Below are positions 1 through 64,000 of a stretch of 64,000 nucleotides of DNA, one piece after another. Each line of letters opens with the position of its first letter. Positions within the stretch are counted from its first letter, which is position 1. The notes under the pieces were generated by a model that saw only the letters and a program-made list of their open reading frames with translations, did no database searches and was not told the origin of the DNA. This stretch comes from Neelides folsomi (taxonomy: Eukaryota; Arthropoda; Collembola; Neelipleona; Neelidae), in contig JAQGBZ010000005.1 of the NCBI GenBank assembly GCA_034687125.1, forward strand, positions 62,001 through 126,000, in the 5' to 3' direction. Position numbers and translations under genes: made by a program.

Positions 1-176
1 ATAAAATGAATGAATCCTCTTATTATGTTTAACATAACATTAAAACCTATTACATTCGATTAAATCATATTGTTTTTTATCCTTTTTATTATAGCAATTT
101 TATAAAAGCTTTATAAAATATAGTCTTTTAAAAGCTTAATGTCGGATTTTAATTACACTTTTTTTTGTTCTATTAG

Positions 177-2947
177 ACACATTCCACATCAACCCGCAAC
201 TTCAAATTTTGCTATCTGACATGGAAGAACTCGTCTTGTCATTGAACCAACATGCAATTATGGACCCAAAGGTTCAATTTATATTCAATTCATATACACC
301 TTAGTTCAAATAAATTACGTGAAGATTTTATTTAGCTATTTGGTCAAGCTAAGGATATTTATTACCTTTTTATTTTACATGTAAAAATATTACTGAAGTT
401 TTAAGCGCGTCTTTGGCTTTGATAAAAAAAAGTCGAGTCGTATAGCAATAATGTTATCTAAAGTAGAGAAATCTACACAAGTTTACATGCTAATTAGTAG
501 TTGTCTGTTCCTATTCATCTTATTATAATAGTTAAAACTAAAATTCCTCTCATTAAACTTTGACTAGAACTCTGATATAAAATGAATCGGGGTGTGGGCA
601 AAGAAAATTTTCTATACTTATTGCACGTATTTTATTCATGTTACATGAATGAAAATGAACATTGTATTTCGAATCTTTTGTATTCAACGTAGGGTGTTGA
701 ATATTTCATAAGTAATGAAGGAATTTTAGTTTGAGTAATTAATGGTTTGATTCATTAAAGGTGACCTTCGTGTGTCGTCTTTACATAACTTTTGACTTTC
801 AATTTCAGGTGATAGGATTTACAGTCTACCCTTCTACAAAAAACAATGGAGACTCCATTGGGAAGTCTTTCTTCAAAAAGAATAAAAGTCTGATCAATTC
901 ACAATACACGAATAGTCGACAAGTAAGAAAGAATTTGGATGATTAAATTCCTTCCTTTTTTATACAATTTACAATAAAAAGCTTAAATAATGAATTCTAT
1001 CATTGTTTGCTATTTATTGTTAAATATTAAATATCTGTATGAAATTGAATTGCTTAAGTTAAATTTAAATGTTTTATAGGTAAGTCAAAGATGTCAATTA
1101 GAACAAGGTGCGTATCTCGTTCTTCCAACGACGTTCGAACCAGGGCAAGAAACCACCTTCACGTTTCGAGCCTATACAACCAAAGCTATCAAACTAAGGT
1201 TAGTTTCAATTTCAAGTCTTTCAAGATACGTCCAAAGATGATTTTCTAAAATTAATCAAAAAGGGATTTGAAGGTGATTTAGCATGATAAATGATTTAGC
1301 ATCTATTTTGCTCTGTTTTATAGTAAAAGTTCAATGTTATGGACTTTAATTGTTATTTAGGGTAAATCAAACCGATACTAATAGTTGTAAATACCAAGTA
1401 AGTTAAGTAGGGCATGAAGAGATTGAAGGGAAAAATACTTATTGTTTTCTCATCATACTTAATGATTATCATGATCTAATCAAAATCTCAAAGCACAAAT
1501 AGATACATCCTTGCTCAACAATTTCTTTATTCTTCCAAAATATATGATTATTATAAAGTTAGTTAACAATACTATAGATAGGTATATGAAAAAACAATTA
1601 ATGGTTATATGTTTATTATAAGGATCTTTTTCATTCTTTCAGAGTCGTCGACACTTCTCCTTCCCTTGAAAAGTCAGCCATTATGAGGGTAAGTTAAAAA
1701 GCATAGTTGTAATAATAAAGTTTACAGAATGGTTTTATTATTCTTTTGGCTACTTGTGGAATATTTGAATATATTTAAGTAAATGGGTCCTTAATTGCAT
1801 TCAAACTGTGTTATGAAGCTACTGAATTAAATGTGATTTTGACATCTTTATGCTTTTCAGGCTTCGAATATCTTAGAGAACAAGAATTTCGCCCAGTATG
1901 AGTCAGTGTTTCTCCAACTGGCTGATGAACACCGGACAATAAGCGCCTTTGAACTTCAGGAATTATTAGAAGCCTGTTTACCCAATGGTAAAAAAGTCAT
2001 CATATTCTTTCAAACTTGTGTTATTCCCCATAAACTTGAATTATATGGGTGCATTATGCAATATTGGTAACATTTAAATGGATTTTTAAATGTAAAATGG
2101 AAATCTTGTTTTCAGATTACATAAAAAGCTGTGCCACCCTTGAAGTATGTAGACAAGTGGTTCTAGCAATGGATGTAAGATTTAACTTTATTATGATAGG
2201 AATTCCAATAAACTAGAAAATCATTCAATGATCGTTGTAATACTAAAAAGTTATAAAAATCTTTGTTGAATAAATATAGAAGTCGTCCATGGGGCGGATC
2301 AAGTTCAATCAATTCAAGGATCTGATGTGCAGTTTGAAGTCGTGGCAAAGTGCGTTCAAGAACCACACAAAAGAGAAAACCGGAGTTCTCAAAGCTGAGA
2401 GACTTCGAGATGCATTGTGTGAAGTTGGTAAGTTTAAATGCACAATTTATGTTACTTTCTTTGATATGAGAAAATTGTAAATTATAAATGAGAGTTTTAT
2501 GAATGATTTAAAAAATACATGCTTGGTTTCAATCTTTTTCTTTTTTTCACAGGGTTTCAACTCAACAATGAAATTTTATCAGTTCTCATTTTAAGATTCA
2601 TGAGAAAAGATGGGACATTGAGATTTGGGGATTTTGTCGCTGCAATTCTTCATTTGACTGTTTCTTTCAGTAAGTTTATATTCATGAAATATACAAAGCC
2701 AAATACGTAATATAAATTATGATGTACTTTAGAATATTCAATTCTTTAATTAAAAATTCATAATGCTTTGCTCCCACTATAGACACTTTTGATAAGAAGG
2801 ATCCACTTTTGAACGGTTCTGTAAAGCTCAACCTATCAGAGGTATAAATTATTGAATAATTCTAATTTTTTACTAAATGTGGTTGAACAATTTCTTAATG
2901 TTCACTCTTAATATTTTTAGTGGCTCAAACTTTCTCTGACTTGCTGA
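177..2947 (+). CDS. calpain cysteine protease, C-terminal part (C2-like domain and penta-EF-hand domain)
   Basis: Only the 3' end of the gene is in the window. Ten exons join in frame: 177-271, 809-922, 1080-1198, 1643-1688, 1861-1987, 2116-2174, 2280-2427, 2553-2669, 2783-2841, 2921-2947, giving about 302 residues and a TGA stop. The first visible exons (TFHINPQLQI, then VIGFTVYP and QGAYLVLPTTFEPGQETTF) match the C2-like domain III of calpains. The rest (ASNILENKNFAQYES onward) matches the penta-EF-hand domain, ending with the usual final helix (NLSEWLKLSL). Calpains are calcium-activated intracellular proteases that cut cytoskeletal and signalling proteins. The catalytic Cys/His/Asn domain lies upstream, outside the window, so activity cannot be judged. 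The donor after exon 177-271 (GTTCAA) is weak. The EF-hand loops look degenerate by eye, so calcium binding is uncertain. The family assignment is secure; which calpain paralogue it is remains unknown. Confidence 0.88.
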
Positions 2948-4817
2948 AATTTGCCGAAAAGAATCAAAACCTTTTTAACGCGTATTTTTTAAAGTCAAGT
3001 TATACCACAACATTAGACATTAAATAGCTTTAAAACAAATGTAATCAATGTACGAGCAAACTTTTAGTTAGCTTAATATAATATTTACATCTAGGAATAT
3101 TTAACTTTAAGCATGCTTAAATATATATTTTATAAAAATCTTGCTTCTATTGTACTTTATAAATGTAAAACTGTATCATTAATTAACTCAGGATTGTATT
3201 AGTAAATCATGTAAATATATATGAAACGAATGAATTAAAATATATAAAATTCATGTAATGTAAGATTATTTTTAATAAATGTCCTTTCTTGAGATTTTTA
3301 GTTGGATAATTTTAATGCTTAATATTGAAATTTTTTATATATGTATAGGTAATAGAAAGCAATGTAAACAATGAAAGGCCTTTAATTGTAAATACGTATG
3401 CATGTATATTTAAGTATATTTTTTAAATCCTCTAAAATTTTCAGCTTCTTTCAACTTTATTTTCCATTCAATATAATAGAATGTGTGAATATATGAAATT
3501 GAGAATGAAGAGTTTCGCATGCTTGTTTTATTTAACTTTAATTTGTATAAATTTTATTTCTGTGTTTTCACGATTTCTCAAGGAAAAATATAGGTTATAG
3601 ACCTCTGCTAATATAATCATGATAAATATTTTATATATAAGTCAACACAGTAAACATAATCCCTACTAATTTTTACGAGTATTAAACTCCGAACCAGATT
3701 TTACTTGCAAAACTTAAAATTTTAAGTTTAGTTTACAATTCATCATTCAAAAGTTCATTACTGACAATGAGACAATGACACATTACATGCAAGTATTCTA
3801 GTTGATTCCACAATCAAAACTTTGTTTAATAAAATATAAATTCGTATACATATGCAAAAACAAGTTTAAAATCTATGTTCTTTTACGTATAAGATTCAAT
3901 GTATAAAATGTAAGTGAAGTTTAGAGCCGCTATGAAGCTTGATACGAAGGCATTATAAATTATGTAAAAATCTTATAATAATAATGCTATGCAATCCTTT
4001 TTACCTCATGGATGTAATATGAAAAGTGCTTAAAATACTCTTTTTCAACATAAGTAACTATATTAAATCCACGTTAAATCTAAACAGTCGAGTCTTTTAA
4101 AATTCTTCTACTTATAATAGCTTTACTATATAGATGTAATGCATACTTAAGCATATTATATAAATAACAATGTTTGAATAAAATGTATAATTTCAAGAAA
4201 CATCAAAACCATTATTTTACATTGAAATTGTATACATCTTTCATCATTGTGTAAAAATACTACATGGTTAAAGAGCATTAGTAAAGTAGAGTTAATTTAA
4301 TTTTAAAATTATAATAGACTTAAGATACAATTCTTACATGTTGAACAACTTGTTGAACATTCTTCAACGAATAATTAATAATTTAATAATGCATGAAATG
4401 AAAGTAGGTAATATATCAATAGTTCCAAGTCTTCCAAGAGGCTACAGGCTATCCATAGAGGAAAATTTCAAATGTTTGAATGGCGCGATAGCCGCTATAT
4501 GAATCTTTTGTTCGTTGACTTCTTTCTTGTTTTTCGTTTCTTACCTTGTTTGAGTCGGCGTTTTTGACATCGTTGTTCTTTGTCGTTGTACATTTGCATG
4601 GTCAATCCAAGGTGCATTTCCATTTATCTAATACATTCATTTGTTTATTCCACTTCATCTGTGAACATTTTTTGTAACCGACAAACTTAAAATTTGCATG
4701 TTCTTTGCTGTGTTCTAATAATTAAACACTGAAGGGTCTGTGCTCGTGCTCATGTTCGGAGAGCTCGGCGCTTTTATTAATTATATTTTCATCAGTTAAT
4801 TTTGAAACTATTTCATA
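2948..4817. other. intergenic, AT-rich, no gene seen
   Basis: About 1.9 kb between the calpain stop and the Aurora start codon. No ORF of note, RNA gene or transposon end was recognised. The last 350 bases (about 4470-4800) are less AT-rich than the rest and probably hold the Aurora promoter and 5' UTR. Confidence 0.6.
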
Positions 4818-6604
4818 ATGATTGGTTCAACGGGAAAAATTAATCCCAAACCCCAAGTTACAGGATTTGATCCATCGCTTATTGGGCCAGAAAAGCCAAA
4901 GCCTTGGTAAGAAAACTAGATGGAAAGTGGCAATTTAAAATTAATTATTAGCCTTTTCATCATGGTCATTAAATGTGTTTAACATAGGAATGAATGGACG
5001 TTGGACAATGATTTTGAAATTGGAAAACCCTTGGGTGAAGGGAAATTTGGGCATGTCTATTTGGCCCGTACTCGTAAAGAAAAAAGAATCGTCGCCCTTA
5101 AAGTCATCCATTCTAAGCAGATTGAAGAAGATGGGATGGAAAGCCAAATCAACCGAGAAACTTCAATTCACATTGATCTCCAGTATTAACTATAATATTT
5201 TAATTAACTGTTAATACCTACTTAATTAACTATCAGATCATACCAAATTATGATCTGATATAAAACAACTAATCTAACATACATATAAAATGAATGGAAG
5301 CTAATTTTTTATCGGATATTACAAATGAACTTTCTCATTTAAGTTTCTTCTTTTCCAACAGTCATCCAAATATCATCCAAATGTATGGATATTTTCGCGA
5401 TCTTGACAAGATCGTTTACGTTCTCGAATATGCCCCAGGAGGTGAAGTGTACAGTGCACTCTTGAGTGCACCTCAACGGCGTTTCGAGAATGCAAGGTAA
5501 ATAATATTCAAAAATTGTTAAGTTATTAGCCTTATCGGCATTTAAAATATAAAATAATTGAATTGAAAATGATCAAAATGAAACTATAAGGTTTTTATAC
5601 ATTTATAAAATCACATGCATAATTTATTTTATTCAGGGCGGCTACTTACATTTATCAACTTACGAATGCACTCGATTACCTCCACAAGAAAAATATCATT
5701 CATAGAGATATTAAGCCAGAGAATCTGCTCTTGGGTTATTATGGGGAAATTAAAATGGCAGATTTTGGATGGTCCATCAGAGCTGTTACTTCAAGTGCAG
5801 TGTAAGGAAATTAAAATAAAATGATATCGCTTAATCATTACATTTGAAAATATGTATGTTATTATAAATGTAATTTAATATCACATTTGATTATTTCATT
5901 ATTTATTTTCAGATCCAGGCGAAAAACCTTGTGCGGGTGGGTGAAATAATAAAATATCAGATATTTGTTTAACTTTAAATTTATGCCTTTGAATCTTATT
6001 TATGATGAAAATTATTAATTGTAGAACCCTGGATTACTTACCACCAGAAATGGTGACAGGGGCTGCTTATGATGAAAAGGTAATTGTTATTTCATACAAA
6101 TTGGAATTTAATTTACATTATTAAATATTATATAATAATAGATTTTAATTTATAATCAAGGTGGATTTATGGTGCCTTGGCGTGTTAACCTACGAATTCC
6201 TTGTTGGAAAACCACCATTTGAAGCGGATAATAAATCGAAGACTTATGACAAGATCAGAAATATCAGCTTCGACTTTCCTGATTGGGTTGAATTTAACGC
6301 AAGAAGATTTATAAAGAAAGTAAGGATAGTATTCTGAAATATTTATATTTTAATATTCAATGCTGAACATTTTAAAATTAAACTAAATTTTTTTGTCATT
6401 CTAAAGATTCTTTTATTGGAACCTGGCGAGCGAATGACTCTCGAAGAAGCCCGGACTTCAAGATGGTTGAAGACTAATGCAATTCCAGATTCAGGAAAGA
6501 AACTTCTTCCCATTTTTGATGAATTTGCTCATTTGCTAACTCCAGAGCTTGAGGCTACATACATTGCAAGAAGGCCTCGCATTCAAGATTTTCCCAAAAA
6601 ATGA
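4818..6604 (+). CDS. Aurora serine/threonine kinase
   Basis: Eight exons (4818-4906, 4988-5182, 5362-5496, 5637-5801, 5913-5936, 6025-6079, 6161-6319, 6407-6604) give 339 residues. Visible kinase elements: glycine loop [12 protein letters not shown] (about 45-56), VALK lysine K68, HRD aspartate D164 in [15 protein letters not shown] aspartate D182, activation-loop [17 protein letters not shown] with the expected phospho-threonine T200, and the pre-kinase EKPKPWNEWTLDDF-type Aurora signature. Auroras phosphorylate spindle, centromere and histone H3 targets in mitosis. The RRKT loop (not RRTT) and the short 38-residue N-terminus resemble Aurora B/C more than A, but one sequence cannot settle that. 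The activation-loop motif is encoded by a 24-base exon with matching phase on both sides (see findings). The start is the first ATG of the open frame, preceded by AT-rich leader. Confidence 0.95.
5231..5260. repeat. perfect 12-bp inverted repeat in Aurora intron 2
   Basis: TATCAGATCATA (5231-5242) and TATGATCTGATA (5249-5260) are exact reverse complements separated by six bases. In the transcript this would form a 12-bp stem with a 6-base loop inside the 179-base intron 2. No function is known. Confidence 0.8.
5913..5936 (+). other. 24-base microexon with the Aurora activation-loop phosphosite
   Basis: This exon encodes SRRKTLC plus parts of the flanking codons. Acceptor ...ttttcag precedes it and donor GTGGGT follows. 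It enters and leaves in phase 2, so omission would keep the frame (Val-Thr-Leu-Asp-Tyr) while removing T200. Confidence 0.8.
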
Positions 6605-7041
6605 GTTTCTTTAAACTTAATTTTCCATTTCTACTATTTTTCTAACTCTCAATTAAGCTGCCGTAACTATAATATTTAATATTACAAATAACTATTATAG
6701 ATTGATCAAAAAATTGAAACGATTAATTAAGTATTTTTGTAAAGTCTTATTTGTATAATCTTTTCTATTAATCTCAAAATTCATTTGTGTAAATACCAGT
6801 TAAGTTTCATATAAAATATCTTTCTTTTAATTAAATAAGCTTAACTAATCCTGCTATTTCTAAAAATGATTACCATCAAAAATACCTTTGTAAGTTATAT
6901 TAAAATGTTAATTTAATTTAAAGTATTAATTAATAGTTATACAATTTTTTAAAATTAAATGCCTTTGTAATATTATTTCATTAACTCCCGAGTTTAACTT
7001 TTCATTAATAAATAATTTTTTTCAAGTATCATGAAATACAC
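6605..7041. other. intergenic, no gene seen
   Basis: Very AT-rich spacer of 437 bases between two genes in the same direction. Nothing beyond AT runs was recognised. Confidence 0.6.
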
Positions 7042-7649
7042 ATGCTACCGAAATATGGGATTTTGTCATTTGTTGTTTGGATTTTTGTTCTTACTGTGAA
7101 AGTCAATTCATTTCCTTTTGCTCCTCTCGTTGCCTTCATTGTGTTTCTCCTCTACATTGGAATCTTTTTCCAAATGATGAGCGATGAAGTGGAGGATTTT
7201 GACATCAACGACTCCCCAATTACTTTATTCTCTGTAATTTATATTTATGTAATCTAAATATGCAATCTAAATATTATACCTAAACCAAATAATTAAATGA
7301 CTATTTAAAAAGGTTGTGAATGATTTTTTTTCAGTTCAGATTCATCATTAACCTTGTAATTATATTCGTAATTGGGAGGATTGAACGATTTTTGGAGTTC
7401 ATTGCTGAAGTGTTGATCGAAGACGTTCACGTTTCAGCCCTAGACGCTGAATGGCATGAATACATCTTTTTTAAAACAATTGACTTTCTTGTTTGCATCG
7501 TCATCGTGGCAGTCATTCGATCCAAAGTGGCCCTCTTGTTCATTTTCTATTCTGTGTACAAAGTTTACATCATTCCATTGTTGAACAACCAAGGTGAACC
7601 AGACGAATGCCCACCATCGAAAGCAAAAACAAGATTGATGTTTGGTTAA
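7042..7649 (+). CDS. unrecognised multi-pass membrane protein, 168 aa
   Basis: Two exons (7042-7233 and 7335-7649) join in phase 0 to a 168-residue protein. Four hydrophobic stretches are visible: about residues 5-20 (ILSFVVWIFVLTV), 26-43 (APLVAFIVFLLYIGIFF), 66-80 (IINLVIIFVIG) and 118-150 (LVCIVIVAVI, VALLFIFYSVY). Short charged loops lie between them (MMSDEVEDFD; IEDVHVSALDAEWHEY). The C-terminus is polar and ends PPSKAKTRLMFG. I do not recognise the family. The topology resembles the small four-pass proteins common in arthropods, such as the gene at 46525-48328, but no sequence similarity is obvious. The ATG is the first in frame and is followed at once by a hydrophobic segment that could act as a signal anchor. 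A clean GT-AG intron and intact frame support a real gene. Confidence 0.7.
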
Positions 7650-8938
7650 TATCTACTAATATATATGATGGCAATAAGATTAACGAATTTTCAATTAAAA
7701 AATCATTAAATTCTTGTACCTCTGTAAATGTAAATTATTGCAATACACTATACCGGCCTATATTTTTTATCAATGCTTCTAATGAACTTAATATTTGCAT
7801 AAGTGTACATTAGGCATTAATAGGCATATTTCCATTATTTTAACCAATTCTTAGAATTATATGTGTCGCTATATAATAATTTATATGTTATATAAAAAAA
7901 GTTTCATCAGTTCAAGGAAGGACTTTTATTGCTCATTTTTTTATAATATTAATTATGAATAATTATTACTTTTAGGCATTCTAATTATTATCCTTGCAAT
8001 AAGGCACATGAAAAAATGATTTTTATTATTTTATCCATATCATAATTTTACAAAAACCGATCGTTTAATCGTTATTGCAAGAAAGTATTATTTGACGTTA
8101 AAATATTTGTTTGACCAAAATTCCAAATCATAATTGAATATTATATGAAATCACAATCGAGACATATATAAGGCACATTCAGCTTTTTGCTCACCATATT
8201 ATTAAAATGGCAATATATTTCTATTACATAAAATTTTGATAACGTTATTTTTATAATCACAACATTGCTCAGATTGTAACAATTGTTTACAAATATTATG
8301 TAGGAACATTTAAGTTAAAAAATCCTGGTTTAATATGAAACCAATTGAGCCTTTTACTCTATTAAGTATAAACAAATTGTGATTCATTGACACTTTAGCA
8401 TTTAAGTAGGCTTTTTGATCTAGTGTTGTAATATACATAATTGATCGAAATGGGTATTATAATCATTAAATACTTACTTCATTTTATAATCAAATAACTC
8501 TTGACATAATCATTATAAATACAAATATTAGTTATCTAATAATTACTCATATTATAATACTCATTTTCATAATTGATCATTATTATTAAAATCTTATTAA
8601 AATGTTTAATATAAAATGGCCAAACCTAATTTTTGGAATAAAGGATTACAATTTTGATCAAATCCAAAATTTCCAATTTAAAATTGTTTAAAATAATATT
8701 TACAAAGAGAACGTTAAAATTATAATATCCGGCCTGTTGGGCAATTGATGTAAAATTTACATAGTTTAAAGGAAGGTAACATGCAAATGTTTTAAAATCT
8801 GACTTAAGATTGATGATTTAAATCAAACGATCAAAAGAAACCTGATTAAAATAAATTAAAGGAGGAGGATCATTTAAGCATAATTGTAAAGTCCTGTAGA
8901 TAAAATTGAACTGAATTGTCGGTTATGAATTTGTTGGT
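7650..8938. other. intergenic between convergent genes, no gene seen
   Basis: About 1.3 kb of AT-rich DNA between the 3' ends of the 7042 gene (+) and RhoGDI (-). It should hold both 3' UTRs. No other feature was recognised. Confidence 0.6.
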
Positions 8939-9703
8939 CTACCAATCCTTGGCAATCTCAAACTTCCAATCCCATTTCAAATGCTCGTTCTTGTCGTCGT
9001 CGGTGAAGAGCGAAGCGACGGAGTAATCGCCTCTGTACAAAAGTCCCGATGGAGCTTCTTCTTGTGGAGTTGTATAGCTGTGAACTTCCTTTCTCGGAGC
9101 ATAGCTTCCAACCATATGGCTCATCGTATCAACTAAAATTAAAAATTATTTAATTATTTAGACTTAGTCGTCATTTAATTTTTCAAATTGGATAATTAAA
9201 TAAAATAACTTTTATGAATAAAAATTAATTTTGTTAAATCCAAATTACAATCATACCCGTGATCCCTTTTCGTGAAGTTTTTTGAACATATTTGAGCCCG
9301 TGAACAATTTCTCTCTGGACTTGAAAGTCAATTCGTATTTTGTAAGGAATTCCCTCTTTGATCTTGAACTTCTGGCTCTTTAACTTGGTCAAATCTCCAG
9401 TGAGGTCAAGTTCCTTGTCTGGCATTCCGTTGACCATGAGAGCCAATTTTGTGACAATAACTCTCCTTGGATCATTCTCATCTAATAAATATAAAAATTT
9501 AAATACTTATTTGAAAAGGTCAAATGATAATCTTTACCGATGATGATGTTCCCTGAAGTGGCGATCCCTAAAAGGGTCTCTTTGTATCTCCTAAGACTCT
9601 CATCGTCTTTGTCGGATTCCAAAATCTCGGTGATGGATTTTTGAGCCGGTGGTTTGTAGTTGGGATCGTCTTCCAGATCAATCACATTATTGTCTTCAGA
9701 CAT
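8939..9703 (-). CDS. RhoGDI: Rho GDP-dissociation inhibitor
   Basis: Three exons on the minus strand (9703-9538, 9481-9257, 9132-8939) give 194 residues, the normal RhoGDI length. The N-terminal regulatory arm contains YKPPAQKSITEI and DESLRRYKETLLG, which bind the GTPase switch regions. The immunoglobulin-like C-terminal domain shows LDLTGDL, FKIKEGIPYKIRIDFQVQRE, MVGSYAPR, EEAPSGLLYRGDYS and FTDDDKNEHLKWDW, all diagnostic. RhoGDI extracts prenylated Rho/Rac/Cdc42 from membranes and keeps them inactive in the cytosol. The ATG at 9703 starts MSEDNN, followed by the acidic stretch typical of the family. Its 5' end faces ATG12 across about 1.1 kb. Confidence 0.97.
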
Positions 9704-10847
9704 TTCGTTTTCGGTTTAGAAGGAAGTCTACAAAGAAAGAATCGGTAAATAAATCTTGATTTATATTATATAAAATTAAATTGAACCTCAAATGTAAAAT
9801 TCCTCTAATATGAATTAAATCAAGGGAGTGGGAGCAGAGAATGAATAATAGAGGTTTAAGAATAGAGCGAAAGTAGGCGTCGCCGGTATATTTGTAGGTA
9901 TGATTTGCCTAAAAAACAAAGGATCACTAATGTAAACTAATGCTATTCACCATATACTTTTGAGCCAAAATCGAAGACAAGACCAATTCGCGATAAAGTG
10001 TGGAAGTAAAACAAAGGAAACTGCGGTTAAAGAACCCCTTACTTAACCAATACAGAAATAACCAAACTAATGGCCGTAACAAATCAAATGCTTTTCAACT
10101 CACCAAATTAATAAATCATAACTTCATAAATAATATTATAATTTCTAAATGTGCATAAATATATTATAAGGAATTGAACCTATGTTTATTAATGGGATGG
10201 TTAATTATTGTAATATATTAGCTCGTCACGCCCCTTGATAAATTGAGCAATTAATTGGAAGCTAATGATAATGATAAATATGATAAGGAATGGACTTGCG
10301 CTATACCTTTTCAACTCTCGTTAAATATATAAGCTGTTTAAAATAATAAGGAAAGAATAATCAAAGAATTGTTTAAAACATATAGGAACTCCAATCCAAA
10401 GTCACTTTTGCTTGGCTTGGCAATCGTGCAATCTTTTTAGGGCTTTGAATCATCAAATATTCCCCATATTTCTCTATGCTCCACTCCTATTTGTCATTCG
10501 GGTTGCAATGGTGGAGTTGGGGGGCAAGTTATTGGGCATCGCCCTTTGTAGGATGAAACCCATGAGGAGCTCGTAGGATTCAAAAAACAAATTATTTGCA
10601 CAATCATCCTTTTTCATTCTCGATCCTTCTCTCCTTGTCTCTCTTGAATCTCTCTCCCAAAACTCTGCTAAAACTTATAAATTAGTTGAAATTCAACATT
10701 TAAACCCATTGTCCCACTTCGGTGTTTAAACTCACAGTTTATTTAAGAAGAATCGTTAAAAGATCCCATGGAGTTGAGTGTATGTAATATGGGAAAGAAC
10801 TGAAAGTGTCAAAAGGTCACCAGCTAAAAGCGTAGATCTCGACTCGG
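9704..10847. other. divergent intergenic region between RhoGDI and ATG12
   Basis: About 1.1 kb holding the promoters of two genes that point away from each other. The part from about 10380 to 10850 is less AT-rich and is the likely ATG12 promoter/leader. No RNA gene or repeat was recognised. Confidence 0.55.
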
Positions 10848-11949
10848 ATGGAGAATTTGGAGAAAACTGAGAATAAAAGTAAGAAATATTGGATCTCGGG
10901 GATCGTAAATGTACAAAGATTAAATATCAGAGAGATTCCTCAACTCACAAATATCAAGAATCGGCGATTCTTTGGCACAAGAAGTGAATTCCAGAGGTTG
11001 AATGTCCCGTGAATGCGACGAGAGAATTTTGGTTGTATGATCATATGAAAAAGTAGAAAAATGGCCAAACGACTTGGCTCGTAGTTTTTTACACCGAAGG
11101 GTGACTTTGTCATTTTTATTCTATCGAACACTTCCAACAAGAGTTCTTTTATTATCTAATATTGGCAGTTGATGAGTTGAGGTGAGACTTGGAGGTTGAA
11201 GAAGTGTAGACAAGGAGCAAAAGATAATACAGCTTCTACAATACTCCGATGCTCACAATCAGAGAGGAATAATTAGTTTCTAGTTTTGGTACAATTTTAT
11301 TAAAACTCGTTTGCTCCTCGTCTCGCATGCTTCGGTCTCCTTCGAACATTTAACATTAAGTAATTGGAATGATCTCAAGAGCGAGGAGTGAGAAGAAGAC
11401 AAAGCTTTTTCCCTCACTTGCTTTTCATGTATTGGCGAGTGGCGTGAATGCATACAATATAAAATAAATACCTTATCGTTAATAGACTCAAAATCAAGTT
11501 CATCTTTTAAATCCAATTTTTCCTTCCAGTTAACATTATCCTCAAACCTGTGGGCGACGCACCGATCCTCAAGCAGAAAAAGTGGGCTGTGGATCCCGAC
11601 AAACAAGTTAGTGGAATTGTCCAGTTTGTGAGGAAATACTTGAAATTGGAAGGAGAGAACAGCTTGGTAAGTTTATTATTATATAGCTAAATAATGTAGT
11701 TTCTTACTTACATTTAGTTTTTAGTTCTTGAATCATTCCGACTCGATCTTTGATGTTATTTATTTCCACCATTTCACTTCCAATGTCTTAATGGATATTA
11801 CTAACATTTTTTCTATTTGGTTCTAGTTTCTGTTCGTGAATCAAGCATTTGCTCCTTCGCTCGATCAAACGATTAGGAACCTTTACGAGTGTTTTGGATC
11901 AGACGGCAAGCTCGTTTTGCATTATAGTACAACAATCGCCTGGGGATAG
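10848..11949 (+). CDS. ATG12: autophagy ubiquitin-like protein ATG12
   Basis: Exons 10848-10878, 11530-11666 and 11827-11949 give 96 residues. The ubiquitin-like fold is clear: [55 protein letters not shown] and [16 protein letters not shown]. The terminal Gly is directly before the stop, as needed for activation by ATG7, transfer by ATG10 and conjugation to ATG5. The conjugate acts as the E3 for ATG8 lipidation on the phagophore. The first exon ([10 protein letters not shown]) is inferred: it supplies a phase-1 donor (A|GTAAGA) that restores the family-typical K-I-N-I-I-L-K-P-V start of the fold. That leaves a very short N-terminal tail compared with the longer tails of many animal ATG12 proteins. 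The core assignment is certain; exon 1 is moderately certain, because another upstream exon cannot be excluded. Confidence 0.9.
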
Positions 11950-12024
11950 TTTCATTTTATATCTTTTATATTTTACTTTATTTTACAATAAATAAGAAGC
12001 AAGCTCTGTCTCAATCGCTCAATC

Positions 12025-12300
12025 ATGAGTCCCAGGAAAGCGAAAAGAGCAAGGAAGACCAAGAATTCTCCGACGGCATTTCAATACGAATCGGAAGAAC
12101 CAACCGAATTGAATCCAACCTTAGTTCCAGTTGAATCATTCTCCCCTCCTATTGAATCCGATTCTGTTCAATTAGAAGATCTCGATTATCAACTTCAACT
12201 TGCTGCAGCTGAAGCTTATTCCAAAGACAAGGAAGATGATTCAGAAGACTCGGAAGATAGTTCAAATGACGACTCAATGGACATGGATGATGTGAGTTGA
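12025..12300 (+). CDS. small protein of unknown function with basic head and acidic tail
   Basis: An intact ATG-to-stop frame of 91 codons begins 75 bases after the ATG12 stop. The N-terminus is basic (MSPRKAKRARKTKN, a plausible nuclear signal). The middle is rich in Glu/Pro/Ser, and the C-terminus is a run of Asp, Glu and Ser (EDDSEDSEDSSNDDSMDMDD). I do not recognise a family. Shortly before the stop the sequence GTGAGT forms a strong splice donor (exon end 12291, phase 0), so the true C-terminus may lie in a downstream exon, for example after the acceptor ending about 12387. The spacing to ATG12 is too small for an ordinary separate promoter. It could be a second cistron, a 3'-UTR ORF or a gene with its promoter inside ATG12. 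Confidence 0.55.
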   Translation: MSPRKAKRARKTKNSPTAFQYESEEPTELNPTLVPVESFSPPIESDSVQLEDLDYQLQLAAAEAYSKDKEDDSEDSEDSSNDDSMDMDDVS

Positions 12301-12862
12301 ACATTTTAATTTTATTCTTACTATTCTTACTAGTTTTATTCTACTGTATTTATATTGACTTACCCTATTAAATAAATTCTACTGTAGTACATTGTCATAT
12401 AGTGGAGATACTTAAAATATAAAGTAGAATTTTAGCCAAATTATTCAAAAGTGAATAAAGTTAGAATTTTTTCGCACCTATACTGGGATACCAAGATGAA
12501 TCAAAAGTCATAAATAAGTTTTATTTAAATCCTTCAAACAATCTCTTATGCTTATATCGTTTAATGTTAAATGAATTATGAGAGTGGATTAGAAGGTAAA
12601 GCATCTGTATGTAGAGGAACAGATGTGTACATTGGTGGTAAGTACGTGAGCAATGCACAATAAAAATGACTCGAGGCGAAAAGCGACCCTTTTGTAAAAA
12701 ATAATGACTTGCAAAAATTCGGGGTTATTTCTCTCTTTACGTCTTTTTCGACTCCATCTTGGCATTCGTTGCTCCAAATCCTCAGTGGAAATTTATTTAA
12801 AAATAAAAATAGTAAATAAAAATACCCATCAAGTTTAAGTTGGAAAGAAAGGGAAAGGGAGG

Positions 12863-13492
12863 ATGTCATATGAAGGCCAAGGGCTTGGACATTCTAATGG
12901 AAGGCACCATAAGGATTCCCAAAATAGAGTAAGAGAGAATAAACAAATCATTTCCCATATTTTGACACTATTCTTTTGGGGTCAACAGGGTCGGATGTCG
13001 CAGCTTGATTCTCCTGGACATGTGTCTGGTATGGATGTGATGTCTGACGATGAACTCGTTTCCATCTCCGTTCGAGATTTGAACCGCACTCTTAAAATGC
13101 GTGGGCTTTCAAGGGAAGAAATCATTCGGATGAAGCAGAGAAGAAGAACTCTTAAGAATCGTGGATATGCCGCTAGGTATATTTTAATAATTATTTATGA
13201 TTGATTTTTACTCTATTTAATGAGTTTCTTTCTCGTAATGTTAGTTGCTTTATTTACAATAATAGATTTCCTTTTGAAAATTGTTCCATTATTTGTTTAT
13301 AGCTGTCGAGTAAAGCGAATTGAACAACGCGACATTCTCGACACGGATAAAAATGTGGAGGCAAATGACATTGACTCTATGTCAAACAAGAATCAACAAC
13401 TTCGGGACGAAATTGAAGATCTTCAATCAAAATATGACGCCCTTCGCAAATTCGCCATCCAGAAAAAACTCCACATCCCTTACGACTTTTAA
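12863..13492 (+). CDS. small Maf bZIP transcription factor
   Basis: The Maf signature is unmistakable. An extended homology region [17 protein letters not shown] is followed by the basic region [19 protein letters not shown] short leucine zipper-like coil ([21 protein letters not shown]) comes next and no transactivation domain, as in small Mafs. These pair with CNC factors (Cap'n'collar/Nrf2 type) at antioxidant/MARE sites in the nucleus. Exons: 12863-12928, 12989-13176 and 13303-13492. The 60-base intron 12929-12988 is inferred from GTAAGA...CAACAG in phase 0 and is itself open, so it could be retained. The intron at 13177 splits the Ser codon of AA|SCR in the basic region. Upstream residues ([13 protein letters not shown]) are not family-typical and the start is less sure; MSQLDSPGH at 12995 is an alternative. 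An AATAAA lies just after the stop (about 13498). Confidence 0.92.
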
Positions 13493-13869
13493 TTATCAAT
13501 AAATAAAATACTTTCGCACATAGTTTGTTAATTATTATTTATTTAGCACCAATAATAGTCCAATTTATATGCATTACTTATCACGCTTTCAACTAATTTT
13601 TACATCTTTAATGTTAATAAGGGAAAATACAAAAAACGAATAAGTTAAATTTTGTTAAAGGATTGACTAGTTTTTAAAATTGACAAAAAAAATAAATTAT
13701 TCTTATGTTTATAAACGGGCAATGATTTAATAATAGTATTGCTAAAAACGAGTAACATCGATAAGATATTAGTTATTAGTATTTGGTATAAAAATTTAAG
13801 TCATAATAAATTAAGTAAATTATTAAATTTAAATTAAAAATTAATTATTTCTTAAGTCATGCGTTAAGT
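13493..13869. other. short convergent intergenic region
   Basis: 377 AT-rich bases between the 3' ends of small Maf and endonuclease V. It contains overlapping AATAAA signals for the Maf transcript directly after its stop. Nothing else was recognised. Confidence 0.6.
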
Positions 13870-15258
13870 TTATTCCTTCATTTCTTCGTGAGAATCTTGA
13901 GTGTAGTCGACATTTGAATCAACGAGATTTCCTTTTTTGATCGCTCCTTTTTCAGTTTCAACGAATTTAGCTCCTTTGGTTGCCAATTTAAGGGTGCTTC
14001 GACTCAAGGTTTCAGCATATCGAAGAGGTTCTGGGATGCGAAATTTGGAAACTGACAAAACAGCGTTCTTTGCAGTCTCCAAACTAATTTTATTTCCAAC
14101 TGACACAAAAATAGCCTTTTTGGATGACGAAGAGGATTTGACAGCCTTAAAAATAAACAAGACATTATTTTTAATTATATTAAATACATTTCATTATATA
14201 CAATTAAGTTTATTAAAAATAAAAGGCTTTAAGTTGAATAAGTGGCTTTTAAAGTAAACTATTTACTATAATTTAATTTTATTAAACAGTTAAAATGGTA
14301 GCGACTATTAACATATTATAGAATTATAATACTTATATTCATTTACCATTCCAAGAGGTTTCTTGTCTTTATCAATAATTGTAAAGGAGTCTCCTGATTG
14401 TTTCAAAACCTCTTCTTTTTTCTTATTGTAATTTGTTCCTCTTATGAAAAAGAAATTTTTTGCAACCCCGATTGTTGGAATAGAAAGTTCATGGCCAATG
14501 TGACAAGCTGACCCACAACGTCTTGGGTGGAGAACTCCATTTCCTTCAGCTAAAATCAAGTCTGGAGTGAACTCTGGTTTATCATCAATTGCTTTCTTCA
14601 CAATTTCAACTAGTGGATCAGCATCTCGGAATGCAAGAAATCCTACGATTGCATAAAACATTAAAACCCATTTAGTTTAATAAATAAAACTTTTATTAAA
14701 ACATACTTTATTCTAGTTTTATGAAGTTTGACAATGGCACTTGTTCAAGACGTTTAATTTTTGATTACCTGGAACATAAGGAACGGTGAGTTTCACAATA
14801 GCAGTTTTTTCATAAACAACTTTTAATGATGGATAAGAGCAAATGACAATTGTGGGAACTGCAATCGTTTCTTCCTTGTAAACCGTTGACTGAATGTCGA
14901 GACCAGCTACATACTTCAACATGCTGAAAATAAAAATGTTATTTTAATCATTTATGAATTAATCATTGTATGTTACTGAAAGTTAGATAATTACAGTTTA
15001 AACTTTAATTTTGACATTTACTCACGTAAAGTTGTTTTGCCACAACTCGGTATTCTCAACTATGATTTTGTCTTTAACAGAATTTTGTATTCCTATCCAA
15101 GTTTGAGTCAACACTGATGGTATTTCTTTGCTGCTTTTCTTGGATTTCAATTCATCGACAGTTTCTTCGACTTCTTTAATTATCTCGTCTTTTTCGTTTT
15201 CGAAATTAGAAGGCGACATGTTGGTGAACTCTTCCGGTTGAACATTCGTAACCTCCAT
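13870..15258 (-). CDS. ENDOV: endonuclease V family nuclease with altered metal-site residues
   Basis: Four exons (15258-15026, 14923-14769, 14642-14347, 14145-13870) give 319 residues. Family motifs: AGLDIQS (catalytic Asp D87), PYVPGFLAFRD (126-136), LILAEGNGVLHPRR (158 onward), GVAKNFF, and the C-terminal SVGNKISLETA and FRIPEPLRYAE. Endonuclease V cleaves one bond 3' of deoxyinosine (bacteria) or inosine in RNA (animals). Bacterial and human enzymes have Glu at FRE and Asp at VDG as metal ligands. Here these are Asp (D136) and Glu (E162), and the usual SVGHR His is Asn (N246). I read all three codons directly from the DNA. The frame is intact, splice sites are good, and the rest of the fold is well kept. 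The N-terminal 55 residues are a charged extension, and the C-terminal 40 residues are lysine/glutamate-rich. Confidence 0.93.
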
Positions 15259-15868
15259 CTAAAATTGAAAATATACAATTGCTTTATCAATTTATTTAAA
15301 GACTCTTACTATTAATTATTTGTCATTCAAAGCTCAACTTTTTTGATGCTGTTCAACAAGTGTTCTAATTTGTTCAAAGTTAATAATCACAATAACTTGA
15401 AAACTTTAGAAAATCTTGTGTGGTTTTATCTTTACTTTCCTTACCAAATGAAATCGATGATAAATCGGAAGTTAATGAACAAAGAACGAAGCTTTTTATA
15501 GTGCCGAGATCGTTCTGTATCAAAATACTTAAATGACGTGTCAAAATAAGAAAATAAATGATGAAAATTACATTATTGTATACGTATATTGTTGCAAATA
15601 TGCAAACGAATATTGGATTTGGAAGGCGCCATGCGTGTAGCATGAATTACCTCTTGAAGTTACTTTGCGTTTCTTCCATCCTTTTCCTATCAGATCAAAT
15701 GTTTCGCATAGCAAGAAAGCTGATTGGGATTTAAAGAGACAAAAGATTAAATTGTTGGCTAAAGTTTAATTATTTTTCACGAGGAATAGATACATTAATA
15801 TTTTGACCATAAAGTTAGTTTGTGATTCATAAAAGCAATATTAGAATTCGCTGTAAAAAAAGGCCAAA
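15259..15868. other. divergent promoter region ENDOV / VPS37
   Basis: 610 bases between two start codons pointing apart, so it must hold both promoters. No TATA box was convincing. An 87-codon minus-strand frame here (15643-15380) has no recognisable features. Confidence 0.55.
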
Positions 15869-16759
15869 ATGAATCAGCAAAATCAAGTTCCTGTTCCTGA
15901 AACTGAAATCAAAAACATTATTTCAGCAGCCCTTTTTAACTTGTCCGAAGATCAACTTCGTCAACTAATCGAGAATGAACAATATTTCGAGAGTTTTTTG
16001 ATGAACCTTCCAAAGGTATGATATTTTTATATTAACGAATAGAAATAAAAGTCATTTCAATGAGTATGAGTTTATTCATTATGAAATGGAGCAATACTAC
16101 AGATATATCGTCGAAACAGTTATTTAATTTATTTGTTTACAGGTTCAAACTTGGAATGCGAAAAAGGCATTATTGGTGGAAAATAACAAATTAATTGCTC
16201 AGTACAATTTGACATTTGAACCCAAGCTGAATGAAGGGAAATCGAGGTTATTGAGTCTTTACGAACAAGCCAGAAATTTGGCTGATGAACTCGAGTTGAA
16301 GAGATCAAGATTGGGTAAATTAAATCTGATTAGCTTAATAATCAAAATTAATCCAATTCAAATTATAAGCATTTCTAATATAATTTTAATTTTTAAGATT
16401 CCTTATCGTCGAAGTCATCAATTGAGGCTACGCAAAATTTGTTGAAGGAAGCTGCTGATAAGAGCGAAGAAGATAGCGAAGAACTTGCCAATAAGTTACT
16501 CGATGGAGAAATTGAACTCGATGCCTTTTTAACTCCATTTTTCGAACAAAGGGCTAACATGCACCTACGAAAGTTAAAGTCTGAAAAGCTGAATGAAATG
16601 GCATCGGCACAACGAAATCGCCCGGGATCTCGTTCTGGCCCAGGTTTAATTCCACCATATCCGCAGATCAACTCAACAAATTTTGGAGGTCCTCAATCAA
16701 ATTTTGCAACGCCTCCTTATCCCGTTTCAGGTCAAAGGTTCCCTTACCCTCAGATGTAA
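15869..16759 (+). CDS. VPS37: ESCRT-I subunit VPS37
   Basis: Exons 15869-16015, 16143-16314 and 16398-16759 give 226 residues. The Mod(r) domain is recognisable: LSEDQLRQLIENEQYFESFL, VQTWNAKKALLVENNKLIAQYNL, PKLNEGKSRLLSLYEQ, and LLDGEIELDAFLTPFFEQRANMHLRKLKSEKL, an ordered set of helices. The tail is proline/glycine-rich (GPGLIPPYPQ, TPPYPVSGQRFPYPQM), as in VPS37B/C. VPS37 joins TSG101, VPS28 and MVB12 in the cytosolic ESCRT-I complex, which sorts ubiquitinated cargo into multivesicular bodies. The ATG follows AAGGCCAAA, a good context. Assignment to B or C would need a phylogeny. Confidence 0.93.
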
Positions 16760-17821
16760 ACACCATAAAAGATTATTTTTCTAAAGAGTTCATAAAATTA
16801 ACTTTTAAGATTACCAAAAAATAATCATTTTCTAAAAATTACTCATTCATTAATGTTCGATTTGCTCCAGTCTGATAATATACTTTATTTACAATTAATT
16901 ACAATAAGGCGTTAATTATTCTGTTTAATGATGATTTAATTTAAGCTTATATCTAACCATTAAATAGTAGATTACTTATTTTTTTGTAACATATAAGAGG
17001 TTATATTACCAAAAACTTAAAACCTCAATTTGGATATTCAATATGTTCAATTTCGTATAACTTAAATTGACTTATTTGTTTATTTACACTGATAAGGAAA
17101 GGATCCAATGCTTGAATGATGTACTTATATTTAAACATGTAACTTGTAATGAGAAACGCAATAAGCTAATTACTCTATTAATTCGTGATTAGCTAACCAT
17201 GCATAATACATTTATATAATTTTTTAAATGTTAGTTATTGTGCAATCCATTACATAATGTAACAAAATTAATAGGTAATTTTTGAATAAACCTTTTTAAT
17301 AAAAAAATGAGTCGTGTAAAATTAATTATTACAAATAGTTAAATGATAGGATTTCAAATCAATTTATTCAGAGTTTAGATAATTCAAATTCTAATGAAGT
17401 AATATAATCTGTACTTTACATCGAAAGATTTCAACTTATATTAAATTGTAAGTAATAAACGATGCAGATTTGTAATTTTCTTATATTAAAAATTTCAATT
17501 TAAAACATGAGTATGTTTAACAAGTTTTAAGCACAATTGTATGTACTTGTTGAATTGTCCAAGAATTAACAACCCCGACTTTAAGCAGAAGAAATAATAC
17601 AATGTATTACAGTCATAAATATGAAAATGCAATTATTTGATACTCATAAAGGTAAATACTTATTTAAGTACATCAATAGCAAATGATACTTTAAGTTGCT
17701 TTATATTAGAAAATACTGTCATTTAGGAATAAAACGTGAATAGAAAGTTGATCATTGACTAAAATTCTCCTAATAAATATTAGTAATAACAAAGTTACAT
17801 AAATAGTACCTAGGCCTTTTG
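16760..17821. other. convergent intergenic region, no gene seen
   Basis: About 1.06 kb of AT-rich sequence between the 3' ends of VPS37 and CABLES. No ORF, RNA gene or repeat was recognised. Confidence 0.6.
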
Positions 17822-20800
17822 TTAAGACTCGTAAAGGAGTCGTTGGTAATGAGGAAAAACTTCCACTGTGGGAACATGAAGAGCAAATTCAAGAGCGACC
17901 AGAACGGCAAATTCGAACAAGAGAAGTTCCTTGCGATTAACCCGGAAAATACCCTCAATTTTCTACAAAAAATTAATTATTAAAATTTCGCATCAATTTT
18001 TAATAAACAAAAATTAACTTGATTTTAAATTTAAACAAAAATTAAATTACCTCTATGAGATTATGAAGATTTTCCCCTTTTACATCATTCAGCTTAGCAG
18101 AGAGGAGCAAACAAGCTCCAGCAGAAAATTTACGATTGTATTTTGTCACAAATGCTGCGAGTATTAATTTTTCAAAGTACACATATGCATGGGCCACAGT
18201 TAAAAGATCAACACTGGAATCCGTCTTCACAACCCGACGCATCTCCCTTTTCAAACTGTAACAAAATTATTATCATTAATCAACATTGTCTTCAAAACAA
18301 AAAGGCCTTAAAATAAATAAATAACAAAAGCAGACTTTGAAAATCTGATAATTAAAAAACATGAAAAAATAAATAAATATTGATCAACAGTGAGATCAGA
18401 ATAAAATGAAAAGTGTCAACCTCCTAAGTTTCGAAAGTGTTAGTTGAATGTGTGGGAATCTTCCTCTGAACTTGTCATTAAGCTCTTTTTTGAGGTCCGA
18501 AGCTTTGCAGTAATCAATGACTGAAGTCAAATATGAAGAGAAAGTCATCAGAGTTCGATGTTTCCCTGCCCGAAGTTCAGGATCATCTAGCAAATGAGGT
18601 GAATAGCCACCACCTGAGATAAACTCTCGAGGTTCAATCACAACTTCTTCCTCGCCAACGATAATTGGAACGAGGTTGTTACTTCCATTAGCACACGTTT
18701 TGTTCGCGTCATAAGACACACATCTAAAGTCAAATAATTAAATATATTAATGCATAAATTAAAACAATTACAAATACATACAAATAGAAATATTCATTTT
18801 CAATAATACAATGTAAAAATAAATTTGTATAAAAATTCCAAATTAAACAATTAAACATTAAATTTTACTTAATTAACTTAATTGTTTGTAATATTTACCT
18901 CGACACTGCAGGATAGTCTCTTTGATTACCAGCCTTGAAATTTACAGTGGTTCCTTCAAATGCCGATCTTGAGAGGGGTGGTTTAGAAAAAGGAGCCGAA
19001 TTGAAAAACTCCGATTCATCGCCAAATCCAATAGGGAGAAATGGTTTACTCCGTGAAGCAAAATATGAAGGTTGGAGAAGATTCGCATAGCTGATTTCTT
19101 CATGTCGAACAAGTTGCTCCAAAGGGTCAGGGTCAACGGAAATCGGCCGACTGCCGCTTGTATTTCTTGCTCGTCGCAACCGTCGTGCTTCTTCTTTCTC
19201 TCTGATTTAAATCAAATTATAAAAATGGATTAGTTATAGAGTTCTTTGTGCTTCCTTTTACATTTACCCCAAAGTTCGTAGAAATTCTACGTATTAAATA
19301 GATCAAAGTACTTGTTTACAATTTGGAGTTAGAATAGAACATTTACACATTATGATTTTAAAGTGTTAATTTCAATCCACATTTAACAGTCCAAATTGAT
19401 ACAGACGAGTGAACCACATAAATATATTACTTTCTTCAATGTTCACAATTACAATTTTATAAACTACTATTAATTTTAGTATTTTCCAAAATACATTTTT
19501 AGTATTTTTTCTCATGCAAAAGCATGGCCACTTTCCCCTAAGCGAGTCAATTAAGAAAAAGAGATGAAATCCGGAATAAATTATACGAAGGGTTAATTAA
19601 TGAAAAATTAGAAATGATCATTTATGAGAAGGGCGTTAATTGATGAATGTTAATTAGGACTGGACAAATGTATTACTGATATTTAGTAAGTGAAAGTAAA
19701 ATAAAACTTTGAGTGAAGAAGAAGGAAGTTAAAGGAAGGAAAAGACCAAGAATTGAATTGTCAATTGCTCAGCGAGCGTTAGTTGGAAATAAAAAACGAA
19801 AGATTTTGGCCGTGACATTATGGACACCTTGCCGAGATGGAAGGGAGCAAAGTGGCGAGATTTCGAGTCCTCTGTCCCTTCGCGGGACTCGCCGTCAGCC
19901 GAAAAGCCAACACAACTCGGTGCAAAGCAGACCTATTATGAATGATGCAATCTCTCAATGAAGATCATTCCTTTTATCTTTATATTCATCTCTTTACTAT
20001 ATTTAAATATTACTAACATTTTTATGCTCAACTCTCGTTAATTTTGGAAAAAATCCTACCATAAAAATTTACATTATGGATATACATTAGGTATATCTGT
20101 AGTATTTGGTATTTAATTTAGGCAATTGTAAATTATTTATGCTCAACAACTCATCATTAAACAGATATGTATTATTTAATGTAGTTATAATTTAGTAAAG
20201 GTATGTGAGTAATTTATTATGTGAAAACGCAAAACGTCAAAAACTGATTAATAAATTTTATAAATGAATTAATAAAAATCCATCACCACTAATAGTGATA
20301 GATGCATTCCTTATACCTGTTTCCTGTTCCTCTCGGTTCATTTGGTTTGTCCTTCAGTTGGAGATGAGGAGGCAGAGGGCGAATTCCATTGTATGGAATC
20401 GATGAGTAGACAATGCACGGAGTTCTCTTCGACACAAGAATCACAATCCGTTGGTTCCTGATCCGAATATGTTCCTCTCCTTCTTCACGGATGTTGAAAG
20501 TTTTTAAATCTCCATGTGGAACAAGATAACTTGATCGTGAGGAGTCAGAGACATTTGATGTAGATAAATGTGCAGCTCCTCGTGCTAATCAAAATAAACA
20601 TCAAATATATAATATTTAATTACATAAAATAATATCAAAAAGATAGAGAAAACTTACAATGATGATCGAAACTTTCATTGCTACTGAAGTGATTGTGACG
20701 CGAATCGTGAGAAGTAAAAACTTCTGAATCTCCAAGTGCAGCACCGTAATTGTAATCTTGTCTTCTTAAACAACTCCCTTCACTTCCTCCAGTGTTCAGT

Positions 20801-21351
20801 CTGACAAAAACATTAAAGATAAGTTTATTTTAAAATTACTAAAATTCATAATTTAACTTTGCAGATTAATCATTATGATTTAAGCTGTTATTATTTTAAT
20901 TATTTTTTATAGTTTGTAAACCTTTTTCTCTGGGTGAAATCCTGGTTTTGTGAATCTAATTGTTCTTCAAGAGAATCATCGTGGGGATTAGCAGAGGAAT
21001 CTCCAAATGTATGGCAGTCGCGGTCATAAGTTGAAAACCATGCCGTGTCTCGATAACTTCCGTCCAAAGAGATATTTGAGAGAAAAGCGACAGCAGCGAT
21101 TCTCCGTTTTTTTCGAGCTAACTGCTCTTCCCATCCTTCGCCTCGCATTCCACAGGGACTACCAACCTTTAACAAAATTAAGAATAATTAGTAAACTTCC
21201 CAATTCCAATACAAAATAAAGAGTAAATGTTTAACCACAAGGTAATATTAGTAATTTACAGAATTAGTACTTTTAAATGTTATGAATAGTAAAAATTGAA
21301 GTAAAATGAAAATAATGAAATGACATTTACGGAATAAACATGCTGCACCAT
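17822..21351 (-). CDS. CABLES: CABLES (CDK5 and ABL enzyme substrate) cyclin-box protein
   Basis: Eight minus-strand exons (21351-21331, 21166-20922, 20800-20658, 20584-20317, 19201-18899, 18723-18421, 18255-18051, 17962-17822) give 542 residues. N-terminal [17 protein letters not shown] is the conserved CABLES entry motif. The centre has [21 protein letters not shown]. The C-terminal cyclin-like box is strongly kept: [91 protein letters not shown] and [27 protein letters not shown] proteins are adaptors linking CDKs (CDK2, CDK3, CDK5) with Abl-type tyrosine kinases in cell-cycle and neuronal signalling. All phases agree. The first exon (MVQHVYS, 7 codons) is inferred from an ATG and a GTAAAT donor and is the least certain part. 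The 1.1-kb intron 4 holds a GC-richer block (see 19700-19961). Confidence 0.93.
19700..19961. other. GC-richer block inside CABLES intron 4
   Basis: About 260 bases clearly richer in G/C and CpG than the surrounding intron. An 82-codon open frame on the opposite strand (19713-19961) is lysine/arginine-rich but has no recognisable domain and may be chance. Possible roles are an internal promoter or alternative first exon of CABLES, or an enhancer; none is shown. Confidence 0.35.
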
Positions 21352-23639
21352 AATATTATTAATTTAATTTAAATTTTTAAATGAAGGATGAAAGTAAACA
21401 AAGATCGTAAACAGCTTGAAGAATTGAATGAAACAAAGTAAGCGTGAAAGTTATAAAAAATCCAAAGGAAAAATAATGTTATGATTCGAATCATTTGAAT
21501 TGGATAAATTGTTTTGGTCAAAAGCTGTGAGTGCTGTGTGTGAGTTCTACTTCATAATAAATATTATTGATGTTTTAAGTTAAATATAAGTAGTTATCAA
21601 ATGGGATGTAGTTAAAGAGGATCATTGGAACCGTACTCTTGAGATTCGGCTTCAACAACTAACGATAAGTGCTGTTGGGAAAAGATAAAATTGGCAATGC
21701 AAAAAGGCATATAAAGGAATTTGGAATGGAGCCTTGATAAGAAGCCAAAGTCAAAGCCAAGATTAAATTATATGCAAATCATTAAGTTTAGTGTTTATAA
21801 ATACAAAAAAATTCTATAATTACAATTACTTAATCCTATATGTATGTAAAATTAGAGCATTTTAACGAAACAATAAAAACCCAATCGTAATTTAAATTGA
21901 ATTATTTTATATTGAAGCGATACGATTGAGAATAAAAGCGATCTCGTTTCTCCTTTGACCTTTTGTTATGGACATAATAGGCAAAGAAATTTTGACTAAA
22001 TCCAAATACATTACTCTAACTTTAACATGTAAGTAATGTAATGAGTGGTTTCTGGTTTTTATTAAAAATTTATAATGCAGTTATGAGTTTATGAGGAATA
22101 TTTTAAATGTGTATGTTATTGTTGATTAATATTTGTAATTTTAATATAAAAAATCGGTCTAAGTTAAAAGGATAATGTTTTAGTCCTCCCACTTACCAAC
22201 AATTATAATGAATATAATGCTATAAAAAACCATTAAATCGAAGCTCATTATTTCTAATATAAGAACTAATCAATTATTTTAATTATAATTGTTCTTGAGT
22301 TATTAATATTGAGAAAATTTCTGAGAAATATAAATGGCACAGTGCAGTTGTGTAAAAGTTTTCATTGGGAAAGGACGTTTGCATTGTACAGCATGTACTT
22401 TTATAAAAAAAATAAAATGCATTGCATAAATCATCATTGAATAATGTAATTTAAATGATTAATGTCGTTACTTTTCTGCTGTAAAAATATGGGACTGAAT
22501 TAATATTAATTCACATTTTAATGTTATTAACTGCCCAACCAAAAAATTAATATAAAGCAAAAAATATAAAAATATCTAAAGGTAAAGGTTGAATAGGATC
22601 TCACCAAATATCAGTTTCATTTTGAAAGGAGAATTTTGAACTTTCAATGCCAAATAAAGGACTTATTGATTTCAATTTGTGAATTGTCTGAATCCAATTA
22701 AACAAATAAATCAGTAAGTCTATAAATATTAAATATTATTAAATGTTTTTATACTTTCTATTTTTATTTAAATATTTTTTTTACTTATTTTCTATTTACA
22801 ATTGTACCTTTCAAAATTGGTGCAATACGTTCGAATCGATAGACGACTTGCGAGTGAGATGGCGAGAAGGCTTTTACGCCAAATAAAATTATTAAATAAA
22901 TCCATACTAAATAGAAAGTTACATTATTTACATTATAAATGTTAAATATATAAAAAATATAATTTCAAAATGTATGCAAATATGTATTAATATCTATATC
23001 ATCTCAATTTCTCAATACAATCTCAATCGAACAAAATATCATTTATTTATCAAACAATTGATAAATATATAAGATTACCCGCATGCCTTATATTGAAATT
23101 GCAATACTTAACAAATAACTATTTTTTAAGATGTCATCAAAGATTGACATAATCGTTCGAAAACAAGTTTATAATTAATGCCTATTGATCTCGAATTGAT
23201 CGTTGGTTTAATGATTGTAAAATAATGGCAATCATTTGTGGGAGGAATAAACCACATTACTCACATTAGATATATAGGCTCTTAATACATTGGGATATTA
23301 ATACATTCATTATTATTACTATTCATTATTCGGTCTAACTTCAATTGATGTCATATAAGGTGTCATAAAAGCTGTGAGTTAACTCCAGGATTTCACGCGA
23401 CAATGAATGAACATTTATTGATTTCTGGACGGCGCAGAGTGGAGCAAAAGGGGGTCAAATGAGATGGAGAAAGGCAGCAGGAGACCTTCGCAACTCCCAC
23501 ACGCACAGGCACTTGGGATCAAAACCAAAAAAGGGGTTCTGGACAAATTACCACAATTGGGTCAAACCCGATTCGACAACCAAATAACCTCTGTGCCTTG
23601 ACCTGACACACTTCAAACAGCGTCTACAACTCTCCTACA
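21352..23639. other. divergent intergenic region CABLES / BTB gene
   Basis: About 2.3 kb, mostly AT-rich with no recognised gene. The last 260 bases (23380-23639) are richer in G/C, contain CACGCGAC and GGACGGCGC, and lead straight into the BTB start codon, so they are the likely promoter and leader of that gene. Confidence 0.55.
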
Positions 23640-26600
23640 ATGTCCGTCGAAGTCTATCATGGTGCTTGGAAGGTAAAGGAATAATTCAGTATTATACATT
23701 TTAATGTCATTTTTATATCTTAAAACTTGATTCTCTTAAATATTGAATTCATTACATTTATTTATGATTAATGTAATTGATGTAATAATGTTGATACATA
23801 AGTAAATCTTTTGTGTTTGGAAAATTCTTAAAGGGTATTTTAAGTTTGATGTTCTTTTTACTGTAAGGAATTAAACGATAGTAATTAAATTGTTTAACGA
23901 TGATGTTAAAATAATCTACTTCTCATTCTATAATTAATAATTAATAATTGTTGTTTAATATTTAACTATTCTTTTATTTATTTAGATTTTAGATTGTGTT
24001 AACATTACAAACGCTCGGAATGGAGAAGTTGCTGATATTATTGGGTAAATGACTTTTACTTTAATTTTCCCTTTCTATTAAAATTTTCCCTTTCATACTT
24101 TTACTTTTAATTGGTGTATCTCTTGCTAAATAGATTAATTAAATACTAATTAATATTGAAAATTTATAATTCTTTTTGATTTTTAGATCTGTATTTGTTC
24201 TTCAAGAAAATGGAGAAGTGAGATGGGAGATTGAGGAAGTAGACAAGACATTTCCTCTTTTTAATTGTGATTGCTATGAAGTTGTTCATTCCTTCGTTGG
24301 GGTCAGCATTCAGATGGGAGCGTTGTCCGGACACATGTTTGAGTTTTGGATTGATCGTCCGGTCCCTCGGGACATGATGCTCCTCACATTCGAGAATTGG
24401 ATCATGTTGGAGTGTCAGCAACTCTCAAATGCCTTCAATCCAGAACTCGACTTTCCTTTTTCTTTCTTGCCAGCCATCGAAGAAGGATATTTCTCTGATG
24501 CAACTATCACAGCCCATTCAGAAAATTCGGATTTCATTAACAAGGTATTGTAATCTACTTTTAATGTAAATTCAGTTAACTAACATTATGTAACAAATAG
24601 TATATTTCTTTTGATCGATATTATCGAATTTATAATTATGTCGAATTTATTTCATTACAGTTCAGCATTCATTCAGTAATAATGGAAATGAGTGGGGGTT
24701 CAATTGAAGAGCTGAAAGATTTGCCATCCGACGTCCTCGAAATAGTCCTTCATTACTTTTACTCCCAAAGCTTACCAGACACTCTTACAAAAGAAACGGT
24801 TCGAAAATGTATTCAATTTTCGCCAAAAGCCGGAGAATTTGTCCATATGTGCCAGCAATATTTGAACAGATTAATCCTTAAAGAAAGTTAGTTAAACATA
24901 CGTTTAATTTTATTATTTATTTTAAAATTAAAGATTAAACACTCAACTTATGAATTAGGAAAGTCGAAAGTTATTTCTGAATATGTATTAATTACAAATA
25001 TTTCTTAACTCATCATGTAATATTTAATCATTTCATTTGTTTTGAATAGAAATTATTGGTTTGGTGAACGATGTTCATTATTGTGCCGAGGCAATGACGG
25101 CAGCTTTTAAAGACAAGTCAGTTACGACTCCTTCTCCCTTTTGTCTCGTGATCAAACACGCTGTTCGACATGCAGCTGTGGCTTTCATGAAACTCATCGA
25201 ACTCTGCGTCCTTTATGGAGAAGAAGCTCCGAAGCTTCAACGGAACGAAAGATTAGAAATCCTTCGATATGCCAAGACCCGGCTTCCAATCTTTCTCACC
25301 CAATTCGTCGCACTTCTCAAGAATGTTAAAAACGACTTTGCCACAACGAGCCCAATGGAAAGGAATGACATAGCAGTCCATGTCTTTCCGGAAATTGATA
25401 ATCTCCTCAATGGACTCGTGGGGATTTTGAGGGAGGCCAGAGATGCTTGTAATGAAATTTGGGTTCGTTGGTCAACCCAAGGAGCTCTGCCTTCTTCATT
25501 CCCTGGATATGAATCGTCAAAGGTCGAAGGAGTGACCCAACCGAGTGACAAGCCGGATTCACTCAATGATGCTCTGTATGCAATCTTCAGAAATAGGGAG
25601 ATTTCAAAACTTCATAGTTTACAGAGCCAAGTTGCCTCCACCTTTTTGTATCTCTCGCAAAAAAAGTAAAAAAAATATTGCAATTTTGCATTATTTTATT
25701 ATTTGGAAAATTTAGATATTTTTGTTATAATGAAAATAGTAGATTTAATTATGAAAATCTTTTTTAACTAGAGAGAATTACGAAGAGATGTCGACAACAT
25801 TAAAGGTGAGATGTGTTGGGCGAAACTTTGAACAGTTATTAGAAGAACTTCCAGTATTTCTCCTTCGACTTGAAGAAATCATGATCGCTTTCGATGATCG
25901 TTTTCAATGGAAGGATTTCAAGTTTTGTCTTCAGCTCGCTATTTCACAAGTGGTAATGTTATATTTAATTAAGCAAGTACTTTATCTTTTTACAATAACA
26001 TAAATATGGCATAACCAATATACCAGTACGATAGTTTTACATACCAATGCTTAATGATTACCTATATAATCATTTTTTTATTTGTAGTGTCAAACAGTTC
26101 AACATTTACGAAAGGAACGTGGATCTCTACAGAAATTCTTTAATCGACTCGCAGATTTTGTTCAAAGGAATGAATTTCATCAGAGTTTGATGAATCTGGG
26201 ATTGTTGGAAACGAACCAAGAGGAAAATGATAGTCAAATTACCAAAGATTCCCTCCAGGATGAAAAAAAGCACAAAAATCGCATCAATTCCTTTTTTTCA
26301 ACTCCTCGAGAATCAGATGATGTAATTAATTTTCTTCATTAATATAAGAATTAAAGTGAAGTTAATCTTTAGTTAAACAAAATATTTTCCATTTTTAGCT
26401 CAATCTTTTCGAAAACCTATGTACTCCAAAGTATTCCAAAGAGAATATCCTTGCAACCAACTCTGCAAAGTTATTCGATTCTCCTCTTCATTCAGACATG
26501 ATATTTGAAATAAATACAGGTGTGCTTTATATTCATAAGTGAAACAAATTCATAGCATTTTATATATCAAAGCCAACTCATTTAAGAATTAAATAACTTT

Positions 26601-27765
26601 TATTTTAATAGACGAAGAAAAAGTTGAAATTCCAGCCCATCGAGTCATTGTTGCTTCTCGCTGCGATTGGTTCCGACGAGCTTTACTTTCAGGAATGAAG
26701 GAGTCAATTCAAAAGTATATAAAATAATTCAAATGTCAAATCTCTAAACAATTTTATTAGAAACTCATAGAGTAGTACATAATTGTATCATTATGTTTCA
26801 GACGTATTGTCGTTCGTGATTGTTCTGCAAGTGTATTTAAACTGTTTCTCAAATACATTTACACTGGTCAAATTGGGTCTGAGGCAAATCCGGAAGTTCT
26901 GGCTGATTTAATTGCACTAGCCGATAGGTGAAGAAATATAAAGAATCTCAATTTAATTCAAATTAATTTCATAAGAATCTCATACTCATTCAATATGCCG
27001 ATATGGTTCTTCCTATATAATTTTATTTTGTTATGTTCTTAATACAATTAAAAAATAATTAAATATATGCTTTTTTAGATATGAGCTGGATAACTTGAAG
27101 GTTGTGTCTGAGCAAGAATTGGCAGTCAAACATTTGGACGAGAATTCTGTTATTTATCTTCTCTCTATGTCAGATCAATTCAATGCTCGCATCCTCAGGG
27201 TAAGTTTTATAAATATTTAACTTTTTTCATTCGTTACATATAAATGTCTTATTAACTTATTTGATTACAATATTCTAACCATAAATACATTTTGAATATG
27301 TTTACAGGCTTCCTGCATGGAATACATTTCATCAAATCCAGGGATCATGGGACGTGAGCTTTTTGAAGAATTGAGTCCTGAGCTTCAAATGGAAGTTTAT
27401 GATATTACAATGTGGTCAAAGCCTCAGTAAGTCCCAACTATATTTCAATAAGAATTAATAATTTTTATTAACATTTTATATGAGTGATGTTAAATGAATT
27501 ATTTTAAAGTCGTAGGACTTATGGAAATTCTGATGAACTCATGAACTGTCCACGATATATGCTTGTGTCAGATTCAATCACTTCTTCTTCTTCTGGGTCC
27601 ACATCTCCTCACATTGATGACTCGAGCGGTGGAACGGGGCATCGGAGTAACAATCGCCATAGACATCATCACCACCACCACCACCACCACCATCATCACC
27701 GTGGTCCTTCCCCAACACCCGAAACTGATAATAACGAAGGTGGTGAGCGTGAACGTAAGTTATGA
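23640..27765 (+). CDS. large BTB/POZ domain protein with two BTB-like regions and a histidine-rich tail
   Basis: Thirteen exons with consistent phases give about 850 residues: 23640-23672, 23986-24044, 24187-24544, 24661-24886, 25050-25665, 25772-25952, 26088-26321, 26399-26519, 26612-26714, 26802-26927, 27079-27199, 27308-27426, 27510-27765. A C-terminal BTB domain is clear: IPAHRVIVASRCDWFRRAL, FKLFLKYIYTGQIG, LIALADRYELDNLK, followed by a BACK-like helical part (QEL, YLLSMSDQFNARILR, CMEYI). An earlier region (YFSDATITAH, FSIHSVIMEM, LPSDVLEIVLHYFYSQSLP) looks like a second, divergent BTB. Between them is a helical segment of about 370 residues. BTB proteins often dimerise and serve as Cullin-3 adaptors, which is a family property and not shown here. 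The tail carries serines and about 12 consecutive His codons. I cannot name the orthologue. AATAAA occurs at 27960. Confidence 0.85.
27671..27706 (+). repeat. CAC/CAT trinucleotide run coding polyhistidine
   Basis: A run of mixed CAC and CAT codons within the last exon of the BTB gene encodes about 12 consecutive histidines. It is a mildly interrupted triplet repeat that is probably length-variable. Confidence 0.8.
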
Positions 27766-28295
27766 AAATGACGTGTTTTCCTCTCCGGTGATCTGCTTTA
27801 ATATTATGTGTAATTACATTAATTGTGTAATACATCATACATTCTCTGTGAATGTGGATGTAGCGTAATAATCTTCATGCATTCTCTATGTAAAATTGTG
27901 TACAACTCTCTGTACATCTTATCGAACACGGAACATTGCTATTATCGTTGTTAGCAAAAAATAAATGACAATTTGTTGAATCTACATTTTTGATAATTTT
28001 TCATACGAATTTTCATATATAAATTATTATACCCGTCACAAGTCCATTAAGAACATATAAATTGTCGTTTTAATTGGGTTTGAACTTTTTGGCATTTTAT
28101 TATTATTTAGGGTTCAAATGATTTTGTCGGAATTTATAAAGTACTTGGAGGCATAATGAGAAAATTCCCGATGGCGTCATCTTGTGATCGAATGTCTGTA
28201 GGGCCCCCATGCCTCTATAAACTCGCATTCACTCAACTTCTGCCCTTATTGTTAACTTTAATTCCGGCTGTCAACAATTAGAATTAAATTAAATC
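27766..28295. other. intergenic region between BTB gene and eIF3d, with possible TATA element
   Basis: 530 bases in tandem orientation. AATAAA at 27960 is a likely polyadenylation signal for the BTB gene. CTATAAACT at about 28214-28222 lies about 80 bases before the eIF3d ATG and could be a TATA element. The GC-richer stretch 28150-28290 is the likely promoter. Confidence 0.5.
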
Positions 28296-31200
28296 ATGGC
28301 TGCAAAACCCACAGTCCCGTTTATCCCTCCTATTATCAACGACAATGAGACGGGTTGGGGACCGACAGGAATTCCTGAACAGTTTAAGGACATGCCTTAC
28401 CAACCATATTCAAAGAGCGACCGGCTTGGAAAGGTAATTCAGTTAATTTATAAAATACAATTTGTATTTTAAGTTGAGGATACTTCTCAATTTGTCATTC
28501 TAATTCTGCTGAGTTTTAGTTTCAAAGATTTATATTCATAAACACTTGTTATTCTTTTAGATTGCCGATTGGACCGGGTCAACTTATCCAGACAGAAGAT
28601 TCCAAAGTGAGTGAAATAATTATTGATAGAATTTAATTAATTAGGCTTCAATAAAATTTGATTAATTTGTTATTGTTGGAATATAATGTAACGTTTAATT
28701 TTCAGACAAATATGCTTCTCAATTTGGAATCGGAGCTGGAAATCAATTTGCTTACTTCCATGATGAAGACGAAAGTTCATTCCACCTCGTGGACACAACA
28801 AAGATTCAGAGGCCAATGTATCAGCGATCCAAGTTCCGGCCAAATCAGAGGAACTTGAGGATGCGCCAACAACAGCAGCGTAATCAAGCACAAGGAGGAA
28901 TGCAGCAGCTCAAATCGAGCAAGATGAACAGGAGATTTCAGAATCAACGTGGGCGAGGAGGGCGTTATGATCAGAATAAAGGTCAAATGAAAAACAGAGA
29001 AGCCTCGGTCACGGTCAAATCTGATTGGAATGTCATTGAAGAAATGGACTTTCCTCGACTCAGCAAACTTTATCTTCCAAACGTTAAAGATGCTGAAGAT
29101 CTGTAAGTTAATTGCTTATAAAATCAAACTTATCAATTTTATTAGAATATGTGTTTATTAAATACACTCCTGTACCAAACTCAACGTCCGCCTTACCCCA
29201 TGCGCTCCCGCCTTTAATTCTATTTTCCCCGAATAAGCCGATTGGTAAGTTTAGTATATGTCTAACTTTAATTCACATATGACTACAATTAAAATTTCCA
29301 AATATCATGATTATAATACAAGAGGTTGAGAAATGGTGAATCTGAAACAAAAGCGGCTCTCCACGAAGCGGGAAAATCAGATTTTCAGATTTTCCAACTT
29401 TGGAGTAAACCGAAAGTTGGTTTTTTCAACATTAAAGAGATTCAAAGAAACCGGTGATTGTGACCCAAAGACCAGGAAAGGAGACACAATCAAAAGATCC
29501 GTGAAAACAAAGCAATTTTTAAAATCTTTAAGAGCAAAATTCAAAAGGAATCCCAGTCGCTCTCAAAAACAATTGGCCATTCAAGTGAACGTGTCAAGAA
29601 CAAAGGGAAACATTTTGAATAAATTGTATAACACTTTAATTGCTATAAACTAAGGTTTCATTTGTGTATATTACTATTTGAAATAAATCTCTAAATTCAT
29701 TTTAAAATCCCATTTTAAAAGTCGGACGTTTAGTCTGGTACAGGAGTGTATATATTTATTTTCTTAAATAACTTACATTTACATTCTTTTTTATCTTTAG
29801 TGTGAGATGCGGATCAATGGAATTCTATGACAAATCTTTTGATCGTGTCAACGTGAAAAGTGAACGCCCACTTCATTCAGTAGATAGAATTATTCACACT
29901 GTCACTACTTCTGATGATCCTGTCATTCGTCGGGTAAATATTAACTTTATAGTAAATGTAATCAAAATTGGTTAAGATCAACCATTGTAATCAATTGAAA
30001 ATTTAATTCGCACGATATTGATCCCCCATTTGTCTAGTTTTTCAAAATAGTTTTTGGGTATAAACATTGTGCGAAATCAACGAATCATTAACTATTATGC
30101 AATTTACAATCTTGTATATTGCGCTATACTTGATTCAACATTTAAATATCGATAAATTGTTTGAAGAATTTTTTAACATACAAATAAAATATAATTTTAT
30201 GTTCCTTTTTAGCTCTCAAAAACGATTGGAAATGTTTACGCCACTGATTCGATTCTTGCAACATTGATGTGCTCCACTCGATCAAGTTATTCATGGGATA
30301 TTGTTGTGCAAAAAATTGGTGAAAAGTTGTTCTTTGACAAGAGAGACAATACCTTCGGTAAATATTGGCTATTATGAAAATATGTCCAAAATCTGCATAT
30401 TGTTAAAAAAAATAGCGATTTCCTATAAAAAATAATTTTGTGTTTTAGACCTTTTGACCGTGAATGAAACTTCAAATGAGCCACCAGTAGACGATCCTGA
30501 AATGCTTAACAATTTAGCTTTGGAAGCAACCTTCGTTTGCAATAACTTTTCTCAACAAGTTCTTAAAATGGTGAGTAGATATTTTATTAACACTCATTTG
30601 CCATTCAGAATTCAGACAGGCATTAATAAATAACATTACAATTTTCAAGGGAGAGGAACGTGTGAAATTTGAAGAACCAAATCCATTCATTACTGATGAC
30701 GAAGAGGATAAAATGGCATCTGTTTGCTATCGGTACAGAAAATGGGATTTGGAAGGAGGAATCGTTCTTGTAGCCCGTTGTCAACATGACGCTGTCATGA
30801 TTGGTGTGAATGGAGAGCAACAAAACATTAACATCAAGGCTCTTAATGAATGGGATCCAAAGGTAAATATATTTCTTAAAATCAACAGAATCAATAAGTT
30901 ATAATGTTGTGAAGAAACTAACCAAATTTATTTTAAAATTAAAGCACTCGGGCGGTCTCGAATGGCGTCAGAAGTTGGATTCTCAAAGAGGAGCTGTTTT
31001 GGCTAATGAACTTCGAAACAATGCGTGTAAATTGGCCAAGTGGACGGTTCAAGCTTTGTTAGCCGGAAGTGACCAAATCAAATTCGGGTAAGTTTTAATA
31101 TTTTCTTCAAATTAAATATTTTAATAGTAATAATTAGTAAAAAAAAGTAATTATATTTTATTTAGTTGATCAATTTTTTTTATTATTTTAGTTATGTGTC

Positions 31201-31662
31201 TCGAGTTAATGTCCGAGACGATTCCAATCACGTTATCCTCGGAACGCAGCAATTTAAACCTGCCGAATTCGCTGGCCAAATCAGTCTTAACATGGAGAAT
31301 GCTTGGGGAATCCTTCGTTGTGTGATTGACTTGTGCATGAAGCAGAAGGATGGAAAGTATTTGATTCTGAGAGACCCTAACAAGGTAAATAATTAAAGTT
31401 AATTGCGATGCGCTGTATAATGTCAATGTGAAAAAATAGAAGGTTAATGATCATTAACTATAATTAATTATTCTTATTTGTAATATAGCCGATGATTTAT
31501 CTCTTTGATATTCCCGATAACACATTTGAAACAGAAGAAGAGGATTCCGAAGATGATGGTAATAAATTATGAATCATTAACTTTGTTCGTTCAACTATTT
31601 GAACTTTGAATTTTCTTAAACTATTTTGTTTTTATATTTGTTTAGAAGATGACGACAACTGA
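28296..31662 (+). CDS. eIF3d: translation initiation factor eIF3 subunit d
   Basis: Eleven exons (28296-28433, 28561-28606, 28706-29102, 29801-29933, 30213-30357, 30449-30570, 30650-30862, 30945-31087, 31192-31384, 31489-31558, 31646-31662) give 538 residues, close to the animal norm of about 550. Diagnostic stretches: [27 protein letters not shown]-like [84 protein letters not shown] and an acidic end ([13 protein letters not shown]). eIF3d is the eIF3 subunit reported to bind the mRNA cap and sits near the 40S mRNA entry channel. A basic arginine/glutamine patch ([10 protein letters not shown]...RGRGGR) lies around residues 110-155. All splice phases agree. Intron 3 (29103-29800) hosts a transposon remnant. 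Confidence 0.97.
29163..29750 (+). mobile_element. internally deleted Tc1/mariner-type element in eIF3d intron 3
   Basis: The ends are inverted repeats: TACACTCCTGTACCA... at 29163 and its reverse complement ending at 29750 match at 26 of the first 28 bases. TA dinucleotides at both borders fit the TA target duplication of this superfamily. The body is about 588 bases, under half of a usual 1.3-kb autonomous copy. An intact 106-residue frame (29333-29653) encodes a helix-turn-helix-like N-terminal transposase region ([20 protein letters not shown], then [19 protein letters not shown]). The catalytic DDE/D domain is missing. It cannot move on its own but could be mobilised by a related transposase. 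It lies in the same orientation as eIF3d and must be spliced out with the intron. Confidence 0.88.
29333..29653 (+). pseudogene. truncated mariner-family transposase, DNA-binding part only
   Basis: 106 codons, ATG to stop, inside the element at 29163-29750. The paired-like helix-turn-helix architecture (an N-terminal helix bundle, a [11 protein letters not shown] linker and a second basic helical part with [12 protein letters not shown]) is typical of mariner/Tc1 transposase N-termini. No catalytic aspartates follow. The product could still bind the terminal repeats and act as a repressor, but that is speculation. Confidence 0.75.
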
Positions 31663-32340
31663 AGGAAGCTCTAAAATCTTGTGAATTCCCGGAGATCCAA
31701 AAATTAATTCAATATTAGTCTTTTCTTTTATCATCACTTCATCACCACTAATTAAATTGTTAGCTTCGATTGTTCAGAATTTCAATTTGCTATTGTTTAT
31801 AATACAAATATTTCATAGTTTAAAATCAAAAATTAAAACCTGTCATTTTTCATATTTAATATCTGACCGCATTTCTTTCATTTCATAAAATCGTAATCTT
31901 TAAGCTCGAATGCCATAAATGAAGTATTTAACATATTATTTATTTAGCGTTTAAGTTTATCATCATATTATATTATACATTTAATTTATTTGAATGGAAA
32001 TTAACAAAAAATCTGAAATATCAAGTTTACGAATGTTATTGAAACTAATGGTAGTGAATGGTGTGATTGAAGCAAATGAAGTAATAAAAATGATTTCCCC
32101 TCATTAGATATTTATTCTCATACTTAACATTTAATGTGTAAATTTAAGAATTATTATATTAGTACATCAAGTTTATTATTAAAGTGGATACAAATAAATT
32201 TTATTTCTTATGAATTTGCTTATTTATTTTATATACATACAAACCCTTATAGCAGATCAAAGACACTTAATGGAAAGTTTATCTTTGGGGTTTAAATAAC
32301 GATTGAGAATAAATTAAGACGATGAGGGGTTTGTGACGAT
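31663..32340. other. convergent intergenic region, no gene seen
   Basis: 678 AT-rich bases between the 3' ends of eIF3d and RBX1. It should contain both 3' UTRs. No other feature was recognised. Confidence 0.6.
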
Positions 32341-32901
<561 letters not shown>

Positions 32902-33323
32902 TGTCAATTTAATCGGTAATTAAAAAATAAGATTGATGAACTCTCGACTCGACCGACTTTGCAAAAAGCTTTTCCTTTATAATCTGAACGGGAATGTTCC
33001 TGCCAATAGTCTCCTGTTTCTATTACCCCTAAACTTAGGTATCAAAATTACCATAAAACTCCATTTTTGAACGTTGGGTCATATCGACCACGCTAAAATA
33101 TTGAATCGATCGAACATCGATTCGTCCAAATCTCAATAATGAATTTTAGATATTTAACATGAAATTAAGGAATTTTGACTTAAAGTTATTTCAACTAAAG
33201 CTATTTTACAAGCTAATGCATTGCATTGTTAAATGTTGTACGATGAATAAAATATTTAAATAAAGATAAGAAATAAACACAGAATTTAATATGTTCAAAG
33301 TTTGTTGGAATGTATTTCATTCG
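32902..33323. other. spacer between RBX1 and the upstream SRPBCC-like gene
   Basis: 422 bases between tandem minus-strand genes. The part next to RBX1 (32902-33130) is less AT-rich and probably contains its promoter. Nothing else was recognised. Confidence 0.55.
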
Positions 33324-34108
33324 TCAATAATTTTGCATGTCGACTATCTTGAGTTGATCATAAATGAGTTTCTTTTGATTCCGAAGTTCCATTCTGCAAT
33401 ACGGAGAAAGAATCGAAGGGCATTCCACTTGGACATTCTCATTGATCTTCGTCGTATCTTTCTTTACTCCGCTTGTGAAAGTCATATCCGAATCACTTTT
33501 TACTACATAAAAAATTAAAACTTTACTTTTTATTGTATTCCTTATAGTTTTGCAAGTACTCCGTACAAATTGGAGAATAATTCAATAATTACCACAATAA
33601 TAAAGTATGCAAGTGGTGTGTTGGGAAATGATTCTGAATGGATCTTTCATATGATGAACTTTCTTCTCAGGAGTCACTTTGAAAACTGCTTGGTTCGTAT
33701 TTTTGATGAACGGGAAATAAGTGAGATGTTCCCTATAGGTCACTCCATATTCCCAATTGTCATAATTTCCATGTTCATATTCAATATGAAATGATTCTCT
33801 ATTTAATAAAATTCATATTATAAACTCGTGACTTTCATAAAAATTATAATATGAGATATATAAAATTGTAGGAGAATTAATATAGTAGTTTGGTATGTAA
33901 AATATTAAAATGTATTTCATTCTTACAGTGTTGGATTCAATTTTTGATGATTGGAGAAATCAGCAATGAATTCCCATACAATTTTTGGCTCAACAGCCTC
34001 AATTTTATACTCAAACTCCTCTCGGAGAACTCTTTTCCTTAGGAAAATCCAATAAACAAAGAAAACACCCGCAGTGAGATAAAACGTCTTCTTACTTCTA
34101 AAGCGCAT
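33324..34108 (-). CDS. membrane-anchored SRPBCC/START-like protein, function unknown
   Basis: Three minus-strand exons (34108-33927, 33798-33593, 33502-33324) give 188 residues. The N-terminus is a single hydrophobic anchor (residues about 9-22, FYLTAGVFFVYWIF) flanked by basic residues (MRFRSKK before, LRKRVLRE after), suggesting a cytosolic C-terminal domain. The domain starts EFEYKIEAVEPKIVWEFIADFSNHQKLNPTL, the classic opening of polyketide-cyclase/START-like ligand-binding folds. It continues WEYGVTYREHLTYFPFIKN, HHMKDPFRIISQHTTC, MTFTSGVKKD, INENVQVECPSILSPYC and a final amphipathic helix (ELRNQKKLIYDQLKI). That order fits the fold, whose cavity usually holds a hydrophobic ligand. No paralogue name is recognised. 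Phases (2, 1) agree. Confidence 0.75.
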
Positions 34109-36201
34109 TTTTAAATAAAATAAAATAAACTGAAATCGAATGTGGTGAAATCAAATGGAAAATGGAAAAGTTGTTAATGCACGTCAGTTCTCTGATTGAC
34201 TTTCAAAGAAGTTCCTTATCTAGATGGGTACTTCCTCCGACAAAGACACTTGGCCTCTATATTTCCTTTAAGATTATAAAAAATTGATCCCATTCTTTAT
34301 ACTCGTCTTCTTATGGTGTATGGTGTATAGCTCTGCATAGACTGTACATATTAGTGTATGGATATATGGATACAGACACTTAAGAGCTCTGGGTCTGGGA
34401 TCAACACCGAATTCATCAATATTATAGCCATAAAGCTTAAAATATGAATAATACAAAAACCCATATTCTATATGAAAATATGTCTAACAATAAAATATAT
34501 CGATGGTTGATGGAGAATGAAAGGAATAAAAACATGGTGTTTAACCCTTTTATTTTACCATACAATTCGTGTACATTTACTTCACATCTAGCCGACGACA
34601 AAATGCCTTTGGTCAAAACAAAACAATTCTAATACACCTAATTTGTTATAAGTAGTGAAATATGTAGATTTAAGCTTTACCCTTTTTATTTTTATTTACA
34701 TTGAGGTATTATAATTCACCCAATAAGAAATAAGGTACTCTTAAAATTAAACACCAATTCCAGGGAATATTAATAAAAAATTAAGCACAAAAAAATCTGT
34801 TTTGATATTCTAATAGTAAATAACACTGAATTATTATACAAATACAACACAATTAACTTTATTAATTTAGTTAATAAATATTAAATGAAAATGAATAAAA
34901 TTTGACATTGTTTGAAAACTTTAAGATTAAAATTAAATGTTTCAAATTTCAATATCATTATTTTAATTTTACATACATATTTATGTATTAAAGTTTTTAC
35001 GTTGACAGAAAATTGATTTAAAAGATTCCATTAAAAGTTAATTTGTAAGTATTATAGTTACTTAAACATTTATTCGTTTTTAACTAACTTTAAATGTTTC
35101 TAACTTCACATGATATACGTATTAGTCCTTATTTACTTCCAGGAACTTATTGTAACGACCAACCATTTATTATAAGTACATAAAATCATTTACAAATGTT
35201 TTACTTAACAAGGTACCTAACGTGCTGGAATTAAAAATCATACAATTTTATATTGTAAAAATGCAGAGGCAGGCATTAATTTACAACATATTTTTAAGTC
35301 ACACTTTTAATGATTAAACATTGAAAAAACAAAACTTAAATCATCAAAGTTTTTTTAATAGAGCTGCAGTTTTATAAATCACCATTAATTAAATGTAAAG
35401 CGAATTTCTAATATCATGAATGACAACTTTCATAAAAATGTTATATTATAAAAAAAGTATTCTAAAAAAATCTAAACGGGTCTAAACCGTTTGTTTATAA
35501 ACATTGAATTTTAATTTTGCAAAATGTTACGTACTCTATGTTAAATATGTATAATTAACAACTATAAAACTTAAAATAAAGATGAAAATTATTTTAGAAT
35601 CGGTTATAAAGTACGCTGTAGTTTGAACATTTATTACTATTTTCCTATACAAATGTTATAATTAAAAAATGCACAGTAGAAGGAAAATTAAAATGCAATG
35701 TAAGGTTATTCAGGAGAAATACTCAAGGTACAATCAAAAGGTAATTATTTGTGTAAGTGTAAATCCTTGCTTTTAAATAATAGGCATTAGATGGAATTAA
35801 ATAAGTACTGAAAATAAAGCAGGAAGTGGAAAGTTATCAAATATCCTTTTGTTAAATCATAAATTATAATATCACTCGAATTATAATAAATTATATAATA
35901 CCGTATTAATAATATCAAATGTGGGGAAATTGAACTACAAATCAACGGCAAAGTTTAAATGTGCAGCTAAAAAGTTAGCTTATTATATTTAATAAAAGTA
36001 CATGTCATTTTAAACTTAAATGTGGTATCTTAAAAATAAATTGTGGTAAAAAGCTATTTGGTTATTGGCTTATTGGTAATGTAATTATAAAATATTATTG
36101 GTTAATAATTAATTAAATTAATAGGTTGAATCGAATGAACGTACCGCTTATTAAAAGTATTAAATGAATCACAAATTCTGAGATACAAAAAATAATGTTA
36201 G
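34109..36201. other. intergenic, AT-rich, no gene seen
   Basis: About 2.1 kb. Only short, low-complexity AT-rich frames occur, with nothing recognisable on either strand. The 34115-34270 part next to the SRPBCC-like gene is probably its promoter. Confidence 0.6.
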
Positions 36202-37882
36202 TTACTCGTTACAAATGGATGAGAGGTCAAGGTTTGTGAGATGTGGGAGGTTGATGAGGTCAATGTCAGGACACAGGAACTTGTCGACGTCAACCTCGAC
36301 GCCACCAGTGAGGGAAATTTCTGGTCCTACAGGCGGAGTTGGAACAACACGACGAATCCCGGCATCTTCTCGAAACACATAAGTTCCAAATGGAAGATCC
36401 ATGAGGTGAGACAAGAAAGGATTATCAACCTGAAAATCCAATCAAATATTTTATTTTAATTTAAAATTATATTCCATTAATTAAAAAACATCAGATTTTA
36501 GTGAAGCACTGCATTTAAGCATTGAATGACTGAAGACATTATGTTTACCTGAACAATAGGAACAGAGCTATTCAATCTTTCCTCTTCCTCTTCTCTAATT
36601 GGAATGATTTTATCTCTAGCAATTTTAGACAATTTCTCTGCAACATCAGAAAGTTCCACTAGCATCTGAAAAAATAAATTCGTATGATTAAACTAAATTT
36701 TAATCGAAGATTAAACTTTAATTCGAGTTGAATAAACCAATAAAAAATATGAAATTAAAATAAAATGTTTAAATTAATTAAACGAACCTGATTAATTCCT
36801 AGATGTATCATTTTTTCTTCCACAACTTCCCAAATTGACCTCTCTTGATAAATCTTTACTTCTTTCTCCCTTATAGGAGTTGGTGAAGGTGATGTGGAAA
36901 CAGCTCTCGGTTCAATCCGACTCCCATTGTGATGATTACAATTCCCCGAATTTCCATTCTGACTCTCTAGAATAGGAACAGCAAATGAATGGAACAATCC
37001 GTTATTAGCACCTCCGTTCTGACGCCCATTGATGTTAAGCTGCTCTTCAGAATTTGACCCATTTCGCCCTCCTGGGTTCCGATAATAAGAAGAAAATGAG
37101 ATATTTTGTGAACTCGGTGGGTCAATTTGTTCTGCAATGCAAAGCTGCCTTGAAGCTGGTTGTTCCGGAGGGCTATTATCTTGGCGATTGAACGGAGATA
37201 GAAAAGAATCCCCATTTGTAATTAACGGACTTGCGGCAAAGTCCATGGGACTTTCACGATGTCCCTCTGTAGAAATTTCCAAATGTTGTAAAGTTTCTTC
37301 TTCTTCCACTTTGACATCTTCGAACGATGCCGGAGTTTGTGTGGACACCGGATGAGAAATCGGGTTTTTGACAGCCAGTGGCGGTTTACTTGCCGGAACT
37401 TCCGCATCGTTTTTCCGATGTTCGGGGAATTTCCTGTAATGGAGCTTGAGCTTTGTGTAGCCTAAATAGACCTTCAAGCAAGACTGGCATCTGAACATTT
37501 CCGGTGGATCTTTTTTCTGTTTGGCAAAAGGAGCTTTGACCGAGTTGGACGATGCGTTGGTTCCCGCCGGCTTCGACACTCGCCCCGTTCTCGTCACCGT
37601 TTCCGTCTTAGCTTGGACGAAGTCGAGCTCGTCGTTGTCCTCGAACCCCTCATCGTCGATGAGAGACTCGCGGCTGAGCTTCCGCTTCTTGACCCGGCTT
37701 TTGAGGATGACTTTCTTCTTGGGGAGGTCGCCCTCGTTCTCGGAGGAGATTGAAGAAACGCTTGACACTTCGGAGGTCCCATGGTCGGACGATGGGTTTG
37801 GCTGAAACTTCCTTGGGTCAATGACGATGACCCGGACCCTGCTCGCGGCTTTGTTTCCGGCCTCCGTGCCGACCTTAAGCAT
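36202..37882 (-). CDS. single C2H2-type zinc finger protein, probable nuclear regulator
   Basis: Exons 37882-36788, 36665-36549 and 36429-36202 give 479 residues. One finger is visible: FRCQSCLKVYLGYTKLKLHY with C132, C135, H148 and H155. The last spacing (six residues) is longer than the classical three to five. Upstream is a serine/acidic region with a basic patch (KKKVILKSRVKKRKLS), a likely nuclear signal. The middle is low-complexity, rich in Ser, Pro, Asn and Gln. The C-terminal 110 residues look folded: IWEVVEEKMIHLGINQMLVELSDVAEKLSKIA, then NPFLSHLMDLPFGTYVFRE. That helical motif resembles a region I associate with ZNF839-type proteins, but I am not certain. The first half of exon 1 is markedly GC-rich compared with the rest of the window. 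The donor of exon 1 (GTTCGT) is weak; the other splice sites are good. Confidence 0.75.
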
Positions 37883-37990
37883 TTTCAGTCTTGTGGATGA
37901 TTGACAGGAACTGGGCGACCTTCACGAGGCACTCCCTGACCCGGAGACGCGTCTCCGCACGAGGATTTCTATTTAATTTACGCTGGTATG
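37520..37990. other. GC/CpG-rich island over the 5' end of the zinc finger gene
   Basis: This stretch is visibly far richer in G, C and CpG than anywhere else in the window (for example GACGAAGTCGAGCTCGTCG). It covers the first about 120 codons and the leader. It may be a CpG-island-like promoter or reflect unusual codon use. Confidence 0.6.
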
Positions 37991-38377
37991 GAGGAACATG
38001 ACCTCGTCACGACGCTTTCTCGTCCCTTGTCCATTTTGTCCACCATTGTCTATTGTTTATGACTTTTTGGATTTCCAAATGAGATTACAAATAAACCGCA
38101 TTGGGCCATTTGCGTCTATGTCTAGCTTTAGTCGTTTGTACAATAAAAGTACGACTTTACCCCAATAGAAAAAAGTAGCGTTGAATTTGATTTCACGCTT
38201 TTTACATTTATAGCAGTCGTCAATTTAATCTTTATAGTTAAATTTTTAATTAATTATAATCATAACCACTAAATGTAAATAATGAAATTAAGCCCTGTAG
38301 ATTAAATTAAAACTATTTATTTATTTATTTATAAATAATTTTTTTCACTCATAATTGACTCTTACTTAAATGTGTTG
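37883..38377. other. tandem spacer between zinc finger and ODAD1-like genes
   Basis: 495 bases. The first 110 (to about 37990) continue the GC-rich block and should be the zinc finger gene leader/promoter. The rest is AT-rich 3' sequence of the upstream gene. Confidence 0.55.
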
Positions 38378-40873
38378 TTATAAATGAAGATTATCATCGC
38401 TATTTAACAACTCATCTTCATCAATTTCATCCTGGTCGCCATCCCCATCATAGACATTTAAAGCAGCTGACCTCTCAAAGTCGAGATCCGAAAGTGAATC
38501 GTTGATTGATACGAGTTCGCTGACTTCTTGTGTGCTTTCCTCAGCCTTCAATTCCAATACGCGCATTTTGCTCAAGATTGAATCACGCAACTCGATATAT
38601 GAAAATGGTCGCTCTGAAGTTGCTTTTGCGGCATCTTCTTCATCCTCTCCTTGATTTCTGCAATTAAGGTCGAACATCAATTTATTAATTAAATAAGAAA
38701 TATAGAACTTTGTAGTTTTAATTTTATTTATTTAACAATTATACAAAAAATAAATAAATCGTTTACTGTTGAAGGGCTATTTGGAATCGTGGGGGTTTGA
38801 AAGGACCTCCGGTCGATTTTGGTTTCAATCCTTGATATCCAAACGGTGGGGCTTTCTTTGGCAGTGGAAGTCCGTTGACCTCGTGGCTTCTCCTTATTTC
38901 GAGAATGGATTTTTTGAAAATCAACTCGCTGATTCGATGCTCAAGGACCGTCATGCAGAGATGGGCATTAAATGGATTAATTCCGTTCATATTTCCTTTT
39001 AAAAATTAAATTGTTAATAAATAAAGATCTTATTAAATAGATGGAAACTTCTCATCAGATGAATTCAAAGCCTTTTGACATTTGGGAAAAATTTATTTAA
39101 CTACATAATTGTAAATACCAAGAAGGATAATAATGGAAGCATTGGTGCATTTGGTCATATTGAAAACGTCATCTAACAATCCTATAGCTTTCTCCATGTT
39201 CGCTTCTGTTTTATTCCATTCTTTGAGCAAGCGAATGAATTTTTCCTTTTGCTCTTGCAATTTTTCTTCCAAGATGAGCATTTCTTTCATTCGAGCTCGA
39301 TCCGTCTCTGTTGTCTCTTTATGGATTTCTTCGATTTCCTTAACAGTGTTCATATTGGCTTCTTTCAAAGCTGAAATCTGTTTACATTTTAAATAAATTA
39401 TATTAAAATAAGTTAATAAAATATTTAGTTAAATCACCCATTTCATAAGTAATCGAAAGTACTGTGGTGTTGTAAAATTATTTATTATTATTTACTTCAT
39501 GGTTAAGATCCGAAAGATATTTGAAAGCTCCAAAGTTTTTCTGTTCTCTTAATTCATAATGTTGGATGAGACCTTCAATCGTGTGGGGCTTTGTATTGAG
39601 GCTTTTGGCCATTTTGAGAATAATTTTAAAAGAATGTTCATAAAGTGCAAGACGATATTCTAATTCGCCTAACACGTTGTTCATCCGTCTTGTTTCTCTT
39701 TCATAGGAACTTTCTTGAAGCTCCCGGATTCTGTTTTTTGTACCCATAAAGTCACGTAATTTGGAGTCGTGGTGAAGAATTCGTGTAAATTCTTTGATTT
39801 CAAGAACATGCTGCTTGGAATCTTTGTCATTACGGTCTTTGAGTGAATGAATTTTATTCACGTGCTCGTCTCTATTTAACGATTTTAAATGAACTTTAGT
39901 TTCCCTTTAAAGCATTTACCTAATTGATTTAATAAAAATAAAAACAATAAAAATTGGAAGTTCTTTTGTCAAATCTACCTTTTTTCATAAGCGTTTGAAG
40001 CCTGGTAAACGATATCACCATTCCTCACTTTAATCTGATGCATTAATTTCTTATAAGCTAAGAGTCTCTTATAGAAATTTCCTCTTAATCGGAGCATCAT
40101 ATTGATTTCTTCTCTGATCGCTTTGTTCCGTGTGCAAATTGTATCAAATTGAGTCACATGCTGTATGAAAAATGTAAATATCGTTATATTGAATTCATAT
40201 GTGCAAAATGCAATCAGTGTTTACTAAACTTAAAAATAACGCGAATTTAATGTTTTAAAAATTACATGATATAAACGGTTTTCTAATAACATCAAACGCC
40301 TTTGTCCATTTCTATACGTCATAGTTTGTCCATAGATAGCTCGAACTTTGAGTTTTTGTTCAATAATCCTCTTCTGGATTTTATCAACTTCAGACTCTGA
40401 ATGAATAAAAATTTGAACGAGAATTTGAATTAAAAAATGTTATCAATCTAATTCCAAAATGTTTAAAATAAGGACAAAACACAGACATATAACGCAAATC
40501 AATATTTTATGTATTTTAATATTAAACAAAGATTACCAATTCCATCAATTGTTAAAAGACTCTGTCGTATATTGAGCATGTATTCTTCATATTTCTGAAG
40601 GATGTCCAAAATGTGTCGAATGCTCTTCTTGTCTTTTATTCGATTGACCAAAGATTCCGAGTTTGCAATGTCGGTGAGAAGAGAAGATCTCTCGGACTCA
40701 AAAACCCTCACGAGTTTTCCGGCCTGATTTGTCGCTTTCCCATAATCTTCCTGCAAGTCTTGTCGTGCATCTTCCATTAACCGATATTGGCGATGAAGTT
40801 TCAAAAACTCTTCTTTCACAAGTTTCTCAAAATCAATCTCGGAGGTTTCATCGCGGATTGACAATGAAGCCAT
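38378..40873 (-). CDS. outer dynein arm docking complex coiled-coil protein (ODAD1/CCDC63-like)
   Basis: Seven exons (40873-40537, 40396-40266, 40160-39979, 39871-39496, 39377-39119, 38995-38767, 38657-38378) give 597 residues, almost all predicted coiled coil. Matches to the CCDC114/CCDC63/ODAD family: N-terminal LVKEEFLKLHRQYRLMEDAR, then LENRLYHHVTQFDTICTRNKAIREEI, a short NYERLL-like stretch FYKRLLAYKK, IVYQASNAYEKRDEHVNKI, and RIRELQESSYERETRRMNNV. These proteins dock the outer dynein arms on doublet microtubules of motile cilia and flagella, so the gene implies flagellated sperm. The last two exons (APPFGYQGLKPKS, then an acidic tail DGDGDQDEIDEDELLNSDD) are not conserved in my memory of the family. 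The exon 5 acceptor was chosen at CAG|ATTTCAG because only that keeps the frame. Confidence 0.85.
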
Positions 40874-41245
40874 CTTGAAGAGGTTTAAATAACAATTTAG
40901 TTGCGTAAGTTAAAACGGTTAAAAAGGCAAATTAATTATTTATGTAAAGGTGTAATAAATAGGATTAAAACAATATTACGAACAATGAGGTAAAAGTTCC
41001 CCAAAACAAATTACATTGTTTTAGTAATTAACTTAATGAACAATGAAAGTTAAAACTTAATTCGATCAATTGAAATTTTAATTTTAGCAATAGAAACATT
41101 GGGTTTAATTAATTTTTTACCAAGCTTTTTGGAGGATTTCTTCTCTTCTTTCAATAAGTTTAAATATTTTTTAATTTGTGAATTCAATCACAATCACGTT
41201 TTATTTAGTTTTTTTCATTCCTTTTAATAACCCGAAATCAGAATT
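40874..41245. promoter_or_regulatory. short divergent promoter region ODAD1-like / Q-rich gene
   Basis: Only 372 AT-rich bases separate two start codons pointing apart, so the two genes may share a bidirectional promoter. No TATA element was convincing. Confidence 0.5.
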
Positions 41246-42848
41246 ATGTTGTACAATAGATCAATTTACTACGGTCGTCCCACCACCTCGATGAATCCTC
41301 AACAGCCAAGATCTGCCTACGCTCAAAGAAACTCTTCATCTTATCCAATGCAACAAGTAAATTCTCAAATTACTTCTTGTGTCCTTTCCCCTAAAATCTA
41401 ACCCGAAAAATTAAAATTAAAATCGCTTGGTTTAAAATTCTAATTTTACGTTCTTTTCAGCAAGCATCGACGCCATCATTTTCAACTCAACGGAACCCAA
41501 TTTCCCCGCAGGTAATAAATCTTAAATACCATTAGATGAAAAGTCTGGTATTAACAAGTCTATTTACAATTTGTTAAGTACAAAGTACTTAAGAATTCGT
41601 GTAAAATTAAATTCATTAAATATTTCTAAAATTTTTAGAGCCCAAAATGGGGAGCAGCTCGACCACAGACAAGATATGCCCCACACCGTACAATGGCAAC
41701 TCCACAACAATCCTGGAACCAAAACTACGGAACAGCTTCTATGACCAACGTTGGAGGAAGAAGTCAAGACTATCGACCTCCAATGGGATATCAAAACCAG
41801 GGATCTTCAAGGTACAATCTCTCGGCCCAGCAAATGCAACAAATGTCCCAACAAATGCAACAACAACAATCCCAGCAACAACAGCAAGCTTCCTCCCATC
41901 AACAAATCATCTCCGCTGATCAAATTCCCAAAGGAGACAATGTGAAATATGTCCAGATGAAATGGGATGATATTCTCGGAGGGAAAGATGGGATGAAGTT
42001 GATGATGTCGCCGCCATCAGGAGATGGAAATCGTCAAGTTAGAATTGCTGTTGGAAATAATGAGCAAAATTCAGCTCAGGTAAAAAAATTATCATTAATA
42101 AACTGATTAATCAACAAAATATTATTTATTTAATCTTTTAGATTTCATTAAGATTTCTTAATTTTAATTAAAGTTAATGTATTGTTAATAGGCCCCGGGA
42201 GAAGTTCCCTTGAAAGTTGTATCTTTTGATCCTGTAAGCAATTGGAGTGGCGAAGGTGGAATCGTCGTCAAAGGAGGCTTCAACTATGGGAATGGAGCAA
42301 TTGAAGAGTCTTCGCCCCAAAATGCCATTTCTTATGGTGGAGGGCGTATGAGCATGATGCAACAAGGGAACGGTGGTAAAAGAGTGATGCAAACAGCTTC
42401 TTTTCCCGCTTTCAACAACAACCAGTGTTATCAACAAAACCAACAACAGCAACAGAACCAACAACAGTATAATCAAAAACAACAGAATCAACAACAATAT
42501 CAACAAAAACAACAGCAACATAATATGGGAATGATGGGAGGACAAATGGGTGGAGGTGGAGCAGCTATGAACATGAACAATATGCACATGATGGCTCCAA
42601 TTGTAATTGGAAGAGATCAGCTCAGCCCTGAGAATGTAAAAAGATAAAAATAACAATAAAGTTAATTAATAATGAATTTCATGAATTGTAATTTTTCGAT
42701 TGTGATTTTAATCTTTTTGTTGATTTAAAAGGTGATTGGAACAAAGACGATCAACGGGATGGAAGTTCAAATGATGAAACCGATCCACATTCCCTACAAC
42801 GCTTTTCAAGAACAACAACCAGGGCAAAACTTTGGATATGGGAATTAA
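41246..42848 (+). CDS. glutamine/asparagine-rich protein of unknown family
   Basis: Five exons (41246-41356, 41461-41511, 41639-42079, 42192-42635, 42732-42848), every intron in phase 0, give 387 residues. The N-terminal 120 residues are Ser/Pro/Gln/Arg/Tyr-rich without a signal peptide. Runs of Gln and Met follow (MQQMSQQMQQQQSQQQQQ). Then comes an apparently folded block: DQIPKGDNVKYVQMKWDDIL, GNRQVRIAVGNNEQ, VPLKVVSFDPVSNWSGEGGI and VVKGGFNYGNGAIEESS. A second Gln tract (about residues 282-308) and a Met/Gly stretch precede the C-terminus APIVIGRDQLSPENVIGTKT...GMEVQMMKPIHIPYNAFQ. I do not recognise the family. Low-complexity Q/Y/G composition suggests an aggregation-prone or phase-separating protein (RNA-binding, silk or cement-like are all conceivable). 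AATAAA at 42885 lies 36 bases after the stop. Confidence 0.8.
42433..42520 (+). repeat. CAA/CAG glutamine-codon repeat tract
   Basis: Imperfect CAA/CAG repeats mixed with AAC and TAT codons in exon 4 of the Q-rich gene, coding a Gln/Asn/Lys/Tyr run. A smaller tract lies at 41834-41890. Such tracts are prone to length change by slippage. Confidence 0.75.
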
Positions 42849-43212
42849 CTTCTTTGATAATTAAATCACAAAATTCATTTTTGAAATAAAATATAAAAAT
42901 TGAAACAAAATTATCTATAAAATTTTAAATAAATAAAAATATTGACAAGTCGAAATAAATTGGTAATTCTCGATTTTATTTTCGCATATCTTTTATAGTG
43001 AATTGTGATTTATGATTTTTTAATATTTTAAATTGTAATAATTGTTAACAATTAAAAAATTAGTTTTGACTAAGAACAGTTTAAAATTCGACGATTCTAA
43101 ACTAGGATAAATATTTTGTATGACTAATAATATTAATTAACAAAGATTGTGTAAATGCAAAAGTCTAGTCAAAGATATTTAAATACATATTAAAAATAAT
43201 TTAAGTTAAATT
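42849..43212. other. convergent intergenic region
   Basis: 364 AT-rich bases between the Q-rich gene and AGK 3' ends. AATAAA at 42885 serves the Q-rich gene. No other feature was recognised. Confidence 0.6.
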
Positions 43213-45368
43213 CTAATTAGAAAAGAAATAAACTTTCTTGCGTAGAAGTTTCACTTTGAGAGGTTTCACTTCAAATTCTTCATTGTCAATTGATAGGAAT
43301 TCGGGTGATGAAATTGGAGTGATTTCAGCTTCTCTGAACATTACTCTTTTTTCTAACGCTGGCTCTTGATTTTTTAACCGTCTGAGTCCTTCTGTGATAA
43401 AGGTGAATCCTCTCGTTTCATTTGATCCAATTTCCATTTCTAGTAAACCATTTCCCTTTCTTCGGATGTTAAATTCTGGGCACATAAAATAAAGATTTAA
43501 TAAATATCCTTGAAATCATTAAAAGACGACCAAGTTTACTTACCAGGAGTGTCAATAGTCATTGTAGCCCACTGGCCACAAATCGTATTGGTCGTTTCTT
43601 CTACTTCTAAAGGTAAGTCGGTTTCTTCAGCTGTGAATCAAATTATATAAAATCTTATCAAATTGGTCTTAATAAAAATTAATTAATTTTCTACCTTGCT
43701 AATTTATTGAATTTTATTTTATTGGATCTTACCATAAACTGCAGGCCTTCTAAAGATTGAAAAAATTCTTGAGAAAATATTCATTCCAGGTTGAACTTCC
43801 ACAGGTTTTTCTTCAAAGTTGCAAACCGCGCAATTTTCACATGCGGGAATATAACGGATTTCAGCTTTAAAGTTCGGCAGACTACTTGACCGAATTAATG
43901 ACCAGAATGTTGAAAAAGTCTCGCCAAAAAATCCTGGCATTGAGTCTTTGATGATATTAGCTTCACGGAATTGGCCCATGATTACACCTGACATTGCATA
44001 AATAGGCTTTCTCGTTATTTTTTCTTGAACTTCTTCGGTATCTTTGTTCTTCTCGTTCTTCACTTCGGCCTCTGGAATTTTTACTTCATTAATTGTATGT
44101 TCTTCAGGGGCGGGTTCTGAATCCACATTGCTCAGGTCGACTTCTGGGGCGGGTTCTGAACCCACAATGTTCAGATCAACTTCTTCAGCAAGGGAAGGTT
44201 CTTGGACAATTTGAGCATTTTCTTCAATGACAGGTGAATAAATCTCCTTTAAAAACAAATCATAGTTAAAGACATAAAATAAATTAAAAAGGTTAAAATA
44301 ACTCAATAAACAATTTAAATTTTAAAGATTTTGGTTATTACGGGAATATCTTCTTCAATAGCTTGAATTTCTATCACATCTTGTGGAGTGATTTTGTGTC
44401 GAACTACAACAATTGCAGCTTCAGCTGAAAGTTCCGAATCTCTGGCATTGGGTTTATTGAGAAGGATTTTGGCAAACACGTTATGACTGCCAACTGGAAT
44501 AAGTGCAATGGGAAATCGCTGTATAACTGATTCAGCATCTTCTCTTCTGAGCAACCCAGTAATGACCTACAAAGACAATTAAAAGTTAATATAATAACGT
44601 AGATTATCTTACATTCTTCTAACTAACTCATCTATTATTCTTGGATTAAGTTAATGAGTAAAATGTGATTTAAGATGATTAATTACTTACTTCCATTAAA
44701 GTTCCATCTCCTCCAACGACACCTGAAAAATATTCATATTGTCAATTTTTAATTCTATTGCTAATTAATCATTCAATAAAATTTATTTTTTTCACTTTAA
44801 CTTACCAATTACATTAGTCTTTTCTATAATTCCAGTTAAATCTCTTGCTTCGGAGATTCTTTCTGTTTGAACAACGTTGACCAAAAATCCAGCTAAATTA
44901 AGAATTGGCTTTGCAAAATTCTCAAACTTTTTGACCGCTTTCCTAAAATTCATTATTATGATTTATTTATGATCGTTATAATCAAATCACTCAAAAATTG
45001 TATACATTATTGATTTGTTAATTTCAAATTACTTATAAGATGCTGTTGGATTTAAAATGATGGTTATGTGTTTAGGCTTCGCAACCATTGGTAGGGGTTT
45101 ATTTCCAGAAGCATCTGCTTCCTCACAAAAACGCCTCATCATCAAAAAATCGCTAATACATATAAATATTATTAGTGAGTATTTTATTTTTGTAATCCAT
45201 TTAAAATTGTTAAAAATATATAGTTTTGTTGATAGATTGATAAGTCTTAAAAAGATTTATTTCTTACAGGCTTTTTGTATGTGCGTAGTTTATGCCGAAG
45301 CCTGCAACAATAGCAGCAAAAGTTGATTTCTTCCAATTATTCCTTAATGTTTTTAAAACCTTAGCCAT
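43213..45368 (-). CDS. AGK: mitochondrial acylglycerol kinase
   Basis: Eight exons (45368-45268, 45152-45033, 44942-44806, 44722-44691, 44566-44342, 44246-43733, 43630-43544, 43475-43213) give 492 residues. The N-terminus MAKVLKTLRNNWKKSTFA matches the AGK membrane/targeting segment. The kinase core follows: ITIILNPTAS, VIGVVGGDGTLMEVITGLLRR (GGDGT nucleotide motif), FPIALIPVGSHNVFAK and PIYAMSGVIMGQFREANI. The C-terminus SIDNEEFEVKPLKVKLLRKKVYFF matches the family end. AGK phosphorylates mono- and diacylglycerol at the inner mitochondrial membrane and is also a TIM22 subunit in animals. A non-conserved acidic insert of about 77 residues (206-282) precedes PIYAMSG and contains a 13-residue tandem repeat. 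The GGDGT motif lies on a 32-base exon. Human AGK is about 422 residues, so the insert explains the extra length. Confidence 0.94.
44107..44184 (-). repeat. 39-bp tandem duplication within the AGK acidic insert
   Basis: Two adjacent copies of a 39-base unit (GGGGCGGGTTCTGAA... on the + strand, starting near 44108 and 44147) encode VDLNIVGSEPAPE and VDLSNVDSEPAPE. The copies differ at a handful of bases, so the duplication is fairly recent. Confidence 0.8.
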
Positions 45369-46524
45369 TGTTAAATATTTAAGTATTTATAATTGTTAAA
45401 ATGTAACTGAAAGTGAATAATTTGCAAAATTGCAATTTATTATTTTCTTTGCTCTTCTTTCGAGTTTATTCGAATTCTTTACATTCGTGAACATAGTTTA
45501 GTCCCAATCTACTTGGTTCAATAAGAGAAATATGATTTGTCTACGTCTATTCCCTGATATGCAACGCCGGCAAGATATGAATTGTAATTAAACGGCGCAT
45601 TGACTTTATAAATGAAATATGGCATTAATATTTCATTTAAAACTAAATGGAGTTTTAGAAAATATTAAAAGTATCTTGTTATTGTCTATTTAAACAGAGT
45701 TGTGATGAATGAGTTGAGATTAAGCATGACCTTAACTTTAAATTAATATTTGAGACATGTTTGAGTAGTGATCTTCTTAATTTTTTATATGCAACTTTAG
45801 AGTAATAATTTATTGCTATTCTTCGTTGTATAATTCATCACTTAGCTTCTGAAATAAAGTTATATTATGCATTTTTCTTCTAAAGGTCCTTCTTGGGGAA
45901 TAAAATTAGACAGTAAGTGTGCCTTGAAGGTAATTAGCACTTCTAATGATTCAAGCACTTAGACCGACCTACTTACCCACAAAACGCTTTTAAATTTCAA
46001 ACTCCGAAGGTCTTTCTTTGACATCTGAATGCGGATTTATGAGTTTTGTTAAATATGTAGAAAGGAAATGATTTGTAATTTGGATTAAAATTTATTTATT
46101 TTTATAAATTGTTATATTTAACATCATACATCGATAAATTATTTGGCATTCAAGTTGTTTTTCATATAAATAAGCTATAAGTTTATAATATTTAATACAA
46201 AATACGATATTGAATTTTCAATACCTTTTATATACAGTTAAAACAAAGTAGCAAATGGCTAACCTAAACCCTAAAATACAACAACTTTAATATTTAATTT
46301 ACGTCGTATATTTTAACATAAATGATCTTATTGCATAAAAAAGTCTATTTTAAGAGCTAAGCTAAACCTCATATTAGAAATATACATTAAAATATTGAAT
46401 ATTTATATTATCTGTATTGATTTTCAAAGCTTATATAGCTTATATTATGTTACATAAAAGGCTCCCTAATGTGTTTTTAGTTGCGGAAAATAAAATTAAT
46501 TATAGTCCAATATTTGTTCGTAGA
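45369..46524. other. intergenic region, no gene seen
   Basis: About 1.16 kb in tandem orientation between the AGK start and the 3' end of the four-pass membrane gene. The part near 45370-45620 is the likely AGK promoter. Nothing else was recognised. Confidence 0.6.
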
Positions 46525-48328
46525 TTAAACATCAGTGTCAGAATATCGAGTGAATGTGAAGACGACCCAAACAAAGTAAATAAGGATAATGAAGTCACAG
46601 CCAGCGACAATGAGAAAGACTGTGAGGGACAAGTTGATTTCCAACTCATTAGTCATGATACACAGAAATGCTCCTCCGATCGCCATCATCACCCAAATTT
46701 GAATTAAAACCCAAATTTTCGCAATTGTTCTCCCACCCTGAAATCAATCAAGATTAAATAATAAATGAATTTTTAAAAATGAATTTGTACTTATTATTTC
46801 TTTTTAGAGGACAAGTGGCACAGACAAACTAATTAATTTTGTCATTTACTCAACAAAATAAATAAAAATTAAATAACTATTCAACTTTTAAGACCACCTG
46901 AGGAAAAGAGAGCCAAAATGTGTCAATTTGATATTTAAAAGTGATCTCAAGAGAATACCTGAGAATGATCAATTGAATGATTTGATTCTCTTGATCCTGA
47001 GTTATTTTGCAGTGTCCATATTAAACCACTCATGTCATTCCATCGTCGGCTCTCACCAACGGACTCTGACTTCACTTTCATCATTTTCACACATCGGTCC
47101 TACTCTCATTGACAGGATGTTTAAGTATTGGTGGGTTATTTTTCCCAATTACCTTTTCCGCAGCGAGAAGAAGCCAGAAGCTCATAAGGAATTGAAGGAA
47201 CCCTCCGATTAGGGCCGTGGCACTGCATGAAATGAGGATTCGGAAGATCACGTCCAGATCGTACAATCCGGTCGTGCCTCCGAAGAAGGTATTCACTTGG
47301 TGCAGGAGGTCTGAGCAAATTTAAATTCATTAGCAATTGCATTCACTCTGGTGAAGTAAAGTTGGTTAACTTTACCTGTGGCTGTTTTGAGAGTCGGATT
47401 GATTCGGGCTTGGAGTGCTTTATGAAGAACCCAACTGCTTACAGCTCCAACTCCTAATCCTATTAACTAAAGAAAAATAACATTTATATAATTTTTTTAA
47501 ATTATTATATTTACATATGGTAGAACAATAAGTATTTATACTTGTTTTCTTAATTAGCTTCAGAAGATATTTGAACAATTAAGAGAAATGTAAATTATAT
47601 AAGCTAGATATTTCTACTTTATTCCTGTTTATTATGATTGAAGTTTCATTTTTAGATTGGAATTAACTTATGAAATGGAAAGGTGTAGACGAAAAGGAAA
47701 TGCATTATTTAACATATTGGAGATTATGAAGAAAGGGAAAATGTCTGAAAGTATTTATAATGAGGATTACTCATCGCCGAATGACTGAACTCATTGATAT
47801 TTATTATTTCAAACCCTTACATCAAACCAGCGTAAATTGACGCTAAATCTTTATAATCTTTATATATGAATATTTTATTGTTGTTCAACATCAACGTATT
47901 GCAAATATGAGTATAAATACAATTTGCCAAAAGTACTATACTTATTGTAGCACAATCATATCATTTTATTTTTCATTCTATGCATCTGTATGTGTAGTAT
48001 ATTGTATAACTACCTACTACACTCTACTCTCTACTGTATAGAAAGAGTTAATAATTATTAATGAAGATATTTAGTGTTTAGTGGATATTAATATGTGGGC
48101 ATTAATTTAATCTATAAAACTTTTTTCCTTTTCTATTGTATGACTGCTAAAATTAAAAAAATTACAATATTTAAAAGAATATTAATAATTTAATTTGCCG
48201 TTAAACAAAATCTGTTAAAAATGAATTTTTGTGAATATTTAATTAATAAATTGAATTCTTACGATCGATAGAAGAGCAACCAATTTGACTCCACTTGTAG
48301 GTGAGAGACAGCAACATCCATTCACCAT
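46525..48328 (-). CDS. four-transmembrane protein, arthropod-type, function unknown
   Basis: Exons 48328-48263, 47466-47376, 47310-47153 and 46737-46525 give 175 residues. The protein begins MVNGCCCLSPTSGVKLVALLSI, a cysteine-rich cytosolic start that is likely palmitoylated, leading into TM1 (about 14-34). TM2 is about 69-101 (VIFRILISCSATALIGGFLQFLMSFWLLL, read across short pieces), TM3 about 113-130 (VLIQIWVMMAIGGAFL) and TM4 about 143-166 (VFLIVAGCDFIILIYFVWVVF). It ends RYSDTDV. The layout (CC-rich start, TM1, loop, TM2-4) resembles small tetraspan proteins of arthropods of DUF4728 type or lysosomal LAPTM-like type, but I see no decisive motif. The first intron is 796 bases, the rest short. 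Confidence 0.75.
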
Positions 48329-51300
48329 TTTGAACTTTTCCGAGATTACTGACGAGTATCGTTACAAATGAACACACTTAATGGCAAATGGTCACAAAAA
48401 ATAATCTTCCACACAAATACTCTTATACTTAAAGTTAGAGAGTATTAGGGACGATTAAGGGAGCATTGCTTCAATTAATAAATTATCCGAAATTCAAGAA
48501 ACAAATTAATCCAATATTTGAATAAACTTTCATGTTTTAATTAAAAGATTAATTAACTAAATATATTAATTAATATTTAACTAACTGAAAAACAGAATTA
48601 AAATGAAAAAATGACGGATCTTGAATTGAGATTTTAAGGAAAGGAAATCTTATGTTCTTTCTCTCATTCCTTCTTGAGTTGAACTGTGGAGCCTCACCTT
48701 CCTTCCTCACCTCCTTTCTCATCTAATGCTAATGAGGAGTCTTCATCCCACTTCCCAGAATACAAAATTATCATGTCTACTCATTTTCTTAAACTATCTG
48801 ACTTACACTTACATTTACTTAATGGGAGTTGAATCACTGGAATGTATACCAATTTTACCTAGAACAATTTTTCATTGATTAAAATTACAGAACAGAATGC
48901 ATACATATGTAATTCTAATTGTAATTTAATTCATATTTTTCCTTAAAGCTAATAATAACACTAAAAATCAGATCTCAATATTTGTTCCATATTAAGAACG
49001 TAAGATATTTGTAAATTTGTGATTGTTACAATGAGTCATTTTACAAAAATGTTTTAAAGATCGTTACATTAGTCATCAAACAGTTTCGGTAGTAAACTGA
49101 TTATCAAGTGTTGTTTTTCACTAATTTTATGCTCAATATTTTGTTGGCATTTTGGGCATTTTGTGATTCATTCTTCTTTCTATTCATCGTCTTTTGCCAG
49201 TTTTATATGAATCATTATGCTAATTATGAAAATTGTAGAATGAAGTTCAAAATGAGTAAATTGTTGTAAGAATAAAATGTTCAACTAATTGTAATTGTAA
49301 GTACTCCAAAACTAATTCATTTGTTTTTGTGTTTATTTAACTTTAAGTCGCACGGAGCATGGACATAAGGACATAACATAATATGACAAGGACGAACAAG
49401 GTTTTTAAGCTATTTAAATAGTAAATGGAAAGTTTCATCATAAGTACTTAACCATGATTGAAATTTTCGCTGTTGGGTGCGATTAAACACTGGAAATACA
49501 AGAAAGTAAAGTAAGTAAAGATGTGTTTAAAAACAACTTACACAACTTGAACTAAAATGCGCATTATCATTTAATACACATAGCCAGACCATCTCTACCA
49601 TAATGTTACTGATTATATCAGTAATTATTTTAAAAACGAAATAAAGAATATTTTATAATCATTAAACTATTTTAATAAACTATTTGTAATTTACCGTTAT
49701 AATAAATTATCATACAAGCTTCAAAAAGTTAATGATATTAAACATACGAAGTAAATATTTATATCGGATCTTAGATTTGAAATTTCTTTCAACCTTGTGC
49801 CTAAAATGACCCGTCATTTCCTCCAGCTTAATGATTTTTTAAATTGTGCCATTACCAATTTTATAAACATCCGGTGTTCCTTTCTCTTTTTCTAAATCAA
49901 TTATCTCTTAATGACCATACCATACCATGCTATATGGAATTAACTTAACTTACGGAGCTTCAAAGGAAAAACCCAAAATGCCACTGACAGACTTACTGCA
50001 AATATCATACTAACTTATAATATTAGGTAAATGCAAATAAATTTCTAAAATATTTTTGTTTTGTGCAAGAAAGGAAAAGATAAAAATGAAAACAATTTCT
50101 AGTCATTGGAATTTTGTAAAAACAAATAACTTCCAATCATTTCTGCATGTGAAGAAGCAAACTCAAGAAGGAAAAAGAGAGTTTTAAATCATGTAAAGAA
50201 AGAGTTGCGAACGGGGAGTTGAGATTTCCTTTAGTTAGCACGTGTATGCGACACATAAATACACATCTCCCATCTCAGGTAGGCTTAAATAATAAATATA
50301 AGTTAAGCATTGGTTAAGCTTAGACATTGGTTGTTAGTTATGTATATTATTAATGTGTAGCGAACTGTGATGTGTTTCATATCCTCTTTGGGTTCCTTGG
50401 GTTTCTCTCCCCCTTACAAACAATGAGAGTCGGTCGTAAGGAGTTTGAAGTGCTAAATGCTATTTGGCCTCATTAAAATCCTTCCACTTCCTCTTCTTTC
50501 AACAACTCCAGAGACACTTAAAGGATTATCATCCTTCCTCTCATTACATTCACAATTATGTCAGTAGGATCAATTAGAATTACATTCAGACAACATGAAT
50601 TTGCTAATTCCGAACTTTGTATTTCCATTATATTATTAAATAGAAAGAATTCCTTTTCCTTTAGAAAGAGTTTCTTTTAAGGGTTTCTTTATTTCTTGCT
50701 TGATTGTCTGACAATGAACTGACTTTGAATAGGATTTTAATTTTTCGTTGAGAAAATAATATATTTTAATAATTATTAAATTGTATTTTTTAAAATCCAT
50801 TTTTGAACTTTAAAAGTTCTGTTACAATTACCTGTATGTTTTTGAATGTTTGACATAATTTAAAGGTTGTTGGCATTTGGGATGTTAATTATGAGTGTAT
50901 TCAAGTCAGGGATAAGATGAATTTCCTCACGCAACGCGCTACGCTTTTCGCACTCACTGCATATTTTCGTTGATAACTTATACGCACAAGAAGGGTAATT
51001 AAAGCATGAATGCTAATGCTAATCCGCTATTCCTATCAACTTGTTCTCGACTGCAACTTTGATAATATTCAACATAAGTTTGATATCCGAATAGGTGTTG
51101 ACGTTTTATGCGTTCGCATTTATCACGATTAATATTTAATTTATAATTCCATACATGAGGAATCATAATTAATTTGAAAAAATAAACAAGAAAACAAGTT
51201 GAAACATATTTTAGGGCATATTTTGGTAAATAATTGTAAAATAATACTTAAAGTTAGTTGTGGACTAATTAATAAACAAGGTTATGAAATTTTGGCATTT

Positions 51301-52041
51301 CCGACAAGCAGATGCATGAGAAAATTAATTAATAAAAATTAATTATTGAATATTCCATTGTATCACGTTCAATTTATTTTCTGTTTTATTTTCCAATACC
51401 TAAACCATCAATATTTTGATTATAAAAATATCTAGAATTTCCAAACCGTAAAAGTTACAATAAATAACATAATTTAAAATGGTAACACAAAACAAGACAA
51501 AAACATTATAAATTCTACTGTTGTAAGAATATAATCTTACACATAACCATTAAAAGTATTATTATATAAATGCAATTAAAAAACAACATAATAATTTATA
51601 TCATAAATCATATTATGCATCAATGTTTTATACCAAAGAAAACATTTCATACGTAATACATCCTAACCTACATAACAAATTGTTTTTTAAATATATTTAT
51701 CTCTAATAATAAAAGCAACTCATTTCGTAAAAATGTTAATGTTCTTCAAAATAAGGATTAATACCTTGCATAATAAATAATTTAAGAAGATTCTGAATAT
51801 ATACAAATACATTACAACAGGTACTCGACTACATGAATAAACACAAAAAGATGTTTGCTTACCACACCAAACAAATTACCCTATGTTTTTATGTATATAA
51901 CATAATTTACTAAATAAACTCATATTTTTTCTTAAAAAACTCTTGACATTAAGATTAATTAACCATTTCACCAGATAATAATTAAAATGAAATTCATGTA
52001 ATTAAAACATAAGGTTGAACATTCAAGTGCTCCGTGAAATG
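48329..52041. other. largest gene-free stretch of the window
   Basis: About 3.7 kb with no recognisable coding region, tRNA, transposon end or satellite. It is AT-rich throughout with slightly less AT-rich patches near 48640-48760, 50200-50580 and 50920-51120, which could be regulatory. The right part holds the 3' UTR of the ZP gene. Confidence 0.55.
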
Positions 52042-55000
52042 TCATGGTCTGTAAACTGAAGAATCTCTTGCGTATTTCATATGATGAATGTGCTGATTTC
52101 CTCCATTCGGTTTTCCCTTTTCAAGAGCTGAAACTTGATCTGCTAAAATAACCATTAAATTTAATTAAAACCCCCAAAATTTACATTTAATAGAATTACA
52201 ATTCTATTTATTCTATTGTTAATTAACAGTAAGATAAATAAATATTTTGTAAATTTAATTCTCCATACCTTTTCTCACAGCGACGGGTTGTTGATGGCCA
52301 ACATAAATTGAAACATCTTTTTCTGAAGCATTTTTCCTCAGCCGATAGCTCAAAGCACAAGACATAATTCCAGCACCAACAGCAGCCATTAGAGCAAAAA
52401 GAGTTGCAGTGGCCCAACCACGACATTCATATGTTTGTCCAAGGATTTGAGAACTCCGGTAGTATTCTGTATCATAAATAAAATACAGGTAATATTAAGA
52501 TTTATGTTTTTTTGTTAAAATAAGTAAAAACTTTACAGTTGACGTATCACAACAAAGTGAGTTTTTTACCTGCGGGCATCAAAACGGAAAATCCAATGTT
52601 GTCCCCAAACTTCGTGCTTTGCGAGTCTTTGTCAAACCCATCGGCAAGGCGAGATTTTTTAGAAATGATTTTATTATTGTGGAGTAGATGTTTCAACCCA
52701 TGGGGTTCTTTCTCAGTTTCTGACTCGGACTCATTCAATTCTGGTTTTTTAATTGGAGTGTCAACGGGTTTCCAATGTTGAGAAATAGGAGAACTATACT
52801 CGGCACTTGAGTTCCCACTAATCATGTGGGTTCCGGGTGTTGGAATGTCACGTCTTTTTCTCCCATATCCAGAGGGCTGGTAAACATCCATGCAAAATTC
52901 CTGAGAATTTGGAAAAGATTCAGGTTAACAATTTCGCAACTTTGAAGATTCTAATGTACGCTTTCAGTGCCGGCCTGTGAGTTTCAGTTTTTTGATGAAT
53001 TCAACTAAAATTGTGTAATTATAAACATCAAAGTGCTTTTGCAATTTTACTACATTATTTAATGCTAAATCCACAAAATACCAATATTGGTATAATCCAA
53101 TTCCCTTGAGTATTTATAGGAATATTTTTAACTGTGTAAAATTGTGTGAAAATTGTTACAAATTACAACTAAAATATATTACAACATACCGATAGTTCTG
53201 CTTAATATTCAATATACAGGATTGTTAGTAAAATGCTATATAAAAAAATGACTTTCTGGTTAGTTAACCTCTATGTTCAAATTGTCAGTCTTAGATGGAG
53301 AATCATAAACTCCTCTTACTGGATGACAATCTTGGGATTCCATGCAGGCTTTGATCTGCGTGTGAAGCCACAAAGTATTCTTTTCTCCCATGTTGGACAG
53401 AAGGAAGGCCTCAAAGTCCAAAACCACTTCATTGGAACGATCTTTGTATCGGTAGGGCTGCTTTGGGATAATCGACGCAAGCTCTGGATTACGACATCTG
53501 AAAAACAAAGAACGTCGAATTGATTTAAAACATAATTTTAATAAATAAAGTTATATAGTAATTAAATCATAGATCAATTCGTGACTTGAAATCCTTTAAA
53601 GAAAAGATTAAATAAGCTTAAAACTGATTTTAACTTTGAATTGCCAATAAAAATATTCTCACCCTTCTTTGACTAATGAAACGGCTCCTTCGGCTGTTGG
53701 ATCTTTGGGATCTGGAGAAACTGAAACTTCCATAAGTTTTGCATGCTGCCAAGCTGGAAAACAAATTAATTAAAAATAAATAGACGCACGGCAAAAACAT
53801 AACTGATTAAATTAGTTGACGAATTTTAAAATTTAAAATAATCAAAATTTTATTAACCAGAGTCAGAGTTGATTCTTGCTCTCAGCTGAAGACGTGTTCC
53901 AATTGGTACAGCTTGGTCCACTGGGAGTTCATGTGAGTCAATTCCGGTAATGTACGCACCAGCAGGAACACTGCGACCTCCATTTGGACTCGAATTGTAA
54001 CCTGGGCCAGTTTCTCTAAACAGAGCCACTTCGTATTCAAGTCGGCCCGGAGATTCCTCCACAATTCCACTAACTCTTGCCCCAGAGGGTCTAAAACAAT
54101 TACTCGTTTAATGTCAGTTAATGTCTTTTATAATTATGGTTTAAATTGTAGGTTTCCATTTAAACATGGAACAAAAAATTGTCACGTACATGCTACCGGC
54201 AAATCCTGCCGCTTTTGACTGAAGAATCGTTGGAGTGGGAGGTTTACACATAATGATAACTTCCTGCAAACACGTTAAAAGTTTTATTAACCAAATATTC
54301 ACATAATATAATCTATGTAGTTAAAGTTGGGTTAAAAAATCGATTTTTCTAAAGGCAATTTAACAAGTTATTAAAAGCTAACATGGAAGACCAGACCAAG
54401 GCCTCTCGTATCTTATAAAATTAGAAGCTACGATTTTAAGATAATAATTATTTTAAATGCAGAGCGACGTTGATATTTCATTAAAACTTGAACAATTTTG
54501 TTCTTTGTTTTAGCTTTTCATTGCATTTTTTGCAAGGTTGGATTACGAGGTAAAACTGCGTAATGAGTGAGATGCATTTTAACGAGTTGATACAAAAAGC
54601 CAATTAGGTTCATAAATACACAGCAGAGTAAAATTTTGCTCGCTTTTACGAGGTATAAAATAAATGAGTCTAACTTGGTCACTGAGCATCACAACTCCAG
54701 GAAGTTGAGGAAACCACACACGGACATGAATGAAACCCTATAAAGGAAAAAAACATTTTTAGTAAACTTACAACAGAAAATTATATCATACTCACATTTA
54801 TCCTTACAGTTTCTTATTTTACATTATAATAACCAACAAAATGATTCTTATTGGATACTAGTCTCAAAAATTATTTTATTAATTGACCAACTTACTTAAG
54901 CTTCAACATTGTAATTCGTACTATATTATTAATTGTAAATGTAAGTATCCGATAAATCTAAAGTAAATAATTTATTCAATAAAATCTTGTGTGTTCTTTA

Positions 55001-57045
55001 AGATCCTAATAATCAAAATTGTTAAATCCTTATTAATTAAACAAAGAGGATTGTTAACTCATTAAATCGTGAATCTACACGGGTAAAAGCAGAAACCTGA
55101 GATCTTTGTTTCCTAACTAGCAGGGGTTGTTGGAAAAGGGTAAGAGTTCAATTCAAAGGAACTCCACAGGTTGGGAAAGGAACTCAACTTAAAACGCGAC
55201 TTCATTGTGATTCTCAAATTACGAGGATTCCAAGACAACATCTGATTTATATTGAGAAGGATCGTTCTTTGCCCTCTGTGACTTTTAAAGGTCTAATGAA
55301 TAGAAGTTTAAAGGAAGAAACTCCCAAAGGGTTTTTCTGCTCCCTACGGCACTTCACTCACAAATTGTGAGTAAACGAAATAATTGTTTTTGACAAAACA
55401 ATCACTTGCATTTCCTTCAACGTCTCGTCCAAAGACAATCAAATTGTGTAATCAGCCCTTTGTCTGATTGTCCTCAAGTTGTTGAAGCTCTCAAGCTCAG
55501 GTTTAATGTTTCTTTGTTTTTCACTCCTAGTGATCGAACCGGAAGAGATTTGCGACAATTTGGCTCACTCGATATCTTGCATATCTTCAAACCAAGTTGA
55601 GATCCCTAATATAGGTATACTCAAATACTCATCTGTCTTAGCGGTTATCTTCAGAACTCCTTTTTTTCAAAGTGCGGAATTGTCTTTCTTTTATGAGCAT
55701 AAAGTGAACGTCCTTTGAGTCATAAAATATCTAAATGCATACCGTGCCAAGTATGCAAAATTACCAATATCGTAACTTGAGAGCATTTGGAAACTCTAAA
55801 TGCTAAATATTTATACCTATTATTATTTTAATCTCTGTTTAAACTCGAATTAAAATGAATAATCATGCCATTTTATAGTCACCTGTTACATATAAATGTT
55901 AGTACTATACATAAAAGCATATGCAAAAATAACCCAATGGTCTGAAAATCCAATACGTAAATTATCATTACTACGTACTTGTAATTAAAACATAAAATAG
56001 TATTGCAAGTAAAATAGCTTTTGAATCCAATTGTTCAGGTTACACCTGCCTTTATGGTAAACGCATGAATGAATAAATCTATTCTCAGATACATTTTTAG
56101 ATCATTGCTGCAGCCATGAAACATTGTCGCGACTCATTTTGGTGTAAAGTGTAATGAGACTTTTCTCACGCGTAACTTTATGTGTCTTTTAGCGGATATT
56201 GGTCACATCTGCCGTTACAATGAACCCGCATACGTTCAACATCCATTTTGACATTTGTTAACTAAAAGTTCTAATTTCAATCCTCACATATCTTATCACA
56301 CCTCAAACTTATAATTCTCATGCTACATAGGATTGTACACTACCTGTATAGATGTAAAATAACATACAATAGGTATACATACATTCTATGTTACCCATTT
56401 TAGCTACAAATACTTCTTATAACGAGAGTATAACGTCATATGATTAAGATTAAAGTTGTATTTTTATTGTACTATTTAAATATATTTAAGTACCTAGATA
56501 GAAAAATGGTCAACTTACATTTCTTTTGAGCACTCCGCATTGTGAAAAATCAGTAATCCTTAAAATGGAAACTCTCCCAGAGGCGTCAGTCGGGTCGGTA
56601 TAAATTTGACAAGGAGATTCTTTGGAGATGTCTTGAGACACTAAAAGATCCCTGGCGATTGCTGTTCCACGGTCATCAGCAAATATGGGAGATCCTCTGA
56701 AGCCATCAGGTTTCCTCAGGCGAGCTGTCAGAATTTCCTTCCCGCCTGATCCCATTGTACAATCAATGTCAGCCACTGCAAAATAATAAATAACAAATCA
56801 AACAATATGACACATTTAAAAACTTTTTATTCTACTAACGAGAATTAGATTGATTTTACTCAAATCACCGATAAGTAATTCCTAATTACATATTACACTT
56901 TTATCTCAAAACGAAATAAAATGAATATATTGTAAAAGAAAGTAAACTTACCCTCGTAGTCTTGCCCATTGGTCATTGTGAACCGGAAAGCCGCAACAAA
57001 GACCAACAATTTTAGTAACATACTTGTTGCTTGTTTTGTATACAT
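52042..57045 (-). CDS. zona pellucida (ZP) domain transmembrane protein
   Basis: Ten exons (57045-56952, 56775-56519, 54737-54675, 54263-54190, 54090-53858, 53753-53663, 53497-53320, 52900-52570, 52466-52269, 52142-52042) give 539 residues, or 531 if the ATG at 57021 is used. An N-terminal hydrophobic signal (MLLKLLVFVAAFRF) precedes the ZP domain: VADIDCTMG, SPCQIYTDPTDASG, CGVLKRN, GFIHVRVWFPQLPGVV, IIMCKPPTPT, FRETGPGYNSSPNG, VPIGTRLQLRARI, CRNPELASIIP and the disulfide-rich C-terminal end KACMESQDCHP...EFCMDVYQP. A furin-type site GRKRR (about 335-339 in the 531-residue numbering) is followed by a Ser/Glu-rich linker, a transmembrane helix (ATATLFALMAAVGAGIM) and a short tail. This order is standard for apical matrix/cuticle ZP proteins, which are released by cleavage and polymerise. 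The role in cuticle or epithelial shape is inferred. Confidence 0.92.
54738..56518. other. long intron 2 of the ZP gene, with a less AT-rich block
   Basis: 1,781 bases, by far the longest intron of this gene. The 55090-55710 part is less AT-rich and contains overlapping plus-strand frames of 64 and 79 codons without recognisable domains. It could be an enhancer; no gene can be supported. Confidence 0.5.
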
Positions 57046-59025
57046 TACTAAATATTCAATACGACTTCTAAAAGTCTTCTATAAAGTTCAAAAAATCTTT
57101 CCCTTAAACTTATTTATTTTAATCAGTCAACGAATCACATTAAAGTTCATGTCCACATTTAATTTTTCAATACATACAAAAAAAGTTTCAAAAAATCTAT
57201 TAATCTTTAAAGTCACAATTTTAATAATAAATCTTAAAATATAAAAAGCAATCGGAGAATATGTTTGGTCGAAGTGAAGAAGAGAAGTGACGGAATTTCT
57301 CTGATGTCCCGCTATAAATAAAATGGGCTGAATGTGAGTGGGTAAGGAATTAAATGTGTACGTGGATCTCCACTTCCTCCTCCACACACATCTTGAGAAG
57401 ATGATGAGGAAGGGAGGGACATCAACTGGATCTCCCAAAAGCCTACTCAAACCCTTCACAATTTACATATATAAAAGTTAATGTTGGTTATATCTCAAAT
57501 CCCTCGTTCCTCATCCCCGCCGACGAGGAAGAGACGGAAAGAGACGCAGAGAGTGAGGGGGGACAAGGGGGATTTAATTGAAAGACGTATCTCCCAATTG
57601 TGAACGACTTCAAAGAAGGGAAGAAAGAGGAAAATGAAGTAAAATGGTAATCCGAGTGAATCCAACCAGCAGGTTGTTCCTCTGGTGCAAAAAGGAAGAG
57701 TTTCCGTCCTCGTCTTTCTGAGTCCTGTTGAAAGCTTTTGTTCGCCCTCATCTTTATCCTTTTCAATGGGTGAGGAGCTGACTAAGATGGGTGACGGAGA
57801 TCTGATGAGGATTCGCTACTTTAACTTTCATACTCAACGGCCCTCTTCATCAACCTCGCCGGGTCTTTTTCCACAACATGACTCTTTGACTCGATTTACT
57901 GCAATTCACCTTCGTGTTTTGGTCCATAAAGGACAATTGGGAAACAAGTTGAAGGATCCAAGAAATCAGTAAATATATTTAAATCATTTTACAGCAATTG
58001 AGAAAAGAATGATTGTCTACAAAATTCCAATCTATGTAAACTAAATACAAAGCAAAAGAAGTGTAAATTGCTTCGGTGTGACAAAAGTGTAAATTTTGTC
58101 ATTTAAAATCAAATAAATCAACAAGTGTCAACTTGTACTCAAATTCTACATAGAAGAATTTATATATTTGCTTATCAAATGCGTTATCGTGTTATGCCAT
58201 TTGGAAGAATATACAGAATGGATATACAGATGTACAGATGTGCTATTGTAATAGAGTAAGTATATAAGATAACATAGAATTAAAGGTAGTTTAATAAGTA
58301 ATAAGTAGAGTATTCTAAAGGTGATTCTCGAAGCATGAAGAGACAGAAGACGAAACGAAGTTGGGATACGCAATTCTCTACGTGTATTTGCGGTTAGATG
58401 AATTTCAATTTGAAGAATTCTTCAAACTTTTTTACACCTTCAATTACCAATGGGGCTTCGGATGAGTAGATTTTATTTGGCTCTCCCATCACTAAATCAT
58501 TAGACCATCAAATTCCAATAAATGGGTAAATGAAAGAAAATTGCTAAAAATAAGTATTACGGGTATTACCTAATACTTATCAAATATATATTCAAATATG
58601 TCTCGTTTTTATATATAACAAGTAAAAAAGTATAATTTGTAAAAAAAGTAAAGGGTTTGGTAGGTAGACAAATTGTCAGTTCCTTGTACTTGACTTGACT
58701 TGCGAATAATTATGACTTATGTATTTGCAAAGGATTAGTAAAATTTTGTATTTGTAGGTACATTAAATTGTGCAATAATAATTTGATAAGTGAGCTTTGG
58801 GTATTTGAAATAATGATGTTCAAATATTTTGTTAATTTTTACGACATTTGACTTTATTTTATTACTAACAATGCTTTAAATAACTTCTACATTTAGGAAC
58901 AAACAATATATTTTTAACCTATAAATATTTTTAACTTTGACGAACATTGTAATTTTCGTGTATTCTGCCATATTTAAATTAAAGTATTTTGTGGTTTAAT
59001 TATACCATTAATTAGTTTTTTAATT
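57046..59025. other. divergent intergenic region ZP gene / gustatory receptor
   Basis: About 2 kb. The part 57250-57970 is less AT-rich. It contains CTATAAATA (about 57312-57320) and TATATAAAAG (57468-57477) on the plus strand, and a plus-strand open frame with internal ATG (about 57768-57972, 68 codons, MGEELTKMGDGDLMRIRYFN) of unknown status. The rest (57980-59025) is AT-rich with nothing recognised. Confidence 0.5.
57468..57477 (+). promoter_or_regulatory. possible TATA box
   Basis: TATATAAAAG is a close match to a strong TATA element on the plus strand. The only frame downstream is the unassigned one at about 57768-57972, so a transcript from here is a guess. Confidence 0.3.
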
Positions 59026-61750
59026 ATGAATCCCGTTAATCGGTCAAATCGAAGTAAAAAGCCAAACGTGATATTAGAATTTTCAAAAGCTGTTCTAAAC
59101 GTATCAAACATGCAAGTTGTTCCAATCAATTCTCATTTCCTATCTGATGAGTTATTTTTTGAACATCGTAATATGAACTCAGAGAAAACAAGGAACCAGA
59201 ACGTTAAAAAAGTCGGAGGTGACGATTTGTTCTTGGCCATTAAAACACCTTTGATAATTGGTGGATTCTTGGGAATTGTTCCAATAAGAGGATTAACTGC
59301 TAAACAAGGAGGACTCCAGAAATTTTCGTAAAATTACGAAAAATATTCAAATATGAATTTAATTTTGATAAAATTATTTTACAAATCCGCATTGTTTAAA
59401 TCAATTTAGATGGCTTCACTTGAGAACCTTTATCACCATTTTCATAACATTAATGATTGGAGCAAATGCCTTTTTCATTGGAGCGAGTTTCGTCCGTGGG
59501 CTCATGGACAGCAAAAGAGAATCGGCAGCGTAAAATTGAATTATTCAATTTGACACCTCGGATAATTACCATTACACAATATAATTAATTTAGATTTCAT
59601 TTTCTTAGGAAGTTAATCGGAAGTGCAAGTGGAGTTTGGTTTTACACAGTTGGATGTCTCGTTTACGTGATTTTGCTCACACGATCTCACCAACTCTGTG
59701 TCTTCTTCACCAAATGGGAAGAAGTGTCGAAGAAAGTGAACTCCACGGTTCTACCCGACTGGAAAATCTCAACTCATGTCAATCTCATCACCTTCATCGT
59801 TCTCTGCTCATGTTTCGGAGAAAACTTGACATTTAATTATCATCTCCTTGAACCGGATTTACGCCTTAAACTTTGTGACCCTTTTGCTTATTTCCTTTTA
59901 ATCTCATTTTTAGCTTCTCATTACAATTTATCCATAAAATTTATCATTCAAAATAAGCATTTTACTTTTACTAAAAGTAAGTATGTTTTGTATTTTTACT
60001 TTTATTTGGGTTTAAAGACAATGGCGAACTTGGCATTTCCGACCTACTGGTTTCATATTCAAAGACACAGGGATACATGCGTCTGTTTTTTGACAAATAC
60101 TGCTCCAACCCTTTTCTCGGCCTCGCCCTTTTCATCACAAACCAATGGACTCTTTATGCATGGAATTGGGGGGATGCTTTTTTGATGATCCTTGCCAGGC
60201 ATTCACAAATTATATCCAATTAACCAATTATTCATCTTCAATTGTTCAATTCATCTTCAAAGATTTTGATGTGGAAAGCTTTGGTTTTTTGTACAATTTT
60301 AGAGTCATTTATGCACGGTTTGCTGGGTTGAATGCATATCTTGAAAGTCAAAGGGTCCCTGATAAAAGTCTCCTCATGATCAAACGCGGTTTCTTTATGA
60401 CAATTTTAAAATTTCGATAATCTTCATAAAATTCAACAATGTTTTGACTGTTATCTCACGCATTATTTAAAATTTGAATTAGGAGTCGTGTCTTGGAAAA
60501 AAGTGAGGGAAAATTTCCTCTTAATCACCAAATTACTTGAAGAAGCCAACGAAATATTTTCTCCACTTATTTGGCTTTCTTACACAACGGATATATTTTT
60601 TGTTTGCAATCAAGTTTGTATTTACTTAAAAGTCAAAATATTCGTTTAATTCTAAATTATATTTTATGTTCAATTAAAATTTTATATTTTTCTAGCTTTA
60701 TTTAGGGCTATCAATATCGAAAGAGCAACCGTTGATTGACACGGTTTACGTAGTTTGGTCCTTTCTTCATTTAATCATGCGAACATTGGCAGTGAATCTG
60801 ATCGCTTCTAAAATCCACGATCACGCTCACCGAATCACGCGAATCCTTCAGTTTTGTTACCCGGAGGAATATGACAGCAATGTAAGTTAAAACATATAAA
60901 TCCTAGATAGTTTCCTCTAAAGAAGATCATAGTTTGTATGGGGAAGATGGTCCATAACTAAAGGTGTTGATTGGCGCTGAGTAGGTGAGACGCCTTGAAC
61001 GGTTTCTGGATAGGAGACTCATTGGGGTAACTGGAAGCGGATGCTTTGTCATTACACGCTCCTTCATTCTCATGGTAGGTTTCTTTCCTGTATGATCCGA
61101 CCCGTACAAATCCATTGTTCTTCTCCCTTCCCTTTACGGCGTCTTCGAAGGGAAAAAATATACTTGAGTGCCGCAATGGTTGATGATGATGATGTCTCGT
61201 CATTTCCACGGTTTAATACCAACCATCGTCAATACTTCCATTCTGTCCTTCAAACTCCACGAACCCAATTTATCAGATATCACTATCAAATGGGAGAAAA
61301 AGCGAAGGGAAATTAACCAATTTTACTCTGAGGAATCTTCAGCTCTCATTCATTGTTAGTTAGATACCGTTGGGATTGTTGAAGTCTTTGATGGCTTTTT
61401 GACTTTTCCTAACTCCTTGAATTAAATTACACATTAAGGTGAATTCACGTGTGATGTCAAATGTTATGGAATGATTAACAAAATAAATACAGATACTTAC
61501 AAGATAGAAACAGTTTAATCCTAGCGGCTGCTCAATTTTTTTTACTAAAAGTAATTATTAATGTGTAATATAATTATTTTAAATTAGTTTATGTTACACA
61601 TTGGTAATATTAATCAAAGTTATTGATTGTGTTTTAAGTGGAAGGGCCCTTAATATTATTTTATTTATTTATTGTCTCTTTTAGATCATCAGTGCAATTT
61701 TTACTCTTGAAGTGGTTCTTTTGCAAAACTCTGGATTAGCTATAGTTTAA
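59026..61750 (+). CDS. gustatory receptor family seven-transmembrane chemoreceptor
   Basis: Nine exons fit: 59026-59327, 59410-59529, 59609-59874 (or to 59976), 60018-60198, 60303-60388, 60483-60613, 60696-60881, 60985-61074, 61685-61750, giving 475 (or 509) residues. GR hallmarks: the N-terminal GFLGIVPIRGL segment, FLGLALFITNQWTLYAWNWGDAFLMILARVIYARFAGLNAYLE read across the exon 4/5 join, FSPLIWLSYTTDIFFVCNQLYLGL, VVWSFLHLIMRTLAVNLIASKI, VRRLERFLDRRLIGVTGSGCFVITRSFI, and a final TLEVVLLQN in place of the TYhhhhhQF signature. Sugar-receptor-like layout is likely. Insect GRs form ligand-gated cation channels. Two junctions are odd: exon 4 must end at a GC donor (60199), and intron 3 has two possible donors. 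The end of exon 5 (60388) is the least certain splice site. It is probably functional but could be a young pseudogene. Confidence 0.82.
60199..60302 (+). other. probable GC-AG intron in the gustatory receptor
   Basis: No GT occurs between the last well-aligned codon of exon 4 and the in-frame stop at about 60222. Splicing AG|GCATTC to TTTTAG|AGTC restores LMILARVIYARFAGLN, a textbook GR sequence. The donor is not the usual GCAAGT form of GC introns. Confidence 0.6.
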
Positions 61751-62234
61751 TAATACTTTTCCCATTGGCTTCTTTAACTTTCCAGAAATCGTTAAATCAT
61801 TATTCGAATCAAATATTGTCACATGAGTTGTAGTTTTCGTAGTTTACGTCGCATTTAGCTAAGGAATAATTTTTATTGATTGCATTGTATAATTTACATT
61901 TACCATGTTGTATTTTATGTATTACTTACAAGTTGGTATTATGGACAATTTAAATCCTAAATACCTTTATTTATTTAATGTTAGAAATAATTTTCTAGAC
62001 AAGGCAAGGATAAAACATGAATAACATTACGAACAATACTAACGTTAATTATACATTAGATATATCAATAATATTTAAAGATAAAAGTTATAAAAGTAAG
62101 TCCAATACAAGAAATAAATAGTATAATGTATTTGTAGTTAAATAATAAATAAATTTAACACTTTTGCTTTGGAACATTAAATGTCAATGAATCTGACTGA
62201 TGTCATAAAAGTTAACACTTTAATTCACTTCCGA
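61751..62234. other. convergent intergenic region
   Basis: 484 AT-rich bases between the gustatory receptor and carboxylesterase 3' ends. Nothing recognised. Confidence 0.6.
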
Positions 62235-64000
62235 TTATTGCGATGTCGAAGTTTCATTAACATTAGGTTTAACATCAAAAGGTTTAATCACACCAAGAGA
62301 AACCCAAAAGTTAATTCTTTCTAAAAACATTTTGGGATATTCAATTATCTTTGGTTTCTCGTTCAACTCTGCCAGCTTCAACGTGGCTTTATTTGGTTTA
62401 ATTGGCGGCCAAAAATGCATTTTATCCCCAAGTTCATCAGTATGAAGAGGTTCACTAACAAAACCCAAGAATTAACAATCAAAAACATATAAAATTAAGA
62501 TATAAATTTCATATAAGAAATCTCACCCAGTCGCTGCAAAGTTTGTCCAAAGATCAACGAGGAATTCTGAAAATGAAAAATCGCGTTCTCCAAAGTCAAT
62601 GGATCTGTGCAAGGTGCTGCTATTGAGAAGATATGCTACAAACCAAAAAGTTCAATGAGCTCTTTAGCAATAAAAATTAACTGAGGAAAAATTCTAAAGA
62701 GGTTCTCCAAACTTACCAACGTCGTCGTAATGAGCGATTCCTATTAAATCAACAATTATTCGACATTTAAATACCGAGTGTTTAATTGACATTCATTAAA
62801 TAAATCATCATTAAATTGGATTTAAAATAATATTGGATTATTATTTACCTGCTTCTTCTCGCTTCATTCCAATTCTTTCGAGAATTCCAGCTTTCCCATA
62901 ATAATTAAGGTAATATCCATAAGTGGGAGCATAATGTGAATGTGCTTTGAGTCCATAATAAATACTTGGTAAAAATGCTCGATCTCCGTGCATCTAAATT
63001 ATTATAATCATCTTTATCATGCTGATATAAAATGCAATACAATACTGTACGTGTATTTATGATTTTATATATGGTAATTGGTAAAATAATGTATTGAATT
63101 TTATGTATTTGATTTACATCACTAAATCCTTTCAATGTTCGATAACTTAAAGGTTCATTTCCTAAATAAAATTTGCGAATTTTTCTCGCCACAGCCGTCT
63201 CGTTTAATCCCAGGCCTCTGAATTCCATTGTGAGTGGAGCGAGTCGATCAAAGTTTCGATCATAAATAAAGTAAGCCATAGGGTTGATAACCATCACTGC
63301 CAATTATATAAAAACATATAAAACTTATGCCAAAAGAAATCATTTTTCCCAAGTTCAATCAAGCATTCGACGCATAAAAATAAATGGCTCGATGAAGGCA
63401 GAAAATGATGAATCTTACAAATGTTGTAAACGTTCCCTTCATCTCTAACGAATCCAGCGACCCAAGGAATTTTAGCAATATCCCCACTTTGGTAATGTTC
63501 TTGAGGTGTTTTGGTCAGGAACGCATCGGGTCCTTCTGGCTCAATCACCGGACCAAAGTTAACAATGGGGAAATTCATATACTCCTTCAGATATTAATAG
63601 TAGAAGGTGATTAGACAAAATGAAGGTCTTTACAAGTACAATTATTCCGTCTCCAATTATTGCTTACGTAAAGACGAAATTGAGCGCTCGTGACGGCCAA
63701 GTGATTTCGAGTCCTTAAACAATCGACCATTTGATGAGAGTTATTAGTTGGACAGGAGAGAGATCTGGCCAGTCGGATGGTCTTTACAGGAACGTCTTTG
63801 ATGATGGCCCAAGGACTGAAGGCCGAGGCGCTTTGAGTAATACCATAATGAAATAATCCTACAATATAAACCATGTAGTTGCTTATTTAAACCTTAATTA
63901 AACATACATAAAATAACAAAGATGTATTTGTTATTTGTTAGAGCTTTAATAAACTTTTAAACCTCTAGATTGATGAGACATCATATGCATGTGAACTGAT
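62235..64000 (-). CDS. carboxylesterase (alpha/beta hydrolase, type B), C-terminal part
   Basis: The gene runs off the right edge. Visible exons: 64000-63963, 63858-63668, 63584-63419, 63296-63118, 62993-62849, 62740-62717, 62635-62527, 62454-62235, about 356 residues. The first visible codons (SVHMHMMSHQSRGLFHYGITQSASAFSPWAI) are what follows the nucleophile GxSAG motif, which lies outside. The acid residue is in AGFVRDEGNVYNI (Glu of DEG) and the catalytic His in AGIAHYDDVAYLL. WTNFAATGEP and HFWPP-type ends are typical of insect esterases. These enzymes hydrolyse carboxyl esters (xenobiotics, juvenile hormone, pheromones). The His is encoded by a 24-base, phase 1-1 exon (62740-62717). No break is seen. 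Substrate cannot be predicted. Confidence 0.93.
62717..62740 (-). other. 24-base microexon with the carboxylesterase catalytic His
   Basis: Encodes IAHYDDV with flanking phase-1 splits; acceptor ...aatag and donor GTAAGT are good. Skipping keeps the frame but removes the catalytic His. Confidence 0.8.

What the first reader, a model, noticed from the sequence alone, without database searches (positions are those of the whole stretch)
14345..14925. Endonuclease V with reciprocal Glu/Asp exchange at two metal ligands
Seen: the codon for the usual Glu in the FRE motif is GAT (D136, in GFLAFRDADP), and the codon for the usual Asp in VDGxG is GAA (E162, in LILAEGNG). The usual His in SVGHR is AAT (N246). 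Everything else around is family-typical. Known: bacterial and human endonuclease V use Asp, Glu and Asp in these motifs to bind the catalytic metal. Inference: a swap that conserves net charge and total side-chain length suggests a compensatory, still functional metal site with changed metal or substrate preference. Alternatively it marks a relaxed, inactive copy kept for inosine-RNA binding.
Basis: partly seen in the sequence, partly recalled or inferred. Interest (0 to 1): 0.75.

Follow-up and report, generated by a model that had tools for sequence, protein, structure and literature searches.

The report
Animal endonuclease V with rewired acids
An animal gene for endonuclease V, an enzyme family that cuts RNA at inosine, has aspartate and glutamate exchanged at three of its four metal-binding acids while most of the rest is conserved, so it is either a re-tuned nuclease or an inosine-RNA binder that no longer cuts.

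Summary
A minus-strand gene (13870-15258; four exons, GT-AG introns) encodes a 319-residue endonuclease V (PF04493, 177.8 bits; 42% identical to chain 6ozj). The family's acid tetrad is D-E-D-D; here it is D87-D136-E162-E273. Among 165 distinct prokaryote or viral-contig domains the second position is E in 164 of 164 with a residue and the third D in 164 of 164; the fourth is D (112) or H (44) of 156, never E. N246 is mild: N occurs in 7 of 157. No second copy was found in the 75.1 Mb assembly, and an ADAR-like gene is present. Wedge PYV, R135, H168, H177 and K191 are kept, yet the protein breaks more near-invariant columns than 156 of 158 surveyed domains. Random change would keep all three changed ligands acidic 0.5-2% of the time. 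Best reading: a re-dimensioned acidic metal site, probably still an inosine ribonuclease (48%); main rival, a cutting-deficient inosine-RNA binder (36%). Activity, animal relatives and reads were out of reach.

The parts
15026..15258 (-). Exon 1 of the EndoV gene: start codon, about 46-residue N-terminal extension, then the segment that aligns to 6ozj from residue 47 on
   Evidence: Spliced reading; alignment
14769..14923 (-). Exon 2: first metal ligand D87 (AGLD, GAC, 14898-14896, conserved) and wedge motif PYV (residues 126-128)
14347..14642 (-). Exon 3: FRDAD motif with D136 in place of the invariant Glu and D138 in place of Pro; AEGNG motif with E162 in place of the invariant Asp; H168, H177 and K191 conserved
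14623..14625 (-). Codon GAT = D136, second tetrad position (TmEndoV E89, human E100); E in 164 of 164 surveyed domains with a residue
14617..14619 (-). Codon of D138, at a position that is P in 157 of 158 surveyed domains and in 6ozj
   Evidence: place counted on
14545..14547 (-). Codon GAA = E162, third tetrad position (TmEndoV D110); D in 164 of 164 surveyed domains with a residue
13870..14145 (-). Exon 4: SVGN (N246) and RIPEPLRYAE (E273), then a C-terminal tail; stop codon ends at 13870
14092..14094 (-). Codon AAT = N246, position usually His (H 147, N 7, Y 3 of 157 surveyed domains with a residue)
14011..14013 (-). Codon GAA = E273, fourth tetrad position (E. coli D210, TmEndoV H214); D 112 and H 44 of 156 surveyed domains with a residue, E in none
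   Evidence: residue names from PMC4650699 passages

Best explanation
This is the only endonuclease V found in the assembly. Its RNase H-type acid tetrad has changed from D-E-D-D to D-D-E-E, with an added acid (D138) beside the second ligand. The likely course is stepwise compensation: one exchange moved a carboxylate by about one carbon-carbon bond and the others re-centred the metal. Shown: the gene, the four acid positions, their near-absolute conservation in the domains surveyed, no second copy found, conserved substrate-handling residues, an unbroken frame, and an ADAR-like gene that would supply inosine. Inferred: the site still binds Mg2+ or Mn2+ and still cleaves inosine-containing single-stranded RNA 3' of the inosine, perhaps more slowly or with a stronger preference for Mn2+.
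For: Family membership and intact four-exon gene. All changed tetrad positions stay acidic: neutral expectation 0.5-2%. Internal yardstick, counted: of the 24 D/E positions of 6ozj outside the tetrad the window has the same acid at 6, the other acid at 3 and no acid at 15, against 1, 3 and 0 in the tetrad. Of 32 columns at least 95% conserved in 141 non-redundant domains the window keeps 26 and 6ozj 29; kept are P126, Y127, R135, H168, H177 and K191. Mean identity to 158 domains is 33% against 37% for 6ozj; tree branch 1.52 against 1.06. No second copy. ADAR-like gene on contig C60: A_deamin exons with CHAEV, PCGDA and SCSDK and a partial dsrm match under its cut-off (20.1 against 23 bits).
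Against: No EndoV domain surveyed with a residue at ligands 2 and 3 shows either exchange, and alanine at the first or second ligand abolishes or nearly abolishes human EndoV activity (D52A, E100A; PMC3741642 passages). On the unreduced set the window departs at 5 of 30 near-invariant columns; of 158 surveyed domains only 2 depart at more (8 each) and 121 at none. It has a residue never seen in those 158 at 9 of 50 columns at least 80% conserved, 6ozj at 1. The branch is somewhat fast: more window-only than 6ozj-only changes against 137 of 158 outgroups, significant in 29. The neutral test is weak, since D and E replace each other readily under mild constraint. No activity or metal data exist.
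Confidence: 0.48

Rival explanations
1. A cutting-deficient inosine-RNA binder: the tetrad no longer supports catalysis, but pocket, wedge and RNA-binding surface are kept, so the protein marks, protects or sequesters inosine-containing RNA made by an ADAR-like enzyme.
For: Three of four ligands changed at positions conserved elsewhere. In mouse the catalytic mutant D52A gave stronger band shifts with inosine RNA than wild type (PMC4842958 passages). Wedge, H168, H177 and K191 are kept and an ADAR-like gene is present.
Against: A site freed from metal binding would not be expected to keep all four acids (neutral chance 0.5-2%) or to have another next to it (D138).
Confidence: 0.36
2. Early relaxed decay: EndoV is dispensable in this lineage and the copy is on its way out, the exchanges being near-neutral.
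For: Faster branch (1.52 against 1.06; equal rates rejected with 29 of 158 outgroups); more near-invariant columns broken than in 156 of 158 surveyed domains.
Against: Open reading frame and GT-AG splice sites over 319 residues; 26 of 32 conserved columns kept; the tetrad changes are all acid-preserving.
Confidence: 0.12
3. Assembly or base-calling error at the ligand codons.
For: Only one assembly was available and no reads.
Against: Needs three independent third-base transversions at exactly the tetrad codons plus the separate P138D; the same assembly gives intact catalytic motifs in the ADAR-like and ADAT1-like genes with GAT and GAA used normally; no frameshift in the gene.
Confidence: 0.04

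Closest known systems
Mammalian endonuclease V (human, mouse; inosine-specific ribonuclease)
   Same: 42% identity to chain 6ozj (mouse by recall), PYV wedge, FR, GNGVLH, ACH, GVAK, SVG and RIPEP.R.A motifs
   Different: Tetrad D-D-E-E instead of D-E-D-D; Asp for Pro two residues after the second ligand; N for H in SVGH; an N-terminal extension of about 46 residues
Bacterial endonuclease V (E. coli nfi, T. maritima)
   Same: Same Pfam family and ligand positions
   Different: Surveyed domains keep E and D at ligands 2 and 3 (164 of 164 each with a residue)
DUF99 / Endo_dU, an EndoV-related RNase H-fold nuclease with an incomplete DEDD tetrad (PMC11585767, passages seen)
   Same: Shows that an EndoV-like fold can be active without the full DEDD set
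   Different: Its tetrad is incomplete and it cuts deoxyuridine DNA; the window protein keeps four acids and matches the EndoV profile

Membership tests
Endonuclease V (PF04493) | Whole-protein profile score above the curated cut-off | tested here: met
   177.8 bits against 23.4
Endonuclease V (PF04493) | First catalytic Asp (TmEndoV D43, human D52) | tested here: met
   D87, GAC
Endonuclease V (PF04493) | Second ligand Glu (E89/E100) | tested here: not met
   D136; E in 164 of 164 surveyed domains with a residue
Endonuclease V (PF04493) | Third ligand Asp (TmEndoV D110) | tested here: not met
   E162; D in 164 of 164 surveyed domains with a residue
Endonuclease V (PF04493) | Fourth position Asp or His (E. 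coli D210, TmEndoV H214) | tested here: not met
   E273; D 112, H 44 of 156 with a residue
Endonuclease V (PF04493) | Wedge PYV and conserved R, H and K of the substrate site | tested here: met
   P126 Y127 V128, R135, H168, K191
Endonuclease V (PF04493) | Metal-dependent cleavage 3' of inosine | not testable with these tools
   Needs purified protein. The case is therefore put as: homologous to EndoV by sequence, atypical at three of four active-site acids, catalysis unproven

The most novel reading that the evidence does not exclude
A natural, catalytically competent D-D-E-E active site in an endonuclease V, reached by coordinated exchange of Asp and Glu at three ligands of an RNase H-type metal site, with altered metal preference; possibly fixed across a whole animal lineage.
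Probability: 0.35. Interest if true: 0.75.

Novelty: new variant of a known kind. Interest (0 to 1): 0.55.

Why it matters
The acid tetrad of EndoV and other RNase H-like nucleases is treated as fixed, and mutating it is the standard way to kill these enzymes. A natural protein that has exchanged three of the four acids while keeping most of the rest offers a direct test of how tolerant metal-dependent cleavage is to ligand length, and of whether animals use EndoV as a nuclease or as an inosine-RNA binder, a question that is open for the mammalian enzyme too (its in vivo function is called unclear in the abstract of PMC11217400, seen in the listing).

Tried and rejected
Neighbouring residues supplying the canonical ligands: rejected, both motifs align without gaps, although D138 could be an extra ligand. 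A canonical second copy, haplotype or alternative exon: not found (six frames of the 840 contigs, but only the best candidates are scored). Genetic-code reassignment: rejected, GAA is Glu and GAT is Asp at conserved motif positions (EndoV E267; ADAR-like and ADAT1-like genes). No animal collection was available. Literature: no held paper contains two of 'endonuclease V', E89D, D110E, E100D, D126E; the search for RNase HI E48D, D70E and D10E gave two unrelated papers; none of the ten papers listed for mite or Tetranychus terms holds 'endonuclease V' or 'EndoV' (2,890 held two of the four terms). Organism identity: '840 contigs' with mite found nothing and the 18S search did not complete; the group stays undetermined.

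It gave 172 domains, 167 distinct, two of them the window and 6ozj. Of the 167, 7 cover under 75% of the columns and were left out of the invariant-column counts. The three phage-collection hits and most plasmid hits (14 of 21) were not fetched. Loci were mostly best matches, so odd relatives are under-sampled. The tree used 41 surveyed rows (every fourth of those of at least 150 residues) plus the window and 6ozj, and flagged the window row as long and of unusual composition.

Full report
What is there. On the minus strand, complement(13870..14145, 14347..14642, 14769..14923, 15026..15258) encodes a 319-residue protein in four exons with GT-AG introns of 201, 126 and 102 bases. Pfam finds only Endonuclease_5 (PF04493, 177.8 bits against a cut-off of 23.4, residues 74-273). 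The best solved relative is chain 6ozj_A, listed as Endonuclease V (E = 5.8e-51; 42% identity); that it is mouse is recalled, and counting along it puts its acids at D52 and E100 and its wedge Tyr at 91, as in the human and mouse papers. The gene lies between a frame with a bZIP_Maf match (12839-13201) and one with a Mod_r match (16397-16756), both on the plus strand, so it is in ordinary animal genome sequence.

The active site. EndoV is described as having a conserved DEDD tetrad (PMC11585767, passages): in T. maritima D43, E89, D110 and H214, the last being D210 in E. coli (PMC4650699, passages; E89 and D110 also in PMC5561087, passages). The window has D87, D136, E162 and E273; 6ozj has D, E, D, D at these columns. 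N246 is the least remarkable: 7 of 157 surveyed domains have N and 3 have Y.

How rare it is. The second ligand is E in 164 of 164 with a residue, the third D in 164 of 164; the fourth is D in 112 and H in 44 of 156. Even diverged paralogues with Ser or Cys for the first Asp (in L107 and L136) keep E and D. The window is the sole exception at all three. The only animal sequence compared is 6ozj; papers name the same residues in human (D52A, Y91A and E100A tested, PMC3741642, passages) and T. brucei (PMC5561087, passages). How the ligands look in arthropods was not seen.

Constraint. Of 32 columns at least 95% conserved in 141 non-redundant domains, the window departs at six (E to D136, P to D138, D to E162, G to I196, R to K231, P to A239) and 6ozj at three. 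On the unreduced 158 domains there are 30 such columns; the window departs at 5 and 6ozj at 2, while 121 of the 158 depart at none, 29 at one, 4 at two, 1 at three, 1 at four and 2 at eight. At 50 columns at least 80% conserved the window has a residue never seen in the 158 at nine, 6ozj at one. So the protein is clearly more derived than most members. It is not falling apart: 33% mean identity to the surveyed domains against 37% for 6ozj and a tree branch of 1.52 against 1.06 (the two rows group with support 100/93). It has more unique changes than 6ozj against 137 of 158 outgroups, with equal rates rejected for 29.

Acid preservation. The changed ligands all stay acidic. Under single-base neutral change that has a chance of 0.5 to 2%, depending on transition bias and base composition. 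Using the protein as its own yardstick: of 28 Asp/Glu positions in 6ozj, the window has the same acid at 7, the other acid at 6 and no acid at 15; within the tetrad that is 1, 3 and 0, leaving 6, 3 and 15 elsewhere. These are modest tests and they do not separate catalysis from metal binding or structure.

Genome context. The assembly has 75,104,828 bases in 840 contigs; the family search found only this gene, as three exon matches, and the DNA search found only the locus itself. An ADAR-like gene lies on contig C60: A_deamin matches in several exons with CHAEV, PCGDA and SCSDK motifs. Of six stretches from that place given to Pfam, two matched A_deamin, one matched the double-stranded-RNA-binding motif in part and under its cut-off (20.1 against 23 bits), and three matched nothing. 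A single-frame A_deamin gene on C307 looks like ADAT1 by recall, and C103 has Pur_DNA_glyco. So inosine-bearing RNA should exist in this animal.

Interpretation. Acids kept at all four ligand places, a fifth acid beside them, substrate residues kept, no second copy found and an editing-type deaminase present: this is what a re-tuned metal site would look like. It is also compatible with a protein that binds inosine RNA without cutting it; in mouse the D52A mutant gave stronger band shifts than wild type (PMC4842958, passages). I put these at 48% and 36%. Early decay (12%) and assembly error (4%) are less likely but not excluded, since reads, relatives and expression were out of reach. No structure was modelled.

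Novelty. No held paper pairs 'endonuclease V' with the names of the single exchanges searched; most subscription papers are not in that library, and other notations were not searched. I class it as a new variant of a known kind, atypical at three of four defining active-site residues.

Noticed in passing
   Followed up: partly
L143-L146 (weak hits: G092, G273, G214, G253): Short, very divergent EndoV-like proteins in the same phylum; three of the four show motifs like EYIPGEFYKRELP and IIVDG without HPR; a possible separate subfamily.
   Followed up: no
   Followed up: no
window 39481-39906, minus strand: A frame matching the ODAD1 central coiled coil (outer dynein arm docking; 75.3 bits), which may mean that the animal builds motile axonemes.
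   Followed up: no
window 12839-13201 and 16397-16756, plus strand: Neighbours of the EndoV gene: frames with bZIP_Maf and Mod_r matches.
   Followed up: partly
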